DNA of 64,000 nt from an uncultured Prevotella sp. GTDB lineage: Bacteria; Bacteroidota; Bacteroidia; Bacteroidales; Bacteroidaceae. The position numbers and the translations under genes are program-made. A model generated the notes under the pieces. That model was not told where the DNA came from and searched no databases. It worked only from the letters and a program-made list of their open reading frames with translations. Positions within the stretch are counted from its first letter, which is position 1. Each line of letters opens with the position of its first letter. The DNA lies in assembly GCA_905233425.1 (NCBI GenBank), contig CAJOEC010000001.1, positions 62,001 to 126,000 on the forward strand. Direction: 5' to 3'. Of the stretch, positions 1 through 64,000 are shown in pieces.

Positions 1-1
1 C

Positions 2-298
2 CTCTCCGTCCGACTGGAGTTCTACGACCTGCTGCACCAGCAGTCCAACCTCACCCGCACCGTCAACTCCATGATGCGTAGCGATACCGAGTACAACTCC
101 ATCACCAGCTACGTCATGCTCCGCGTGAACTACCGTCTGAACCTCTTTGGCACCCGTGAAGCCCGACGTGGCATGATGGGCGGCTTCGGCGGAGGCGGCG
201 GTCGTGGCAACCGAGGCGGCGGAGGCTTCGGCGGAGGCGGCGGTTTCGGCGGAGGCCGTGGCGGTGGCGGCGGCTTCGGCGGCCCCGGAAGAATGTAA
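2..298 (+). CDS. C-terminal end of an outer membrane beta-barrel protein with Gly-rich tail (partial)
   Basis: The frame is open from base 2, so this is the 3' end of a gene that starts outside the window; the ATG at 71 is internal. The visible part has alternating polar/hydrophobic strands (SVRLEFYDLL, SYVMLRVNYRLNLFG) typical of the last strands of a Bacteroidetes TonB-dependent or OMP_b-brl type barrel. It is followed by about 40 residues of almost pure Gly with Phe and Arg, ending GGPGRM. Most barrels end on an aromatic residue at the last strand, so the Gly/Arg tail is an extension. A hairpin that could terminate transcription follows 18 bases after the stop. The exact family cannot be fixed from 98 residues. 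Confidence 0.7.
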   Translation, partial: LSVRLEFYDLLHQQSNLTRTVNSMMRSDTEYNSITSYVMLRVNYRLNLFGTREARRGMMGGFGGGGGRGNRGGGGFGGGGGFGGGRGGGGGFGGPGRM

Positions 299-315
299 GC
301 CCTCAAATCATATCC

Positions 316-353
316 AAAGATGCCCTGTCGCAGAATCGCGGCAGGGCATCTTT
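316..353 (+). terminator. Hairpin after the OMP gene
   Basis: A perfect 12-bp stem (AAAGATGCCCTG paired with CAGGGCATCTTT) starts 18 bases after the stop at 298. The run of T is short (TTTGTG), so it could be a weak intrinsic terminator working in both directions. Confidence 0.6.
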
Positions 354-359
354 GTGTTC

Positions 360-430
360 GACGGCTGCGGAGTTGAGCACCTCAACGTAGATTAGGCCGT
401 AGATGTCAAAGATATGCTGGTTAATGGCTT
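360..430 (-). pseudogene. Possible remnant of a DNA-methylase 3' end
   Basis: Read on the minus strand, this stretch gives an open frame containing INQHIFDIYGLIYVEVLNS. This resembles the C-terminal helix-turn of Eco57I-type methylases; the intact methylase in this window ends with VYHLYGLAYDEVLIIDP. There is no start and no long frame, so it is at most a fossil. It lies just upstream of the promoter of the 511-1053 gene. The resemblance is short and could be chance. Confidence 0.25.
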
Positions 431-470
431 GCTGCTTTTTGCTTCTCATGCAAGATTTTTTACTTCAAGA

Positions 471-502
471 TTTGCTTATGTTCAAGATTCTTGCTACCTT
501 TG
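471..502 (+). promoter_or_regulatory. Bacteroidetes-type promoter, leaderless
   Basis: TTTG at 471-474, a 20-bp spacer and TACCTTTG at 495-502 match the Bacteroidetes -33/-7 consensus. The expected transcription start (about 508-511) falls on the ATG at 511, so the mRNA is probably leaderless. Confidence 0.75.
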
Positions 503-510
503 CATCCAAT

Positions 511-1053
511 ATGAATGATTTCACGGCAGAGTTAGCCAAACTTCACCTGTTGACGGGAGCAGAATTTTCACGTCAGGTTGAGCGGATAGCACTTCGTAAG
601 GAGTTTCATCCGCTCGAAACCGACCCCGAAATCTTTACCGTTGGCGGCGAGAAAAGCGATGACTACCAGAACCTGTTGATGGCAGCAAGAAAGGCCGTGG
701 AACTTGGTTATAAGGTGTTTATTCTGCCCAACCCCAGGGAGATTCGCACACCAGACTTCATATTTGTAAGAAAGAGGGCCTATCGTCTTTATGACCTCAA
801 AACTGTATACGGGAAATCGTCTGTACTTGACAGCCTGCTGGAATCTATTGGGCAATGCAATCGCATTTTGCTTAACCTAACGGTAGAATATAATACGCGT
901 TCACTTGCTTTCGCTATAAACAAATACTTTGAAGTAAACCCAAAAGCTATTGAGGTTCTTGTTTTCAAGGGGCATAAGCAAGTGGCTGTTAACCGAAGTA
1001 TGGCCACCAAACCAGATTTCTTTCTTACTTTCAGAAGGTTATATGAAAGATAA
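511..1053 (+). CDS. Small CdiA C-terminal tRNase-like / PD-(D/E)XK-like protein
   Basis: The protein has 180 residues from the ATG at 511. The track ORF begins at 403, but its first 36 codons overlap the promoter and look non-coding. The core has 'TPDFIF' followed by 'YRLYDLKTVYGK' and then a helix with S-x-G-Q-x-N-R. This is the pattern I associate with the CdiA-C tRNase (BECR/PD-D/EXK-like) domain found as orphan small proteins in Bacteroidetes. If correct, it is a nuclease toxin or toxin-like domain acting on tRNA. No signal peptide, delivery domain or adjacent immunity ORF is seen. It stands alone with its own promoter and terminator beside the defence genes. The family call is moderate; the gene itself is well supported. 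Confidence 0.6.
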   Translation: MNDFTAELAKLHLLTGAEFSRQVERIALRKEFHPLETDPEIFTVGGEKSDDYQNLLMAARKAVELGYKVFILPNPREIRTPDFIFVRKRAYRLYDLKTVYGKSSVLDSLLESIGQCNRILLNLTVEYNTRSLAFAINKYFEVNPKAIEVLVFKGHKQVAVNRSMATKPDFFLTFRRLYER

Positions 1054-1077
1054 AACCACCCTGTTAGGGATGGTTTT
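1052..1077. terminator. Bidirectional terminator hairpin
   Basis: AAAACCA/CCCT pairs with AGGG/TGGTTTT around a 3-base loop. It overlaps the stop codon of the 511-1053 gene on the plus strand. On the minus strand it ends with GGTTTTAT, suitable for the minus-strand transcript that starts near 1173. Confidence 0.65.
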
Positions 1078-1173
1078 AAGTGGAGCAGGGATCGTGATGT
1101 CTTACTCCTGAAGCGGTGTCAATTAAGTCCTGCAACCTCGGGATTCTGCCCGGATAGCCAAAACCATTGTTTT
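1052..1173 (-). ncRNA. Candidate small RNA with its own promoter and terminator
   Basis: A full promoter on the minus strand (TTTG at 1212-1209, 20-bp spacer, TATCTTTG at 1188-1181) points left, away from the methylase gene. No ORF longer than about 15 codons follows. Within 122 bases the transcript meets the hairpin at 1077-1052. It could fold: CCGGG/CCCGG-like hairpin near 1150, and GCAGGA near 1132 can pair with TCCCTGC near 1088. It may be a small RNA, or a promoter orphaned when its gene was lost. Confidence 0.45.
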
Positions 1174-1180
1174 GACGATG

Positions 1181-1212
1181 CAAAGATAAGAAGTTTTTCA
1201 GTAACCACCAAA
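1181..1212 (-). promoter_or_regulatory. Minus-strand promoter of the candidate sRNA
   Basis: The minus strand reads TTTG-N20-TATCTTTG, a complete match to the Bacteroidetes consensus spacing. It lies 30 bases beyond the 3' end of the methylase gene, which it cannot serve. Confidence 0.65.
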
Positions 1213-1241
1213 TGTTTTGGCGTTTTTATTTTCATGCGTCT

Positions 1242-4200
1242 TCATTTTTCTTCTTTATCGTACTCTTCTCGCGTGAATGGCGGTGTGGGGTCAATGATGA
1301 GCACTTCATCGTAGGCCAGGCCGTAGAGGTGATAAACGAGGCGGTCGATGTCATGCTCTTGAAATGATACATCAGCATTGTGGTCTTTGTCTTTCAAAAA
1401 CATTATTTCGTCCACAATTGAGGCTATTATATTAGTATCCTCAGCAACTTTGAACGGAAGAGCAGAAATTGTTGCAGCTTTTAATGTATAAGCACCGCCA
1501 GCGGTCATTACTCCGATATAAGTAAAGTAATAGCTCATCAGTTTACTATTGAGCAATCCAAGTATGTACTTTATATTAAGACTTGTTGATGTAAGAATAT
1601 ATCCGTTACTTGGCAAATAATGTTGAGAATCGTCTAATGTGAATGCCCATTTGTCAGCAGTTAACCCCCAAATTATTTTTTGAGGGCGTTCGAATTCTCT
1701 ATAATATGCAGTATTGTCCAGTATTTCAAACCATTTGTAATTACCGGGTTTCCTTCCTTCAAGATTATTCTCTTCTGTTTTGGGCTTTAATTGGTTATAA
1801 TACCTTGCCAAATGGTTTTTGATCGCAGGATATTTATCAATTATTGTTCCTTTTCGAGTGAAAATTAAATACTCATCACTTTCGTTATAATACCATTTTC
1901 TAATATTCCGTCCTTGAAGCATATTCTTAATGACATCTTTGCTGCTATAATCTTTAGCAACTAAACTTTCTTTCTGTAAGTCATTAATAATGAAGGCCGG
2001 ATTATAACCAGTTGTAACACCTCTATAAATTTTAACTCCTACAATATCACCCAATTGAGTTGTACCATTCTCTAACTTGTTTTTTAATCGCAGCCCTGTC
2101 ATATCAGCAAAAGACCATTCTGTCTCATCAAGTACATTTTGAGGATAAGTTCCAAGTTTGTCTTTATGTTCAACAAACTTGAGTCTAAATTGTTCTTGAT
2201 TTAATTTGAAGAACTTTTCGTATGTGATATTATTATATTGCTTTACTGCATTATTTCCAATACCAATAACTGTACTTGAAACTAAAACGTTCTCAAACAC
2301 CTCTACTTGTTCAAAATCGACGATTCGATGAATATCCTTTTCTGTCAATAATTGGCGCAGTTTCTTACCATATCCTGTAGTAAAAAACTTATTGGTCGTT
2401 ATGTAAGTTAGTTCACCACCTTCTTTGAGAATACGCAGGCCAAGTTCGATAAAGTAAATACTGAAATCTGCTGTACCAGAGTATATGTCATAAATACCTT
2501 TTAAAGTACTTGCAATATACTTCAGTTTCTTGGCTTCCACATACGGTGGGTTCGCAATCACAATATCAAATCCGCCCTTTACCCCAAACATCCACTCTGC
2601 ATCGAAGAAATCGGCGTGGGTATTCTGTTCAAACATATCCCAGTCGGCTAATTTCTGAGCAGCACCTGGGTTGACATAGCCTGTATCCTCGATGGCTTTG
2701 GCGAGAGCCTTACGTGTTTCCTTGATTTGTGCCTTCAGTCGTTGCTTGTCAACATTGCGCTTAGCCAAGAAAATGGCGTGGTTTAGTTCTTTCAGCTTGT
2801 CTTTGTATGAGCGGATGTCCTCTCTGTTCTCGAAGAGTGAGGCATCATATTCGACAGGAATCAGCGTATTCGCCGCCACGAACTTCGATTCGAGGTTGGG
2901 CAGCGGACGTATGCCGAAGTTATGGGCGGCATCGCCTGTTGGGTTCTGGTCAACCACAAGTGAGATAAAGAAGCGGAGTTTCGATATTTGCACGGCAATA
3001 GGCTGAATGTCCACGCCATAGATGCAATGCTCTATCAGGTAGAGTTTGCGGGCATAGTCTGGGTCGTTGACGTGACGGTTGAAGGCTTCCTCGATGTCTG
3101 CCAATCGTGCCTTTCGCTCCTCTTCTTCCTCTGTGCTGAAAGCCTTGCGCGACTGCTCGATGGCAAGGTCAACCATGAAGTCCTTCCACATTTCGTTGGT
3201 GGGATCCACCTGTCGCAGGATATGCACCATCTGCTGGAGCACGCCCATTGGGAAGGCGCCAGAACCACAGGCGGGGTCGAGCACACGGCAGTTGTAGATG
3301 GCTTGCATAATGTTGCGACGCTGGTCTTCATTGAGTGTAGTCTCTTCTGTGGCGTAACTGAGTAGGCTTCGGTATTGCGGTTCCAGTTTGTCACCACAGA
3401 TTCGTTTCAAGTGAGCCACAAGGCTTTCGTCCACCATATACTGCACTATCTCACGAGGCGTATAGAAGGAGCCTGTCTGCTTGCGGGCAGAGGTCTTGGT
3501 CTCAGGGTTATAGGATGCCAGCAGGTTTTCGAAAGCCTTACCCAACAGTTCTGGGTCGAGCGACACTTCCTGGTCAAGCGGTGTGTTCTCCTCGATAGTA
3601 AAGTTGTAACGTTTCAGAATGTCGATGATGCCGCGGGCTGAGACACTTTTCTTCTTACTATCATCGTACCACTTGGAGAGGTCGATACTACGACCTACCT
3701 CGTCGCCGAAGAAGAGCCAGTCGGGCAGATAGAGTTGTTCCAGCGATTCCTTGCGCTCAGAGAAGCCATCATAGTAGAGGTTCTTAGGCTTGTCATCCAA
3801 ACAATCGAAGAGTCCACCATTCAAAAACGGCACACTACTGTTTGCAATCTTCAGAAACTCGTCTGCACCACCATTCTTGAAGTCATCCTTGTAGCGCATC
3901 AGATTATTCACATTATAGTCTGAACGTAAGTATCCCTTCTGACCATCACCTCTAAAACGGCGATTATTGGGCGTATCCTTACCCTCCGGCACGATAGGTC
4001 GGTTCAGCATGGCAAAGAACAAGTTCTGAAGAATCAGACGATAGTACTTGCTATTGTCTGCATCGTAGAGCAACGTCTTCCGCTCGTGAGGATTGAACTC
4101 CTCAATGAAATGGTCACGGATGTAACGTTCATCGAAAAACTCTTCTGGAATGAGGTGTTTCTGTTTCAAGAACCACACGAAGATAATGCGAGTGATGAGA

Positions 4201-4733
4201 CGGATGCAACTCTCATGGTTGAACTTCTCGTCGTCGGCTGTTGTCGAGAGGTCGTTGGGGAAGCGAGCCACCTGAACAGCCCACGCATACCAATCGCTGA
4301 GTTCAGAGTAGAACTTCTTGGTGAGCAGTTCGCTGGAGAATACCTGTATCCAGTGCTTATAAAGCTCTTCAAACGTTGGGTAGGCTTTATCTCCAATGCT
4401 CTCCAAAATGTCAATATGCCCGCGGTGGGGTTGCTGGCAGTTGATGCCTCGAAGCAGGCTCACCTTTCCCAACTTCTCGCCGTCGCGCCATTGCTGGGTG
4501 TATTCGCTGCGCTCGTAAGTGGCGTGTGCCAGACGGTCGCCTTGCTTGATGAATAGCACAACAGGCTGGGCAGCAGCAATGCGATTGAAACCACGAGTCA
4601 GGGTCGCCAACTCTGTACGAGTAAGCGTTTGATTGCGCTTGATGCCAACGGCGAATATCATCATGCCCACATATCTGCCTACGACATTATTGTCGCATTG
4701 CAAATGCTCATACTCGCCAAGGCCGGATTGCAA
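1242..4733 (-). CDS. Eco57I-type N6-adenine DNA methyltransferase (large, 5' end disturbed)
   Basis: A 1163-residue frame. Order of domains: N-terminal helical region; methylase entry motif GSFYTPREIVQ (about 421); SAM-binding motif I VLDPACGSGAF (about 484-494); catalytic motif IV NPPY (728-731); then a C-terminal target-recognition domain of the TaqI-C/Eco57I type ending YGLAYDEVLIIDP. It is expected to methylate adenine in an asymmetric site as part of a restriction or DISARM/BREX-like system. The ORF starts with TTG at 4733; the first ATG is at residue 23. Related proteins usually carry roughly 100 more N-terminal residues, so the start is probably lost. A palindromic element (4722-4741) lies right at the start. 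The TRD half (about 1420-2560) is clearly more AT-rich than the catalytic half. Confidence 0.85.
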   Translation of the reverse strand: MQSGLGEYEHLQCDNNVVGRYVGMMIFAVGIKRNQTLTRTELATLTRGFNRIAAAQPVVLFIKQGDRLAHATYERSEYTQQWRDGEKLGKVSLLRGINCQQPHRGHIDILESIGDKAYPTFEELYKHWIQVFSSELLTKKFYSELSDWYAWAVQVARFPNDLSTTADDEKFNHESCIRLITRIIFVWFLKQKHLIPEEFFDERYIRDHFIEEFNPHERKTLLYDADNSKYYRLILQNLFFAMLNRPIVPEGKDTPNNRRFRGDGQKGYLRSDYNVNNLMRYKDDFKNGGADEFLKIANSSVPFLNGGLFDCLDDKPKNLYYDGFSERKESLEQLYLPDWLFFGDEVGRSIDLSKWYDDSKKKSVSARGIIDILKRYNFTIEENTPLDQEVSLDPELLGKAFENLLASYNPETKTSARKQTGSFYTPREIVQYMVDESLVAHLKRICGDKLEPQYRSLLSYATEETTLNEDQRRNIMQAIYNCRVLDPACGSGAFPMGVLQQMVHILRQVDPTNEMWKDFMVDLAIEQSRKAFSTEEEEERKARLADIEEAFNRHVNDPDYARKLYLIEHCIYGVDIQPIAVQISKLRFFISLVVDQNPTGDAAHNFGIRPLPNLESKFVAANTLIPVEYDASLFENREDIRSYKDKLKELNHAIFLAKRNVDKQRLKAQIKETRKALAKAIEDTGYVNPGAAQKLADWDMFEQNTHADFFDAEWMFGVKGGFDIVIANPPYVEAKKLKYIASTLKGIYDIYSGTADFSIYFIELGLRILKEGGELTYITTNKFFTTGYGKKLRQLLTEKDIHRIVDFEQVEVFENVLVSSTVIGIGNNAVKQYNNITYEKFFKLNQEQFRLKFVEHKDKLGTYPQNVLDETEWSFADMTGLRLKNKLENGTTQLGDIVGVKIYRGVTTGYNPAFIINDLQKESLVAKDYSSKDVIKNMLQGRNIRKWYYNESDEYLIFTRKGTIIDKYPAIKNHLARYYNQLKPKTEENNLEGRKPGNYKWFEILDNTAYYREFERPQKIIWGLTADKWAFTLDDSQHYLPSNGYILTSTSLNIKYILGLLNSKLMSYYFTYIGVMTAGGAYTLKAATISALPFKVAEDTNIIASIVDEIMFLKDKDHNADVSFQEHDIDRLVYHLYGLAYDEVLIIDPTPPFTREEYDKEEK

Positions 4734-4741
4734 ATCCGCCC
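4722..4741. repeat. Palindromic element at the methylase 5' end
   Basis: GGCCGGATT-GCA-AATCCGCC is a near-perfect inverted repeat of the kind seen as dispersed small elements elsewhere in this window. It covers the TTG start of the methylase ORF and probably marks an insertion that separated the methylase from its original start. Confidence 0.5.
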
Positions 4742-4757
4742 TAACGGAACTTGCACC

Positions 4758-5012
4758 TCAGCCGACATTAGTCTTTTTCTTTCCTCTGTTCCCCTTTATC
4801 GACAGGATAGTACCTTTCCTTATGATACATTTTTTGTTTGAATATGGCTTGTCTTGTGATAAGCCATAGCAACGAAGGGTATTATATGTAACCCCAATGG
4901 TCTCATAGTCGTTGTTTTCACAAAGACTTTTGATCGAGCCATAATAACGGTGCTCGTCACCCACTTGAAGATGTATGACGGTTCTGTCACTATTTGAATT
5001 GTTTTCTTTCAT
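4758..5012 (-). CDS. Hypothetical 84-residue protein upstream of the methylase
   Basis: Sequence not recognised. It is charged, with no membrane segment, and ends in a Lys-rich KGNRGKKKTNVG. It has a consensus promoter whose predicted start site coincides with the ATG, so the transcript is probably leaderless. Its TGA stop (4760-4758) is in the same frame as the methylase ORF that begins eight codons later. It is therefore either a separate small gene in the methylase operon or a replacement 5' end. No function is proposed. Confidence 0.55.
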   Translation of the reverse strand: MKENNSNSDRTVIHLQVGDEHRYYGSIKSLCENNDYETIGVTYNTLRCYGLSQDKPYSNKKCIIRKGTILSIKGNRGKKKTNVG

Positions 5013-5019
5013 CTGGATG

Positions 5020-5051
5020 CAAAATTACAACAAAGTTTTTGAATCAACAAA
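5020..5051 (-). promoter_or_regulatory. Promoter for the 84-aa ORF and methylase
   Basis: On the minus strand TTTG (5051-5048), a 20-bp spacer and TAATTTTG (5027-5020) match the consensus. The ATG at 5012 is only 7 bases past the -7 box. Confidence 0.75.
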
Positions 5052-5126
5052 TGTGTCTTGAAACTCTTATTACCCCCAATTAACTTCTTTTATTATTCAA
5101 AATTATGCTTTTATTAAATAAATGTA

Positions 5127-5134
5127 TAACTTTG
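5127..5134 (+). promoter_or_regulatory. -7 box TAACTTTG for the 89-aa ORF
   Basis: TAACTTTG lies 20 bases before the ATG at 5155 and overlaps the upstream ATG at 5122, which rules out that earlier start. No TTTG is seen at the -33 position. Confidence 0.55.
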
Positions 5135-5154
5135 CACACAAAAAGAGTTATAGT

Positions 5155-5424
5155 ATGACAAATGCAGAATTAAGAAATCTTATCATCTTGTTCCAGAAGA
5201 ACAGCATGATTACACTGTCGTGGGGTATGGAAACTGTAACGATGGATGTCGGCGGCTTGAAGTTTAAGGTTAGTGGCAAGAAATATCAAGGCGACGTATC
5301 TGTAACAAAGTGTGATAATTCATATAGAGTAGTCGCAAAGGGTGAGGTTATCATTACAAAACGCGCAAAGTTGATAGATGTGATAGACTCTCTTATTGAG
5401 ACAGACGAGTCTCAAAATCTGTAA
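5155..5424 (+). CDS. Hypothetical 89-residue protein, first gene of the SacI-type R-M cassette
   Basis: Start chosen at 5155 because the earlier ATG (5122) is inside the promoter. The protein begins MTNAELRNLIILFQK and has an alternating beta pattern (ITLSWGMETVTMDVGGLKFKV), suggesting a small alpha/beta fold with no recognised family. It precedes the C5-methylase by 74 bases, in the same direction, but that methylase has its own promoter. A regulator role (as with C proteins of R-M systems) is possible from position only; no helix-turn-helix is evident. Confidence 0.6.
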   Translation: MTNAELRNLIILFQKNSMITLSWGMETVTMDVGGLKFKVSGKKYQGDVSVTKCDNSYRVVAKGEVIITKRAKLIDVIDSLIETDESQNL

Positions 5425-5447
5425 AATGTCTAAAAAAAAGGTTCCAT

Positions 5448-5480
5448 TTTGTTGGTTCTCAAATAAAATGCGTAACTTTG
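5448..5480 (+). promoter_or_regulatory. Promoter of the C5-methylase gene
   Basis: TTTG (5448-5451), 21-bp spacer, TAACTTTG (5473-5480); the ATG follows at 5499. An own promoter for the methylase is useful for protecting the host before the nuclease builds up. Confidence 0.7.
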
Positions 5481-5498
5481 CAAACTAAAGAGTAAGAC

Positions 5499-6599
5499 AT
5501 GGAAATGGAGATTAGGACAATATCACTTTTTTCGGGTGCCGGTGGGCTTGATACTGGTGCCATAAAGGCGGGAGCTTCTATCATCTGGGCTAATGACATG
5601 ATGAAAGAAGCCTGCGAAACTTATAGAAAGAACATTGGCCCACATATTGAACAGGGCGATATCAATACGAAGATAGAGAAACTGAAGAGTTTTGAGAATA
5701 TCGACCTTGTCATAGGTGGCCCCCCTTGCCAAGGCTTCTCAGTGGCAGGCAAGATGGATGCCAACGATCCGAGGAGCCAGCTTATATGGTCTTACGCGCA
5801 CGTCATTGATACGGTTAGACCAAGGGCTTTCGTGATGGAAAATGTAAAGGCACTGGCTACTCTCGACAAGTGGAACGCTGTTCGTGAGCGTCTTCTTCGT
5901 GAATTGCGCTCATACGGATACATGGTCAACCTGATGGTCCTTGATGCTTCTAACTATGATGTTCCCCAGTCACGTGAGCGTGTTTTTGTCGTAGGCTTCA
6001 AGGGTGTGGAATGTCACATACCTGACATTGAAAGGATGATTCTTCCTTACGCCCACAAGGCTCCAACGGTACGTGAAACACTCAGTGTGCTAGATCGCGC
6101 CGGCGAAGGAAACAACAAGGGAACCTGTAAGGCCAAAGTGACACTTGCCGAGCATCCTGTGCTCAGGAAATCGCCTTATGCCGGAATGATTTTCAACGGT
6201 TTGGGCAGGCCCACAAGAGTAGACGGGTATAGTGCAACGCTCCCTGCATCGATGGGTGGCAACAAGACCCCTATCATTGACGAGCATGAACTATATAATG
6301 GTGAGGAGCCTTGGGTGAAGAAATATCATGATAGAATCATGCACGACCCGCAAGCGGCCAAATTCACGCCAGCCCCTCCATTCCTTCGTAGGCTGACTGT
6401 GCAGGAAGCTGCCTTGTTGCAGACGTTCCCTCTTGAATACAAGTTCTGCGGTTCCCAGAGTGCTCAATACACACAGATTGGAAATGCCGTGCCTTGCAAC
6501 CTTGGTAAAGCTGTGATCAGCATGGTTGTTGACGTGTTGAGGGGCAAAAGCCAAATACAATACAAATATGGTGTGCAGACGTCAATAATTTTTAATTAA
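5499..6599 (+). CDS. DNA (cytosine-5-)-methyltransferase of a SacI-like R-M system
   Basis: 366 residues, the usual length for a type II m5C methylase. Motifs in order: I FSGAGGLDTG (11-20); IV GGPPCQGFS (73-81) with catalytic Cys77; VI ENV (114-116); VIII QSRERV; IX RRLTVQEAALLQTFP; X QIGNAVP near the C-terminus. It transfers a methyl group from SAM to cytosine C5 at its recognition site. The endonuclease gene follows with one base between stop and start, so the two are co-transcribed. An in-frame ATG two codons later is an alternative start. Since the partner nuclease looks like SacI, the site may be GAGCTC; that is inference. Confidence 0.95.
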   Translation: MEMEIRTISLFSGAGGLDTGAIKAGASIIWANDMMKEACETYRKNIGPHIEQGDINTKIEKLKSFENIDLVIGGPPCQGFSVAGKMDANDPRSQLIWSYAHVIDTVRPRAFVMENVKALATLDKWNAVRERLLRELRSYGYMVNLMVLDASNYDVPQSRERVFVVGFKGVECHIPDIERMILPYAHKAPTVRETLSVLDRAGEGNNKGTCKAKVTLAEHPVLRKSPYAGMIFNGLGRPTRVDGYSATLPASMGGNKTPIIDEHELYNGEEPWVKKYHDRIMHDPQAAKFTPAPPFLRRLTVQEAALLQTFPLEYKFCGSQSAQYTQIGNAVPCNLGKAVISMVVDVLRGKSQIQYKYGVQTSIIFN

Positions 6600-6600
6600 G

Positions 6601-7680
6601 ATGACAGAAGTAATAGTTGATAAGGCGAGGGCAAGGAATGTCCTTCTAACTGCTTACTGGAAGAAGAAAGAACAGAAAGATGTCTTAGGCAAGTCCATCC
6701 GTGAAGTGATAACAGGTAGCCATAAGACATATCGGTATGTTTTGGTAACGGGATTGTTAGCTAAAGCCACTGAAAAGGCAGTCGATCCATTGTCGCTACA
6801 GGCAAAAGACGCATCCGACGGTGCATACGATGCGCGTTCAATAGCCCATAAGGTTCTCGTACCTTTTGAGCGTGAGCATCTGCCTAACAGCCTTGGAAAC
6901 TCAAACGAGCCATACCTGAATAAGCCAGCCCGTTTCCCCCGGCTGTCATTGGATAATGCCGTAAGAAAGGGGGGCGACAGGATTATTCTTGAAAAGACCA
7001 TTAGCATCTTGTCACAGATGAACACTGTAGCAAAGGCATTGAAGTATTTGAAGTCAGCCTTGTCTGTTATGGAAGAAGTATCAAGAGAGTTCAACAAGAA
7101 ATACGAGATAGACGATACTGGGATTGAGCCAGACAAAACTGCCCAATCCATATTGGATTATGTATGTCGACTGGTAGATAAACCTTGTGAGGGTGAGATT
7201 TGCCCGATTGTAGTTTCCACCCTTGAATCACTTTATCAGCCCAAGACGCTGACTGTGAGGCCACACAAGGTGAATGAAAGCGGCTCATCTTCAAAGGAGA
7301 TAGGTGATATTGACATTACCAATGCAAAGGGTAAGGTCTTGACATCAATAGAAGTCAAAGACAAGAATTTCGGGAAAGAAGATGTGGAGCATGCTATAAG
7401 AAAGTTCCGTGCTGCAGGACTAAAAAGAACAATGTTCGTGTACGGCAAAAATGTGACTTTCGACCATATTAGCGTTTACCAGCTTGCAGCCCGTTATGGA
7501 CGTATGGATTGCTATTGCTGCGTCATATCTATTCTCGACTATGCAAAGTTACGTCTATATTCAATAGATGACATTGATTTGCGCAGTTTTGAGTCCTCAC
7601 TGTTGTGTGTGGCCAAATGTATAAATGCTAAAGACTCTACAATAGAGTGGATAAAGAACAGTGCTGCATTATCAGAATAG
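6601..7680 (+). CDS. SacI-family type II restriction endonuclease
   Basis: 359 residues. The N-terminal half contains RYVLVTGLLAKATE, GAYDARSIAHKVLVPFE and GNSNEPYLNKPARFP, which I recognise as the conserved block of the SacI restriction endonuclease family. The C-terminal half has DIDI (236-239) followed by SIEVKDK (249-255), a D-x(n)-E-x-K pair fitting a PD-(D/E)XK catalytic site. It should cleave unmethylated DNA at the site protected by the adjacent m5C methylase (GAGCTC for SacI itself; specificity here is inferred). It is translationally close to the methylase (1-base gap). Its 3' end abuts the truncated helicase pseudogene on the other strand, which looks like an insertion boundary. 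Confidence 0.8.
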   Translation: MTEVIVDKARARNVLLTAYWKKKEQKDVLGKSIREVITGSHKTYRYVLVTGLLAKATEKAVDPLSLQAKDASDGAYDARSIAHKVLVPFEREHLPNSLGNSNEPYLNKPARFPRLSLDNAVRKGGDRIILEKTISILSQMNTVAKALKYLKSALSVMEEVSREFNKKYEIDDTGIEPDKTAQSILDYVCRLVDKPCEGEICPIVVSTLESLYQPKTLTVRPHKVNESGSSSKEIGDIDITNAKGKVLTSIEVKDKNFGKEDVEHAIRKFRAAGLKRTMFVYGKNVTFDHISVYQLAARYGRMDCYCCVISILDYAKLRLYSIDDIDLRSFESSLLCVAKCINAKDSTIEWIKNSAALSE

Positions 7681-7689
7681 AAAAACTTA

Positions 7690-8427
7690 CAGTATGGCAA
7701 TGTATCTGATAGTCGAAGCGGTCTTTGTCGAAGCGCGAACCGGCGCCTTTCAGGTATTGCGTCCAGTTCTGCTGTAGTTTCTTGGGGCAGAGCAAGACGG
7801 TGGTATAACCCTGAATCTGAAAGAACTTGATGACGGCCAGGGCCGAGAATGTCTTACCTAAACCGACGGCATCGGCGAGGATGGCACCGTTGTACTTGCG
7901 AATCTTCTCCTTTGCCTTCTTCCAGATGTCCTCAAACCAGTGGCACACCTCCTTGTAGTCAGAATTGGCCTTGTTCACAGAGTCGCCGATGGTCAGTTCT
8001 ACGTTTGAGGTGGGCTTCAGGCCGAGGCCTGCGTCCGTCAGATTGCTACTGCCCGTGAGGTAGTAGCCGTTGTTAGTTGCGATGTTGTTCTTGAACATAT
8101 AGACCTTGGCGTGGCAGAAGGCGTTGTGGCGTCCACAGAGAAGTCGCCATTGAGCAGGTCTTTGATGTCCTCCAACTGTTTCTCCTCACGTACCATTTCG
8201 GAGGAGACGATGCGAAACTCGTCCTCTGCGGGCAGCTCGCGATAGAGCTTGCTGAGCGCACGGATGGTGAAATAGCCCGTCACGATGTCGAGCTTACCCG
8301 TCTGGCCAGACTGGCGGCCGGAATACAGGTTGATGAAATCCCACACGGTCCTGATGCCAAGACCATCATCGGGATAGCGGTCCACTTTGTTGTCTATAAG
8401 CATACGCGATAGTTTTAGGCAGCACAC
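7690..8427 (-). pseudogene. Broken PLD-like / SNF2 helicase gene
   Basis: Two overlapping minus-strand frames encode consecutive parts of one protein. The first (8427 to about 8125) begins near MLIDNKVDRYPDDGLGIRTVW and includes KLDIVTGYFTIRALSKLY, the N-terminal part of a phospholipase-D-like domain. A frameshift near 8120-8130 moves to the second frame with AFCHAKVYMFKNN (an HxK motif) and TGSSNLTDAGLG. After a large internal deletion it continues with GAILADAVGLGKTFSALAV, a Walker A of SNF2 helicases, and stops near 7690. The rest of the helicase is missing where the SacI-type cassette ends. Intact homologues are paired with large Eco57I-type methylases, so it probably once formed an operon with the 1242-4733 gene. 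Confidence 0.75.
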
Positions 8428-8892
8428 GTTATCGGCATGATTATAGGCGTTTTGCGGGCGTGGACGCCCGCGTTCCTAAAAAGGTCCCCGGACATGGAAA
8501 TAGCGTAGAACGCTACTTACCCATATCTGGAGGCCCTAGGAATAGCCTATATAGCTTGATAAGCTGTGCCTACGCTATCGCATAGGCATTAACTTGTCGT
8601 AAGCTATATAATATCATTGAGAGTTTCCTAGGTTCCCAGATATTACCAACAACATTAATGCTGTTAATTGTTTTTCCTCAAAAGTCATACCGCCACCCTG
8701 CGCTCAGGGAATAGTTATGGCCGGCTCTTGTGCGGGCTGACACGGGGTCTGCACCTACACCGTCTGCTGCCAGTAGGCACCGTTTACGATGCGTCGGCGA
8801 TACTTGATGGCAAAATTACAAAAGAATTCTGAAACTGGATTGCTTTCAATCAAATTTACACATAATTTAACGGAAAGGAATGACAAACCACC
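8428..8892. other. Gene-free stretch with palindromes and a long imperfect hairpin
   Basis: 465 bases without a credible gene. It holds an 18-bp palindrome GCGGGCG-TGGA-CGCCCGC (8454-8471), a small inverted repeat TAGCGT-AGA-ACGCTA (8501-8515), the long inverted repeat 8523-8643, and a copy of the GTAGGGGC element on the minus strand near 8717-8753. A short minus-strand frame there ends NYSLSAGWRYDF, like the last strand of an outer membrane barrel, and may be a fossil gene end. A -7-like TAATTTTG (minus, 8818-8811) lies at its right side. Confidence 0.5.
8523..8643. repeat. Long imperfect inverted repeat (about 60-nt arms)
   Basis: The left arm starts ATATCTGG and contains CCTAGGAA and TATATAGCTT; the right arm mirrors it with AAGCTATATA, TTCCTAGG and CCCAGATAT. 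The centre is CTACGCTATCGCATAG. Several internal loops interrupt the pairing. It could be a structured RNA, a MITE-like relic or a recombination site; nothing identifies it further. Confidence 0.55.
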
Positions 8893-9774
8893 CTAATTCT
8901 GCCTTATATTGCTGTAACTAAAGCAGATGGTGTCAGCATGGGTGACGCTTGTTGCGGTGAAATAGCCCAGGCATTCGCCGCCGTTGATGTTGCCTGTCGG
9001 GTTGGCGCCGCCGCTCTGGCCAGAGCGCAACGAGCGGAAGAAGTCGTAGGTGGGGCGGTCGATGGTCATCAGTGTGAAGGTGATGGTGTCGCCCTCGTAG
9101 AGTATGCTCTTCCAGTTGTCTTTCTCGTTCTCCTCGGCAGCGCGTTCGCTCATACACATCACGTCGCGGTAGATGAGGCCCGGCGGACAGCCCCGGTCAT
9201 CGAACACATTCCAGCGGTAGGCATCGGTGGTGGCAGAGATATAGGCGGAAATGTCCTCACGTGTGGTAGCGGTGCGGCGGTCCATCCGATACCAGTAGTA
9301 GTTGCGCACGTCGGGTTCGGGGTCGAAGGCCCACACCTCGTAGGCCAGCAGACGCTCCTTCATGACAGGTTGCCAGATGAACTCAGCCGACTTTACCGTA
9401 GCCGGGGCGGGCATAGTGGATGTGGCCTCGTAGTGACACCCCTCGAACACGATGTCGAGATGGTAGGTATGGCCGGCCGTTCCGCAGAATGGCGAGCGGT
9501 AGCTACGTGTGACGGGGTCGAAGGGCAGACGCTCCTCGATGCCGTCAGAGGTGATGACAACCTCGGCACCCTCTATGCACTGGCTCTTCACCGATTCCTC
9601 CATGTTGCGCGTGCGGGTGATGAGCACCTCGCAGCCCTCGTTTGTCACGCGGCCTTCAATCATCAAGACCGGCTCCACCGTGCGGTAGTCGAAGTCAATC
9701 TCCTTGGTGCAGGACGGGAAGCCTAAGAGGAAGAGACAAGAGGCAAGAACAGGAAAGAGATCTTTCGTTTTCAT
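8893..9774 (-). CDS. DUF4249 family lipoprotein
   Basis: 293 residues with a lipoprotein signal ending at Cys22 (FLLGFPSC). The mature part starts TKEIDFDYRTVEPVLMIEGRVTNEG, the conserved opening of DUF4249 proteins. These are surface or periplasmic lipoproteins regularly encoded directly after a TonB-dependent receptor, as here (6 bases after the receptor stop). The family is thought to act in substrate handling for the receptor, but the ligand is unknown. It ends with a weakly folded tail and no downstream gene in the same direction. Confidence 0.85.
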   Translation of the reverse strand: MKTKDLFPVLASCLFLLGFPSCTKEIDFDYRTVEPVLMIEGRVTNEGCEVLITRTRNMEESVKSQCIEGAEVVITSDGIEERLPFDPVTRSYRSPFCGTAGHTYHLDIVFEGCHYEATSTMPAPATVKSAEFIWQPVMKERLLAYEVWAFDPEPDVRNYYWYRMDRRTATTREDISAYISATTDAYRWNVFDDRGCPPGLIYRDVMCMSERAAEENEKDNWKSILYEGDTITFTLMTIDRPTYDFFRSLRSGQSGGANPTGNINGGECLGYFTATSVTHADTICFSYSNIRQN

Positions 9775-9780
9775 TCGGGG

Positions 9781-11850
9781 CTAATACTTGATGGTGAACG
9801 ATACGGAGGGGATGATTCCAAAGAGCGATGTCTGCTCGGCCACGCTGCCGGTGGGCGATTCAATGTCGTTCTTGAATCGTATGACAAACGGATTGTAGCG
9901 GCAGTAGGCGTTGTAGATGCCGAAAGCCCAGACATGGGTCATGCGTCCCACTGGCCGCGTCCACGTGGCGCTCAGGTCCAGACGATGATAGGCTGGTGTG
10001 CGGTAGCCGTTGCGCTCGGCATAATAATAATAGGTGGTGCCGTCGACCTCGTACTTCGCGCTCGGAGCGGTTAGTGCCTGCCCGGTGTTGTAGCGCCATG
10101 TGGCAGCCAGCTCCCACTTCGGGGCCAGACGGTAGAGGGCGACAAGGGCAATGTCATGGCGGCGGTCGTTGGCAGCGGTGTACCAACGCCCTTGGTTTAT
10201 GCCCTCAATCTTGTTCTCCGACCATGACAGAGTGTAGCTAACCCATCCCGTCAGCCGCCCGGTGTTCTTGCGGGCGCATAGCTCCAGACCGTATGCACGG
10301 CCCTTGCCGCCAAGCAGCAGCCGCTCAATCTCAATCTCGGAGTGGAACGACTTGCCGTCGCGATAGTCATAGACGTTGCTGATGTGCTTGAAGTAGGTCT
10401 CGGCAGAGAAGTCGTAGTCGCCCTGTGGCGTGATGCCCACCCATCCCATCGCCACTTGGTCGGCCCGCTCGGGGAGCACAATGTTGCTGCTCATGGTGTA
10501 GCGGTCGAAAGGCATCGACATGGAGCTGCCGCGTATGGCGTGGATGTCCTGCGACGTGCGGCTGTAGCCCAGCTTCAGGCTGTTCTGCCGGTCGATGTTC
10601 CACTTCATGCTCAGTCGCGGCTCCACATCGGCGTATGTCTTCACGATACCTTCGGGATGGAGTGTCTCCAAGATGTTGCCCTCGTTGTCGAGTTGGTAGT
10701 ACGGCTTTCCCCCAAGCACCGAGAACAGGTGCAGGCGCACCCCTGCCGACACATCGAGGCGCGAGCCGAGATGCCAGTCGTCGTTAAGCCAAAGGGCCGA
10801 TGTCCAGGCATCGCGCTTCTCGCGCTGGTGCAGCAGGTTGATGTCCCATTCGGCCGACTGCAGCTGTAGGAATGTGGACTCCAGTCCGGCGTTCATGCGG
10901 TGGCTGCCCATCGTCAGACTGTGGTTGTGGCGCAGGGTGGCATGACGTATGAAGCCCTTCATGGTGTAGTAGATGTTGAGCATGTCGATGCCCACGTCGC
11001 TCATGAAGTCGCTGTAGACAAGTTTAGTGTTAGTGTAGTGGCTGTCGCCGAAGGTGTGCAGCCAGTCGGCAGTAGCTGTCGTGTTGCCCCACTCCATATC
11101 CATGAGGTCCTCAACACCCATCTTGTCACGCCCACGGAACAACGACAGCGACAGACGGTCGCGGTCGGAGAGGCGGAAGTTCAGACGCAGGTTGGCGTCG
11201 TAGAAGTGCATGGTGTTGTTCTTGTAGTCTTCGGTGGCCTTCAGGAACAGGTCGAGGTATGAGCGTCGCCCGGCGAAGAGAAACGAGGATCGGTCCTTGC
11301 TGACAGGCCCTTCGGCCACCACCTTTGCCGAGAGCAGTCCGACGGTGCCGCCGAAATGGTAGGCGTGGAGGTCGCCGGGACGGGTGTCGATGTCGAACAC
11401 CGACGATGTGCCGCCGCCAAGCTGTGCGGGCACCAGCCCCTTGTAGAGCGAGCCGCCCGTCAGCGCGTCGTCGTTGAAAGTGGAGAAAAGGCCCATCAGG
11501 TGGCCGGCGTTATACACCGTCGCGCCGTCGAGAAGAATGAGGTTCTGCGCCGCCGTACCGCCGCGCACCTCGTAGCCGCCCGACGCCTCGCTCTCGCTCT
11601 TCACACCAGGAAGCAGCTGAAGGCTCTTTATGATGTCCTTTTCGCCGAAGAGCGCGGGCATCTTCGCCAACGTGGCTATCTCAACCTTCTCCACGCCTAT
11701 CTGCACCTCGGCCATGCGCTTCTGCGCCGACCGCGAGGTGACGGTCACCTCCTGGAGGGTGTCCTCGCGCTGAACGTCGTCAACCGTCTGCGCCCTGGTT
11801 ATGGGCACGACGAGAGCCAGCAAAAAGGTTGTCAGTATAAGTCTGCTCAT
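9781..11850 (-). CDS. TonB-dependent outer membrane receptor
   Basis: 689 residues. A signal peptide (MSRLILTTFLLALVVPITRAQ) is followed directly by EVTVTSRS and the plug domain (KSLQLLPGVKSESEASGGYEVRGG, LLDGATVYNAGHLMGLFSTF), then a 22-strand-type barrel ending SVSFTIKY. It lacks the N-terminal carboxypeptidase-regulatory domain common in SusC proteins, so it is a shorter receptor class. It takes up an unknown ligand using TonB energy. The downstream partner is a DUF4249 lipoprotein rather than SusD. A -7 box lies 24 bases upstream of the start. Confidence 0.9.
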   Translation of the reverse strand: MSRLILTTFLLALVVPITRAQTVDDVQREDTLQEVTVTSRSAQKRMAEVQIGVEKVEIATLAKMPALFGEKDIIKSLQLLPGVKSESEASGGYEVRGGTAAQNLILLDGATVYNAGHLMGLFSTFNDDALTGGSLYKGLVPAQLGGGTSSVFDIDTRPGDLHAYHFGGTVGLLSAKVVAEGPVSKDRSSFLFAGRRSYLDLFLKATEDYKNNTMHFYDANLRLNFRLSDRDRLSLSLFRGRDKMGVEDLMDMEWGNTTATADWLHTFGDSHYTNTKLVYSDFMSDVGIDMLNIYYTMKGFIRHATLRHNHSLTMGSHRMNAGLESTFLQLQSAEWDINLLHQREKRDAWTSALWLNDDWHLGSRLDVSAGVRLHLFSVLGGKPYYQLDNEGNILETLHPEGIVKTYADVEPRLSMKWNIDRQNSLKLGYSRTSQDIHAIRGSSMSMPFDRYTMSSNIVLPERADQVAMGWVGITPQGDYDFSAETYFKHISNVYDYRDGKSFHSEIEIERLLLGGKGRAYGLELCARKNTGRLTGWVSYTLSWSENKIEGINQGRWYTAANDRRHDIALVALYRLAPKWELAATWRYNTGQALTAPSAKYEVDGTTYYYYAERNGYRTPAYHRLDLSATWTRPVGRMTHVWAFGIYNAYCRYNPFVIRFKNDIESPTGSVAEQTSLFGIIPSVSFTIKY

Positions 11851-11873
11851 TCATTCTCAAACTTTTTCGGATG

Positions 11874-11881
11874 CAAAATTA
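11874..11881 (-). promoter_or_regulatory. -7 box TAATTTTG of the TonB receptor operon
   Basis: TAATTTTG on the minus strand ends 23 bases before the ATG at 11850. No clear TTTG is present at -33. Confidence 0.55.
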
Positions 11882-11949
11882 CGACTTTTTTTTTGAATAA
11901 CCACACTATATGGTGAAAAAGTTCGTCATGCGGTTGAAAGCACGGAACA

Positions 11950-12030
11950 TTCCCCCGGTGGGAACAATATATTCCCACTGGGGGAACAATTTATTCCCAC
12001 CGGGGGAATGATTTGTTCCCACCGGGGGAA
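11950..12030. repeat. Array of four 15-bp palindromes, exact 22-bp period
   Basis: Units TTCCCCCGGTGGGAA (11950), TTCCCACTGGGGGAA (11972), TTCCCACCGGGGGAA (11994) and the same again at 12016. Each unit is itself a near palindrome; the first is the exact reverse complement of the last two. Spacers are 7 AT-rich bases. The architecture matches the GTTCGC arrays at 27346 and 38937. Confidence 0.85.
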
Positions 12031-12118
12031 TTTTCAACACACTCCGTGATGTCTTTCAGTCGCACAGCACGAAAAAGTTGAAAAAATGGAAGCATACCAA
12101 ACGTTTCATGGAAAATGT

Positions 12119-12149
12119 TTTGCCGTTTCGCTGTTTTTCCGTAAATTTG
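12119..12149 (+). promoter_or_regulatory. Promoter of the SGNH hydrolase gene
   Basis: TTTG (12119-12122), 19-bp spacer, TAAATTTG (12142-12149). The spacer begins CCGTTTCG, a feature shared with promoters at 13195, 39185 and 38891 (minus). Confidence 0.7.
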
Positions 12150-12202
12150 CACCCCACAAAGAGCCAGTCCCGCCAATCTTCAATCCTCTCACATTGAACA
12201 AC

Positions 12203-13114
12203 ATGAAGCACATATTTCAACTCACACTGCTACTCGCCTTTCTGTCCTGCAGCGCAGATGACGACCAAAGGAAAACAGTGCTGTGGTTGGGCACGTCAAT
12301 ACCTCAAGGATGTTCATATCCAAGAGTCTCCTGCGAAAACAACCAGATGAAATGCATAAACAAAGCCGTGGGGGCCTCTTTCCTTTGCCAGTGGTCTGAG
12401 GATTATGATTTCCAGAAAACATCCTCGGGCCTTTCATTGTCGATGTCATCGGACGAAAAAGAGACAATGTTCCGCAAATATGTGGAGAACGACAGTATAA
12501 CAGAGGAAACGCTGGACTTCTGGAAAAAGTCATCCTACGACTATCTGTTGCTTCCTTACGTCAGGAATGCCGACATTGTTGTCATTGACCATGGTTACAA
12601 CGATAACTTCTCGTTACAGAAAATCTATGACGAGGGAGAGGCGAATATAGACTGGAATACCGACGACCGAACCAGTTTCATCGGGGCGTTCAATTTCATC
12701 TACCGCTTGATAAGAGACAACAACCCCGAAGCCAAAGTCATCTTAGGAGGCTATTTCCAGGACAAATGTACGACAGACTATTTCATTCGCGGCAAATGGA
12801 CGGCGACAGTCCTGACATGGATGGCCAGGCATTACGACCTGGCGTTGTTGGATGTATGGAACTATACCGACATACCCGACGGATACATGCCCGACTCGCA
12901 AGACTATCTTTCGCTGCTTAATGAGCAATATGGCAAATCGTTTGAGAAACTCTTTCCCGATGAGGACGGCAATATAACGTGGTTTCAGAAGTTCTGCCCC
13001 GACGGGGTGCATCCATACTCCGACCCTACCGGCCATTCAGACCAGACGCTGAACCGCATTTTCTCTGACATGCTCTTCCAGGTGACAAACGAGTTGGAGG
13101 CAAGCAACCCATAG
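12203..13114 (+). CDS. SGNH/GDSL-like hydrolase lipoprotein
   Basis: 303 residues from the ATG at 12203; the longer ORF would run through the promoter. A lipoprotein signal ends at Cys16 (LLAFLSC). Block I is GTSIPQG (30-36) with the nucleophile at Ser32, block III-like GYND at 131-134, and block V is DGVHPYSDPTGHSDQ with the catalytic Asp/His near residues 267-270. This is the SGNH esterase pattern, so it probably removes an acyl group from a carbohydrate or lipid at the outer envelope. The substrate is unknown. It stands alone and is followed by a promoter resembling its own in front of the next gene. Confidence 0.7.
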   Translation: MKHIFQLTLLLAFLSCSADDDQRKTVLWLGTSIPQGCSYPRVSCENNQMKCINKAVGASFLCQWSEDYDFQKTSSGLSLSMSSDEKETMFRKYVENDSITEETLDFWKKSSYDYLLLPYVRNADIVVIDHGYNDNFSLQKIYDEGEANIDWNTDDRTSFIGAFNFIYRLIRDNNPEAKVILGGYFQDKCTTDYFIRGKWTATVLTWMARHYDLALLDVWNYTDIPDGYMPDSQDYLSLLNEQYGKSFEKLFPDEDGNITWFQKFCPDGVHPYSDPTGHSDQTLNRIFSDMLFQVTNELEASNP

Positions 13115-13194
13115 CCAGGAGGCAAGTCAAAGCGGGCAACAGCCAATGCGAAAACGCAAAAAGCACGGCTCCACCAAACGTTTCGTCGTTTTTA

Positions 13195-13226
13195 TTTGGC
13201 CGTTTCACGCTTTTTCCGTAAATTTG
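13195..13226 (+). promoter_or_regulatory. Promoter of the first DUF1703 gene
   Basis: TTTG (13195-13198), 20-bp spacer, TAAATTTG (13219-13226). The region from ACGTTTC through CACCCAACAAA is nearly the same as the promoter region at 12101-12160. Confidence 0.75.
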
Positions 13227-13275
13227 CACCCAACAAATAGTTAATTGCATATTCATTATATAGTAAATCCACACT

Positions 13276-14853
13276 ATGGGAATATACATCAACAAAGGTA
13301 ACGAGGAGTTCAGAAGAGCCCGCAAGGGGGAATATGTGGACAAGTCGGGGCTGATAGCCGTAGTGAATAATAGTTTATTCAGCGAGCGGAGTTTCAGCTG
13401 TGTCACCCGCAGCCGCCGCTTCGGCAAGACAATGGCGGCAAAGATGCTCTACGCCTACTACGACCACTCGTGCGACTCACGGCAGCTGTTCGCCGACTTA
13501 GAGATTGCCAGCCACCCTTCGTTTGAGGAGCACCTGAACAAGTACCCCACCATATTCCTCGACATGACACGCTTCACATCGCTCAACGACGGAACTGGCA
13601 TGGTGGAAAACATTGAGCGGCGGCTGACAGAAGAGATAGCCGAGACCTATCCCAACGTGCCCCGCAAGGACAACGATGACATGATGGACTTCCTGCTTCG
13701 CATTGCCGTTATCACGGGCGAGCGTTTTGTGTTCATCATCGACGAGTGGGACGCCCCCTGCCGCATATTCGACCCCAAGACGAAGGCCATGGATCATTAC
13801 GTGGACTGGCTGCGCCGCATGTTCAAGGATGTGACAGCCATGAAAGCCTTTGCCGCCGTCTACATGACCGGCATTTTGCCCATCAAGAAATACAAGACAG
13901 AGTCGGCACTGAACAACTTCACCGAGTATTCTATGGTGGAACCCCGCAGGATGGCACGCTATTTCGGCTTCACCAAAGACGAGGTACGACAGTTGGCCGA
14001 GAAGTACGACATGGACTTCGACGAAATGGAAAAATGGTACGATGGTTACCAGATAGGCAGCGAGCAGTCGATGTTCAACCCCAACAGTGTGATGCAGGCC
14101 ATTGACACTGGCCGTTGCCGCAGTTTCTGGACTGCCACAGGTTCTTTCGATGCAGTGACTGGCTATATCAACAGGAACTTCGACGGACTGAAAGACGGCA
14201 TCATTGGGATGCTTGCCGGGGGAAGGGAAAAGGTAGACCCCACACGCTTCCAGAACGACATGTCTATTGTGCTCAACAGTGACGATGTTTACACCGTTCT
14301 CATTCATCTTGGTTACCTTAGTTATGACTGGCAGCGCAATGAATGCTACATACCCAACCGTGAGGTGGGCGGCGAGATGGTGAACGCCGTTAAAGAGAAC
14401 AAATGGGAGGAGGTGGTGAAAGCCCTTGAGCAGTCGGAGAAACTTCTCGACGCCACCCTGCGCGGCGACGCTGACTACGTGGCGGCACGTATAGAGGATC
14501 TGCACTCGGAAAGCGCCAGTATCTTCAAGTATAACGACGAGAACTCGCTCTCGTGTGTCATCAGCCTGGCCTACTACTACGCCCGCAACGACTATCATTT
14601 CATCCGCGAGATGCCCACAGGCAAAGGATTCGCCGACATAGTGTTCCTGCCCCGCAAGAACGTCAGCAAGCCCGCATTGGTCATCGAACTGAAGAAAGAC
14701 CGCAATGCCAGCGCCGCCATCGCACAGATCAAGGAAAGGAGCTACCCCCAACAGGTGGAGAAATACACAGGCGACATGCTCCTCGTGGGCATCAACTACA
14801 ACGCCGATACCAAGAAGCACGACTGCAAAATAGAGACGTGGAGAAAGGATTAA
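13276..14853 (+). CDS. AAA-ATPase-like / PD-(D/E)XK nuclease-like protein (DUF1703), copy 1
   Basis: 525 residues. Opens MGIYINKGNEEFRRARKGEYVDKSGLI, then Walker A SRRFGKTMAAKML (about 45-57), Walker B FVFIIDEWDAP (about 153-163), and a C-terminal nuclease-like domain with GKGFADIVFLP and ALVIELKKDRNAS. These two-domain proteins are multicopy in Prevotella and relatives. Their role is not established; a mobile or defence link is often suggested. A second, diverged copy is at 39259-40899. The gene is only 20 bases upstream of ilvD, so read-through into ilvD is likely although the functions are unrelated. Confidence 0.8.
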   Translation: MGIYINKGNEEFRRARKGEYVDKSGLIAVVNNSLFSERSFSCVTRSRRFGKTMAAKMLYAYYDHSCDSRQLFADLEIASHPSFEEHLNKYPTIFLDMTRFTSLNDGTGMVENIERRLTEEIAETYPNVPRKDNDDMMDFLLRIAVITGERFVFIIDEWDAPCRIFDPKTKAMDHYVDWLRRMFKDVTAMKAFAAVYMTGILPIKKYKTESALNNFTEYSMVEPRRMARYFGFTKDEVRQLAEKYDMDFDEMEKWYDGYQIGSEQSMFNPNSVMQAIDTGRCRSFWTATGSFDAVTGYINRNFDGLKDGIIGMLAGGREKVDPTRFQNDMSIVLNSDDVYTVLIHLGYLSYDWQRNECYIPNREVGGEMVNAVKENKWEEVVKALEQSEKLLDATLRGDADYVAARIEDLHSESASIFKYNDENSLSCVISLAYYYARNDYHFIREMPTGKGFADIVFLPRKNVSKPALVIELKKDRNASAAIAQIKERSYPQQVEKYTGDMLLVGINYNADTKKHDCKIETWRKD

Positions 14854-14873
14854 CAAACCAAATAATATAAACA

Positions 14874-16691
14874 ATGAAACACCAACTTAGAAGCAGCGTC
14901 TGCACCGATGGCAGACGCATGGCCGGAGCCCGCGCACTGTGGGTGGCCACAGGAATGAAACAGGAGCAGTTTGGCAAGCCTATCATTGCCATAGTAAACT
15001 CGTTCACACAGTTCGTGCCAGGACACACACACCTGCACGAGATAGGACAGATAGTGCGCGAGGAAATTGAGAAGCTGGGCTGCTATGCCGCCGAGTTCAA
15101 TACCATAGCCATTGACGACGGCATAGCCATGGGCCACGACGGGATGCTCTACTCCCTACCCTCACGCGACATCATCGCCGACTCGGTGGAGTATATGGTC
15201 AACGCCCACAAGGCCGACGCCATGATCTGCATATCGAACTGCGACAAGGTGACACCCGGTATGCTCATGGCCGCCATGCGCCTGAACATCCCCACCATCT
15301 TCTGCAGCGGCGGTCCCATGGAGGCTGGTCGCTGGCGTGGCGAGAACGCCGACCTCATCACCGCCATGGTGAAAGGTGCCGACCCAACCGTCAGCGACGA
15401 GGATCTGGCCGAACTGGAGCGTTGCGCCTGCCCCGGATGCGGCTCATGCAGCGGAATGTTCACCGCCAACTCCATGAACTCGCTCACCGAGGCCATTGGA
15501 CTGGCTCTGGCCGGCAACGGCACCGTATTGGCCACTCATGTTGAGCGCGTAAAGCTGTTCAAGAAGGCTGCCAAGCAGATTGTCGAGAACACCCTGGCCT
15601 ACTATGAAGACGGCGACGACAGCGTGCTGCCACGCTCGATAGCCACACGCGAGGCCTTCCTCAACGCCATGGCTGTAGACATTGCCATGGGCGGAAGCAC
15701 CAACACCGTGCTACACCTCCTCGCCGTGGCCCAGGAGGCCGGAGTGGACTTCACCATGAAGGACATCGACGAGCTTAGCCGAAAGGTGCCCTGCCTCTGC
15801 AAGCTGGCACCAAACACGCAGAAATACAGCGTTCAGGAGTGCAACCGGGCTGGTGGCATCATGGGCATCATGGAGCAGCTGCTCAAGGGCGGACTGATTG
15901 ACGGAAACGTGAAGCGCGTGGACGGTCTTCCCTTATGCGGGGCAATACGTAAATACACCATAGTAGACCCCATGACATGCTTCAGCGGCATAGACTACGA
16001 TGCCTACGACATGTACATGAGCGCCCCCGGCGGAAAGTTCTCCACCAAGATGGGCAGCCAAAAAGAGAGCTACGACTCGTTCGACTGGGATCGCGAGAAC
16101 GGCTGCATCCGCGACATCGAACATGCCTACACCAAGGACGGCGGACTGGCCGTGCTCTTCGGCAACATCGCCCAGGACGGCTGCGTGGTGAAGACCGCCG
16201 GCGTCGACGAGAGCCTGTGGCACTTCGAAGGCCCCGCCGTATGCTTCGACTCACAGGAGGACGCCTGCGAGGGCATCCTCGGCGGCAAGGTGAAGAAGGG
16301 CGACTGCGTGGTCATCACCCACGAGGGACCGAAGGGCGGCCCCGGAATGCAGGAAATGCTCTACCCCACATCTTATATAAAGAGTATGCACATGGGCAAG
16401 GAGTGCGCCCTCATCACCGACGGACGCTTCTCAGGAGGCACCAGCGGACTGAGCATCGGCCACATCTCGCCCGAGGCAGCCAACGGCGGCAACATAGGCA
16501 AGATAAAGGACGGCGACATCATTGTTATCGACATCCCATCGCGCAGCATCAACGTAAAGCTCAGCGACGAGGAACTGGCCGCACGCCCGCAACAGCCGCT
16601 GAAGCGCAACCGCGTGGTCAGCAAAGCCCTCCGCGCATACGCCCAGAGCGTGGCCAGCGCCGACAAGGGAGGAGTCAGAATCATCGACTAA
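14874..16691 (+). CDS. ilvD: Dihydroxy-acid dehydratase
   Basis: 605 residues, full length for IlvD. It dehydrates 2,3-dihydroxy-isovalerate and -methylvalerate to the 2-keto acids in valine, leucine and isoleucine synthesis. Iron-sulfur ligands are visible at NCDKVTPGM (Cys about 123) and [17 protein letters not shown] (about 185-200); the latter is the IlvD/Edd signature. The usual ilvBNC genes do not follow; instead mntP starts 3 bases after the stop. Co-expression with a manganese exporter is an unusual context. The start at 14874 follows the DUF1703 gene by 20 bases. Confidence 0.97.
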
Positions 16692-16694
16692 CGA

Positions 16695-17264
16695 ATGAGT
16701 AGTATAGACATTCTACTGCTGGCCGTGGCTTTGGCCATGGACTGCTTCACCATCTCTGTGGTAAGCGGAGTGGTGCTCCGACAATGGGAAGGACGGGTCA
16801 TACTCTGGCTCGCCTTCCTTTTCGGCTTCTTCCAGGCCGCCATGCCACTGTTCGGATGGCTTGCCACGACGAGTTTCGCCCATTACATCGAGGCATACGA
16901 CCACTGGGTGGCTTTCGGGCTGTTGCTTTTCCTCGGCCTGAAGATGATACGCGAAGCCTTCCTGCCCGACGAGCAGCAGACCTTCAATCCACGGCTTCTG
17001 GCCACACAGCTGATGCTCGCCGTTGCCACCAGCATCGACGCTCTGGCTGTAGGAATCTCCATGGCCGTCACGGGCTACGACACCCTTCTTTCGCTTCTCT
17101 GGCCGCTCTCAGCCATAGGCCTCTGCTCGATGCTGTTCACCATCTTAGGCCATGCCTTGGGCATACGTTTCGGGCGCATGATATGCAAACGGCTGAAGCC
17201 GGAACTGCTTGGAGGAGTGCTCCTCATTCTCATTGGCGTTAAGGTGCTTGCAACCCATCTGTAG
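16695..17264 (+). CDS. mntP: Manganese efflux pump MntP
   Basis: 189 residues with six predicted membrane segments and two similar halves. Each half carries the acidic signature of the family: ALAMDCFTISVVSG near the N-terminus and SIDALAVGISMA in the middle. MntP exports Mn(II) across the inner membrane. It starts 3 bases after ilvD and is probably in the same transcript. No manganese riboswitch (yybP-ykoY type) was seen in front of it, as expected for an internal operon gene. Confidence 0.9.
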   Translation: MSSIDILLLAVALAMDCFTISVVSGVVLRQWEGRVILWLAFLFGFFQAAMPLFGWLATTSFAHYIEAYDHWVAFGLLLFLGLKMIREAFLPDEQQTFNPRLLATQLMLAVATSIDALAVGISMAVTGYDTLLSLLWPLSAIGLCSMLFTILGHALGIRFGRMICKRLKPELLGGVLLILIGVKVLATHL

Positions 17265-17285
17265 GACATTTGCTTACAAAAACGA

Positions 17286-17299
17286 TTGATTTAAGTCAA
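17286..17299. promoter_or_regulatory. FNR/CRP-like box upstream of aquaporin
   Basis: TTGATTTAAGTCAA is a near palindrome like FNR-family sites (TTGAT-N4-ATCAA). Its first base is 74 bp before the -7 box at 17360, i.e. centred near -81. A similar box is at the same distance at 40935. Confidence 0.5.
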
Positions 17300-17335
17300 A
17301 TAAAGGCAATTTCCTTATTATTTTCCGCAAAAAAG

Positions 17336-17367
17336 TTTGTATCTGTAAGCAAAACAGCGTACCTTTG
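17336..17367 (+). promoter_or_regulatory. Promoter of the aquaporin leader
   Basis: TTTG (17336-17339), 20-bp spacer, TACCTTTG (17360-17367). Transcription should start near 17374, giving a leader of about 100 bases. Confidence 0.8.
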
Positions 17368-17410
17368 CAACGTGTTTTTCATAGTATTAGATTTAAGGTT
17401 AACAAAGGTT

Positions 17411-17434
17411 GGGTCACAGCGGTGACCCTTTTTT
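17411..17434 (+). terminator. Terminator/attenuator in the aquaporin leader
   Basis: GGGTCAC-AGCG-GTGACCC followed by six T residues is a textbook intrinsic terminator, yet it lies between the promoter and the gene. It may attenuate aquaporin expression or end a roughly 60-nt RNA. Confidence 0.75.
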
Positions 17435-17476
17435 CATTTCAATCATCCTTATTATTAACTTAAAATTAAAAAGGTT

Positions 17477-18151
17477 ATGAAAAAGTATTTAGCAGAAGCA
17501 GTGGGCACAATGGTGCTCGTGTTAATGGGATGCGGCGTGGCGGTGAGCCTTGGCTGCGACCCTGTGAACAACATTCCCGCCGTGGTGGGTACAGCTCTGG
17601 CCTTTGGCCTTGCCGTCGTTGCCATGGCCTACACTATCGGCGGTATCTCAGGTTGCCACATCAACCCGGCAATCACACTGGGATGCTTCCTCACAGGCCG
17701 TATGAACGGCAAGGATGCCGCAGGATATATCTGCGGCCAGGTTGTGGGAGCATTCATCGGCTCGGCACTACTCTTCGCGCTGACAGCCAACGTGCCAGGA
17801 CTCGAGGGAACAGGAGCCAACGACCTTCAGACAAACGTGAGCGTAACGGGTGGACTGCTGGCTGAGATCATCTTCACCTGCGTATTCGTGCTCGTAGTGC
17901 TCGGTGCCACGGCCAAGACCAACGGCGCGACAAACAACTTCGCCGGCCTGGCAATAGGTCTGTCGCTGGTGCTCGTCCACCTGGTGTGCATACGCTACAC
18001 AGGAACGTCGGTGAATCCTGCACGCTCGATTGCTCCGGCCATCTTCCAGGGAGGCACGGCTCTCACCAACCTCTGGATTTTCATCGTCGGGCCGTTTGTT
18101 GGTGCCGCATGTGCTGCCGGAATATGGAAACTCATTGACACTGGGAAGTAA
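17477..18151 (+). CDS. Aquaporin (MIP family channel)
   Basis: 224 residues with six membrane segments and both half-helix signatures: HINPAITLGC (first NPA) and SVNPARSIAPAI (second NPA, NPAR). It is a water or small neutral solute channel in the inner membrane. The Arg following the second NPA (selectivity filter) is present, and the length fits AqpZ-like water channels. The gene has its own promoter, an FNR-like box and a leader terminator, so expression is likely controlled. A GT2 gene follows 9 bases downstream. Confidence 0.93.
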   Translation: MKKYLAEAVGTMVLVLMGCGVAVSLGCDPVNNIPAVVGTALAFGLAVVAMAYTIGGISGCHINPAITLGCFLTGRMNGKDAAGYICGQVVGAFIGSALLFALTANVPGLEGTGANDLQTNVSVTGGLLAEIIFTCVFVLVVLGATAKTNGATNNFAGLAIGLSLVLVHLVCIRYTGTSVNPARSIAPAIFQGGTALTNLWIFIVGPFVGAACAAGIWKLIDTGK

Positions 18152-18160
18152 CATCTGCAC

Positions 18161-19198
18161 ATGACGCTGAGCATCATCATTCCTGTCTACAACGTAGAGA
18201 AATACATACGTCCCTGCCTGGAGAGCGTCTTCAGGCAGGGACTTGACGACAACGATTTCGAGGTCATCGTGGTGAACGACGGCACGCCCGACCATAGTAT
18301 GGAGATTGTCGCCTCTTTCGCCGAGCTTCATCACAACGTCAATATCGTTGAGCAGTCAAACCAGGGACTCTCGGCAGCAAGAAACACCGGGCTGGACAAT
18401 GCCAAGGGAGATTACATATTCTTCCTTGACAGCGACGACATTCTAATTCCAGACACCCTGCCCTTGCTGTTGAAAGAGGCTGAAAGCCATAATACCGACA
18501 TGGCTGTGGCCGACTTTGTGAAAATGGACGATGATGCCATAGAGGCTACCCAACTCTCAACACTCAACACTCAACACTCAACGCTCAACGCTCAACTCTC
18601 AACACTCAACACTCAACACTCAACGCCCAGCGCTCAATGCCCAACGCCAAAAATATTGAGCGGCACCGAGATGTTCCTTGGCAAGTTGTTCAATCCTCGT
18701 GCGTGTTACGTGTGGCACACGCTCTACAAGCACACGTTTCTTCTTCAGAACGGCCTTCGCTTCATACCCGGCATCTATTTCGAGGACGTTCCTTTCACCA
18801 CCAACTGTTATCTCAAGGCCGACAGGTGTTTGTTTACAAAATTGCCTATTTACATCTATCGCCAGAGGAAGGACTCCATTGTCTCGTCGATTAACATGAG
18901 AAAGGTGACCGACATGAACACGGTCATAGCACACCTGTGGCAGATGAAGTCCGACCTTTGCACCACGCCTGAACTGCGCCAGCGCATGGACGAAACAATA
19001 TTCGCCACATTCTCAATTGCTTCGTGGTATGTCGCCAACGACAAGAAACTGTTGGACGACAGGCACACCTTCGTTGCCGACTTGCGCAGCAAGGTGCCGC
19101 AACTTACGTTCAGCGGTGGAGTGAAGCAACGGCTGACATCAGCCTTCTTCAAACTCATGCCCGAAACATATCTGTGGCTGAGGTCGAAGAAACCCTGA
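18161..19198 (+). CDS. Glycosyltransferase family 2 with in-frame heptamer-repeat insert
   Basis: 345 residues. The GT-A fold is clear: LSIIIPVYNVEKYIRPCLESV at the start, FEVIVVNDGTPDHS, QGLSAARNTGLDNAKGDY and the metal-binding FLDSDD (about 87-92). It transfers a sugar during capsule, O-antigen or exopolysaccharide synthesis; donor and acceptor are unknown. Residues about 131-163 are encoded by a tract of (CTCAACA)-type repeats and read QLSTLNTQHSTLN and so on, inserted between the catalytic core and the following helical region. Seven-base repeats can shift the frame if their number changes. It is probably co-transcribed with the aquaporin gene. Confidence 0.9.
   Translation: MTLSIIIPVYNVEKYIRPCLESVFRQGLDDNDFEVIVVNDGTPDHSMEIVASFAELHHNVNIVEQSNQGLSAARNTGLDNAKGDYIFFLDSDDILIPDTLPLLLKEAESHNTDMAVADFVKMDDDAIEATQLSTLNTQHSTLNAQLSTLNTQHSTPSAQCPTPKILSGTEMFLGKLFNPRACYVWHTLYKHTFLLQNGLRFIPGIYFEDVPFTTNCYLKADRCLFTKLPIYIYRQRKDSIVSSINMRKVTDMNTVIAHLWQMKSDLCTTPELRQRMDETIFATFSIASWYVANDKKLLDDRHTFVADLRSKVPQLTFSGGVKQRLTSAFFKLMPETYLWLRSKKP
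18551..18648 (+). repeat. Heptamer tract (CTCAACA)n inside the GT2 gene
   Basis: About 14 units of CTCAACA/CTCAACG/CTCAACT variants, degenerating at the right end (CGCCCAGCGCTCAATGCCC). Open in all three frames on this strand. Confidence 0.85.
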
Positions 19199-19212
19199 AC
19201 CACACTACAATT

Positions 19213-19237
19213 ACGGACGCGACACGTCGCGTCCCTA
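19213..19237. repeat. Dispersed palindrome GGACGCGACACGTCGCGTCC
   Basis: The near-perfect 20-bp palindrome followed by CTAC is the reverse complement of GTAGGGACGCGACGTGTCGCGTCC. Other copies are at 31693, about 47079 and about 47125. Here it is intergenic, 15 bases after the GT2 stop. Confidence 0.8.
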
Positions 19238-19274
19238 CTTTGGTTTGCACCAAGCGTTAATGTTCCAAAAATAG

Positions 19275-19306
19275 CTTGGCCGTTACGCCGATAATTATTA
19301 ATTTTG
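19275..19306 (+). promoter_or_regulatory. Promoter of the LptB-like gene
   Basis: TAATTTTG at 19299-19306 with CTTGGCCGTTACG starting at 19275, close to the TTTGGCYGTTTCG form of other promoters here. The ATG is at 19338. Confidence 0.55.
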
Positions 19307-19337
19307 CAGCCAGTTTTATTTACGAGACAACGTTTCC

Positions 19338-20339
19338 ATGACAAAGAAAGAGATTTCCGAGCTGTACACGCTGCTGGCTGAAGGCAGCAACGGCAAGCTC
19401 GACCTTGTGGCTCACAAGGAGGGATTCTGCACGCTCGAGGCCAAAGGGCTGGTGAAGCGCTATGGCAAGCGCACAGTGGTGAACGACGTGAACTTCAACG
19501 TTACGCAGGGAGAGATAGTAGGGCTGCTCGGACCGAATGGAGCCGGCAAGACCACATCGTTTTACATGACCACCGGCCTGGTACTCCCTAACGCGGGCAG
19601 GGTCTACGTTGTCGACGAGACGAAGACCGACGATGACAACCAGAAATGGAAGGAGATAACCGACTATCCCGTGTACAAGCGAGCCCATACCGATGTGGGC
19701 ATAGGCTATCTGGCTCAGGAGGCGTCGGTGTTCCGCAAGATGAGCGTCGAGGACAACATTTTTTCTGTCCTGGAGATGCGCAAGCTGAAGAAAGACATCA
19801 CGCAGACCACCATTGAGAATCTGGGCAGGATCTACGAAATGCCTGAGCTGAAAGAGCGTCTGTCGGCATTCCCCCGTCCTGAGAGCTTTTCCGAATACGA
19901 CTGGAAACGCCTGATGACCGAGGATCTCATACACGTGTTCCGTCTCAACAAGGTGCGCAAGAACCTTGGCGACCAGCTGTCGGGCGGTGAGCGCCGACGC
20001 TGCGAGATAGCCCGATGCGTGGCCATCAGCCCGAGGTTCATAATGCTCGACGAGCCATTCGCCGGCGTCGACCCAATAGCCGTCGAGGACATCCAGTTCA
20101 TTGTGTGGGACCTGAAGCAGCGCAACATCGGAATACTCATCACCGACCATAACGTCCAAGAGACGCTCTGCATCACCGACCGTGCCTATCTGCTATTCGA
20201 GGGGCGCATACTTTTCGAGGGAAGACCCGAGGAGCTGGCGGCAAACAAGGTGGTGCGCGAGAACTACCTCTCCAATTCTTTCGTCTTGAAGAAGAAGGAC
20301 TTCAAGAAACTGGCCGAGGAACGCCGCAACAAGGAGTAG
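19338..20339 (+). CDS. lptB: LPS export ABC transporter ATP-binding protein, long form
   Basis: 333 residues, about 90 more than usual LptB (around 240). Walker A GLLGPNGAGKTT (62-73), signature LSGGERRR (about 214), Walker B FIMLDEPFAGVDP (about 234) and the switch ITDHNV (about 269) agree with LptB, the ATPase of the LptBFG complex that drives LPS to the outer membrane. The extra length is an N-terminal extension of about 30 residues and two insertions: one after the first strand region (DETKTDDDNQKWKEITDYP) and a longer helical one before the signature (about residues 150-205). All catalytic motifs are intact. It is a single-gene unit. Confidence 0.85.
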   Translation: MTKKEISELYTLLAEGSNGKLDLVAHKEGFCTLEAKGLVKRYGKRTVVNDVNFNVTQGEIVGLLGPNGAGKTTSFYMTTGLVLPNAGRVYVVDETKTDDDNQKWKEITDYPVYKRAHTDVGIGYLAQEASVFRKMSVEDNIFSVLEMRKLKKDITQTTIENLGRIYEMPELKERLSAFPRPESFSEYDWKRLMTEDLIHVFRLNKVRKNLGDQLSGGERRRCEIARCVAISPRFIMLDEPFAGVDPIAVEDIQFIVWDLKQRNIGILITDHNVQETLCITDRAYLLFEGRILFEGRPEELAANKVVRENYLSNSFVLKKKDFKKLAEERRNKE

Positions 20340-20356
20340 ACCTATACCCGAATCCC

Positions 20357-21091
20357 CTATTCTTTTGTGAACCCTATCGACATGATGCTAATCCTCACGC
20401 CAGGGGCTTTGCACAGCTGTTGAGCGCACGAAGCCACCGTTGCCCCGGTGGTCACAATGTCGTCGATGACAAGTATGTGTTTCCCCTCTGCCTTCGACGC
20501 GTCCTTCAGCCTGAACACGCCATCCACGTTTTGCGTCCGCTCCCATCCGTGCTTCCTTGTCTGGCTGCCGTCGAACCTCACCCTCCTTACAATATCGTTA
20601 CACACAGGAATGCCCGTGACGCTGCTAACGCCACGGGCTATTTCCATGCTTTGGTTGTAGCCGCGCTTCCACTGCCGGAGACGTGTCAGCGGCATAGGCA
20701 CGATGATGTCTATGCCCTCGAAGAATCTGTCGGCCGCCATCATGTTTGCCGCCATTCGGCCTAATGACTCCCCCGCCTCTATCCATCCATTGTATTTCAT
20801 ATTGTGTATCAGACGGCTCACCGGAGTCTGCGCCCCGTAGAAGAACAGAGCCGCCACGCGCTCCACGCTGTTGGGCCGCTGCCCGTCATCCCCGCCCGCA
20901 AAGGGAATCTTTCCCCAGAACAGGCGGGCCATTTCGTTGTCGTAGGGAGTGCGCCATAAATAGGTGAAAGGCAGATGTAGATGGCACACGCCGCACAACA
21001 CGCTCTCGCCCACAGACAGCCGACGGCCGCAAATGCCACACGTGCGGGGAGCCACCAAGTCGAACAATCGCGTCAGGAAACTACTCTTCAT
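20357..21091 (-). CDS. ComF family phosphoribosyltransferase-like protein
   Basis: 244 residues from the ATG at 21091; the track's start at 21106 is a TTG. An N-terminal zinc ribbon with CGICGRRL and CGVCHLHL is followed by a type I PRTase domain with the PRPP motif VIDDIVTTGATV near the C-terminus. In other bacteria ComF is needed for uptake of transforming DNA, probably on the cytoplasmic side. The start overlaps the end of recX by 11 bases, so the two are translationally coupled. It converges with the lptB gene, 17 bases apart. Confidence 0.9.
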   Translation of the reverse strand: MKSSFLTRLFDLVAPRTCGICGRRLSVGESVLCGVCHLHLPFTYLWRTPYDNEMARLFWGKIPFAGGDDGQRPNSVERVAALFFYGAQTPVSRLIHNMKYNGWIEAGESLGRMAANMMAADRFFEGIDIIVPMPLTRLRQWKRGYNQSMEIARGVSSVTGIPVCNDIVRRVRFDGSQTRKHGWERTQNVDGVFRLKDASKAEGKHILVIDDIVTTGATVASCAQQLCKAPGVRISIMSIGFTKE

Positions 21092-21581
21092 CCAAGCACT
21101 TGTCAATCACCTCCATAGTGAAACCGCGACCCAAGGCGAACCTCACGACCTTCATCCTCAGTTCATAGTCGTTAGCGGCACGTGTGGTGCGCTTTTTCTG
21201 CTCCACCAACGGGCGCAGCACCTCCACATATTCCTCGTCGCTGATGTCGTCAAGGGCTTCCTGCACCGTGGCCTCGTCGATATGTTTCATCCATAGGGCC
21301 TGCTCAATCTTCCTCCGCCCCCACTTGCTGTATCTGACCTTGTCGTTGACGAATGCACGGGCATAGCGCGCATCGTCCACGTAGCGCCCGTCGGCAAGGC
21401 GTTGCAGCACCTCGGCCTGCTCGTCGTCGCCAAGTCCCCAACGGCCCATCTTCTCCACCATCTCCTGGCGGCAATGCTCACCCTTGGCGCATAGGGCGGA
21501 CAGACGCGAGAAAGCCTCCTGTGCCGTCATCGCCGAAGCTTCGCTATTGTTGTTCCAGCTTTTCATGTTCTGCCTTTCCAT
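21081..21581 (-). CDS. recX: RecX-type regulatory protein
   Basis: 166 residues built of repeated three-helix units: AFSRLSALCAKGEHCRQEMVEKM, ADGRYVDDARYARAFVNDKVRYSKWG and QALWMKHIDEATVQEAL, the RecX pattern. RecX binds RecA and limits its filaments. recA is not in this window. The ATG at 21581 overlaps the upstream transporter gene by 38 bases; ATG at 21566 or 21530 are alternatives, the last with no overlap. Confidence 0.88.
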   Translation of the reverse strand: MERQNMKSWNNNSEASAMTAQEAFSRLSALCAKGEHCRQEMVEKMGRWGLGDDEQAEVLQRLADGRYVDDARYARAFVNDKVRYSKWGRRKIEQALWMKHIDEATVQEALDDISDEEYVEVLRPLVEQKKRTTRAANDYELRMKVVRFALGRGFTMEVIDKCLDEE

Positions 21582-22542
21582 CTCTCATTTTGTAATAAAT
21601 CTCCATGCTGTTAATGATGTTCTGCCACAGAATGTAGCACCCAGGTCCCACCGACGACAGAGGCTGCAGGTATGTCGTGGAGAGCCAGATAGCCAGTGCC
21701 GTGTTCTTCTGCCCCAACGCCTGTCCTGCCTCCTGTGCCCTTCCTGAGAAATGGCCCACATAGCGTCCCAAGGCAAACTGCGCCACACAGACGGCCAGCC
21801 CCAGAAAGGCTATGGCCAGAAGAAGTTGCAGCGAAGCCTGTGCATGGACAATATTGCGCACGGTGATGCCCGTGACAATGGTCAGCGAGCAACCCCACAG
21901 ATAGAACGACAGGTCGCGCACGCCAATGATGAAACGGTGGAGACGGTGGCAGAAGTGCTTGACAATGTATGCCAGAAGCATTGGCAGCACCAGCAGCGAA
22001 GCCACCTCGCAGAGTGTCTTGCTGAAGGCCGCCAAGAACGTCACCTCCATGCCTTTCTCTATCAGCGGGAAGCACAGGGGCACAAGAAGGGCCGTGATAA
22101 TGTTTGATATGAAGGTGAACGTAGTGGTCTGCTCCAGCGAGCCTCCCAGCTTCTGCGTCACCACTGCCGCCGCCGTTGCGCAAGGGGCGATGATGCACAT
22201 CAGCACCGACTCCAAAAGCACCTTTGTCGAAGCAGGAAACGTTGTCCCGAAGAGGGGGAGCGACAGCAACGCCGCCATGGCCATGGCCACAATGACGAGG
22301 TTGAGCACCGACACCCACAGATGCCACCACACGGGCCGCATCTTGTGGAAATCGACCTTGCAGAAGGTGACGAAAAGAACCAGGAACATGAACAGCGGAA
22401 GCACAGCCTCCATCACCGGGGCGAAGAACTGGGAGCAGCCGTCGAGCCACGGCACAAAGGCGAACACCAGATAGACCAACGTGCCAAAAGCCATGGCCAC
22501 CGGCAGCGTCCACTCCTTTATTATTCTCGTCCCTGTAATCAT
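21544..22542 (-). CDS. Bile acid:sodium symporter (BASS/SBF) family transporter
   Basis: 332 residues with about nine or ten membrane segments. CIIAPCATAAAVVTQKLGG and ALGQKNTALAIWLSTTYLQPL match the conserved core segments of the BASS fold. It is a secondary transporter of organic anions or related compounds; the substrate cannot be read from the sequence. A TetR gene lies directly upstream (54 bases) in the same direction, suggesting local control. recX overlaps its 3' end. Confidence 0.8.
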   Translation of the reverse strand: MITGTRIIKEWTLPVAMAFGTLVYLVFAFVPWLDGCSQFFAPVMEAVLPLFMFLVLFVTFCKVDFHKMRPVWWHLWVSVLNLVIVAMAMAALLSLPLFGTTFPASTKVLLESVLMCIIAPCATAAAVVTQKLGGSLEQTTTFTFISNIITALLVPLCFPLIEKGMEVTFLAAFSKTLCEVASLLVLPMLLAYIVKHFCHRLHRFIIGVRDLSFYLWGCSLTIVTGITVRNIVHAQASLQLLLAIAFLGLAVCVAQFALGRYVGHFSGRAQEAGQALGQKNTALAIWLSTTYLQPLSSVGPGCYILWQNIINSMEIYYKMRDGKAEHEKLEQQ

Positions 22543-22596
22543 CTAAGGAACTGACACTAAATAAACTTTACAATTGCCCTCCTTTATTATGAACGT

Positions 22597-23190
22597 TTAT
22601 GGCTTGTTGTGCTTGCCCAGCGCGCCGTAGACGAACTTCGCCACCTGTGGCTTCGTGTCCTCCTCGGTGTTCCCATGGGCAATACGGCCGTAGATATAAG
22701 GTACCTCAAGGCCTTTTATGCAATAATGGGTGATGTCGGCCACAAGGTTCACGTTGTCAATGTCGAACTCACCCTCCTCCTTTCCCTCGGCGAAGACCTT
22801 ACGGAAAAGTTCCATCTCGGCACGGTCGAAATGCTTGCGCACCTTCTCCACCATCCAGATGTTGCGGAAGAACTCGGCGCGGAGGTTACCGTTTCGCACC
22901 ACCGTCTCGCGTATCATTGCCAGGTGAGTGTATATCAGTTCGATGACTTTCTCGTGTGGGCTTATCTTGCGTGCCGCCACCTCGTCGAGCTTGTCCGAAA
23001 GGCGTTCAAGCTCTGTCTCAATGACGGCGTAGTAGATGTCCTCCTTCGACTTGAAATAGGTATAGAGCGTGCGCCGCCCCTTGCCCGATGCCTGGGCAAT
23101 GTCGTTCATCGTGGTGTTCTCCATGCCATTCTTGGCAAACAGCTGGCGGGCCACGTCGACCAGCATTTGTCTCGTCTTCGATATTGACAT
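22597..23190 (-). CDS. TetR/AcrR family transcriptional regulator
   Basis: 197 residues. The N-terminal DNA-binding domain is typical: ARQLFAKNGMENTTMNDIAQASGKGRRTLYTYFKSKEDIYYAV (about 14-55). The C-terminal ligand domain is unassigned. A 9-bp inverted repeat overlaps its -7 region (23230-23254), suggesting that it represses itself and the downstream transporter-recX-comF genes. The stop lies 54 bases from the transporter start. Confidence 0.92.
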   Translation of the reverse strand: MSISKTRQMLVDVARQLFAKNGMENTTMNDIAQASGKGRRTLYTYFKSKEDIYYAVIETELERLSDKLDEVAARKISPHEKVIELIYTHLAMIRETVVRNGNLRAEFFRNIWMVEKVRKHFDRAEMELFRKVFAEGKEEGEFDIDNVNLVADITHYCIKGLEVPYIYGRIAHGNTEEDTKPQVAKFVYGALGKHNKP

Positions 23191-23229
23191 ATACCTATCT
23201 TTTTTCAGTTAGACAATCGTTCACTTTTT

Positions 23230-23259
23230 TTGCACACTCTCTACAAGTGTGCAAAATTA
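23230..23259 (-). promoter_or_regulatory. tetR promoter with overlapping inverted-repeat operator
   Basis: TTGCACACT (23230-23238) and AGTGTGCAA (23246-23254) form a perfect inverted repeat with a 7-base centre. It overlaps the minus-strand -7 box TAATTTTG (23259-23252) and the expected start site, a typical place for TetR autoregulation. Confidence 0.65.
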
Positions 23260-23304
23260 GTGTTTTTTTTCCAAACGGCAAAAGTTTTTAACAATAATTT
23301 TACT

Positions 23305-23970
23305 TTACGCTCCTACGACAACCACCCTGCGGCCTTCGACGCGGAATTTCACGTCACGTCCTGCGTAGGGCATACCGTAGACACGCTCTTCGTCGTTGTG
23401 ATAGCGCGGACGCGGATCCTGGGCCAGCAGCTGCCTGAGTGCCGACAGCTCGTCGTCGCTGAAGAGACGTGCCACCTCCGCCGGCACGTCGACCTCCAAC
23501 TGCTCCCAGTGGTGGCTGTCGACGAAGCCGCAACGTGCGTCGGCATGGCAGTCGGTATAGGCCACGTAGGGCTTTATGTCGTAGATGGGTGTCCCGTCCA
23601 TGAGGTCGGCACCGAGGACATTGATGACAGGCCCGGCGGCGGTCATTTCCACACTCTCGATCCTCACCGACGACAGTCCGAGGCTGTTTGGCCTGAACGG
23701 CGACCGCGAGGCGAAGACTCCCACACGCTCGTTGCCGCCAAGTCGCGGCGGGCGTACCGTCAGCCCTGAAGGTGCGTGTGGGTTTGCAGAGAAGCCCCAG
23801 ATGAGCCAGGCATGGGAGAAGGCTTCAAGGCCGCGCACGGCATCGGCGCTGCGATACTCAGGCACAAGCTCCACCCTGCCCGGCAGCTTGTCGGCGACGC
23901 CGCTCTGACGGGGGACGCCGAACTTCGATGTCAGTGGTGAACGGAAAAATGCTACTGGTTCTATATTCAT
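23305..23970 (-). CDS. trmO: tRNA (N6-threonylcarbamoyladenosine-37) methyltransferase TrmO
   Basis: 221 residues from the ATG at 23970; an in-frame GTG at 23976 is an alternative. Conserved TrmO/TsaA segments are GLEAFSHAWLIWGF, GVFASRSPFRPNSLGLSSVRI and GADLMDGTPIYDIKPYVAY. The enzyme uses SAM to methylate t6A37 of threonine tRNA. It starts directly at the end of the GT4 gene and is probably in the same transcript. The intergenic space toward tetR is short and on the same strand. Confidence 0.93.
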   Translation of the reverse strand: MNIEPVAFFRSPLTSKFGVPRQSGVADKLPGRVELVPEYRSADAVRGLEAFSHAWLIWGFSANPHAPSGLTVRPPRLGGNERVGVFASRSPFRPNSLGLSSVRIESVEMTAAGPVINVLGADLMDGTPIYDIKPYVAYTDCHADARCGFVDSHHWEQLEVDVPAEVARLFSDDELSALRQLLAQDPRPRYHNDEERVYGMPYAGRDVKFRVEGRRVVVVGA

Positions 23971-23972
23971 TT

Positions 23973-25115
23973 TCACAGACTCTCAAAGAGCGAGCGCCAA
24001 CGGCCCATAATCGTATCGGTATCGAAAATTCTGGCACGCTCCACGGCGGCCTGTGCATATCGGCGCCGCAGTTCGTCGTCGCCCATCAGTCGGCCCATCT
24101 TCGCGGCCAAGTCGGCGGGGTCGCCATCCTTGGCCAGCAGCCCACAGATGCCGTCGCCCATCACGTCGGAAGGGCCGTAGGGGCAGTCGAACGACACGCA
24201 CGGCACACCATGACGCATGGCTTCGAGCAGAACGAGCGAGAAGCCCTCGAAGCGCGACGACAACACGAACAGCGAGCTGGCGGCATACTCGCGGCCTATC
24301 TGCGAGGTGAAAGGCGAGATAGCCACATTCGTAAGCCCGGCCTTCGCAATGCGCCCCCGAAGCTCGTCCTCAAGCATCCCTGAGCCGATGATGTCGAGCC
24401 GCCATCCGGGATGCTCCTTGCTGGCCACGGCCCAAGCATCGATCAGCAGGTCGAAGCCTTTCTGCCACTCCAACCGTCCCACGGCCAGCACACGCTTCTC
24501 CGCGCCTGTGCTCATGGCCTTGACGGGCATGACCGAGAAATTGGGGATCACCTCCACGCGCCTCGCTCCGGCCCACTCGCGGGCATCGCCTTTGGTGAGC
24601 GTCACCACCACGTCGGCCTGTCGCTCCACCTGCCGGAAATAGTGACGGCGGTACCATTTCATGTATGTCTCGGAGAGGAACGAGCGGCTCAGACCCTGCC
24701 GTTGCAAGGTGAACTGGCGTGCGTCGTGCGACTCGATGATTTTCTTTGCCCTGCAGCGTATGCCGCAAACCACGTCGGCCGAGAAATAGCCCATGCCGAT
24801 GAGGATGTCGGGGTCGGCAGCCGCAACGGCTGCCGTGAGTTCGTTTACCAGCCGGCGGCGCAACTGCGACTTCACCAAGAGACGCTTCGGGTAGCCCACG
24901 CGATACTGCGAATAGTAGGGAATGGACAGACACACCTGCCTGACATTGGGAGACAGTTCGTAGGCGTTTGGCATGGTCTTCAGATCCTGGTAGCACGTCA
25001 CCACCGTCACGTCGTAGCCGAACCGCCCGGCCAGATAGTTCATCTTTTCCGTCACGATGCGCTCGGCTCCGCCCTTGCTGGCCAGCGAGTCTATTACATA
25101 AAGTACCTTCATCAT
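23973..25115 (-). CDS. Glycosyltransferase family 4
   Basis: 380 residues with a GT-B fold. The N-terminal domain begins VLYVIDSLASKGGAERIV; the C-terminal domain has VGRLEWQKGFDLLIDAW, and the nucleotide-sugar site SRFEGFSLVLLEAMRHGVP (E-x7-E). It retains the anomeric configuration and transfers a sugar to an unknown acceptor, probably in surface glycan synthesis. The start overlaps the stop of the beta-helix gene (ATGA), so translation is coupled. Confidence 0.92.
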   Translation of the reverse strand: MMKVLYVIDSLASKGGAERIVTEKMNYLAGRFGYDVTVVTCYQDLKTMPNAYELSPNVRQVCLSIPYYSQYRVGYPKRLLVKSQLRRRLVNELTAAVAAADPDILIGMGYFSADVVCGIRCRAKKIIESHDARQFTLQRQGLSRSFLSETYMKWYRRHYFRQVERQADVVVTLTKGDAREWAGARRVEVIPNFSVMPVKAMSTGAEKRVLAVGRLEWQKGFDLLIDAWAVASKEHPGWRLDIIGSGMLEDELRGRIAKAGLTNVAISPFTSQIGREYAASSLFVLSSRFEGFSLVLLEAMRHGVPCVSFDCPYGPSDVMGDGICGLLAKDGDPADLAAKMGRLMGDDELRRRYAQAAVERARIFDTDTIMGRWRSLFESL

Positions 25116-26791
25116 TGAGTGCTGTTGTTGAACGTTATGCTTGGCCCCGGCTGGTTGTCACCTATCTCCTCGCGGGTAATGGGCCGTCCGTCGGTAGTGT
25201 TTCCGCTGATGGCAAAGCCGTCGGTGCGGGCGTCGAGGTAGATGCGGAATGCGCGGTCGTTGGTGGCGTAAGGCGCAACGGCGGGCGGACCGATCTCGTT
25301 GTCGCGTATGGTCGAGCCGGGCTGGTTGCTCAAGGTGTAGATGCCTCCGGCATCATAAAGCTGGCGTGCATAGTCGCTCACATTATTATTATATATAAGG
25401 TTCTGCTCCATTCCCGTGTCCTTTGCTGTCCACCCCCACCCCACGCAGATGCCGCTGTAAGGTGTATCGCTGACAATGTTGTCGCAAATAGTGGCGTGGC
25501 TGACATAGCCGCAGGCGATGGCCACGGCCCCCCAGTCCTCTGTGCCCACACGGCTGATGGTGTTGCCGCTGATGGTGAGGTGGCTGCATCGCTGGGTCAG
25601 GTCGGAATATGGCCGGTGCACCTCTCGTGGACTCTCGGCAAACGAACCCGCCATGATGGCCGTGCCGCCGATGTCGTCGAAGCGGCAGCGGTCGACGGTG
25701 CAGCTGTCGGTGGCGTCGGCGAAGTCGATGGCCGTCGCCCCTAACCGTCGGAACGTGCAGCCGGTGAACGCCACGTTGCAGCTTTGGCTGATGTTCACAG
25801 CGGCCACAGGACGCTCTATCCATGCCTGGTTCTCAAGTGTCGCGTCCCATGGCAGTCCCTCGTGGTCTTTCAGCTTGTAGGCGTCGATGAGGGGCATCCC
25901 TCCCTGCAGCGTCACGTGACCAAGGTTCAGCGGACGGTTCCAACAGGTGTTCTCGAAGGTGATATTCTCCAATCGCACATGTTCCACGCGATGCCCGTCA
26001 ACGCCTCCGATGACCACCAGCCGCTCCACGCCCTCGCGCTGCTCGGTGGTGCGCAGCAGGAATGAGCTGTTGCCCTTCTCGCCGCCGATGACAGGCTGTG
26101 GCCAGGGGTGGTCGAACTCCAGTCGGCTCTCGGGTTCCATGAATGTGAGCGTCGTCTTTCCGCCGTTCACGGTCATGCCCTTAACCCTCAGTATGGCTAT
26201 AGCCCACCGCTGGTGCACCACCATCTCAAGCCCGTAGGCGTCCATGCCCCATGGCAGCATCGTCGGCGAGGTGCCTTGCCTGGCGGGCTGGCCGTCCCGG
26301 CTGTGCGTGGCACGGTCTCCCCGGCTGCTCTGTTCCAGATGTGCCATGCTGAGGTCATACGTCCCGTCCTGCCACCCCGGCGGTGTGGCTATGGTCATGG
26401 TGCGGCTGTCGGCGTCGAAGTCCAGCAGCCGCTCCATTCCCTCGCGTGGCCACAGCTGCAGATGGCGCTGTCGCATGTTGCCGCAGACCACCGCCCCCTC
26501 CTCGCCGCGTATGACGGTGGGCGCGTCGGCTGTGCCGCTGTCCTCGGGCCTGATGAACAGCGGCTCGGCCATGTAGTAGCGTCCCGCCTTCATAGTGATG
26601 GTCACTCCGCCACGGCAGCGCTCGTCGCCCGTGCGCCGCCATTCGCGCACCTGGCGCACGGCTGAGTGCAGGCTGGCGGCATCGTCGACCACTATCTCGT
26701 AAGCGGGTGCCGCCTCGCAAGTCGTGGCTTGCAGCGCGGCACCCGGCAATAGCAACATCAGCGCGACAATAACTGCTGGTTTCTTTACCAT
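25112..26791 (-). CDS. Secreted right-handed parallel beta-helix protein
   Basis: 559 residues with a signal peptide (VIVALMLLLPGAALQA). The opening YEIVVDDAASLHSAVRQVREW and TIMKAGRYYMAE pattern, followed by many turns such as ITFENTCWNRPLNLG, VAFTGCTFRRLGATAIDF and LTISGNTISRVG, is the pectate-lyase-like beta-helix found in polysaccharide lyases and GH28/GH110-type enzymes. No catalytic triad can be assigned. It is predicted to act on an extracellular glycan. It overlaps the GT4 start by four bases and lies 4 bases after the DUF4332 gene. Confidence 0.75.
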   Translation of the reverse strand: MVKKPAVIVALMLLLPGAALQATTCEAAPAYEIVVDDAASLHSAVRQVREWRRTGDERCRGGVTITMKAGRYYMAEPLFIRPEDSGTADAPTVIRGEEGAVVCGNMRQRHLQLWPREGMERLLDFDADSRTMTIATPPGWQDGTYDLSMAHLEQSSRGDRATHSRDGQPARQGTSPTMLPWGMDAYGLEMVVHQRWAIAILRVKGMTVNGGKTTLTFMEPESRLEFDHPWPQPVIGGEKGNSSFLLRTTEQREGVERLVVIGGVDGHRVEHVRLENITFENTCWNRPLNLGHVTLQGGMPLIDAYKLKDHEGLPWDATLENQAWIERPVAAVNISQSCNVAFTGCTFRRLGATAIDFADATDSCTVDRCRFDDIGGTAIMAGSFAESPREVHRPYSDLTQRCSHLTISGNTISRVGTEDWGAVAIACGYVSHATICDNIVSDTPYSGICVGWGWTAKDTGMEQNLIYNNNVSDYARQLYDAGGIYTLSNQPGSTIRDNEIGPPAVAPYATNDRAFRIYLDARTDGFAISGNTTDGRPITREEIGDNQPGPSITFNNSTQ

Positions 26792-26795
26792 GGTC

Positions 26796-27203
26796 TTAGT
26801 ATGTCACGCGGGGTTCCAGCTCCTTGGCCTGGTCAATCATCTTCTGCAGTTCGGCCACCACAGGCACACGGCCGCAGATGTGGCGCTCCTCGTTCAGCTC
26901 GGCCAGTTTCGGCTGGAGGTTCTCTGCCACACGGTGGCGGAACTCTTTCACGGTGTCCACGCCGCCGGCCTCGAGCAGTTCGGCAAACTGCGGTCCCACA
27001 CCGTTGATGCGGAACAGGTCGGCATGGTTCGTCCAGCGCAGTATGAGCTTCTCGCTAATGCCTGTGGCCTCGGCCAGCTCCTTGCGGCCCTTGGGGGCAG
27101 CGCACTTGTCGAGCAGTTCGCTAACCTTGTTTATTCCTGCTGCAAGCAGCTTCTCGGCGTAGACCTCGCCTACTCCCTCAATGTCGATAATCTTGTAGTC
27201 CAT
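26796..27203 (-). CDS. DUF4332 helix-hairpin-helix protein
   Basis: 135 residues with two helix-hairpin-helix turns: IEGVGEVYAEKLLAAGI and INGVGPQFAELLEAGGV. This is the DUF4332 layout. Such motifs bind DNA backbone non-specifically, but the role of this family is unknown. It is the first gene of a leftward unit and has a -7 box TAAATTTG (27269-27262). Confidence 0.85.
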   Translation of the reverse strand: MDYKIIDIEGVGEVYAEKLLAAGINKVSELLDKCAAPKGRKELAEATGISEKLILRWTNHADLFRINGVGPQFAELLEAGGVDTVKEFRHRVAENLQPKLAELNEERHICGRVPVVAELQKMIDQAKELEPRVTY

Positions 27204-27345
27204 AGTAGTTTGTTTTTTAGGGTTAAGTTATTAATAATAGGAATATGTACTAATCTACCCGCAAATTTAGCCCTTTTTCTCCACAACGGCACACAACGAG
27301 CCAGTTATTTGTGATAATTTAACGTATTCCCCGAAAGGCCTTCGA

Positions 27346-27406
27346 GTTCGCGCCGGGCGAACTCAGAGTTCGCACGGCGCGAACTGACAGTTCGCCCGGC
27401 GCGAAC
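27346..27406. repeat. Array of three 17-bp palindromes, exact 22-bp period
   Basis: GTTCGCGCCGGGCGAAC (27346), GTTCGCACGGCGCGAAC (27368) and GTTCGCCCGGCGCGAAC (27390), with 5-base spacers (TCAGA, TGACA). The same array with a fourth unit is at 38937-39019. Confidence 0.9.
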
Positions 27407-27426
27407 TCTTAGAGCCTCCGAAGCCC

Positions 27427-27485
27427 GGATCATGGGGACAGGAACATTGCCCCAAGTCTGGGTCAAGTGCCTGTCCCCATGACCC
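27427..27485. repeat. 59-bp near-perfect palindrome, copy 1
   Basis: Outer arms TCATGGGGACAGG and CCTGTCCCCATGA enclose GCCCCAAGTCTGGGTC. The second copy (36593-36651) pairs better. It resembles REP elements mobilised by REP-associated tyrosine transposases, an inference only. Confidence 0.8.
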
Positions 27486-27545
27486 GGCAATCCTTAGCTT
27501 TTAACCATTTTTACGGGTTGTGAGGCAGAAAAAGGACGGAAAAGT

Positions 27546-27577
27546 TTGGAGGTGTGACAAAAAACAGCTACTTTTGC
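27546..27577 (+). promoter_or_regulatory. Promoter of the BNR-repeat gene
   Basis: TTTG (27546-27549), 20-bp spacer, TACTTTTG (27570-27577), start codon 19 bases further. Confidence 0.8.
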
Positions 27578-27595
27578 ACAGTAATCTATCGAGAT

Positions 27596-29278
27596 ATGAC
27601 AAGAATGAAGAACATACTCCTTTTTCTGTCTTTTCTTCTGGGCGTGCACGTGACCCACGCCCAGAACGGACAGGTGGCCACAGAGGGCGCCTGGTGCTGG
27701 TTTGCCGACCCACGGGCACTTCACTATGAGAATGACGGGGGCAGCATAAACGCCACGTACATTGGATATATCGACGTGCATGGCAACGTGAAGGCCACGC
27801 AATACGACTGGCTGACGAAGCGGAAGACCGACGTGCTGGTGCGCTCGTTCTTCCAGCCCGACGACCACAACAACCCGACGTTCCTGGTGCTCCCCGACGA
27901 GCGCGTGATGATATTCTACACACGCCACACCGACGAACCGTGCATCTGGTACCGCATATCTGTCAAGCCGGGCGACATTACCGCATTGGGCGAGGAGAAA
28001 CGGATAGCCACGGCGAATAACACCACATACCCCTCGCCGTTCATACTCAGCGACGACCCGCAGCACATCTACCTGTGCTGGCGCGGGATAAACTGGCACC
28101 CGACAATAGCCCGCCTTACCATGCCCGACACCAACGACGACTGCCAGATAGACTACGGCCCGTACCAGATGGTGCAGTCGACAGGGGCACGGCCTTACGC
28201 CAAGTATGCCAGCAATGGCAAGGACAGGATTTACATGGCCTACACGACTGGGCACCCCGACAACGAACAGCCCAACTGGCTATACTTCAACGTGATAGAC
28301 ATAAACAGCGGGAACGGGCCTCTGCTACGCGACCTCAACGGCCGACAGCTGTGCGTCATCGGCGACGGGCCGTTCCGAGTGAGCAAGACCGAGGAATATG
28401 CCGCCGAACATCCCGCCACAATCATCGACCGCACGCCACAAGTGCGCAACTGGGTGTGGCAGATAGATGTTTCAGCCGGGCATCCCGTGGTGGCATACAC
28501 GCATATCGACGACGCGAAAACCTCGCACGAATACTGGTACGCACGTTGGACGGGCGCGACATGGGAGAAGACTTTCATATCACCCGCCGGACACGCCTTC
28601 CACCAAAACTGGGACAAAACTGAGCGTTGCTACAGCGGCGGCATGGCCATCGACCCTGCCGACACGCATCAGTTGTACCTCTCTATTCCCACGAAGGACG
28701 GAGCCTTTGACCGCGACGGCACTTACGAGATATGGCGCTACACCCTCGCCGACAACGGTACTGTCAGCAGCATGGAGCAAGTGACTCACGGCTCGGCGAA
28801 AGGCAACGCCCGGCCTTACGTCGTCCCCGGCTCGGAAAAGTCGGACATACGACTACTGTGGATGCAGGGCGACTACTTCTACTGGATGGTGAACAAATGG
28901 TATCCACAGGGCTATCCCACCGCCATCATGAGCGACCACGACTGGAAGGGGACGACATTGGCTGAGGCCTCGACAAGCCTCTACCAAGGGGAAGCGCAGA
29001 AAGCATTCACCATCACCCTGCCCGACGGCCAAAGCCTCCACTACAGCGTCAACCCCAACGACCTGCGCCCCGAAATCAATATCGGCAGCAAGACGTATCG
29101 TTTCCAGAACCGTATGCTGACAAGCGACAACTGGGCGCTACACAGCACGGGAACCAACGGCGACAGCCATCCCACGGAGCCGACAGCGGCCAGCCTGAAG
29201 CTGACATACGACGGAAAGCGGATCATCGTCTTCCGCGACGGGTTCGTTGACCAGGTCGTAGAAATGGAAAGTGAATAG
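27596..29278 (+). CDS. Secreted BNR-4 repeat protein (possible glycan lyase/hydrolase)
   Basis: 560 residues from ATG 27596 (or 557 from 27605); the track ORF start lies within the promoter. A signal peptide (ILLFLSFLLGVHVTHAQ) is followed by GAWCWFADPRALHYEN and YIGYIDVHGNVKATQYDW, as in BNR-4 family proteins with a seven-bladed propeller. Later HNNPTFLVLPDERVMIFYTRH and SGGMAIDPADTHQLYLSIP fit propeller blades. Members include polysaccharide lyases of the PL24/ulvan type and uncharacterised PUL proteins. The substrate is not deducible here. It is a single gene followed closely by murF-alr. Confidence 0.75.
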   Translation: MTRMKNILLFLSFLLGVHVTHAQNGQVATEGAWCWFADPRALHYENDGGSINATYIGYIDVHGNVKATQYDWLTKRKTDVLVRSFFQPDDHNNPTFLVLPDERVMIFYTRHTDEPCIWYRISVKPGDITALGEEKRIATANNTTYPSPFILSDDPQHIYLCWRGINWHPTIARLTMPDTNDDCQIDYGPYQMVQSTGARPYAKYASNGKDRIYMAYTTGHPDNEQPNWLYFNVIDINSGNGPLLRDLNGRQLCVIGDGPFRVSKTEEYAAEHPATIIDRTPQVRNWVWQIDVSAGHPVVAYTHIDDAKTSHEYWYARWTGATWEKTFISPAGHAFHQNWDKTERCYSGGMAIDPADTHQLYLSIPTKDGAFDRDGTYEIWRYTLADNGTVSSMEQVTHGSAKGNARPYVVPGSEKSDIRLLWMQGDYFYWMVNKWYPQGYPTAIMSDHDWKGTTLAEASTSLYQGEAQKAFTITLPDGQSLHYSVNPNDLRPEINIGSKTYRFQNRMLTSDNWALHSTGTNGDSHPTEPTAASLKLTYDGKRIIVFRDGFVDQVVEMESE

Positions 29279-29322
29279 TGGTGACAAATCGTAAATCGTA
29301 AATTCGTAAATCGTAAATAGCA

Positions 29323-32157
29323 ATGGTTTATTCAATAGAAAAAGTGGCGACGTTGATAGGCGCCCGCCGCTATGGCAACAGCGACACCACCGTGGGATGG
29401 CTTCTCACCGACAGCCGCTCACTGTGTTTCCCCGAACAGACACTCTTCTTCGCACTCCGCACCAAGCGCAACGACGGCCACCGCTACATCGACGAGCTGT
29501 ACCGCCGTGGTGTGCGCTCATTCGTGGTTGAGGTGGTGCCCGACAACTATCCGAGTGTCTACCCGCAAGCCAATTTCCTGCGCGTGCCCTCATCGATAGC
29601 CGCGCTGCAGCGTCTGGCCGAGCGCCACCGCGACGAGTTCGACATCCCCGTTGTGGGCATCACCGGCTCCAACGGCAAGACGTGGGTGAAAGAATGGCTC
29701 TACCAGATTCTTTCGGGCGTAAACACCCAGCACTCAACACTCAACCCTCAACCCTCAACACTCAACACTCAACCCTCAACCCTCAATGTCACCCGCTCGC
29801 CACGGTCGTACAACTCGCAGATTGGCGTGCCCCTGTCCGTGTGGCTCCTCAACGAGCAGACGCAGGTGGCGCTTTTCGAGGCCGGCATCAGCGAGCCTGG
29901 CGAAATGCTTCCACTTAGCGACATCATTCAGCCTACCATCGGCGTGTTCACATCGTTGGGGACGGCACATCAGGAGAATTTCCGCACTATGGAGGAGAAA
30001 TGCCTTGAGAAGATGCAGCTCTTCCACGGCACCAAGGCCATTGTCTATCCCACCGACGACGACACCGTCTCTCGCTGCATACGCCGCAGCGGATACCAGG
30101 GAGAGCGAATAGGATGGAGCCGATACGACAGCAAAGCCCCGTTCTTCGTGGAAAGCATCTCAACCCCCACCCCCTCAACACTCAACACTCAAATCACATA
30201 TATATATAAAGGAACGCGAGGGACCTACTCCATCCCCTTCGACGACGAGGCTTCCATAGAGAACAGCATCACCTGTGCCGCCACGGCCCTCATTCTCGGC
30301 ATCGACGCGCAACAGCTCGCAGCTGCCATGGAGGCCCTGGAGCCGATAGCCATGCGCTTGGAGGTGAAGCAAGGGCAGCGGGGGCTGACACTCATCAACG
30401 ACTCGTACAACAACGACCTGCAGTCGCTCGACATCGCCCTTGACATCATGGCACGAAGGGGGGGCAAAAAGACTCTGATCCTCAGCGACATCTACCAGAG
30501 CGGGGAACAGCCGCAGGAACTCTACCGGCAGGTGGCCGACCTCGTGGCAAAGCGTGGAGTGGAAAAGCTCATCGGCATAGGCCCGGAAATATCGGCACAT
30601 GCCGACATCTTCAACTCACAACTCTCAACGCTCAACTCTCAACACTCAACTCTCAACACTCAACACTCAACTCTCAACACTCAACTCTCAACGCTCAACA
30701 CTCAACTCACATGGTTCTTCCCCAATGTGACGCTGTTCATGCAGAGCGACATATTCCACCAGCTGCGCGACGAGGTGGTGCTGCTCAAGGGAGCACGCCG
30801 CTTCGGCTTCGAGCGCATCTGCGAGGAGCTGGAGCAGAAAGTCCATGAGACAATCCTCGAGGTCGACCTCAACGCTGTGGTCGCCAACCTGAACCACTAC
30901 CGCTCGCTGCTGCGACCAGAGACGAAGATGGTGTGCATGATAAAGGCCGACGCCTACGGTGCCGGAGCCATCGAGATAGCCAAGACTCTGCAGGAGCACC
31001 GCGTGGACTACCTTGCCGTGGCCGTCGCCGACGAGGGCGTGGAGCTGCGCAAGGCAGGCATCACGCAGAACATCATCGTCATGAACCCCGAAATGTCGTC
31101 GTTCAAGACGCTCTTCGACTACGGTCTGGAACCGGAGGTCTACAGTTTCCGACTGATGGACGCTCTCATAAAGGCAGCACGCTCGCAGGGCATCACCGGC
31201 TGGCCTGTGCACATCAAGCTCGACACCGGGATGCACAGACTGGGGTTCAATGTTCAGAGTTCAGAGTTTAGCGACAATCCTTCAGCAAACAATAGTCACT
31301 CAACCCTCAACCCTGAACTCTCAACACTCAACCCTGAACTCTCAACACTCAACCCTGAACTCTCAACACTCAACCCTGAACTCTCAACCCTCAACCCTGA
31401 ACTCTCAACCCTCATCTCCCGTCTCACCCACCAGCAGGCCATCATCCCGCGCTCGGTGTTCACCCATTTCGTGGGCAGCGACAGCACCGACTTCGACGCT
31501 TTCTCAGCCCGCCAGTTCCAGCTCTTCGACGAGGCCAGCCGAAAGCTGCAGGCCGCCTTCAGCCACAAAATCCTGCGCCACATCGACAACTCCGCCGGCA
31601 TAGAGCACTTCCCCGAGCGACAGCTCGACATGTGCCGATTAGGCATCGGCCTCTACGGCATTCCCGCTTCATCCCCCAACGCCGCCACCCCCGTAGGGAC
31701 GCGACGTGTCGCGTCCGCCACCGCCACCGTGCCCAGCGCGTTAGCGTCGGGTCGTTCCAGCCTCCTCACCCCCGTCTCTTCCCTTTTCACCACCATCCTC
31801 CAGCTCCGCCATGTCCCCAAGGAGGACACCGTTGGCTACAGCAGGAAGGGCACCCTTACCCGCGACAGCATCATCGCCGCCATCCCCATAGGCTATGCCG
31901 ACGGCCTGGACCGCCGGTTGGGCAACCGCAAGGGCTACTGCTTGGTGAACGGCCAGCGGGCGGAGTACGTAGGCAACATTTGCATGGACGTGGCTCTCGT
32001 AGACGTCACCGACATCCCGTGCCAGGAAGGCGACCGCGTGGAGATCTTCGGCCGCAACCTGCCCGTCACCGTCCTCAGCGATGCCATGCAGACCATCCCC
32101 TACGAGGTGCTCACCTCCGTCTCCAACCGGGTGAAACGAATCTATTTCCAAGACTAA
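29323..32157 (+). CDS. MurF-alanine racemase fusion with five repeat-encoded insertions
   Basis: 944 residues. The first half is MurF (UDP-MurNAc-tripeptide:D-Ala-D-Ala ligase): GITGSNGKT (112-120), SYNSQIGVPLSVW, NDSYNNDLQS. The second half is alanine racemase: PLP lysine in MIKADAYGAG (Lys541), KLDTGMHRLGF, and DNSAGIEHFP. The fused form is normal for Bacteroidetes, but usual length is near 820. The excess is five low-complexity segments at about 134-155, 281-290, 431-462, 645-698 and 785-818, coded by CTCAACA tracts or, in the last, by palindromic elements. All sit between conserved blocks, apparently in loops. Both active sites remain intact. It is expected to be essential for peptidoglycan. 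Confidence 0.93.
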   Translation: MVYSIEKVATLIGARRYGNSDTTVGWLLTDSRSLCFPEQTLFFALRTKRNDGHRYIDELYRRGVRSFVVEVVPDNYPSVYPQANFLRVPSSIAALQRLAERHRDEFDIPVVGITGSNGKTWVKEWLYQILSGVNTQHSTLNPQPSTLNTQPSTLNVTRSPRSYNSQIGVPLSVWLLNEQTQVALFEAGISEPGEMLPLSDIIQPTIGVFTSLGTAHQENFRTMEEKCLEKMQLFHGTKAIVYPTDDDTVSRCIRRSGYQGERIGWSRYDSKAPFFVESISTPTPSTLNTQITYIYKGTRGTYSIPFDDEASIENSITCAATALILGIDAQQLAAAMEALEPIAMRLEVKQGQRGLTLINDSYNNDLQSLDIALDIMARRGGKKTLILSDIYQSGEQPQELYRQVADLVAKRGVEKLIGIGPEISAHADIFNSQLSTLNSQHSTLNTQHSTLNTQLSTLNTQLTWFFPNVTLFMQSDIFHQLRDEVVLLKGARRFGFERICEELEQKVHETILEVDLNAVVANLNHYRSLLRPETKMVCMIKADAYGAGAIEIAKTLQEHRVDYLAVAVADEGVELRKAGITQNIIVMNPEMSSFKTLFDYGLEPEVYSFRLMDALIKAARSQGITGWPVHIKLDTGMHRLGFNVQSSEFSDNPSANNSHSTLNPELSTLNPELSTLNPELSTLNPELSTLNPELSTLISRLTHQQAIIPRSVFTHFVGSDSTDFDAFSARQFQLFDEASRKLQAAFSHKILRHIDNSAGIEHFPERQLDMCRLGIGLYGIPASSPNAATPVGTRRVASATATVPSALASGRSSLLTPVSSLFTTILQLRHVPKEDTVGYSRKGTLTRDSIIAAIPIGYADGLDRRLGNRKGYCLVNGQRAEYVGNICMDVALVDVTDIPCQEGDRVEIFGRNLPVTVLSDAMQTIPYEVLTSVSNRVKRIYFQD
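29727..29788 (+). repeat. Heptamer tract in murF-alr, insert 1
   Basis: CTCAACA/CTCAACC units, coding NTQHSTLNPQPSTLN between the Walker A helix and the VTRSPRSYNSQ block of MurF. Confidence 0.85.
30160..30195 (+). repeat. Short heptamer tract in murF-alr, insert 2
   Basis: About three or four degenerate units, coding STPTPSTLNTQ in the middle of the MurF domain. Confidence 0.6.
30611..30709 (+). repeat. Heptamer tract in murF-alr, insert 3
   Basis: Roughly 14 CTCAACA/CTCAACT/CTCAACG units coding repeated STLNTQ, in the MurF C-terminal domain before TWFFPNVTLF. Confidence 0.9.
31297..31412 (+). repeat. 21-bp repeat in murF-alr, insert 4
   Basis: About five copies of a 21-bp unit (three heptamers: CTCAACA, CTCAACC, CTGAACT) coding NPELSTL repeats, in the racemase barrel just after GMHRLGFN. 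Confidence 0.9.
31693..31716. repeat. GTAGGGACGCGACGTGTCGCGTCC element inside murF-alr (insert 5)
   Basis: Coding VGTRRVAS after the GIGLYGI block of the racemase; same family as 19213 and 47079/47125. Confidence 0.85.
31729..31751. repeat. GTGCCC...GCGTTAGC...GGG element inside murF-alr
   Basis: GTGCCCAGCGCGTTAGCGTCGGG, coding VPSALASG. Other copies: 32201, 47870 and 48534. Confidence 0.8.
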
Positions 32158-32199
32158 CAACAACAGCCACCTATTTCCAAGACTAACAACAACAGCCAC
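32142..32199 (+). repeat. 29-bp perfect tandem duplication across the murF-alr stop
   Basis: The 29-mer starting CTATTTCCAAGACTAACAAC occurs at 32142-32170 and again at 32171-32199, so the last codons (YFQD-stop) are present twice. Confidence 0.95.
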
Positions 32200-32200
32200 C

Positions 32201-32223
32201 GTGCCCGGCGCGTTAGCGTCGGG
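32201..32223. repeat. GTGCCCGGCGCGTTAGCGTCGGG element between murF-alr and kdsA
   Basis: Directly follows the tandem duplication (AACAGCCACC) and ends 13 bases before the kdsA ATG. The track ORF's upstream GTG start lies inside this element and is spurious. Confidence 0.8.
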
Positions 32224-32236
32224 AGACCCCTACACT

Positions 32237-33016
32237 ATGAACTACAAACTTATCGCCGGCCCCTGCGTCATCGAGAGTGCCGAACTGCTCGACACCGTGG
32301 CCGCCCGCTTAGTGGAAATCAACCGCCACTTGGGCACCGACATCATCTTCAAGGCCTCGTTCGACAAGGCCAACCGCACGTCCATCCACTCCTTCCGCGG
32401 CCCCGGCCTGGAGCGCGGTCTGCAAATGCTCGCCGACGTGAAGAACCGCTACGGCCTTCGTCTGCTCACCGACATCCACGAGGCATGGCAGGCCGAGCCT
32501 GTAGGGCAGGTCGTCGACGTCATCCAGATTCCCGCCTTTCTCTGCCGTCAGACCGACCTCCTCGTTGCCGCCGCACGCACAGGCCGCACGGTGAACATCA
32601 AGAAGGCGCAGTTCCTCTCAGGCCGCGACATGCGCTACCCCTTGGAGAAAGCCCGCGAGGCCGGAGCCAAGGAGGTATGGCTCACCGAGCGCGGCAACAT
32701 GATGGGCTACGGCAACCTCGTCGTCGACTTCCGCAACATCACCGACATGCTCGAACTCTTCACTTCCTCTTCCCTGCCGCACAACGGCTGCGTCATCATG
32801 GACTGCACCCACAGCGTGCAGCGCCCCGACTCTGCTGGTGGCAAGACCGGCGGCGACCGCCGCTTCGTCCCCGCCATGGCCTTAGCCGCCAAGGCCTTCG
32901 GTGCCACCGGCTTCTTCTTCGAGGTGCACCCCGACCCCGACCGCGGCCTCAGCGATGCCGCCAACATGCTGCCCCTCGACCAGCTGGAGCCGCTGATTCG
33001 GAGGCTATTGGACTGA
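32237..33016 (+). CDS. kdsA: 3-deoxy-8-phosphooctulonate synthase
   Basis: 259 residues from the ATG at 32237; the ORF extension to 32201 is a repeat element. KdsA condenses PEP with arabinose-5-phosphate to Kdo-8-phosphate for lipid A/LPS core. Conserved segments: IAGPCVIES, FKASFDKANRTS, TDIHE, IQIPAFLCRQTDLL, NIKKAQFLSG, and MDCTHSVQRP. The partner KdsD (arabinose-5-phosphate isomerase) is at 36707. It is probably transcribed with murF-alr. Confidence 0.97.
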   Translation: MNYKLIAGPCVIESAELLDTVAARLVEINRHLGTDIIFKASFDKANRTSIHSFRGPGLERGLQMLADVKNRYGLRLLTDIHEAWQAEPVGQVVDVIQIPAFLCRQTDLLVAAARTGRTVNIKKAQFLSGRDMRYPLEKAREAGAKEVWLTERGNMMGYGNLVVDFRNITDMLELFTSSSLPHNGCVIMDCTHSVQRPDSAGGKTGGDRRFVPAMALAAKAFGATGFFFEVHPDPDRGLSDAANMLPLDQLEPLIRRLLD

Positions 33017-33124
33017 CCCTGTCATATTCGTATGGTGGAATGAATAACTGGCGAAAATCTGGTCGTATCACAAGAAAATTATACTTTTAACACCAATAAC
33101 GCACGCTATTCCAAAAATAATGCT

Positions 33125-33148
33125 TATCTTTGCAGCCGAAAGGCTGCG
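33125..33148 (+). promoter_or_regulatory. Promoter -7 box and 5' stem-loop of the porin-like gene
   Basis: TATCTTTG (33125-33132) is followed at once by GCAGCC-GAAA-GGCTGC, a perfect 6-bp stem with a GNRA loop at the expected 5' end of the mRNA. Such a hairpin could stabilise the transcript. No TTTG is seen at -33. Confidence 0.55.
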
Positions 33149-33215
33149 AAACGCAGCGACACCTAAAGCTTATTAGTTAATCTTTCAATATTCACATTAC
33201 TTAAACACAAAAAGC

Positions 33216-33824
33216 ATGAAAAAGAATTTGTTTTTATTGATCTTGGCTCTATTTGCCATCGTTCCAGCAAGTGCCCAGGGCATTTTCTTCGGAGTCAAGG
33301 GCGGTGTTAACAACACCCGCTTAGGTGTAGATTGCGAAGGTCTCAATACCAAGAGTGGCTACGGATGGTTCGTCGGCCCGACGCTGAAAATCGACATCCT
33401 GCCGTTCCTCGGAGTACAAGGTTCTGTGTTCTACAGCCAGAACAACTGCAAGATTGAGGATGAGAAAATCAAGCAGAAGAGCATTCTCGTCCCCATTGAT
33501 GTACGTTTGAACCTCAAGATCAACGAGGAGGCCGGCCTCTTCCTCTCTACCGGCCCGCAGGTCGGCTTCAATGTCGGCGATGCCGACTACAACATTTTCG
33601 GCAGCAACAGTAGCGAGGCCAAGGAGAACATCAAGAGCACGTTCCAGCTCAGCAAGTCAACATTCAACTGGAACTTCGGTGCCGGCGTCTCGCTCACCAA
33701 AAACATAGAGCTTGGCATCATCTACAGCCTCGGCCTTGGAAAGACCGGCGAACTGGAGCACCTTACCAAGGAAGACAAGCCAAAGTCGAGGGGATGGGCT
33801 GCCTCGGCAACTCTGTACTTCTAA
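33216..33824 (+). CDS. Outer membrane beta-barrel protein (porin-like, PorT type)
   Basis: 202 residues: signal peptide MKKNLFLLILALFAIVPASAQ, then about eight amphipathic strands (GIFFGVKGGVNNTRLGV, YGWFVGPTLKIDILPFLGVQGSVFY) ending with WAASATLYF, the aromatic C-terminal signal for BAM insertion. It is an OMP_b-brl_2-like small barrel. No ligand or role can be stated. It has its own promoter and a hairpin after the stop. Confidence 0.8.
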   Translation: MKKNLFLLILALFAIVPASAQGIFFGVKGGVNNTRLGVDCEGLNTKSGYGWFVGPTLKIDILPFLGVQGSVFYSQNNCKIEDEKIKQKSILVPIDVRLNLKINEEAGLFLSTGPQVGFNVGDADYNIFGSNSSEAKENIKSTFQLSKSTFNWNFGAGVSLTKNIELGIIYSLGLGKTGELEHLTKEDKPKSRGWAASATLYF

Positions 33825-33851
33825 ACAATAGAGCCATTCCTCTCATTCATT

Positions 33852-33892
33852 TGTAGGGGCTGGTTCACAAGTCAGCCCCTGTATTTTTTCTA
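33852..33892. terminator. Hairpin of the GTAGGGGC family acting as terminator
   Basis: AGGGGCTG (33855-33862) pairs with CAGCCCCT (33873-33880) and is followed by GTATTTTTTC. It begins TTGTAGGGGC like the dispersed element at 63882 and 40719, so a mobile-type repeat may serve here as terminator. Confidence 0.65.
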
Positions 33893-33894
33893 TT

Positions 33895-35436
33895 ATGAAA
33901 AACTATACGAAATGGATGCTTGCCGCCATCCTTATCTGCGGCAGCACGACGGCACAGGCCGTCGAGGTATCAGACAGTCTGACGACGGTCTCCAAGTCGA
34001 GCCAAACCGTGTTCTACACATTCACCTACCCGTCGGTAAGCGCTACGGGCGAGGAAGTGGTGCTGTCGTCATCGCTCATAGCCTGGATGCCAGAGGAGCC
34101 GAATGAGTCAGACAGCATCGAGTCGCTCCACATCTACAGCCACTACACCATCATGGCCGACAAGGAGTGTCCCACGTCGAACCTGAACATCAAGGACCGT
34201 GCAATCTTCTCCCTGCTTGTGAAGAACTCGTACGGGTTGGGCCTTGACGATAACCTGAACTTCATAGCCCATAGCGTGGTCATCGCGCCCGACTATGAGG
34301 GCTACGGCGAGACCCGCGACAGGGCGCATCCCTACTTGGTGCAGGAGCTGACCGCCCGCCAGGTGATGGATGCCGTGGATTACGGACTGAAACTCTACCG
34401 AAAGCATGTCAACGACAAGCAGGCACTCGAGTTCAAGAGCACATGGCGGTCGTTTGGCTTCGGATTCTCTCAGGGTGGCGCCGTGGCTCTGGCCGTGCAG
34501 CGGTATATGGAACGTGAAGGACTGGACGAGACGCTGCGCTACCGTGGAACAATCTGTGGCGACGGCCCCTACGACCTCATCGCCACCATGCGCTACTACA
34601 TGGAGGACGACGGCAACAGCTACGGCCAGGAGACCGACCACCGCAAGGGGATTAGCACCATGCCGATGGTGATACCGATGATTGTCAAGGGCATGCTGGA
34701 CACCCACCCCGACATGAAAGGCCACCGCTTGGAGGACTACCTATCGCAGCAGTTCCTCGACACGGGCATCATGGAGTGGATAGAGAGCAAGGACTTCGTT
34801 ATCAACGACATCCACGAGAAATGGTACAACCAGCTGCAGGAGGGTTTTGAGGCCAACGGGCGCAGCTACACCAAGGAGCAGATGGCCGAACTGTTCGAGT
34901 CGCCCAAGAAGAACCGAGTGTGGGCACACATAGACAAGCTCTTCGCCCCAGATTTCTACAATTACCTCGCCAATGCCGACAACTTCAACGCTGTGCCCAA
35001 GGAGAAGGGTGATGCCTTCAAGGACTTCCACCGTGCCCTGGCCGACAATGGAGTCTGCACAGGATGGGAGCCGAAGCACCGCATACAGTTCGTACACTCG
35101 AAGGGCGACATGGTGGTGCCCTTCGCCAACTATCTCTCCTTCCGCGACGCCCACCCCAACGGTGAGGGCACGCTCTACAAGATTGACGACAGCTTAAGCC
35201 CCTCCGACCACATAGACGTTGGCACCGTGTTCTTCCTCAATCTCTCCACTACTGGCTCCTACGGAGAGATATTCCAGTGGCTCGACGAGGACGGCAAGGC
35301 TTCGGGCATCAAGGACAATAAACGTGAAACGATAAACGACATACATTGGTACACCCTCGATGGCCGTTGCCTCGTCGGCAAGCCCGCCCAGAAGGGTATC
35401 TATATTCACCAGGGCAAAAAGCAAATCGTGAAATAA
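33895..35436 (+). CDS. Secreted alpha/beta hydrolase (secretory-lipase-like esterase)
   Basis: 513 residues. A signal peptide (MLAAILICGSTTAQA) precedes an alpha/beta hydrolase with VIAPDYEGYGETRDR, nucleophile elbow GFGFSQGGAVALA (Ser about 193), a probable acid in HSKGDMVVPF (about 404) and His in SPSDHIDVG (about 440). The C-terminal tail HWYTLDGRCLVGKPAQKGIYIHQGKKQIVK is of the type found at the end of secreted Prevotella proteins and may be a type IX sorting signal. The substrate is unknown. A lipoprotein gene follows 24 bases later. Confidence 0.75.
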   Translation: MKNYTKWMLAAILICGSTTAQAVEVSDSLTTVSKSSQTVFYTFTYPSVSATGEEVVLSSSLIAWMPEEPNESDSIESLHIYSHYTIMADKECPTSNLNIKDRAIFSLLVKNSYGLGLDDNLNFIAHSVVIAPDYEGYGETRDRAHPYLVQELTARQVMDAVDYGLKLYRKHVNDKQALEFKSTWRSFGFGFSQGGAVALAVQRYMEREGLDETLRYRGTICGDGPYDLIATMRYYMEDDGNSYGQETDHRKGISTMPMVIPMIVKGMLDTHPDMKGHRLEDYLSQQFLDTGIMEWIESKDFVINDIHEKWYNQLQEGFEANGRSYTKEQMAELFESPKKNRVWAHIDKLFAPDFYNYLANADNFNAVPKEKGDAFKDFHRALADNGVCTGWEPKHRIQFVHSKGDMVVPFANYLSFRDAHPNGEGTLYKIDDSLSPSDHIDVGTVFFLNLSTTGSYGEIFQWLDEDGKASGIKDNKRETINDIHWYTLDGRCLVGKPAQKGIYIHQGKKQIVK

Positions 35437-35460
35437 AGAGTTTTTTCCTTTTATTTAATT

Positions 35461-36579
35461 ATGAGAAGAATAACCATATCAATCGTATTCTCCACAAGCG
35501 TATTGTTTGTGGCTTGTGGCGGACGTTTTTCGTCCAGTTCAGACAACAGTATAAACCCTCGAGACACGGTTAAGGTGCCAGAATGGTACACCGGCGAGGA
35601 CAGCATCGCCTATATTGAGAACGCTATACTGCAAAGCCCTATATCGGTCGAAGACCTGCTCGGACTGGCAGAAGTCCATTCCGTGGAAGACCGACTCTTC
35701 TACTACAACAACGAGGAGATGGCCAAGGATGATCCCGAATTTGCCGAAGCATACAGGGCTACGCATCGAGACTCAGCGGACTTGCGACTGGCAAACCGCT
35801 TCATGCGAATGGCGAACTTGGTGAATATTAATGGTAAGGCCAACGATAAGTTGCAGTGGGCTATAGCCGTCAATGCCATCATCGACACATTCCGTGTGGC
35901 TGTTCCGGCTGTTCAAAAGGACTCGGTGATTTATGAGATTCCCCGCGTCGCAGGGAGGTTCTCATCGGAGACACAAAGTGAGATGAACTTCCAGTGTTAT
36001 GTCGACGCGACGGTGGACTACTACCTGACCATCGAGGCCTACCGCAAATGGATTGAGGCAGTCCCTTCGGACATCAGGCCACTGGTGAAGGAGGAATACG
36101 AGGCATGGCATGACCTTCATGATGCGCGTTTCGCCCTATGGACCGACGTGTCGTACACGCAGGGATGGTACAGCATGAAGCCGATGGAAATTGAAGGTTA
36201 CTACGAGAACCTGTCGGAAAACCGCCGGGCGGAACTGGAGATAGAACGCAGCATAATCTTTGGGGCAAAGCCATACCAGCAGAAAGGCACTACCGTGACT
36301 GCTAAAGAATGGGATGAATGGATAAGCGAGAATTCCGTACCCGATGATATTGACTACCTGAATGAAATGGATCATGCCGACCTGATTCCCAGCGACAGCC
36401 TCGTCACCGACCGCGTGAATACGCTGAAGTCCACATTCTCACGATGGCTGAAGGCCAGGCAGACCCTTGCTGCCGCACTCCCGAAAGAGCAGGGCGACTC
36501 ATACGACAACCTGACTGCGGACATACACAGCCGCATGATCGGCAAACTCGAAAACATTATCCCATACGAGATTTACTAA
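35461..36579 (+). CDS. Hypothetical lipoprotein
   Basis: 372 residues with a lipoprotein signal ending at Cys19 (VLFVACGG). The mature protein is mostly helical and acidic; FMRMANLVNINGKANDKLQWAIAVNA and YVDATVDYYLTIEAYRKWIEAV are clear helices. I do not recognise the family. The distant feel of lysozyme-inhibitor-like (LprI) helical repeats is not enough to assign it. It follows the esterase gene closely and is probably co-transcribed. Confidence 0.6.
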   Translation: MRRITISIVFSTSVLFVACGGRFSSSSDNSINPRDTVKVPEWYTGEDSIAYIENAILQSPISVEDLLGLAEVHSVEDRLFYYNNEEMAKDDPEFAEAYRATHRDSADLRLANRFMRMANLVNINGKANDKLQWAIAVNAIIDTFRVAVPAVQKDSVIYEIPRVAGRFSSETQSEMNFQCYVDATVDYYLTIEAYRKWIEAVPSDIRPLVKEEYEAWHDLHDARFALWTDVSYTQGWYSMKPMEIEGYYENLSENRRAELEIERSIIFGAKPYQQKGTTVTAKEWDEWISENSVPDDIDYLNEMDHADLIPSDSLVTDRVNTLKSTFSRWLKARQTLAAALPKEQGDSYDNLTADIHSRMIGKLENIIPYEIY

Positions 36580-36592
36580 TGAACTTTAACGC

Positions 36593-36651
36593 GGGTCATG
36601 GGGACAGGAACATTGACCCAAGTCTGGGTCAAGTGCCTGTCCCCATGACCC
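36593..36651. repeat. 59-bp near-perfect palindrome, copy 2
   Basis: Arms GGGTCATGGGGACAGG and CCTGTCCCCATGACCC plus inner TTGACCCA/TGGGTCAA around AGTC. It lies 14 bases after the lipoprotein stop and could also act as a transcription barrier. Confidence 0.9.
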
Positions 36652-36706
36652 GCCCATGCCCCGCGCTGGAGGCCGCTGAAATTTTAATATTACGAATTGC
36701 AGAGAA

Positions 36707-37657
36707 ATGACTACCCGCGACTACGGAATACAAGCTATAAAAGACGAGGCCGAAGCCTTGCTCGACCTCATACCAAAGATGGATGAATCATTTGACCGCG
36801 CTGTGGACCTCATGCTCCATTGCCGTGGTAAAATCATTGTTACTGGCGTGGGCAAGAGCGGACACATTGGCGCGAAGATTGCCGCCACGTTGTCGTCAAC
36901 AGGCACTCCGTCGTTCTTCGTCAACCCCCTTGACGCCTATCACGGCGACCTCGGCGTGATTACGCCCGACGACGTGGTGGTCGCGCTGTCGAACTCAGGC
37001 CAGACCGATGAGCTGCTGCGCTTTATCCCCATTGTGCTCCAACAGAAGATACCCATAATTGCCCTTAGTGGAAACCCGCAGTCGCTGCTGGCAAAATATG
37101 CCACGTGCCACATCAATGTGGGGGTGAGCCGCGAGGCGTGCCCGCTGAACCTCGCCCCCACCAGCTCCACGACGGCAGCACTGGCCATGGGCGACGCACT
37201 GGCCATAGCGCTGATGCGGCTGCGGCATTTCGAACCGCAGGACTTCGCCCACTACCATCCAGGCGGAGAACTGGGACGGCGGCTGCTCACCACGGCGCAG
37301 GACGTGATGCACAGGGACAATCTTCCTGTCATATCACCACAGATGCACCTCGGCGAAGCAATCATTCTCGTGAGCAAAGGCAAACTCGGACTGGGAGTGG
37401 CTACCGAACAGGAGCGCATCGTCGGACTGATCACCGACGGCGACATACGCCGCGCCATGGAGCGCTGGCAGGCAAAGTTCTTCGACCATACCGTCAGCGA
37501 CATCATGACACGTGAGCCGAAGACCGTCGCCCCTGAAACGAAAATCACGGAGATACAGCAGATACAACAGCGATACAAGATACATTCGTTGCTTGTGGTC
37601 GACGGCGACCGCCACTTGCTCGGCGTTGTAGACCACTATTCGTGCATGGGGATATAA
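36707..37657 (+). CDS. kdsD: D-arabinose-5-phosphate isomerase (KpsF/GutQ/KdsD family)
   Basis: 316 residues. A SIS domain (about 36-170; GVGKSGHIGAKIAATLSSTGTPSFF, SNSGQTDELL, NLAPTSSTTAALAMGDALA) is followed by two CBS domains (about 195-316; ITDGDIRRAM, SLLVVDGDRHLLGVVD). It converts ribulose-5-phosphate to arabinose-5-phosphate, the substrate of KdsA at 32237. The stop lies 7 bases from the convergent GDP-fucose synthase stop, with no terminator visible between. Confidence 0.93.
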   Translation: MTTRDYGIQAIKDEAEALLDLIPKMDESFDRAVDLMLHCRGKIIVTGVGKSGHIGAKIAATLSSTGTPSFFVNPLDAYHGDLGVITPDDVVVALSNSGQTDELLRFIPIVLQQKIPIIALSGNPQSLLAKYATCHINVGVSREACPLNLAPTSSTTAALAMGDALAIALMRLRHFEPQDFAHYHPGGELGRRLLTTAQDVMHRDNLPVISPQMHLGEAIILVSKGKLGLGVATEQERIVGLITDGDIRRAMERWQAKFFDHTVSDIMTREPKTVAPETKITEIQQIQQRYKIHSLLVVDGDRHLLGVVDHYSCMGI

Positions 37658-37664
37658 AAAGTGG

Positions 37665-38834
37665 TTAGAGAGTGCTCTTGTACCACTCGAAGAGCCGGCC
37701 TACGCCCTCTTCCAGCTCCACTTTGTGCGTCCATCCCAGACTGTGCAGCTTCTCCACGTCAATGAGCTTGCGCATGGTGCCATCGGGCTTCGTGGCGTCG
37801 AATTCTATTGTCCCCTCGAAACCAGTTGCCTTTGCCACTAATTGCGACAGTTCGCGGATGGTCAGTTCCTTGCCAGTGCCAACGTTGATGTGGCAGTTGC
37901 GTATCTCTCCCAGCTTGGGCAGTGCACCGCCACGACCCTCCGAGTGGTTGCGGTCGACGGCCCCGTCGGTGGAGGCTCCGTAGTGTACTGAAGAATATTT
38001 CTCTATGCCGATGATGTCCTTGAAGTCGACATTGAGCAGCACGTGTACCGAGGCATCGGCCATGTCCTCGCTCCACAAGAACTCGCGCAGCGGAGTGCCA
38101 GTGCCCCAGAGCACCACCTTATTATTATATATGCCGTATTTCCCCAGCACGTCAATAATGTCGCTGCTCTGCGACGACCCGTCCACGCCCTCCACCGGCC
38201 GTTTGTTGAGGTCGGTGCGTATGGTGTCCCACTGCCCTTCGTGCAGCAGACGCGAGAGGTAGACCTTGCGCATCATGGCGGGCATGACATGTGAGTTCTC
38301 CAGATGGAAGTTGTCGCCTGGGCCGTAGAGGTTGGTGGGCATGACGGCGATATAGTTGGTGCCGTACTGCAGGTTATACGACTCGCACATCTTCAGTCCG
38401 GCAATCTTTGCGATGGCATACTCCTCGTTGGTGTATTCCAGTGGAGATGTCAGCAGACAGTCCTCCTTCATGGGCTGTGGCGCGTTCTTGGGATAAATGC
38501 ATGTGCTTCCGAGGAAGAGCAGCTTCTTCACCCCGTGGCGGTAGCTCTCGCCAATGACGTTGCACTGCATGAGCATGTTCTGCATGATAAAGTCGGCGCG
38601 GTAGAGCGAGTTGGCCATGATGCCGCCCACGAAAGCCGCTGCCAGCACCACGCCGTCGGGGCGTTCCTGGTCGAAAAAGTCCTTCACTGCCTGCTGGTTC
38701 GTCAGGTCGAGTTCACTGTGCGTGCGCCCCACGAGGTTCGTGTAGCCACGCATCTTCAGGTTGTTCCATATTGCCGAGCCCACGAGTCCGCGGTGTCCGG
38801 CAACGTAAATTTTCGAGTCTTTGCTTAGTGTCAT
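37665..38834 (-). CDS. fcl: GDP-L-fucose synthase
   Basis: 389 residues from the ATG at 38834; the track's earlier ATG at 38894 lies upstream of the -7 box. The NAD(P) motif is GHRGLVGSAIW, catalytic Ser in FLGSTCIYP, and the Tyr-Lys pair in EEYAIAK. PTNLYGPGDNFHLENSHVMPA is typical of Fcl/WcaG. It epimerises and reduces GDP-4-keto-6-deoxymannose to GDP-fucose for surface glycans. The usual partner gmd is not in this window. The protein is somewhat longer than the E. coli enzyme because of an insertion near NKRPVEGVDGSSQSSD. Confidence 0.95.
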   Translation of the reverse strand: MTLSKDSKIYVAGHRGLVGSAIWNNLKMRGYTNLVGRTHSELDLTNQQAVKDFFDQERPDGVVLAAAFVGGIMANSLYRADFIMQNMLMQCNVIGESYRHGVKKLLFLGSTCIYPKNAPQPMKEDCLLTSPLEYTNEEYAIAKIAGLKMCESYNLQYGTNYIAVMPTNLYGPGDNFHLENSHVMPAMMRKVYLSRLLHEGQWDTIRTDLNKRPVEGVDGSSQSSDIIDVLGKYGIYNNKVVLWGTGTPLREFLWSEDMADASVHVLLNVDFKDIIGIEKYSSVHYGASTDGAVDRNHSEGRGGALPKLGEIRNCHINVGTGKELTIRELSQLVAKATGFEGTIEFDATKPDGTMRKLIDVEKLHSLGWTHKVELEEGVGRLFEWYKSTL

Positions 38835-38859
38835 AATTGTTTGTTCTGCTTGTACGCTG

Positions 38860-38891
38860 CAAAAATACAGCTTTTTCCCGAAACAGCCAAA
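38860..38891 (-). promoter_or_regulatory. fcl promoter
   Basis: Minus strand TTTG (38891-38888), 20-bp spacer starting GCTGTTTCGG, TATTTTTG (38867-38860). ATG is 26 bases downstream. Confidence 0.75.
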
Positions 38892-38936
38892 CATTTGCAG
38901 GAAAAACTACAGACAAGCCCCCGAAAGACCGAAAAA

Positions 38937-39019
38937 GTTCGCGCCGGGCGAACTCGGTGTTCGCACGGCGCGAACTGACAGTCCGCCCAGCGCGAACTGG
39001 AAGTCCGCGCCGGGCGGAC
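38937..39019. repeat. Array of four 17-bp palindromes, exact 22-bp period
   Basis: Units start at 38937, 38959, 38981 and 39003: GTTCGCGCCGGGCGAAC, GTTCGCACGGCGCGAAC, GTCCGCCCAGCGCGAAC, GTCCGCGCCGGGCGGAC. The first two are identical to units 1 and 2 of the array at 27346. Confidence 0.9.
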
Positions 39020-39184
39020 TTTTTGGCATGTCGGAGACGATTTTGACAGAGACACGGGCAGAGGCTGACATTGCCCCTGGCTGGACATCGGGCTGGCCCG
39101 TGGCCTACCCCTACAGAAAACCAAGGTGCAAAAATAATAAAAAAGCGATACGGCCAAAGGTTTTCGGGAAAACTTTGGAAAACT

Positions 39185-39216
39185 TTTGGCTGTTCGGCGG
39201 AAAATGCTTAATTTTG
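39185..39216 (+). promoter_or_regulatory. Promoter of the second DUF1703 gene
   Basis: TTTG (39185-39188), 20-bp spacer starting GCTGTTCGGCGG, TAATTTTG (39209-39216). Confidence 0.75.
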
Positions 39217-39258
39217 CAGCTGTATTCAATTTAAAATCGTAAATACAAAGATTGGTAT

Positions 39259-40899
39259 ATGGCAGAGAAGAGGGGATATGGCGTAGGTCTGCAGACATTT
39301 GCAGACATGATAAAGCGAAAGGCAGTCTATGTAGACAAGACAGCGTTTGTGTATAAGATGGCACATAGTACGGGTAAGAACTTCTTCCTGAGCCGTCCCC
39401 GGCGGTTTGGCAAGTCGTTGCTGGTGACCACGCTGCAGGCTTATTTCGAGGGGCGCAGGGAGCTATTCAAGGGGCTGGCAATTGAGAAGTTGGAGACGGA
39501 GTGGACGCAGTACCCCGTGATTCACCTTGATCTGTCGAATGGTAAGTACTACGAGGAGACAAGCGTGGACAAGATTTGTGGCGGATTGTTAAAGTGGTAT
39601 GAGAGGGATTACAGCCTTCATCCGAAAGAAGATGACAGTCTGAGTGACCGTTTTACCGCCATCATCAAGGCTGCATACGAAAAGACACAGCGTGAGGTGG
39701 TGATTCTCATCGACGAGTACGACGCGCCGATGCTCGACAGCATCCACGACCCGAAGCTGCAAGACCACCTGCGACAACGCGTCCGCGACCTGTTCTCGCC
39801 GCTGAAGGCACAGGAGCAGTACCTGAAGTTCGTGTTCCTCACAGGTATCTCAAAGTTCTCGCAACTGAGCGTGTTCAGTGAGCTGAACAACCTGAACATC
39901 CTGACCTTCGACCCGGAGTATGAGGGTGTCTGCGGCATCACCGAGGAGGAACTCTTCACACAGCTGAAGCCCGACATCGAGTGGCTGACGGAGGCCATGA
40001 GCCGCCGTGTACACCGCACCTTTACCTACGAAGACACGGTAGCCAAGCTGAAGCACATGTACGACGGCTATCATTTCACCGACATGATGACCGATATCTA
40101 CAACCCGTGGAGCCTGATTTATTCATTTGAGAAAGGCTGGATAGACAACTACTGGTTCGGCACCGGCACACCCTCGTCGCTCATCAATCTGCTTCGCGTG
40201 AAACAGCTCGTCATACCCGACCTTGAAGGCTTTGAGGCCGACAAGGAGACTTTCGACGCACCCACGGAACGCATTTCCGACCCTGTGCCAGTGCTTTTCC
40301 AGAGCGGCTACCTCACCATCAAGGGCTATGACTACGAGGACAACACCTTCACGCTCGGTTTCCCCAATGAGGAGGTTTATCGGGGCTTTTCCAAGTCGCT
40401 CTACAATTATTATTGCGAAGAATACGTCGGCAGCCGTAATCAGATGAACAACGTATTCCGCGACCTGCGCCGAAAGAGAATCACCTTTGAGCAGTTCCTT
40501 GAGAGTGTGCGGAAATGGTATGCAGGAATCCCTTATTCAATTACTGACAAGAACCAGAACGAGCAGTTCTACCAGGCACTGTTCTATTCGCTGATGGTCG
40601 GAGTGGGTGCTGATGTCAGTGCTGAGGAGCAGACCAGCGACGGGCGTATGGACATCGCATTGAAACTGGCCGATGCCATCTACATTCTGGAGTTCAAGTA
40701 TGGCAAGACCGCCGTAGGGGCAGACCCCGTGCCAGCCCGCACAGGCCCCGTGCCAGCCCTCAAAGCCACGGAGCAGATCATCGCAAAGGACTATGCCGTG
40801 CGCTTCGCCGCCGACGCCCGCCCCGTCTGGGCGGTGGGTCTGAACATCAGCGCGGACTGTCGCACCATCGAGAGCTTCGAAGTGGTGAAAGTGAAATAA
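39259..40899 (+). CDS. AAA-ATPase-like / PD-(D/E)XK nuclease-like protein (DUF1703), copy 2, with repeat insert
   Basis: 546 residues. GVGLQTFADMIKRKAVYVDKT opens the AAA-like domain, Walker A is SRPRRFGKSLLVTTL, Walker B VVILIDEYDAPML. The C-terminal nuclease-like domain has DGRMDIALKLADAIYILEFKYGKTA, then VGADPVPARTGPVPA, then KATEQIIAKDYAVRF. The middle segment (about 486-501) is translated from a dispersed GTAGGGGCAGACCCCGTGCC element inserted in frame directly after the E-x-K motif region. The copy is only distantly similar to the protein at 13276. The role is unknown. Confidence 0.85.
   Translation: MAEKRGYGVGLQTFADMIKRKAVYVDKTAFVYKMAHSTGKNFFLSRPRRFGKSLLVTTLQAYFEGRRELFKGLAIEKLETEWTQYPVIHLDLSNGKYYEETSVDKICGGLLKWYERDYSLHPKEDDSLSDRFTAIIKAAYEKTQREVVILIDEYDAPMLDSIHDPKLQDHLRQRVRDLFSPLKAQEQYLKFVFLTGISKFSQLSVFSELNNLNILTFDPEYEGVCGITEEELFTQLKPDIEWLTEAMSRRVHRTFTYEDTVAKLKHMYDGYHFTDMMTDIYNPWSLIYSFEKGWIDNYWFGTGTPSSLINLLRVKQLVIPDLEGFEADKETFDAPTERISDPVPVLFQSGYLTIKGYDYEDNTFTLGFPNEEVYRGFSKSLYNYYCEEYVGSRNQMNNVFRDLRRKRITFEQFLESVRKWYAGIPYSITDKNQNEQFYQALFYSLMVGVGADVSAEEQTSDGRMDIALKLADAIYILEFKYGKTAVGADPVPARTGPVPALKATEQIIAKDYAVRFAADARPVWAVGLNISADCRTIESFEVVKVK
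40719..40757. repeat. GTAGGGGCAGACCCCGTGCC element inside DUF1703 copy 2
   Basis: The element codes VGADPVPARTGPVPA. Other copies: minus strand near 8717-8753, plus 63882-63905, and a variant at 33852. Confidence 0.8.
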
Positions 40900-40934
40900 A
40901 AAGCGCCCAAAACGCTGTTTTCGCACACAACGAA

Positions 40935-40948
40935 TTGACTTTAGTCAA
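40935..40948. promoter_or_regulatory. FNR/CRP-like box upstream of the ncRNA candidate
   Basis: TTGACTTTAGTCAA starts 75 bp before the -7 box at 41010; the related box at 17286 starts 74 bp before its own -7 box. Centred near -82 from the expected transcription start. Confidence 0.5.
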
Positions 40949-41009
40949 GAAGAGCGCATTTTTATGCACAATATTTCGGCTAAGTATTGCGGGAATGAAA
41001 AAATCGCCG

Positions 41010-41017
41010 TACCTTTG
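41010..41017 (+). promoter_or_regulatory. -7 box TACCTTTG of the ncRNA candidate
   Basis: TACCTTTG with a partial -33 (ATTG at 40986-40989, 20-bp spacer). Transcription would start near 41025. Confidence 0.65.
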
Positions 41018-41024
41018 CACCGTC

Positions 41025-41293
41025 AAACAGACAAAGTGAGTACCGCAAGGGGCGGGAAAGCAAGCTCAGAAAGATTGTTTTAGGTTAGTAGTAATATTTA
41101 TAGTTTTAGGTTTTTAGTTATTGGTAAAGAAAGTTTTCAACTGCGGATAACAGGTGGTCGCTGTGAAGCTCCCATTTAAACTTTCGAATTTTTAGTCCTA
41201 CGTGGACTGAGAATTCTTTTAAGAGAAAAAGGATTTTTAGTTAAACATAGGCTTGTTCCGCTGTAGCTCGAGAGAGTTGCAGCGGACTTTTTT
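41025..41293 (+). ncRNA. Candidate structured non-coding RNA (about 270 nt)
   Basis: It is bounded by a promoter and a strong intrinsic terminator with no open frame between. Internal features include AGTCC-TACGT-GGACT (near 41191), a U/A-rich middle with repeated TTTTAGGTT, and the 3' hairpin TCCGCTG...CAGCGGA with six T. The psd gene beyond has its own promoter, so this RNA need not be a leader. It could be a regulatory RNA or a leader left behind after loss of its gene. No known RNA family was recognised. Confidence 0.6.
41257..41293 (+). terminator. Intrinsic terminator of the ncRNA candidate
   Basis: TCCGCTG (41257-41263) pairs with CAGCGGA (41280-41286), inner AGCTC/GAGTT extends the stem, then CTTTTTT. 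Confidence 0.8.
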
Positions 41294-41303
41294 ATGTAAA
41301 AAT

Positions 41304-41334
41304 TTTGCTGGTTGGAAAAAAAGCAGTAACTTTG
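41304..41334 (+). promoter_or_regulatory. Promoter of psd-pssA
   Basis: TTTG (41304-41307), 19-bp spacer, TAACTTTG (41327-41334); about 65-base leader to the ATG at 41407. Confidence 0.75.
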
Positions 41335-41406
41335 CACGGAATTTGCGCTTATGAGACTCATTGAGTTGGGTTTTTTAAGTCAAGAGTAAAGAATTAACGA
41401 GCAAAA

Positions 41407-42096
41407 ATGGTACACAAAATAAAGAAACTGAAGAAGATACGAATACACCGTGAGGGAACCAACGAACTGCTATACAGCCTTATTGCCATAGTTGCCGTAG
41501 GCATGGCACTATGGCGCTGGTTTGACACTCCCATCCCATTTGTCCTTTTCGCCATAGTGTTTGGCGCTGCCTGGCTTTTGATGCTTAATTTCTACCGCTG
41601 CCCCATACGCTATTTCAATGGTGACACGGAGAAAATCGTGGTGGCCCCTGCCGATGGCAAGATTGTCGTTATCGAGGAGACTGAGGAGGATGACTATTTC
41701 CACGACCGTCGGCTGCTGATAAGCATCTTCATGAGTCCGCTGAATGTCCATGCCAACTGGTTCCCGGTCGACGGGCGGGTGAAATTCGTGAAGCATTTCG
41801 ACGGCAACTACCACAAGGCATGGCTGCCAAAGGCCAGCGAGGAGAACGAGCGTGCCGACATAATGATTGAGACACCCGGCGGGCAGGAGGTTCTGGTGAG
41901 GCAGATTGCCGGAGCCATGGCACGCCGCATTGTGACATACGCCAAGGATCAGGAAGAATGCTTCATCGACGAACACTTGGGGTTCATAAAACTGGGTTCG
42001 AGGGTCGATGTCTATCTGCCATTAGACACCGAGCCGGCAGTGAGGATGGGGCAGCCCACGACGGGCGACCAGACGGTCATTGCAAGGTTAAAGTGA
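41407..42096 (+). CDS. psd: Phosphatidylserine decarboxylase, short form
   Basis: 229 residues, the short PSD-A type. After two N-terminal membrane segments come [14 protein letters not shown] and [22 protein letters not shown], and the self-cleavage site [13 protein letters not shown], where Ser becomes the pyruvoyl group. It makes phosphatidylethanolamine from phosphatidylserine. The next gene, pssA, supplies the substrate; the two form an operon. Confidence 0.95.
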
Positions 42097-42132
42097 TGAG
42101 TGAAAAGTGAAGAATTTGCTACCGCGCATAAT

Positions 42133-42831
42133 ATGAAGAAGCATATCCCAAATATGATAACTTGTTGCAACCTCATTTCCGGTTGCATTGCCACGTGGTT
42201 TGCCTTCGACGGCCGCTACCATGAGGCACTGTTGTTTATCATCATCGGAGCGGTGTTCGACTTCTTCGACGGCATGACGGCGCGCCTGCTCCACGTGTCG
42301 TCGCCCATCGGCAAGGAGCTTGACTCGCTGGCCGACGTCATCACATTCGGCTTCGCCCCCTCGGCCATGGTGTTCAGTTTCCTTTGCTCGTTCCATATCC
42401 ACGTGTTTGTTGTACCGTTCCTGGCTTTTGTCATGGCAGCCTTCTCGGCACTACGCTTGGCAAAGTTCAATCTCGACGAGCGTCAGGCCTTGGGGTTCAT
42501 CGGACTGCCAACGCCGGCAAACGCCCTGTTCTGGGGGGCGCTGATAACAGGTGTGAACTTTCAGAGGTTTTTCGAGCCATACCAGCTTCCCACATATTAT
42601 ATATATATAGCACTGGTGCTGCTGGCTCTGAGCTGCTGGCTATTAGTGAGCGAAATACCGATGTTCGCGCTGAAGTTCAAGACATGGGGCTGGCGCGGCA
42701 ACGAGGTGAAATACATATTCCTGATCACTTGTATTCCGCTACTGCTCCTGCTGGGCACCATGGGTCTGGCGGCCATCATAGCCTGGTACGTGGTGCTGTC
42801 GGTGTTTACAGTTAAAAAAGCTGAGAGTTGA
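42133..42831 (+). CDS. pssA: CDP-diacylglycerol-serine O-phosphatidyltransferase
   Basis: 232 residues from ATG 42133 (MKKHIPNMITCCNLISGC); the ORF's first ATG at 42100 lies 3 bases after the psd stop and is a less likely start. The CDP-alcohol phosphotransferase motif DFFDGMTARLLHVSSPIGKELDSLAD is complete (D-G-x2-A-R-x8-G-x3-D-x3-D). Several membrane segments follow. It makes phosphatidylserine for psd. A heptamer-repeat tract begins at its stop codon. Confidence 0.95.
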   Translation: MKKHIPNMITCCNLISGCIATWFAFDGRYHEALLFIIIGAVFDFFDGMTARLLHVSSPIGKELDSLADVITFGFAPSAMVFSFLCSFHIHVFVVPFLAFVMAAFSALRLAKFNLDERQALGFIGLPTPANALFWGALITGVNFQRFFEPYQLPTYYIYIALVLLALSCWLLVSEIPMFALKFKTWGWRGNEVKYIFLITCIPLLLLLGTMGLAAIIAWYVVLSVFTVKKAES

Positions 42832-42893
42832 GTGTTGAGAGTTGAGTGTTGAGTGTTGAGTGTTGAGTGTTGAGTGTTGAGAGTTAAGAGTTA
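42826..42893 (-). repeat. Heptamer tract after pssA, opposite orientation
   Basis: About nine units of TTGAGTG/TTGAGAG on the plus strand, i.e. CTCAACA on the minus strand. It includes or abuts the pssA stop codon and ends six bases before the DUF4834 ATG. Confidence 0.9.
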
Positions 42894-42898
42894 GGCAC

Positions 42899-43276
42899 AT
42901 GAAATACTTTTTGGCATTTTTCATAGTATTGCTGCTTTTTGTCACCATCGGGATGTTGGTGGGGTTTTACTATGTGCGCAAGGGCATACGCTATTTCCGC
43001 CGTTTCAGCAACGACAGCCTGAGCGATGAGGAGTTTGAGCGCATGGCAAACAAATACTACCGCGATCAAGACGATGACAGCGAGCAATTCGACAAGGACT
43101 ACTTCAAGGGCAAAGGATGGCAGCAACGTCAGGATAGACAGCAAGATGCACACCGACGACGCACCACACAGGGACCCGGCGGCATCACCATCGAGGACCG
43201 CCGCTCTCCAAGCCAGGCTAACAAGAAAATTTTCACCCGCGACGAGGGCGAATACGTTGAATTCACTGAAAGCTGA
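42899..43276 (+). CDS. DUF4834 family small membrane protein
   Basis: 125 residues: one N-terminal membrane segment (FLAFFIVLLLFVTIGMLVGFYYV), a basic stretch RKGIRYFRRF, then a long hydrophilic Gln/Asp-rich tail ending RDEGEYVEF. This is the DUF4834 layout of Bacteroidetes. The function is unknown. It starts six bases after a heptamer tract and is followed after 18 bases by the propeller regulator gene. Confidence 0.8.
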   Translation: MKYFLAFFIVLLLFVTIGMLVGFYYVRKGIRYFRRFSNDSLSDEEFERMANKYYRDQDDDSEQFDKDYFKGKGWQQRQDRQQDAHRRRTTQGPGGITIEDRRSPSQANKKIFTRDEGEYVEFTES

Positions 43277-43294
43277 AACGAAAAAACGAAAATA

Positions 43295-46200
43295 ATGAGC
43301 ATCAACCTGAAAAGGATATTTCTTTTGGCAGCCATAGTGCTGCTGCATACGACCCTGCGTGCAGACAACGTGTTCAAGACCCTTGACGCACGCGACGGTC
43401 TCACGTCGAGCCAGGTGAACTGCATACTGAAGGACTCGCGTGGCTTTGTCTGGTTTGGCACTCCCGCCGGCCTCTACCGCTACGATGGCTACACCTTCCG
43501 CCATTTCCAGTGCGACTCACAGGACGGCTCGTCGCTGCCCGACAGCTACATTGAGAGCGTACAGGAAGCGCTCAACGGCAAGCTGTGGGTGAAGACAACG
43601 GCCGGATATTGCATCTACGACCCACTGTATGAGAGCTTCGAGCGCGACATGCGCCAGTTCTTCAACCGCCTTGGCATAAAGGAGGTGCCGCAGACCATCT
43701 ACATCGACAGGTTCAAGAACCTGTGGGGTGTCATTGCCGGGAAGGGCGTGGTGTGCTACAACCTGCAGCAGCAACTCCAATATATGTTCCAGATAACCGA
43801 CGACTTGCGAGGTCTGCCGTCGGGGACTATCTGCTCCATCAGCGAATGCCGCGACGGCACACTTCTCGTCTACGACGACGGAACCATTGTTTGCTGCAAG
43901 GTGGTGAACGAGGAGCAAGTGCTCTGGCGCACAGACTATGTGGCAAAGCAGAAACTGCGCAAGACAAAGACCCTCAAGGCCTTCGCCGACCAGCAGGACA
44001 ACATCTGGCTCTACGGCCAGGGCACACTTTTCATGTACAACAAACGGTCGAACACATGGGACACCACTCGGGGAACACAGCTCAACATGACGGGGACGGG
44101 TGTCGACTACGCTGTCAATTCAATGGGCGGCGACCGCAACGGCAACGTGTGGATTGGTACGTCGAGAGGAGGACTGGTGCGCATGAACGTGAACACGCTC
44201 GAAATGGAACCCGTGAAAATGAAGAGCATGAGCATCCTGAGCCGACTGGAGAGGAACACCGGCATACGCAGCATCTACATCGACGACAGCGACCTGCTGT
44301 GGGTGGGAACGGCAAAGGCCGGAGTGGCCTATTTCGGCAACAACATCTACAAGTTTGAGGCCAGCATCATGGGCGACATAACGGCCATGTGCCAGGACGG
44401 CGAGGGAAACATGTGGTATGGCACCAGCGACAACGGTATCATAGGCTACGATGGCCCCTTGGCCAGCGTGAAAGTGTCGGCACTGGCAAGCACCTCCGAC
44501 GGAAGCCTGTGGGTGGGGTCACCCCAAAACGGACTGACACGAATAGTCAACGGGCAGACAATGTTCTACTCAGTGACAAGAGACAGCACGCATCGCACCA
44601 TGATCGACGACCACATCAACGCCATGACATGCGACAACCAGGGGAACCTATGGATTGCAACAGAGGGGGGACTGCAGATATACAACCCGAAGATGAACCA
44701 GTTCTCGAACTACACCAAGGAGCTGGGAAAGATTAAGACCAACAACATCACGTCGCTATACTACTCAAGGGGAAACCGAATGCTCCTCGGCACGTCGGAA
44801 GGGCTGATAATAATGACCATCTCAACCGGCGACATGAAGCACCTCACGGGAAACTTCAGGAACCTGGAGAAATTCACCAACAACTACGTCACCCAGGTGT
44901 ATGAAGACTCACGCGGACTGATATGGGTGGGAACACGCGAGGGCGTGAACGTGCTCAATCCCGATAACGACAAGCTGGACCACATAACCGAGAAAAGCTA
45001 TGGGCTGTGCAACAACAACATCTGCGGCATAGCGGAGGACGTGAGCCACAATATATGGATAACGACGAGCAACGGAGTGACACGTATCGTTGCCCAGCGC
45101 AACCATGAAGACGGGACGTTCAACTACGGTCTGTACAATTATAATGTGCGCGACGGACTGCAGAGCGACGAGTTCAACCCCGGGGCAATAATGACAAAGA
45201 GCAACGGAAGTGTCATCATGGGCGGCATAAACGGAATCAACTGGGTCAGGCCGAAAACACAGGACGAGCGGGAGGCTCTGCCATCGGTGATCCTTACGGA
45301 GCTGCTCATTGGCGAAGAGGAAATCCATGTCGGACAGAGCTACGACGGGAATGTGCCCCTGCCAATGGCACTGAACGAGATAAACCGCATAAAGCTGAAC
45401 AGCGATCAGAACACATTCACCATAAAGTTTGCGGCAGGAAGCTACAACCAGAGCGAGCGACTGCAGTTCGTCTACATGATGGAGGGACACGGCGACAAGG
45501 CATGGTACGACGGCGACGCAATGAAGCACGGGGTGACATTTGAGGACCTCTCCTTCGGCACATACAAACTCCACGTGAAGGCCATCAGCGCGGAGAGGAA
45601 GAACAGCGACAAGGAGCGCGTGATAGAGATTAAGATAGAACGCCCACTGTACCTGGAGTATTGGATGCTCGTCATCTACGCATTGATTATCGCCGTGGCC
45701 ATATACATGTGGAAGCAGGGCATCGACCATCTGCGGAGGCTGTGGAAACGCAAGAAGGCCATTTTAGGGGAACTCGTCAGGCAGCGTGAGGAGATAAAGG
45801 CGGCCAGCGACGAACTGAGACAGCCGATGTCGAGAATGACATCGATAATCATGAACCTCGCCGAGAAAGACTCCTCGCTCGAGGAACGCGAGCAGCTCAA
45901 CGCCCTCCACTCGCAGATGCTACAGCTCATAACACGTGTCAGCGACATGCAGACGGCTCTCGAGCATCCCGAGGAAAGGGCACAGCAGACTGTGAGAAGA
46001 AACTACATGCTGGAAGGACAAGGCGAGATGAACATGCCTGTCGTAGCCGACGACGAGCTGACTTCGGAGATAAAACCCATCGACGGAGAGTCGCCGACGG
46101 CAAGGTTCAGCATCGTCTTCATCGACAGCAACACGGAGTTCGTCAAGTTTGTCAGCTCAAGGCTGAAATACATCTACGATTTCCACCCATACAACGACAT

Positions 46201-47056
46201 ACACAAGGCTGCAACAGACATCGAGACAATGATTCCCGACATCGTGGTGTGCAAGCAGGACATGGACGGGATGACGGGCAGTGAGCTGTGCAAGAACATA
46301 AAGCTCCACCCAAAACTCAACAAGATAAAGTTCGTGCTGATGACCGACAGCCGGCTCAGCGCAAAGGATATGCTCGACAGGGGCATCGCAATGAGCGCCG
46401 ACGACTATCTGGCCAAGCCGTTCAACCTCCAGGAAGTAATCATGCGGTTCAACAATCTGCTCGGCGTAGGCCCGATAGAGATTGACAGCAGGCTCATAGC
46501 GGGGGCAGAGACACGTATGCTCGAAGACCGCAACTCCAGCATGACAACGGCATCGGAGAGCAACCCCTCGGCATTAGCAGGAAGCAACTACACCGTAGTC
46601 GAAGACGAGCAGATAAACGCCGTCACCATCGTGCCACTGAAAAGCAACGGCAGTAAGGCCATCGACAAGAACGTCAATTTTGCCGATGAAGACGAGATAC
46701 GCGAGAAATACAGCATGGCCGACACCATTGACCGGCAGCTGCTCGACAGCATTGAGCAGTATGTGCAGCAGAACATGAGCCGCGGCACCATCAACCTCGA
46801 GGAGATGGCACAGGCAATGGGCATGGCTATGAAGCCTTTCTTCCAGAAAGTGCGCGACATCACGGGGAAAACGCCAGCCGAGGTAGTCCGCGACATACGC
46901 CTGCGCCACGCCTGCATACTCCTGCAGCGCACCGACCTCAACATGAGCGTCCTGGCAAACAACGTGGGGTTTGCGACGGGCGAGCATTTCATATCACTCT
47001 TCAAGGACCGTTTCGGCATGTCGCCATCGGAATACAGGCTGAGATACAGGAAATGA
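43295..47056 (+). CDS. Propeller-domain sensor fused to degenerate kinase/receiver and AraC DNA-binding domain
   Basis: 1253 residues. Signal peptide; two-component propeller repeats (SRGFVWFGTPAGLYRYDGY and many WIGT/WVGT blades); Y_Y_Y domain; one membrane segment (YWMLVIYALIIAVAIYMW, about 788-805); a DHp-like helix (about 830-905); receiver-like domain (about 938-1058); AraC helix-turn-helix (about 1149-1252, ending FGMSPSEYRLRYRK). In a working hybrid system the H-box reads HELRTPL; here it is DELRQPM, so the phospho-His is absent. There is no ATPase domain between DHp and receiver. The receiver Asp position reads VVCKQDMDGMTG, with Lys where Asp is expected. It appears to be a single-chain sensor-to-DNA regulator without phosphorelay. 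The target is unknown. Confidence 0.85.
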   Translation: MSINLKRIFLLAAIVLLHTTLRADNVFKTLDARDGLTSSQVNCILKDSRGFVWFGTPAGLYRYDGYTFRHFQCDSQDGSSLPDSYIESVQEALNGKLWVKTTAGYCIYDPLYESFERDMRQFFNRLGIKEVPQTIYIDRFKNLWGVIAGKGVVCYNLQQQLQYMFQITDDLRGLPSGTICSISECRDGTLLVYDDGTIVCCKVVNEEQVLWRTDYVAKQKLRKTKTLKAFADQQDNIWLYGQGTLFMYNKRSNTWDTTRGTQLNMTGTGVDYAVNSMGGDRNGNVWIGTSRGGLVRMNVNTLEMEPVKMKSMSILSRLERNTGIRSIYIDDSDLLWVGTAKAGVAYFGNNIYKFEASIMGDITAMCQDGEGNMWYGTSDNGIIGYDGPLASVKVSALASTSDGSLWVGSPQNGLTRIVNGQTMFYSVTRDSTHRTMIDDHINAMTCDNQGNLWIATEGGLQIYNPKMNQFSNYTKELGKIKTNNITSLYYSRGNRMLLGTSEGLIIMTISTGDMKHLTGNFRNLEKFTNNYVTQVYEDSRGLIWVGTREGVNVLNPDNDKLDHITEKSYGLCNNNICGIAEDVSHNIWITTSNGVTRIVAQRNHEDGTFNYGLYNYNVRDGLQSDEFNPGAIMTKSNGSVIMGGINGINWVRPKTQDEREALPSVILTELLIGEEEIHVGQSYDGNVPLPMALNEINRIKLNSDQNTFTIKFAAGSYNQSERLQFVYMMEGHGDKAWYDGDAMKHGVTFEDLSFGTYKLHVKAISAERKNSDKERVIEIKIERPLYLEYWMLVIYALIIAVAIYMWKQGIDHLRRLWKRKKAILGELVRQREEIKAASDELRQPMSRMTSIIMNLAEKDSSLEEREQLNALHSQMLQLITRVSDMQTALEHPEERAQQTVRRNYMLEGQGEMNMPVVADDELTSEIKPIDGESPTARFSIVFIDSNTEFVKFVSSRLKYIYDFHPYNDIHKAATDIETMIPDIVVCKQDMDGMTGSELCKNIKLHPKLNKIKFVLMTDSRLSAKDMLDRGIAMSADDYLAKPFNLQEVIMRFNNLLGVGPIEIDSRLIAGAETRMLEDRNSSMTTASESNPSALAGSNYTVVEDEQINAVTIVPLKSNGSKAIDKNVNFADEDEIREKYSMADTIDRQLLDSIEQYVQQNMSRGTINLEEMAQAMGMAMKPFFQKVRDITGKTPAEVVRDIRLRHACILLQRTDLNMSVLANNVGFATGEHFISLFKDRFGMSPSEYRLRYRK

Positions 47057-47078
47057 TACCGTTTTTTCCCCCAGTAGG

Positions 47079-47149
47079 AACGCGACGTGTCGCGTCCGAG
47101 TCCTCCCGCCCGAATCGTTCCGCAGTAGGGACGCGACGTGTCGCGTCCG
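47079..47149. repeat. Two GTAGGGACGCGACGTGTCGCGTCC elements at the cardiolipin synthase 5' end
   Basis: The first (about 47079-47102) and second (about 47125-47149) code VGTRRVAS if translated in the upstream ORF extension. A further inverted repeat CAGCGCGG/CCGCGCTG follows at about 47162-47183. Confidence 0.85.
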
Positions 47150-47205
47150 TAGCAGGTCGCGCAGCGCGGTTCTCCCGCGCTGTAGGTCAAAAGTGTGTGC
47201 TGACA

Positions 47206-48510
<1,305 letters not shown>

Positions 48511-48517
48511 ACAATAA

Positions 48518-48578
48518 ACACTCAACAGCCACTGTGTCCGAAGCGTTAGCTTCGTGACCACTCAACACTCAACTCTTC
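48518..48578 (+). repeat. Composite repeat between cardiolipin synthase and GT32 genes
   Basis: CACTCAACAGCCACT, then GTGTCCGAAGCGTTAGCTTC (48534), then CACTCAACACTCAACTC: the same heptamer-palindrome-heptamer order as inside the preceding gene. Confidence 0.85.
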
Positions 48579-48581
48579 ATA

Positions 48582-49340
48582 ATGATACCTAAAATCCTTC
48601 ATCTGTGCTGGCTCAGCGGCGATGCTTATCCGCCCAAGATAGCCCGATGCATCGACTCATGGAAGAAAATCCTCCCCGACTACGAGATTATGCTGTGGGA
48701 CACCAAGCGGTTCCCATTGGAACAGTCCCAGTGGGTGCGCGAGGCATTCGAGGCCCGCAAGTATGCCTTTGCCGCCGACTACATCCGCTTCTACGCCCTC
48801 TACCATCACGGCGGCATCTACTTGGACAGCGACGTAGAAGTTCTACGCCGATTCGACGACCTTCTGGATCTCCCCTATTTCATCGGGGCTGAGAAGGCGG
48901 GCACTCCCGAAGCCGCAATCATCGGTGCCGAGGCTGGCTGCGACTGGGTGAAGCAGTGTCTCGACTACTACGACGGCCGACCGTTCCGCAAGGCCGACGG
49001 CACATTAGACATTACCAAGCTACCAGAGATAATGGTCAGTCAGATAAGCCGGCTTAAGCCCGTGAGAGTACTCTCCCTCGACGAGAGCAGGAACATCCGC
49101 CAATTGGACATGCAGAGCGAGGTGCTCGTCATGGCCGACGAATATTTCTCGCCCAAGGTGTTCGACTCACGCGAAGTGGAGGTGACTCCCAACACCTACG
49201 CCATCCACCACTACCAGAACTCCTGGTTCTCGCCCAAGGCCAAGGTCTACTACCGCACACGCACATGGTTCATCCGCCTCCTGGGCTACGACACAATAAG
49301 AAAAGCGGAAAAGCTCGTTTTCAAGCTTTTCCGCAAATAG
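48582..49340 (+). CDS. Glycosyltransferase family 32
   Basis: 252 residues. MIPKILHLCWLSGDAYPPKI is the start typical of GT32/capsular-polysaccharide GTs; AFAADYIRFYALYHHGGIYLDSDVEVLR contains the DXD motif (about 80-86). It transfers a sugar from a nucleotide donor during surface glycan synthesis. It begins just after a composite repeat. No terminator is obvious before the tRNA promoter. Confidence 0.9.
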   Translation: MIPKILHLCWLSGDAYPPKIARCIDSWKKILPDYEIMLWDTKRFPLEQSQWVREAFEARKYAFAADYIRFYALYHHGGIYLDSDVEVLRRFDDLLDLPYFIGAEKAGTPEAAIIGAEAGCDWVKQCLDYYDGRPFRKADGTLDITKLPEIMVSQISRLKPVRVLSLDESRNIRQLDMQSEVLVMADEYFSPKVFDSREVEVTPNTYAIHHYQNSWFSPKAKVYYRTRTWFIRLLGYDTIRKAEKLVFKLFRK

Positions 49341-49468
49341 GCAACCCGTTGTCCGAGTAGTTGGCATCTATGGTGGCAGCATCGACGGAAAAGGCGGAGC
49401 GAACTGTTAAAGGTTGTTATATCGTGAAAGTTTCCATTGAAATATTTTTTCCGTTGAAAAAAAGTTTA

Positions 49469-49476
49469 TACCTTTG
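49469..49476 (+). promoter_or_regulatory. -7 box TACCTTTG of the tRNA-Asp operon
   Basis: TACCTTTG lies 28 bases before the first tRNA. The -33 element is weak (T-run). Confidence 0.6.
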
Positions 49477-49503
49477 CACCCGCTAAACAGAAAAGTGCTG
49501 ACT

Positions 49504-49577
49504 GGTGCGTTAGTTCAGTAGGTTAGAATGCCTGCCTGTCACGCAGGAGGTCACGAGTTCGAATCTCGTACGCACCG
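49504..49577 (+). tRNA. tRNA-Asp(GTC), first copy
   Basis: Acceptor GGTGCGT pairs with ACGCACC, discriminator G. D-arm AGTTCAGTAGGTTAGAAT; anticodon stem CCTGC/GCAGG with loop CTGTCAC, anticodon GTC; T-arm GTTCGAATC. CCA is not encoded. Its G34 is a queuosine site, fitting the queH gene at the right end of the window. Confidence 0.97.
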
Positions 49578-49623
49578 CGCAAGGCACGAAGTCTGGGAAG
49601 CTGATAATAGTATAGCATGGTTT

Positions 49624-49697
49624 GGTGCGTTAGTTCAGTAGGTTAGAATGCCTGCCTGTCACGCAGGAGGTCACGAGTTCGAATCTCGTACGCACCG
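49624..49697 (+). tRNA. tRNA-Asp(GTC), second copy
   Basis: Identical in sequence to the first copy, exactly 120 bases downstream. The 46-base spacer between them is unrelated to the sequence after the second. Confidence 0.97.
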
Positions 49698-49712
49698 CAA
49701 ACCCAAGTGGAG

Positions 49713-49742
49713 AGCCAGACATACAAGTGTCTGGCTTTTTTC
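49713..49742 (+). terminator. Terminator after the tRNA-Asp pair
   Basis: AGCCAGACA-TACAAG-TGTCTGGCT followed by six T. Confidence 0.9.
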
Positions 49743-49802
49743 GTCATAGTACTGCCGGCTCGCTGCCATACTGTCTGCTCATTGTTAAATTTGCAGAAAT
49801 AA

Positions 49803-49834
49803 TTTGTCAGGCTCATAGATTCTTTGTACTTTTG
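49803..49834 (+). promoter_or_regulatory. Promoter of the PPi-phosphofructokinase gene
   Basis: TTTG (49803-49806), 20-bp spacer, TACTTTTG (49827-49834); A-rich leader of about 70 bases. Confidence 0.8.
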
Positions 49835-49910
49835 TGGCCGCAAAAAAACAATACACAATAATAATAATATATACACAATAAAACAATAAACAACAAACCA
49901 AAAGGAAACT

Positions 49911-51512
49911 ATGGAAAAAAGTGCATTGCAGATTGCCCGTGCCGCCTACCAGCCAAAGCTGCCACGCGGACTGAAGGGCGCAGTGAAAGCAGTGGAGGGT
50001 GCCCCCACGCAGAGTGTTGACAATCAGGAAGAGATCAAGGCCCTCTTCCCCAACACCTACGGTATGCCCCTCGTGGAGTTCGTTCCCGGCGAGGATACGA
50101 AGCATGAGCCCATGAACGTGGGCATTATCCTCAGCGGTGGCCAGGCCCCTGGCGGCCACAACGTCATCACCGGCCTCTTCGACGCCGTGAAGCGCCTGAA
50201 TCCCGAGAACCGTCTCTACGGCTTCATCCTCGGCCCCGGCGGTCTGGTGGACCACAACTATATGGAGCTGACCAAGGAGTATGTCGACGAGTACCGCAAC
50301 ACCGGCGGCTTCGACATGATCGGCTCTGGCCGCACGAAGTTGGAGAAGGTGGAGCAGTTTGAGAAGGGTCTGGAGATTATCCGCCAGCTCAACATCAAGG
50401 CCATCGTCATCATCGGCGGCGACGACTCGAACACCAACGCCTGCGTGCTGGCCGAATACTATGCCGCCAAGAACTACGGCGTGCAGGTCATCGGCTGCCC
50501 GAAGACCATCGACGGCGACCTGAAGAACGAGCAGATTGAGACATCGTTTGGCTTCGACACAGCCTGCAAGACCTACTCGGAGCTTATCGGCAACATCGAG
50601 CGTGACTGCAACTCAGCCCGCAAATACTGGCACTTCATCAAGGTGATGGGCCGCTCGGCAAGCCACATCGCACTGGAGTGCGCCCTGCAGACACAGCCCA
50701 ACATGAGCCTCGATGACATCGTGGAGTACATCGCCAATGCCGTGGCCGTGCGCGCTGCCGACGGAAACAACTTCGGCACCGTCGTCATTCCCGAGGGTGT
50801 CATCGAGTTCATCCCCGCCATCAAGAAGCTCATCGCACAGCTCAACGACGTGCTCGCCATGCCCGAAGCTAAGGAGATCAGCCGCGACGAGCAGGTGGAC
50901 TTCGCAAAGAGCCACCTCACCGAGGAGAACCTCAAGGTGTTCAACAGTCTGCCAGTCGGCGTGGCACGCCAGCTGGCCCTCGACCGCGACCCCCACGGAA
51001 ACGTTCAGGTTTCGCTTATCGAGACGGAGAAGCTGCTCTCAACGATGGTCGCCCAGAAATTGGAGAAGATGAAGAAGGCCGGCAAATTCACTGGCAAGTT
51101 CGGCACCCAGCACCACTTCTTCGGCTATGAAGGCCGCTGCGCCGCTCCGTCGAACTTCGACGCCGACTACTGCTACGCCCTTGGCAACAGTGCCGCACAG
51201 CTCATAGCCTGCGGTAAGACCGGCTATATGGCCATCGTGCAGAACACTACGGCTCCCGCCGACGAGTGGAAGGCCGGAGGTGTGCCCATCACGATGATGA
51301 TGAACATGGAGAAACGCAACGGCGAGATGAAGCCCGTCATCCGCAAAGCCCTCGTGGAGCTCGACGGCGCTCCCTTCAAGGAGTTCGCCGCCCACCGCGA
51401 CGAGTGGGCACGCAAGACGGCATACGTTTATCCCGGCCCCATCCAGTACTGGGGACCGACAGAGGTCTGCGACCAGCCTACGAAGACTCTGGCGCTGGAA
51501 CAGGCTAAGTAG
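49911..51512 (+). CDS. pfp: Pyrophosphate-fructose-6-phosphate 1-phosphotransferase
   Basis: 533 residues, the long PFK class. GIILSGGQAPGGHNVI, GGDDSNTNA (about 170-178) and PKTIDGDLKNEQIETSFGFDTA (about 198) are characteristic; GGDD in place of GGDG and the following Lys of PKTIDGD indicate use of pyrophosphate instead of ATP. It interconverts fructose-6-phosphate and fructose-1,6-bisphosphate reversibly. It is a single gene with a strong promoter, as expected for a glycolytic enzyme. Confidence 0.95.
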   Translation: MEKSALQIARAAYQPKLPRGLKGAVKAVEGAPTQSVDNQEEIKALFPNTYGMPLVEFVPGEDTKHEPMNVGIILSGGQAPGGHNVITGLFDAVKRLNPENRLYGFILGPGGLVDHNYMELTKEYVDEYRNTGGFDMIGSGRTKLEKVEQFEKGLEIIRQLNIKAIVIIGGDDSNTNACVLAEYYAAKNYGVQVIGCPKTIDGDLKNEQIETSFGFDTACKTYSELIGNIERDCNSARKYWHFIKVMGRSASHIALECALQTQPNMSLDDIVEYIANAVAVRAADGNNFGTVVIPEGVIEFIPAIKKLIAQLNDVLAMPEAKEISRDEQVDFAKSHLTEENLKVFNSLPVGVARQLALDRDPHGNVQVSLIETEKLLSTMVAQKLEKMKKAGKFTGKFGTQHHFFGYEGRCAAPSNFDADYCYALGNSAAQLIACGKTGYMAIVQNTTAPADEWKAGGVPITMMMNMEKRNGEMKPVIRKALVELDGAPFKEFAAHRDEWARKTAYVYPGPIQYWGPTEVCDQPTKTLALEQAK

Positions 51513-51539
51513 CACTTTTTTGTAAACAACGAATTTGAC

Positions 51540-51573
51540 GAATTACACGAATTCTTATTCGTGTAATTCGTTG
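51540..51573. repeat. Perfect 15-bp inverted repeat after pfp
   Basis: ACGAATTACACGAAT and ATTCGTGTAATTCGT around TCTT, 27 bases after the pfp stop. It lacks a T-run but may mark the end of the transcript. Confidence 0.75.
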
Positions 51574-51587
51574 TTAAAAAGCAGGCA

Positions 51588-52358
51588 GTGAAGAACAAGA
51601 GCAGCAGGAGGATGGGCATTTCCCGCCGTTGGTGGGTGATTGCATCGTTGGCTTTCGTGTGCGCCGTTGCCTGCTACGTGTTCTTCTTCTCACGACACAG
51701 TCTGCGCAAGTGGATCTGCGATGTGAGCTACCCTGTGGGCTACGACATCCACGGCATCGACATCAGCCACTACCAGGGCGACATCGACTGGAAGGAGCTG
51801 CGGCAGCACGGCACCATCGACGAGTGCCCCATACGTTTTGTGATGATAAAGGCCACCGAGGGCGCCGACAAGGTGGATGAAAAGTTCAAGCGCAACTTCC
51901 ACCTCGCCCGCGAGCACGGCTTCACTCGCGGAGCCTACCATTTCTTCAGCACACAGTCGCCAGCCGCCGCCCAGGCTCGGCTGTTCATTTCCACGGTGAA
52001 ATTGGAACGAGGTGACCTGCCGCCTGTGCTTGACGTGGAAAAAAAGCCCAAAAACCAGACACGCGAGCAGTTCCGCCAGAGTCTGCTGACGTGGCTGCAC
52101 ACCGTGGAGAAGCACTACGGCGTGAAACCAATACTCTACACCTACTACAAGTTCAAGATGGAGTATCTCAACGACTCTGTATTCAACCAGTACCCCTACT
52201 GGATAGCCCACTACTATGTAGAAAGAGTGGAGTACCCTGGCGAATGGAAATTCTGGCAGCACACCGACGAAGGCCGTCTGCCGGGAATCAATGGCGACGT
52301 GGATTTCAATGTCTACAACGGCTCCTACTATGACCTTCAGCAGTTGACGCTGAAATAG
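51588..52358 (+). CDS. Glycoside hydrolase family 25 (lysozyme-like)
   Basis: 256 residues from a GTG at 51588, or 248 from ATG 51612. An N-terminal membrane anchor (WWVIASLAFVCAVACYVFFF) is followed by the GH25 barrel: GIDISHYQGDIDW, VMIKATEGADKVDEKF, GAYHFF, PPVLDVEKK (catalytic Asp/Glu pair) and WQHTDEGRLPGINGDVDFNVY. It cleaves the MurNAc-GlcNAc bond of peptidoglycan, anchored in the inner membrane. It may serve cell-wall turnover rather than lysis. Confidence 0.92.
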   Translation: MKNKSSRRMGISRRWWVIASLAFVCAVACYVFFFSRHSLRKWICDVSYPVGYDIHGIDISHYQGDIDWKELRQHGTIDECPIRFVMIKATEGADKVDEKFKRNFHLAREHGFTRGAYHFFSTQSPAAAQARLFISTVKLERGDLPPVLDVEKKPKNQTREQFRQSLLTWLHTVEKHYGVKPILYTYYKFKMEYLNDSVFNQYPYWIAHYYVERVEYPGEWKFWQHTDEGRLPGINGDVDFNVYNGSYYDLQQLTLK

Positions 52359-52412
52359 GAGTTGGGGAGTTGAGGAGTTGGGGAGTTGAGGAGGTAAAGG
52401 AGTTGGGTAGTA
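52359..52412 (+). repeat. Degenerate GAGTTG(G/A)G tandem repeat
   Basis: Repeated GAGTTGGG/GAGTTGAG units after the GH25 stop, ending 16 bases before the U32 gene. They resemble the TTGAGTG heptamer but with 7-8 base period. Confidence 0.7.
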
Positions 52413-52428
52413 AAAACAGATTTTCATA

Positions 52429-53664
52429 ATGTACAACTTTTCAGACTTTGAGGTGATGGCCCCTGTTGGCAGCCGTGAGTCGCTCATGGCCGCACTTCAG
52501 GCCGGGGCCGACTCCATCTATTTCGGCATCGAGCGGCTGAACATGCGTGCCGGCTCGGCATCGGCATTCACCATCGACGACCTGCGCGAGATTGCCCAGA
52601 CATGCCGCGAGCACGGAGTGAAATCGTATCTCACGGTGAACACCATCATCTACGACGAGGACATCGCGCTGATGCACCAGATAGTCGACGCCGCCCGCGA
52701 GGCAGGAATCTCGGCCATCATTGCCAGCGACGTGGCCGTGATGCAATACTCTCAACTCGAAGTTCACCTCAGCACCCAGCTCAATATCTCAAACGTCGAG
52801 GCACTACGTTTCTACGCCCAGTTTGCCGACGTGGTGGTGCTGGCCCGCGAGCTGTGCATGGAACAAGTGGAGAAAATCCACCGCGCCATTGTCGAAGAGA
52901 ACATCTGCGGTCCCTCCGGCCAGCAGGTACGCATCGAGATGTTCTGCCACGGCGCACTGTGCATGGCCGTCAGCGGCAAGTGCTACATGAGCCTCCACGC
53001 CGCCAACCGCTCGGCCAACCGGGGCGAGTGCATACAGGTGTGCCGACGCTCATACACCGCCACCGACAACGAGACGGGCTATCAGTTGGAGATAGACAAC
53101 AAATACATCATGAGTCCCAAGGACCTGAAGACCATACGCTTCATCGACCGCCTGATGAACGCCGGCGTGAGGGTGTTCAAAATCGAGGGCCGCGCCCGTG
53201 GGCCGGAATATGTCTATACGGTCGTGAAATGCTACAAGGAAGCCATCCGCGCCGTCATCGACGGAACGTTCACCAAGGAGCGCAAGGACGAGTGGGACCG
53301 TAGGCTTTCCGCCGTCTTCAACCGCGGCTTCTGGGACGGCTACTATCAGGGCCAGCTCATGGGCGAATGGAACAAGGAGTACGGCTCGTGCGCCACCGAA
53401 CGCAAGGTCTACATAGGGCGCGGGGTGAAGTATTTCTCCAAGATTGGCGTGGCAGAGTTCACGGTCGAGGCTACAACGTTCAGCGTAGGCGACCGCCTTT
53501 TGGTCACCGGCCCCACGACAGGCGTGATGTACCTCACCGCAACCGAGATTCACGACAACGACGGCAACGCCGTGGAGACAGCCCCGCAAGGCCAGCGCGT
53601 AGCCATTCCAGTGACGGCGAAGGTGCGACCAAGCGACAAGCTCTTCAAGCTGGTCTCAGAATAA
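52429..53664 (+). CDS. U32 family peptidase-like protein
   Basis: 411 residues. FEVMAPVGSRESLMAALQAGADSIYFGI opens the U32 barrel; EMFCHGALCMAVSGKCYMS and GRARGPEYVYTVVKCYKEA are the U32 signature with conserved Cys residues. Family members are annotated as collagenase-like proteases, but several (TrhP, RlhA, UbiU/V) take part in RNA or quinone hydroxylation and carry Fe-S clusters, so a role in tRNA hydroxylation is plausible. The stop lies 15 bases from the convergent GH115 gene. Confidence 0.92.
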   Translation: MYNFSDFEVMAPVGSRESLMAALQAGADSIYFGIERLNMRAGSASAFTIDDLREIAQTCREHGVKSYLTVNTIIYDEDIALMHQIVDAAREAGISAIIASDVAVMQYSQLEVHLSTQLNISNVEALRFYAQFADVVVLARELCMEQVEKIHRAIVEENICGPSGQQVRIEMFCHGALCMAVSGKCYMSLHAANRSANRGECIQVCRRSYTATDNETGYQLEIDNKYIMSPKDLKTIRFIDRLMNAGVRVFKIEGRARGPEYVYTVVKCYKEAIRAVIDGTFTKERKDEWDRRLSAVFNRGFWDGYYQGQLMGEWNKEYGSCATERKVYIGRGVKYFSKIGVAEFTVEATTFSVGDRLLVTGPTTGVMYLTATEIHDNDGNAVETAPQGQRVAIPVTAKVRPSDKLFKLVSE

Positions 53665-53679
53665 GCATAGACTCTGCTT

Positions 53680-56265
53680 TTACCACACGTATCCGGCTCC
53701 GAAATAGCTGTAGCGCGAATTGTCGGGATTGACGACAATCTGCTCTATGACTATTTCGGGGTCTATCATTATTAACTTCAGCGTGTGCTTGCCGGGGGTG
53801 GCTTCGGGGAACTTGACCTCCAACCAGCGGATGTTGTCAAATACCTCATCGCGGCGGAGCATCTTGTGCCCGTCGTTCCAGCCGCTGAGCAGCAAGTTGT
53901 TGTGCGGCGGGAGGGGCTTCAGGTTCTTCGACTGGGCGAGGTTCTTCGGTGTGTACTCCTGGAACTCGTCGTGCAGTCCCTGTCGGGCGTCGATGACCTG
54001 CATCGGCTGGTCGTCGAGCTTCACGCCGAGGCGAAGGCCACGGGCAGGCATGATGTCCTGTGTAGGCAGGATGCCGATGGCAATCTTTCCCTCTTCCGTC
54101 AGGTCTATATTGTACTCCAGTTTCGGTCCACTACCATCAATCGGCCATTCCTTCATCACGTCGGCGGCCCCCATACAACCGTCGCTGCGACCAAGGCCGT
54201 CAAGGTATATCCAACCGTAGTCATCACACTTGCCCTTATATGCAGGAATGGTGTATTCCTTTGTATCTTTCGAGGCGTTCAAGTCATGGTTCACTTTGTA
54301 ACCAAGGTCCATCGGGTTTGTGTTCTTGTCGGGAATGCTCCACTTGGTGTAGCCTATGTGATTGTCCATCATCATGCCGTCCCATTTTCCTCCTGCCAAC
54401 ACCTTATTATAATAGTCGGCGAGACGCTGGTCTTTCTCCATAAGAGCCTCGACGGTCTCGCGGTCGCCCATCGTAGCGGCGTTGTACATCATGGCGACGC
54501 CGGCACTGGCCATGGCGGGGTAATAGACCAGTTGGTAGAAGGCATCCTGCGCTTCGGCGGGAATCTTGTCCTTGATGTTCTCACAACGCACCACGATGGA
54601 CTGCCACTGGTTGTTCAGGCGTAGCATCTCCTCGTAGTTGAAGAGTCCAGGCACCTGCACCTCGGGCTTGCGCATGAGGTTGAGTTTCGAGTACTGGGCA
54701 ATAATCTCTGCGCACTCGTCGGTGATGTTGGCGGGTAAACCGCCGACCGCAGCCTCGTCGCCAAACCAAACCTTGGCAGCGTAATTGCCGCCCAACACGC
54801 TGGCCGTCCACTGGCGCAGCCACTCCTTTTCGTCGTCGTAAACGGTATGCTTCACCCAATTGGGGTCGGGGGCGAGGGGGCCGAAGGCGTTGGGGCACCA
54901 TGCGTAGTCCATGATAAACGAGATGGGCATCTCCTTCGGCTTCAGGTCGCCAACGTTGATGATCCAAATGCGGTCTATGCCGCTCTGATAGGCCAGGTTC
55001 AGCTGTTCGCGCAGCTTCGGCACGGTGGTAGTGTTCACCCAGCGGTCATTCCACGGGCCGCCGTTCATGTCGATGTGATAGTAAAGGCCGAGTCCGCCCT
55101 TGCGCTTGCGCTCCTTTTCGGTTCCCTTGCGGCGTATGTAGCCCCAGTTGTTGTCGCAGAAGAGCAGCGTCACGTCGTCGGGCACGGTGAATCCCGCGTC
55201 GTAGTAGCGTTGAACCTCGGTGAAGATTGCCCAAAGCTGCGGCACAGCGTCGGGTCGTCCGTATATGTCCTTTATTATCTTTCGCTGACCATCGATGACA
55301 TTGTGTAGAGTCCGCATGTTCTCCTGGTCATCGCCTTTGCCCATGGCCACGTCGCCGTCGCCGCGCATACCGATGGTCACGAGGTTGTCGTAGGCTTTGT
55401 TGCGCTCCATGCCCTCGCGGAAGAAGGCGTCGACACGCTCCTTGTTCGTGGCGTAATCCCAAGGGCCGACCTGCTCCTTGCGCTGAAGATACTCACGGTG
55501 CGAGCGCATCATCGGCTCGTGGTGCGACGTCCCCATGACGATACCCATCTCGTCGGCTAAGCGTGGCGATTCGGGGTCGTCCTCGTTGAAGTTCGTCGCC
55601 CACATGGCGGGCCAGAAATAGTTGGCCTTCAAGCGCAGCAGCAGCTCGAAGATGTGCTCGTATGCCTTGGAGTTCACGCCACCGAAGTGTTTCTGACACC
55701 ATGTTCCGAACGACGGCCACTCGTCGTTGATGAAGATGCCACGGTACTTCACCTTCGGGCTGTCAACATACCGTCCGGCAGGCCAGTAAAGCTCATCCTT
55801 GTGGACTACAGGGGCATCGGCCATCCAGTACCAAGGCGACACGCCAATGCGGCGCGAAATCTCGTAGATGCCGAAGATGGTGCCGCGCTTGTCGCTGCCG
55901 GCGATGACGAGGTTGCCGTCTACGGTCTCGATGACGTAGGTTTCCCACTTGCCACGGATTTCCTTCACGTCGAGCTTCTTCTGTTTTATAAGACCGTCGA
56001 TGACTCGGCTCTTGCCGATGGTGCCGACGAGGATGGCTGGAGACTGAGGCAATGCAGCAGTGAACGGGACAATGGGAGAGTTTGTTCCAGTGACTTTGCG
56101 TACGTCGTCGCCCAGGTCGTTGGCGGCGCGGAGAACACCCTTCCAGTCGTTCTCATCTACTACTATGGTCGCGGTCTTGCCATCCTTGGCTATACAGAAC
56201 CTTTCTTGTGCCGAGGCAGACATGGCTACCCACAGCACAGACAGAATCACAGAAAGTTTTCTCAT
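53680..56265 (-). CDS. Glycoside hydrolase family 115 (xylan alpha-1,2-glucuronidase)
   Basis: 861 residues with a signal peptide (MRKLSVILSVLWVAMSASAQ). Typical GH115 segments: RGTIFGIYEISRRIGVSPWYWMADAPV, YRGIFINDEWPSFGTW, LKANYFWPAMWATNFN, GTSHHEPMMRSHREY and GMRGDGDVAM. These enzymes remove (4-O-methyl)glucuronic acid from xylan, including internal residues. It is encoded 20 bases after the GH30 gene, so both are expressed together for glucuronoxylan breakdown. It lies at the end of the unit with no SusC/D pair nearby. Confidence 0.95.
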   Translation of the reverse strand: MRKLSVILSVLWVAMSASAQERFCIAKDGKTATIVVDENDWKGVLRAANDLGDDVRKVTGTNSPIVPFTAALPQSPAILVGTIGKSRVIDGLIKQKKLDVKEIRGKWETYVIETVDGNLVIAGSDKRGTIFGIYEISRRIGVSPWYWMADAPVVHKDELYWPAGRYVDSPKVKYRGIFINDEWPSFGTWCQKHFGGVNSKAYEHIFELLLRLKANYFWPAMWATNFNEDDPESPRLADEMGIVMGTSHHEPMMRSHREYLQRKEQVGPWDYATNKERVDAFFREGMERNKAYDNLVTIGMRGDGDVAMGKGDDQENMRTLHNVIDGQRKIIKDIYGRPDAVPQLWAIFTEVQRYYDAGFTVPDDVTLLFCDNNWGYIRRKGTEKERKRKGGLGLYYHIDMNGGPWNDRWVNTTTVPKLREQLNLAYQSGIDRIWIINVGDLKPKEMPISFIMDYAWCPNAFGPLAPDPNWVKHTVYDDEKEWLRQWTASVLGGNYAAKVWFGDEAAVGGLPANITDECAEIIAQYSKLNLMRKPEVQVPGLFNYEEMLRLNNQWQSIVVRCENIKDKIPAEAQDAFYQLVYYPAMASAGVAMMYNAATMGDRETVEALMEKDQRLADYYNKVLAGGKWDGMMMDNHIGYTKWSIPDKNTNPMDLGYKVNHDLNASKDTKEYTIPAYKGKCDDYGWIYLDGLGRSDGCMGAADVMKEWPIDGSGPKLEYNIDLTEEGKIAIGILPTQDIMPARGLRLGVKLDDQPMQVIDARQGLHDEFQEYTPKNLAQSKNLKPLPPHNNLLLSGWNDGHKMLRRDEVFDNIRWLEVKFPEATPGKHTLKLIMIDPEIVIEQIVVNPDNSRYSYFGAGYVW

Positions 56266-56285
56266 TATATATTACAGTTGTGAGA

Positions 56286-58919
56286 TTATGAATTACTTGA
56301 AGCCATAATGCTTACGACGGTGGCGATGTCGGCCACATCTACGGTACCGTCGCCGTTCACGTCGGCAGTACACGACGGAAAATCTTCGGGAACAGCAGTT
56401 CCTGCCATGACGGAGATAATGGAGGCAATATCGGCCACGTCGACGACACCGTCACCATTCACATCGCCCTTAACACTTGTTCCTGGAATCTCTATCGGGA
56501 TAAACGTCTCCTGCGAGCTGAGGCTGACGTAGACATCAAAGGGGTTGAGCACTGTCGTGGCCGTTACACGCTTGAGTCCCCACTGTCCGTCCTGCTGTGC
56601 CAGCACGTAGTCGCCGGCAAAGACCGAGATGGGAGTGTACGTTCCGCGCAGCTTGTTGGTGATGGGCGACTTGGCAAACGACACTTCGCCATCACCGCTG
56701 AAGGTCATCGTGAATGATTGAGGATTGATGGTCGAGGTTTTAAGATTGGCCACCAGCACAGGCTGATGTGCTGGGATTGCGTCGATGGCTGTCAGAGCCA
56801 GGTCGTCGCCCATGCTGTATGCCTTGACACCCTGTGGCACCTCAGCAGCGAAGGGCAGCATGAGCAGGCGGCATCCGTCGACCGTCGTGGTTAGCGAAGC
56901 ATTCTGTGCCCGGAATGAACGGGCGGGGCGGAACGGGCCGCCGTCGGCAAAGAGCTTGAGGTTGAAGCAAACGTCGCCATGGACTATGTTTGTCCAGTCC
57001 ACAGAGCTATTGTCGGGAATCCATACCACGCGGTTGGTGCCATCTATCCATGGGAACGTTGACGGGCATCCGTTGCAGGCCGCCATGTCGAGGCTGGTGC
57101 AGAGCGGATCGGCGGTGTATTCTATCACGTTGCTGTCGTCGGCCACGTATGTTCCACTCAACGTGGCTGCGTATGGGCCGATGAATCCATAGTCGAGAGT
57201 CACATCTCCCAGTGTCAGCGTAAGTGTCGACGACCAATTGTTGTTCGTCAGCGAGACGAGGCCCTTGCAGCCGTCGGCCAGCGTCGCCGACGAGAGGTCG
57301 AAGACAAGGTCGAAGTTCTCCCGACGCTCAAGGTTGATGTCGCCATAGTCGTGCGATGACAGTTTTCCGGCAGCATTGACGTATGTGAGCGTGGTCTTCG
57401 CCGAACTGTAGTTCATCGTCGACGACACCTTCTGCACGTTCAGCACCAGACGACTGTATCGGTCGTCGAGGGCGACATAACCGTAAAAGGTGTTTGTGCG
57501 CGAGGATATGAGCGCGTTGTTATGGTCGAAAGTCATCGTCTTGCCGCTCATCTTATACGTGTCGCCGAAGTTGGTCTTTGTTACCTCCATGTCGTCCAGC
57601 CGGTCGAATCGCGCCATGGTGCCCTTCATGTCGGAATGCTGGCGGTCGCGGCTCTTAACGAAGAGCACAGTGCTGACACTCATGGCTGGCACGGTGACGA
57701 CGGGAAGGAAGGTTTCAGTCTCCAATGTCAGAGTTGTGGAGTACATGCTGCGTCCCTTCGTCGTACTCCAGATTTTCCCTGCTTGTGTGTAGAAAGGCAG
57801 GTCCATCTTCATCTCCACATTCTCTGAGCCGGTATTTGCAACAACTGCCACAACGGTGTCGGCGGTCTGCGAGATATAGGCAGAACCTTCCAAGCCCGCT
57901 GCGCCAAAATTGGCTTCAATGCGCGTCATGCCCGTCACGTATTTTGCGAAGTGGGCCATGACGTAGCCGCGCTTCGTCACCGTTCCGCTCGACGTTCCGT
58001 TCTGGCCGTCGCCCAACATGCCGTAGTAGCGCTTGGCGGCATAGTGAATCCACGCATTGAAATCGCCGAGCATACATACGTTGATGGCACGGAAGAAGTC
58101 GAAGAAGTCCTTAGAGAAATCGAAATTACGCTCGTTTGACTGGTTGGCGTTCCAGTTTATGAGATACTCAGTCATCCACAGCTCCTTGCCCTTCTCGGCT
58201 AACTGCTTATAGGTAGAGCCTATGCCGCCGTACTGGTGGCCGCCGTAGATGTCGAAGCCATTCAGCACCTCGCTGTTGTTCAGCGGGCTTGCGTAATGGT
58301 CGCTGGCACCCACTGACTCAGGAGCCATCACGCGGCAGCTGATGGTCGGGCCGTAGGTCTTCACAAATTCGGCCATGTCGGCGGGCGACCACAGGCAACC
58401 GGCGTATGTGGCCTGCTCGTCGGGCTCGTTCTGTATGGAGATGGCATCAAGATCCACGCCATTGTCACGCAGGTACTGCACGTAGTCCTCCAAGTACTGG
58501 GCGTAGTCGGGCCAGTTCTCCTTCTTCAGGTGTCCCAGGGTGCCGTCGCTGTTTTTCGCGTTGCTGGTGCCGTTGTCTTTCCACTCGGCGGGCTGTCCCC
58601 ACGGCGAGGCGAAGACTATAAGCCCCATCTGCTTTGCGTTCTTAGCCGTCTGCAGCGACTGGTTCCAAGTGTTCCGGCCTATGGGGAGATATAGTCGCAT
58701 AATGTTGCAGCCCACGGTGCTCTCCGAACCCCACACTTTCTTGATGTCGGAGGTCGACATGTGGTTGTACTGGAACTGAGGCGAGCAGACGAAGCCGCCG
58801 AAGCCCGTCACACGCTGGTGCGTATTGGTGGCGTCGAGCCTGACTGTGGGCTGTGCTGCCACACCGAGGTTCGACAACAAGGAAATGGCAATCGATAAAC
58901 TCAGGAAAAGTCGTTTCAT
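56286..58919 (-). CDS. GH30 glucuronoxylanase with dockerin-like C-terminus
   Basis: 877 residues: signal peptide, (beta/alpha)8 GH30 domain with acid/base Glu165 in SIQNEPDE and nucleophile Glu251 in WMTEYLINW, beta-sandwich, then a middle region of unknown modules. The C-terminus has two Ca-binding repeats, VNGDGVVDVADIASIISVM and VNGDGTVDVADIATVVSIM, a type I dockerin-like pair. GH30 subfamily 8 enzymes cut xylan at glucuronic-acid branches, matching the GH115 partner. No -7 box is evident right upstream, so transcription may come from the UDG side. Confidence 0.9.
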   Translation of the reverse strand: MKRLFLSLSIAISLLSNLGVAAQPTVRLDATNTHQRVTGFGGFVCSPQFQYNHMSTSDIKKVWGSESTVGCNIMRLYLPIGRNTWNQSLQTAKNAKQMGLIVFASPWGQPAEWKDNGTSNAKNSDGTLGHLKKENWPDYAQYLEDYVQYLRDNGVDLDAISIQNEPDEQATYAGCLWSPADMAEFVKTYGPTISCRVMAPESVGASDHYASPLNNSEVLNGFDIYGGHQYGGIGSTYKQLAEKGKELWMTEYLINWNANQSNERNFDFSKDFFDFFRAINVCMLGDFNAWIHYAAKRYYGMLGDGQNGTSSGTVTKRGYVMAHFAKYVTGMTRIEANFGAAGLEGSAYISQTADTVVAVVANTGSENVEMKMDLPFYTQAGKIWSTTKGRSMYSTTLTLETETFLPVVTVPAMSVSTVLFVKSRDRQHSDMKGTMARFDRLDDMEVTKTNFGDTYKMSGKTMTFDHNNALISSRTNTFYGYVALDDRYSRLVLNVQKVSSTMNYSSAKTTLTYVNAAGKLSSHDYGDINLERRENFDLVFDLSSATLADGCKGLVSLTNNNWSSTLTLTLGDVTLDYGFIGPYAATLSGTYVADDSNVIEYTADPLCTSLDMAACNGCPSTFPWIDGTNRVVWIPDNSSVDWTNIVHGDVCFNLKLFADGGPFRPARSFRAQNASLTTTVDGCRLLMLPFAAEVPQGVKAYSMGDDLALTAIDAIPAHQPVLVANLKTSTINPQSFTMTFSGDGEVSFAKSPITNKLRGTYTPISVFAGDYVLAQQDGQWGLKRVTATTVLNPFDVYVSLSSQETFIPIEIPGTSVKGDVNGDGVVDVADIASIISVMAGTAVPEDFPSCTADVNGDGTVDVADIATVVSIMASSNS

Positions 58920-58996
58920 GCTTTGTTCGGGTCTTAGTTATTACTTAGTTGTTGGGAATCTTAGTTACTTAGTTGGTCAGGGATCTTATGTTATTA

Positions 58997-59620
58997 CTAT
59001 TCTAAAAAACAATAGTCGAAGACGCGCTGGTACATCGAGGCCTTTTTCTCCAAGGCCATGGGATAGGCGCGGCTGCTGCTTGGCATACGGTAAAGGCGCA
59101 ACTGACGTCCGCCGACTGTGACTGTGGCATACTCCCCAACCTTCGGGCAGACGCAGTGGTTTTCCGCTGTCGCGCCTTCTCTCTGTCTTTCAGCCTCTGC
59201 CAAGGCATCTAACTGACGACAGCAGAGGGTGGTGGCCAACTGTCCGGCTGTGACAATGGCGCGACACTGGGGCAGACGGTCGAGAAGCGACACGATGTCG
59301 GTCTGCTCAACCACCAGCAGGTCTTTGTCGCTTGCCGTGCCTTGGGTGCGGACAATGCGGGTACAAGTGTCGTAGAGTGCAATGCCCTGACAGGTGAGGA
59401 AGGCCTTCAACTCTTCCTCACGGTAGTGCCTGCCGTCGGGGGCAATGAAATGTTGTTTGTCGGCGAAGAAACAGAGTCCGACAATGCGCCACATGTCGTT
59501 CTGTATGTTGGGATAGTAGAAAGCCATGGCCCATCGCTTCGGTGCTGGCGGGAATGTGCCGAGCATCAACAGTCGCGCCCCGACAGGAAGAAAAGGCTCA
59601 AAGGGATGGGTCTCTGGCAT
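58997..59620 (-). CDS. Uracil-DNA glycosylase superfamily protein (MUG/TDG-like)
   Basis: 207 residues. LLMLGTFPPAPKRWAMAFYYPNIQNDMWRIVG carries the first UDG motif, IVTAGQLA the central strand, and RLYRMPSSSRAYPM the second active-site loop. This arrangement is found in mismatch-specific (MUG/TDG) or hypoxanthine glycosylase-type members. It would remove a damaged base from DNA. It lies between the GH30 operon and the EEP gene, same direction, without a clear functional link. Confidence 0.8.
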   Translation of the reverse strand: MPETHPFEPFLPVGARLLMLGTFPPAPKRWAMAFYYPNIQNDMWRIVGLCFFADKQHFIAPDGRHYREEELKAFLTCQGIALYDTCTRIVRTQGTASDKDLLVVEQTDIVSLLDRLPQCRAIVTAGQLATTLCCRQLDALAEAERQREGATAENHCVCPKVGEYATVTVGGRQLRLYRMPSSSRAYPMALEKKASMYQRVFDYCFLE

Positions 59621-59671
59621 TGAATTGATTGGGGAGCCTATAGGTCATCAAACCCTGTAAGGCCTGTTGGC

Positions 59672-60745
59672 TTATTTCTGTTCTTTTATGACGTAGAGCA
59701 CCGTGGGCAGATGGTCGCTGTAGCCGTCGAGCCATGAGCCGCCGGCATGTGTGCGCAGCGTGTTGCCCTTGTATTTCCCATCTTTCTGGAAAAGGTAGTC
59801 GCGGCGGAATATCTGGTGGCGGAAATATTTCAAAGTCGAGCAGTCCACGTCGCCCGGCTTGAAGTCCTTGTTCGACATAGCCTTAGGTTCGATGAGCGAG
59901 CGTGAGATGATTATCTGGTCGAAGAGGTTCCACTTGCCGTCGTACTGCAGAGTGCCTGTGCCGCTGGCAAGCACGTCCCACCAGGGGTTCCACAGTCCGC
60001 CGTCCTCCACATCCTTCATTTTGCGCTTAGCCCCGAGGAACTTGGCCATGGACTGGTTATGCGGGTCGTCGTTCATGTCGCCCATGATGAATATTTTCAC
60101 ATCCGGGTCCTCGCGCAACAGCGAGTCTTTCACCAGCCTTATCTGTCGTCCGCCCTCGTTTCTGTAGAACGCCTCGGCGCCTCTCGAAGGCAGATGGTTG
60201 ACGATGACCACGACATGCTCTCCGGCCATGGTTCCGCTCACGGTGAGGAATCCTCGGGTGGCGCGATCCCTGTCTTCAGGCTTTATATAGACGTAGGGCA
60301 CAAGCTTCACATCCCTGACGGAGAAGAGCTTTGGGTTGTAGAGCATGGCACAGTCCACACCGCGCTTGTCTGGTCCCTCGATATGCACAAACTTGTAGTC
60401 GCGTGCTTTCAGAGGCTCCTGGTTGCACAAGTCAGTGAGGCAGCTGGCGTTCTCCACCTCGCTGACTCCGATGACGGCACACCCCTGTGGAGTCTTATCG
60501 GTGCCCATCTCGGCGAGCACACGCGCCATGTTGCGCAGCTTGCGGTTGTACTTCAGCCCCGTCCAGCGGTTCTGTCCGTCGGGCAGGTACTGGTAGTCGT
60601 TCTTGCCCACGTCATGGCATGTGTCGAACAGGTTTTCAAGATTGTAGAAGCCTATGCCATAAAGTGAATATTTCTTTTCACCGGCAAAGGCTGTGGCCAT
60701 GCCCAGCATGAGCATGATGAAGACAAATAGAGATTTTTTTTTCAT
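59672..60745 (-). CDS. Endonuclease/exonuclease/phosphatase (EEP) family protein, secreted
   Basis: 357 residues with a signal peptide (FVFIMLMLGMATAFA). EEP motifs: GIGFYNLENLFDT, VIGVSEVENASCLTDL (catalytic Glu), VNHLPSRG, FIMGDMNDDP, and GYSDHLPTVLYV with the catalytic Asp-His. Such exported members may act as nucleases or phosphodiesterases in the periplasm; the substrate is unknown. A -7-like TATCTTCG (minus, 60773-60766) lies upstream. Confidence 0.88.
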   Translation of the reverse strand: MKKKSLFVFIMLMLGMATAFAGEKKYSLYGIGFYNLENLFDTCHDVGKNDYQYLPDGQNRWTGLKYNRKLRNMARVLAEMGTDKTPQGCAVIGVSEVENASCLTDLCNQEPLKARDYKFVHIEGPDKRGVDCAMLYNPKLFSVRDVKLVPYVYIKPEDRDRATRGFLTVSGTMAGEHVVVIVNHLPSRGAEAFYRNEGGRQIRLVKDSLLREDPDVKIFIMGDMNDDPHNQSMAKFLGAKRKMKDVEDGGLWNPWWDVLASGTGTLQYDGKWNLFDQIIISRSLIEPKAMSNKDFKPGDVDCSTLKYFRHQIFRRDYLFQKDGKYKGNTLRTHAGGSWLDGYSDHLPTVLYVIKEQK

Positions 60746-60765
60746 AGTTGTTCACAATTATGGGG

Positions 60766-60773
60766 CGAAGATA
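60766..60773 (-). promoter_or_regulatory. -7-like box TATCTTCG of the EEP gene
   Basis: One base off the TAnnTTTG consensus; 20 bases before the ATG at 60745. Confidence 0.4.
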
Positions 60774-60846
60774 CGAAAAATTCTTGAAAAAACAAAATAA
60801 CTTGAAGATATTTTATAAAAATCTTGTCGCTTTGGCATTTTTTGCC

Positions 60847-60854
60847 TAACTTTG
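60847..60854 (+). promoter_or_regulatory. -7 box TAACTTTG of the 381-aa OMP gene
   Basis: TAACTTTG with CTTG at 60823-60826 (20-bp spacer) as a near -33; ATG at 60884. Confidence 0.6.
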
Positions 60855-60883
60855 CAACACTTTAACAATAAATATTAACAGAA

Positions 60884-62029
60884 ATGAACATAAAAACAAC
60901 GTTGCTGGCAGTTGTCGCCTTTCTTTCGGCAGGCCATGCCACAGCCCAGTGGGCATCCGAGCAAGAGGGCATTTTCACCTTGGGACATCTTGATTTGGGA
61001 GTGGAGGTTGGCACCACTGGCGTAGGCTTCCAGTTGTCGACCCCATTGGCAAAATTTGCGACCGTCCGCACGGGTTTCACATTCATGCCCAACATAGAGG
61101 TGCCCATGTCTTTCGGCATACAGGTGGGCGATGACCCCACGAAGAGCAAGAGCAAGTTCAACAAGATGAGCAGACTGATATACGACAACTACGGCATGGA
61201 GCTCGACGACAATATCGACATGATAGGCAAGCCGTCGAATTTCTGGAACTGGAACGTGATTGTCGACATCTACCCGCTGAAGAATAACCGCCATTGGCAC
61301 ATCAGCGGCGGATTCTACCTTGGCCCGTCGCACATAGCCAAGGCATACAACACCACCGAGGACATGCAGTCGCTCCTGGCCGTGAACATCTACAACAACA
61401 TGTACGGAAAGTTCGTGAACGACCGCATCGACTACTATAACGAAAAGGGCACCGACCACTACATTCCCGAGGTGCTCTACGAGGTGAAACTCTTCGACTT
61501 CAGTGCTCTCGACGGCAACTACGACTTCAGCAGCGACCCCAATATGCTCGAAACACTTTCAAGGAAATTCAGGGACTACGGCCCCATGGGTGTGCATGTG
61601 GGCAACTACGTTCACGACGTGCTTTACCCCGAGGATGTCTACATCGACGTCGACGACGGAGAGGGGAACATGGAGCAAGTGCTGGTCCACCACAAGGGCG
61701 ACGTCATGTACAAGGCCGGCGACCCCTACATAATGAAGCCCGACGCCACGGGAATGGTTAAGGCCGACATGCACGTGAACCGCTTCAAGCCCTACGTGGG
61801 CATAGGCTACGAGGGACGTCTGATGAAAAACGACCCGCGATGGAAGATTGCCGTCGACGGCGGTGTGCTCTTCTGGGGAGGCTCGCCGAAAGTGATGACC
61901 CACGAGGGCGTAGACCTGGTGCACGACGTTGAGAACATTGGCGGAAAGGTGGGCGACTATGTCAAGGCCATCGACGCATTCAAGGTCTACCCCATGCTCA
62001 ACGTGCGTCTGACCTACCGATTGTTTTGA
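60884..62029 (+). CDS. Predicted outer membrane beta-barrel protein, unknown family
   Basis: 381 residues with a signal peptide (LLAVVAFLSAGHATAQ). Strand-like segments (LGHLDLGVEVGTTGVGFQL, KIAVDGGVLFWG) and the final MLNVRLTYRLF suggest insertion in the outer membrane. The central part (about 160-270) is hydrophilic, with a long loop or periplasmic portion (YYNEKGTDHYIPEVLYEVKLFD). No family was recognised. The repeat protein gene follows 49 bases later and may be co-transcribed. Confidence 0.7.
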   Translation: MNIKTTLLAVVAFLSAGHATAQWASEQEGIFTLGHLDLGVEVGTTGVGFQLSTPLAKFATVRTGFTFMPNIEVPMSFGIQVGDDPTKSKSKFNKMSRLIYDNYGMELDDNIDMIGKPSNFWNWNVIVDIYPLKNNRHWHISGGFYLGPSHIAKAYNTTEDMQSLLAVNIYNNMYGKFVNDRIDYYNEKGTDHYIPEVLYEVKLFDFSALDGNYDFSSDPNMLETLSRKFRDYGPMGVHVGNYVHDVLYPEDVYIDVDDGEGNMEQVLVHHKGDVMYKAGDPYIMKPDATGMVKADMHVNRFKPYVGIGYEGRLMKNDPRWKIAVDGGVLFWGGSPKVMTHEGVDLVHDVENIGGKVGDYVKAIDAFKVYPMLNVRLTYRLF

Positions 62030-62078
62030 ATCTTAACTTATTTTTTTTACCGACTTATTTATTTACAAGAAAACAATT

Positions 62079-63869
62079 ATGCGCAGAGATTACTCAATTC
62101 GTATTTTCTTCCTGTCGTTCATGCTTCTTGCCGGCACACTGGCCGCACAATCGAAGATAGCAACGACAGGCAATGCTGCCATGGCAGCAAGTTATTCTTT
62201 CCAGGCTCCAGACGATGATGATGAGGGGGAGGGTGATATACCTGAACTGCCCGTGGTGGCTCTGGTCAACGACACCACAGAGTGTACGTCGCTGACAGAA
62301 GCTATATGGATGGCCCCTACTGACAGCACGCTGACACGTATCAAACTCATTGAAGACGTCAGCTCTACCACCGTGATAGTGAAGGAGGGGAAAAACATCG
62401 CCCTCGACCTCAACGGACATGAAGTCACCTTAGACGAAGGGGGAATATATAATTATGGTGAACTGGCCATCATCGACGAGTCGGGCAATGGCATTGTCAA
62501 GATGGACAGCGTCAACCAGAGCATCGTGTACAACTATGGCAAGCTGACAATTAGCGGCGGACAATACGCCAACAACACCGAGGCGCCGAAAGACGAGACC
62601 GACCGCCGGCGCTGTGTGCTCACCTTCGAGGATTCCGAGACCATCATCAATGACGGCACGTTCACCTCAGGCTACCAGACACTCTACATTGGCGGCGATG
62701 CCACCATCGACGGAGGAACATTCCTGGCCGGAGGAAACACCGACGTGATTGCAAACTACGGCACCAAGGGCCAGCTTGTCATCAATGGCGGCGCTATCAC
62801 AAATAATGCCGACAAGCCTGAGGGGACCGACTTCCGCCGCTGTCTGCTGACAAACCCGAAATCGACCACAGTGATAAAGGGTGGAGTGTTCACATCGGGT
62901 GGCGCGGTGCTCTACCTTCGCGGCAACACCACCATCGACAACGGTTTGTTTGAGACCACTGGCAACGCCTTCGTGGTGGGCAACTACGACGCCGAGGTGA
63001 CCATCAACGGCGGCACGTTCACCAACAACGCCGACGATGCCGAGAGCACCGACTCACGACGCTGCCTCTACACCAGCAAGGAGACGAAGACCGTCATCAA
63101 TGGCGGAACTTTCACCACGGCAGGACAGACACTGTGCTTCAACGGCGAAGGCATCATCACCGACGGAACATTCACTTCGACGGGCAACACCGTGGTGTGC
63201 GGTAACTATAACACCAACGGAAACCTGGAAATCAGCGGCGGCACATTTGTCAATGACGGAAAAGAGGCCGAGGAAGAAGGCGAGGAAGAAGGCGGCGAAG
63301 AGACAACAACCCAAGACAACCGCCGCTGTGTTTGGGGCAGCAAGAACACCAACACGCTCATCAGCGGCGGATCGTTCACCAACGAGTCGTCGGCACAGAC
63401 GCTCTGCTTCTACGGCGAGGCAACCATAAGTGGCGGCACCATAGAGAACAAGGGCAAGGGTTCGGGCTGCGCCTCAAACGGAAAGGTGACTGTCACCGAC
63501 TGCCGCATCAGCGCAAGAAACGTGTTCATCTGCTGGGAGGACGCCACACTGACATGCTCAGGCGGTCTCTACTCGAACCCCGTCAGGGAGGAACTGCTCG
63601 TCGAGGGATATGTCTGCGTGGCCAACACCGACAATGCCACAAAGAGCAAATACCCCTACAAGGTGATGAATGAAGACGACGTTGTGGAAGTGGAAGGCGA
63701 CGTCAACGGCGACGGCACAGTCGACGTGGCCGACATCTCCTCCGTCATCAATGTCATGGCAGGTGGCAGCAACGACGAACAGGTTGTCGCCAAGGCAGAT
63801 GTAAACGGAGACGGCGCAGTAGACGTGGCCGACATTTCGAGCATCATCAACATCATGGCTTCGAATTAA
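62079..63869 (+). CDS. Secreted tandem-repeat beta-helix-like protein with dockerin-like C-terminus
   Basis: 596 residues. Signal peptide (FFLSFMLLAGTLAAQ), then about 450 residues of imperfect repeats with core 'ING/ISGGTFT...' (for example ITINGGTFTNNADD, TVINGGTFTTAGQTL, LEISGGTFVNDG), as in right-handed beta-helix or adhesin-like surface proteins. Each long repeat contains 'RRCL/RRCV', placing one Cys per unit. An acidic linker EAEEEGEEEGGEE interrupts them. The end has VNGDGTVDVADISSVINVM and VNGDGAVDVADISSIINIM, almost the same module as the GH30 enzyme. Function unknown; a surface structural or adhesive role is a guess. Confidence 0.75.
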   Translation: MRRDYSIRIFFLSFMLLAGTLAAQSKIATTGNAAMAASYSFQAPDDDDEGEGDIPELPVVALVNDTTECTSLTEAIWMAPTDSTLTRIKLIEDVSSTTVIVKEGKNIALDLNGHEVTLDEGGIYNYGELAIIDESGNGIVKMDSVNQSIVYNYGKLTISGGQYANNTEAPKDETDRRRCVLTFEDSETIINDGTFTSGYQTLYIGGDATIDGGTFLAGGNTDVIANYGTKGQLVINGGAITNNADKPEGTDFRRCLLTNPKSTTVIKGGVFTSGGAVLYLRGNTTIDNGLFETTGNAFVVGNYDAEVTINGGTFTNNADDAESTDSRRCLYTSKETKTVINGGTFTTAGQTLCFNGEGIITDGTFTSTGNTVVCGNYNTNGNLEISGGTFVNDGKEAEEEGEEEGGEETTTQDNRRCVWGSKNTNTLISGGSFTNESSAQTLCFYGEATISGGTIENKGKGSGCASNGKVTVTDCRISARNVFICWEDATLTCSGGLYSNPVREELLVEGYVCVANTDNATKSKYPYKVMNEDDVVEVEGDVNGDGTVDVADISSVINVMAGGSNDEQVVAKADVNGDGAVDVADISSIINIMASN

Positions 63870-63881
63870 AGCCATCCCTGT

Positions 63882-63905
63882 GTAGGGGCAGGCCCTGTGC
63901 CAGCC
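63882..63905. repeat. GTAGGGGCAGGCCCTGTGCC element before queH
   Basis: Same family as the copies at 40719 and 8717; 13 bases after the repeat-protein stop. Confidence 0.75.
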
Positions 63906-63926
63906 CTTTACTTACAGCAACAGACT

Positions 63927-64000
63927 ATGAAACGACCAGCTATCGTAATACCTGAAGGCGTGGAGGGGGAAATACTCCTCCACGCTTGCTGTGCGCCCTG
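63927..64000 (+). CDS. queH: Epoxyqueuosine reductase QueH (5' end only)
   Basis: The window ends after 24 codons: MKRPAIVIPEGVEGEILLHACCAP. The LLHACCAP block is the conserved N-terminal Fe-S/Cys motif of QueH (former DUF208), which performs the last step of queuosine synthesis in tRNA. Only the start is visible, so integrity cannot be judged. The queuosine target tRNA-Asp occurs twice in this window. Confidence 0.85.
   Translation, partial: MKRPAIVIPEGVEGEILLHACCAP

Follow-up and report, generated by a model that had tools for sequence, protein, structure and literature searches.

The gene considered here raises the question of how a copy of a dispersed repeat came to be read as protein immediately beside a predicted nuclease active site, and whether the protein has survived it. 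The gene (locus L001) lies in the window, by which we mean the whole 64,000-nucleotide stretch of an uncultured Prevotella genome that was analysed, and its features are collected in Table 1. Profile searches identify the Pfam domains AAA-ATPase_like and PDDEXK_9 in its open reading frame (ORF), the latter at 52.9 bits against a curated cut-off of 25.5, and the ORF has no internal stop codons or other damage. The acidic residue and E-x-K expected of a PD-(D/E)XK nuclease domain are present in the protein, a predicted nuclease: D465, E478 and K480 are invariant in all 41 sequences of alignment A1, as is Q506. When synteny was used as a test of orthology, the window's neighbouring genes were found at none of the homologous loci, thus the kinship of the gene family rests on the tree described below. 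Paralogues of the host gene reach contig edges on eight contigs of the same genome (G000; C2, C10, C18, C38, C40, C80, C89 and C105), so that the copy number of the family in this genome is probably underestimated or broken by the assembly.

Between the strand that carries E478 and K480 and the helix that carries Q506, the host protein follows the path EFKYGKTA-VGADPVPARTGPVPALK-ATEQI with the frame kept, where homologues have, for example, KTA-EE-ATEQI. In an alignment of approximately 100 homologues the E-x-K strand runs straight into the helix, with the insert lacking. The first-pass annotation of this DNA had described an in-frame insertion of a palindromic element next to the putative catalytic E-x-K at 40719–40757. 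Both the genomic copy number and the homologues that lack the segment confirm the insertion itself, although its start was placed 5 nt late. The annotation had also allowed that the segment might turn out to be conserved protein sequence in homologues; we find it in only one paralogue, which it would have reached by separate insertion or short gene conversion, and it is therefore not conserved protein sequence. The word "palindromic" holds for the family, the unit of which is REP-like, but less well for the window copy, which is a single unit followed by a 21-nt tandem duplication; the inverted pairs of about 115 bp that are common elsewhere in the genome are absent at the host gene. A similar 21-nt expansion is seen in a subtilase gene (L255). 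An RNA hairpin in the window copy, the only copy folded, was considered and rejected, as the predicted fold is no better than those of shuffled sequences (z = 0.78).

Table 1. Positions of the host gene, its putative catalytic residues and the repeat-derived segments, in window coordinates.
Feature	Position	Strand	Remarks
Host gene (locus L001)	39259..40899	+	546-aa predicted ATPase with C-terminal PD-(D/E)XK domain (PDDEXK_9, formerly DUF1703)
D465 codon	40651..40653	+	Invariant, putative catalytic Asp; alignment A1
E478-F479-K480 codons	40690..40698	+	Putative catalytic E-x-K; E478 and K480 invariant in alignment A1
Insert, codons 486-502 (VGADPVPARTGPVPALK)	40714..40764	+	Net +15 residues relative to homologues, which have two residues there; alignments
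GTAG REP unit within insert	40714..40739	+	One mismatch to genome consensus GTAGGGGCAGGCCCCGTGCCAGCCCG
Two 21-nt tandem copies	40724..40765 (40724-40744, 40745-40765)	+	Second copy imperfect; read directly from the sequence
Q506 codon	40774..40776	+	Invariant, in helix just past insert; alignment A1 and AlphaFold2 model
Degenerate copy of REP unit	39089..39114	-	About 145 nt upstream of host gene start

The insert belongs to a large dispersed family. With up to three mismatches, the 20-mer GTAGGGGCAGACCCCGTGCC has 142 matches in the 4.93-Mb genome to which the window belongs, versus 2 for the reversed control, and the 26-nt unit GTAGGGGCAGGCCCCGTGCCAGCCCG has 134 versus 0. Among 100 genomes of the genus, this one included, three others carry the 26-nt unit, in 17, 3 and 2 copies. 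The details of the unit were surveyed in a 1.9-Mb sample of the genome, which contains 91 units, among them 19 inverted pairs with GTAG facing outward, mostly 113–117 bp across. The consensus starts with GTAG and continues into a GGGGCAGGCCCC palindrome. A GTAG or GTGG foot to a short palindrome, a high dispersed copy number and frequent inverted dimers are the marks of GTAG-type REPs (PMC3733652, PMC2817692), and it is on the fit of head, palindrome, copy number and pairing that we identify the family as such. GTAG REPs within genes have been described by Di Nocera, De Gregorio and Rocco in 2013 (PMC3733652), and the family reported here, which shares with theirs units in frame inside ORFs as well as units whose TAG ends the flanking ORF, is a fresh instance of them.

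The assembly deserves some caution, as the genome is metagenome-assembled and lies in 193 contigs, with several copies of the host gene family ending at contig edges. An insert created by assembly or sequencing is nevertheless very improbable: the site is in the interior of a 130-kb contig, the window copy has base changes and a tandem duplication of its own with the frame kept, and many other genes, as well as another genome (G096), have in-frame inserts of a comparable kind.

The in-gene copies mostly share one reading frame. Of the 14 in-gene units flanked on either side by coding sequence, 11 are read as VGAGPVPAR, as are 12 of 15 once a unit with a flank too short for this census (L247) is added; the three others comprise two RAGTGPAP-like readings and one GLARGLPL-like. 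Two earlier variants of the census gave 10 of 11 (first pass) and 8 of 9 (stricter) in one frame, and the thresholds of the third were changed after a copy in guaA was seen to have been missed, that is, they were chosen after looking at the data. With the two units of the subtilase gene counted once, the chance of 11 of 14 falling in any one of five open frames is approximately 2e-5 if the frames are equally likely, a value that is only indicative because L001 and its inserted paralogue L002 may be non-independent and the thresholds were adjusted after a first look. Four more units provide a TAG stop at gene ends. Approximately 17% of the sampled units are located within genes; bacterial coding density is usually high, thus most insertions into genes appear to have been purged. 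We infer that selection underlies the frame bias. Individual cases vary in clarity: an in-frame unit in a 2-oxoacid:ferredoxin oxidoreductase subunit is absent from all 19 homologues compared, while an ABC-F ATPase has its unit in a linker whose variability prevents a clean insertion test. In G096, three of three REP copies (L268, L269) are in frame in predicted T9SS-like C-terminal tails (VDGVGAGPVPARLRKGLYIVNGKKV), as is L247 in the window's own genome, which suggests that the copies in G096 have spread together with the tail module.

Whether the insert harms the nuclease can be approached through predicted structure and substitution patterns. The AlphaFold2 model of the window protein, built on a 41-row alignment, has a mean pLDDT of 86.3, and its sole segment of at least three residues below 50 is 484–497, which corresponds to the insert. 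The surrounding elements (E-x-K strand 474–481, next helix 499–509) match those in the model of an uninserted relative, L103 (strand 474–481, helix 485–494), so that the comparison of predicted structures proposed by the first-pass annotation shows an unchanged fold. A search of the PDB with the model was uninformative, returning mainly AAA+ proteins at low TM-scores, with HincII above E = 0.001. When compared with uninserted kin, the nuclease domain has a dN/dS of approximately 0.1, similar to that of pairs without an insert, although this ratio is averaged over a long branch and is blind to recent loss of function.

It could be that the insertion has damaged or abolished the nuclease, leaving the host gene as a pseudogene at an early stage that persists only because little time has passed since the event. 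The insert does fall between the E-x-K strand and the helix of the invariant Q506, several paralogues in the genome could cover a loss, and damaging insertions do happen at this loop, as an element in a homologue (L098, below) replaces the helix. Set against this, the frame has been kept through both the unit and the 21-nt duplication, all the putative catalytic residues are retained, the predicted fold is unchanged, and the ORF is intact with a dN/dS like that of uninserted pairs. We therefore consider a pseudogene improbable. The suggestion that the insertion may alter or abolish activity is thus unsupported as far as abolition is concerned, and the model is more consistent with a tolerated and probably disordered loop that is unlikely to inactivate the protein, which most likely remains functional.

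The loop is a recurrent insertion site. The paralogue L002, 65% identical to L001, has a single unit of the REP found in L001, in the identical position; L010, a paralogue represented by a partial gene, has a different element with seven copies in the genome; and L098, a homologue from another Prevotella, has a 113-nt inverted-repeat element in place of the helix that follows. There are thus four inserted family members and three kinds of element. In a 63-row tree, from which the partial gene L010 was left out, the inserted rows L001, L002 and L098 need three changes, all of them forced by well-supported branches. Columns filled in fewer than 60% of rows were dropped, by which the insert, though not masked by hand, should be mostly removed. 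Four copies of the L010 element, GAAAGGCTACGGGTAGGCGAGCAAGGCTCGGGAATC, were examined, and in three of them (L164, L166 and L167) an open frame reads ERLRVGEQGSGI.

On the tree, then, the REP units of L001 and L002 were gained separately, by insertion or by conversion. If a single event had given rise to the insert and short gene conversion had then carried it from one gene to the other, their shared site would be no recurrent target of the REP. The REP sequence and the bases immediately adjoining it are indeed very similar in the two genes, but their 60-nt flanks are 75–80% identical, not above other conserved stretches of the genes, and we regard conversion as the less likely, though by no means negligible, route. 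Whatever the history of this pair, the loop has been hit repeatedly, because different elements occupy it in L010 and L098. The expectation that the locus would provide a natural test of loop tolerance is borne out by these members and their separate changes: within one family that includes uninserted close kin, two paralogues have one or two units of one repeat beside a predicted active site, and two further members have unrelated repeats there.

With these observations, we consider it highly probable that a REP has inserted into the loop and been extended by the 21-nt duplication, with the fold and catalytic residues kept and the protein most likely functional. We propose that a GTAG-type unit would have landed in the loop that joins the E-x-K strand to the helix, oriented and in phase to be read as VGAGPVPAR, and would then have grown by in-frame tandem duplication. 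The resulting Gly/Ala/Pro/Val-rich stretch may act as a flexible extension of the loop, around which the fold and the catalytic residues would stay put. Gene insertions in other frames or at other places would mostly have been purged, which would account both for the one frame shared by in-gene copies and for the recurrence of this loop as a site.

A candidate for the enzyme that moves the REP is present in the genome. There are four Y1_Tnp genes. One of them is on contig C75, with an inverted REP pair adjoining its 5' end and no REP within 1.5 kb on the other side. As units occur about once per 35 kb, finding a unit this close (1.5 kb) to a single gene out of four is only modest evidence of association. 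The C75 protein has the motifs NHFH, WQ and YIFNNP, matching those listed for subclass 2.4 of the REP-associated tyrosine transposases (TnpA-REP; NH[IFV]H, WQ, YIxNNP), a subclass reported to be abundant in Cyanobacteria and Bacteroidetes and to have canonical long REPs (PMC6006769). The REP may be mobilised by a Y1 (RAYT/TnpA-REP) transposase such as this one.

In the 2013 survey, Bacteroidetes are represented only by CGTC repeats, and GTAG repeats by Proteobacteria, Cyanobacteria, Chloroflexi and the PVC group; the survey also reports a single instance in which roughly one position of a gene holds different REPs in two species (PMC3733652). In-gene GTAG REPs in Bacteroidota are an addition to that survey, and the present family differs from those described in its rumen Prevotella-type host, in the predominance of one frame among in-gene copies and in the three kinds of element at one loop. 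It is the reuse of one active-site loop together with the shared frame that takes this locus beyond a routine case, and it suggests that selection decides in which frame a selfish repeat is turned into protein. The Rickettsia palindromic elements of Ogata, Claverie and colleagues, as they are described in the survey that cites them (PMC3733652), are likewise mobile palindromic repeats translated in frame as part of proteins that are otherwise ordinary, a likeness that we draw by description only; in contrast to those long insertions, the REP unit is shorter, at about nine residues.

Nearer to the Rickettsia elements in size, and alike in behaviour, is a second family of 113–197 nt with long terminal inverted repeats (CCTCACCCCCAGCCCCTC..GAGGGGCTGGGGGTGAGG), seen at L175, L183, L187, L208, L216, L220, L239, L242 and in the L098 loop. 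Its lengths are nearly all 2 mod 3, and within ORFs it is read in one frame, LTPSPS..GEG..VTTPLP..GGAGGEA. The predicted hosts include GH31, DUF2027, Fe-S oxidoreductase, GH2, GMP synthase, DUF6298, 4Fe-4S and histidine-kinase-like proteins. The sole match to guaA (GMP synthase) in the genome (L216:6044-7726) has two in-frame repeats, a VGAGPVPAR unit and an inverted-repeat element; the latter is just before AVQFHPEV, where 18 of the 19 homologues shown have nothing comparable. In the guaA of genome G019, a different repeat-like stretch occupies the same loop as the inverted-repeat element. The second family was sought in the 100 genomes by an exact pattern search, which is too strict to show its distribution. 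This protein-coding inverted-repeat family may be the more novel part of our observations.

We tentatively suggest, as a possibility with somewhat less than an even chance, that rumen Prevotella-type genomes harbour several unrelated families of small mobile repeats (the REP, the 113–197-nt element and the seven-copy ERLRVGEQGSGI element), the in-gene copies of which are read predominantly in a single frame, giving peptides that are probably disordered. Such families would be a recurrent source of in-frame loops, including those of guaA and the nuclease, with the same loops reused, and would be for the Bacteroidota what the palindromic elements are for Rickettsia.

Other repeats were seen in and around the window. 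A 7-nt repeat (ACTCAAC and variants) occurs in arrays at window positions 18543-18660, 29680-29810, 30597-30727, 31279-31437 and 47802-47930, and this repeat is also in frame in an ABC-F ATPase as a HSTLNTQHSTLNT-like peptide. A 22-nt repeat, AGTTCGC(G/A)CCGGGCGAACT, forms arrays at window positions 27323-27429 and 38936-39020, the second just upstream of the host gene. Additionally, a 66-nt repeat with long self-complementary ends (CGGGTCATGGGGACAGG..CCTGTCCCCATGACCCG) is found at window positions 27426-27491 and 36592-36657, the two copies being 94% identical.
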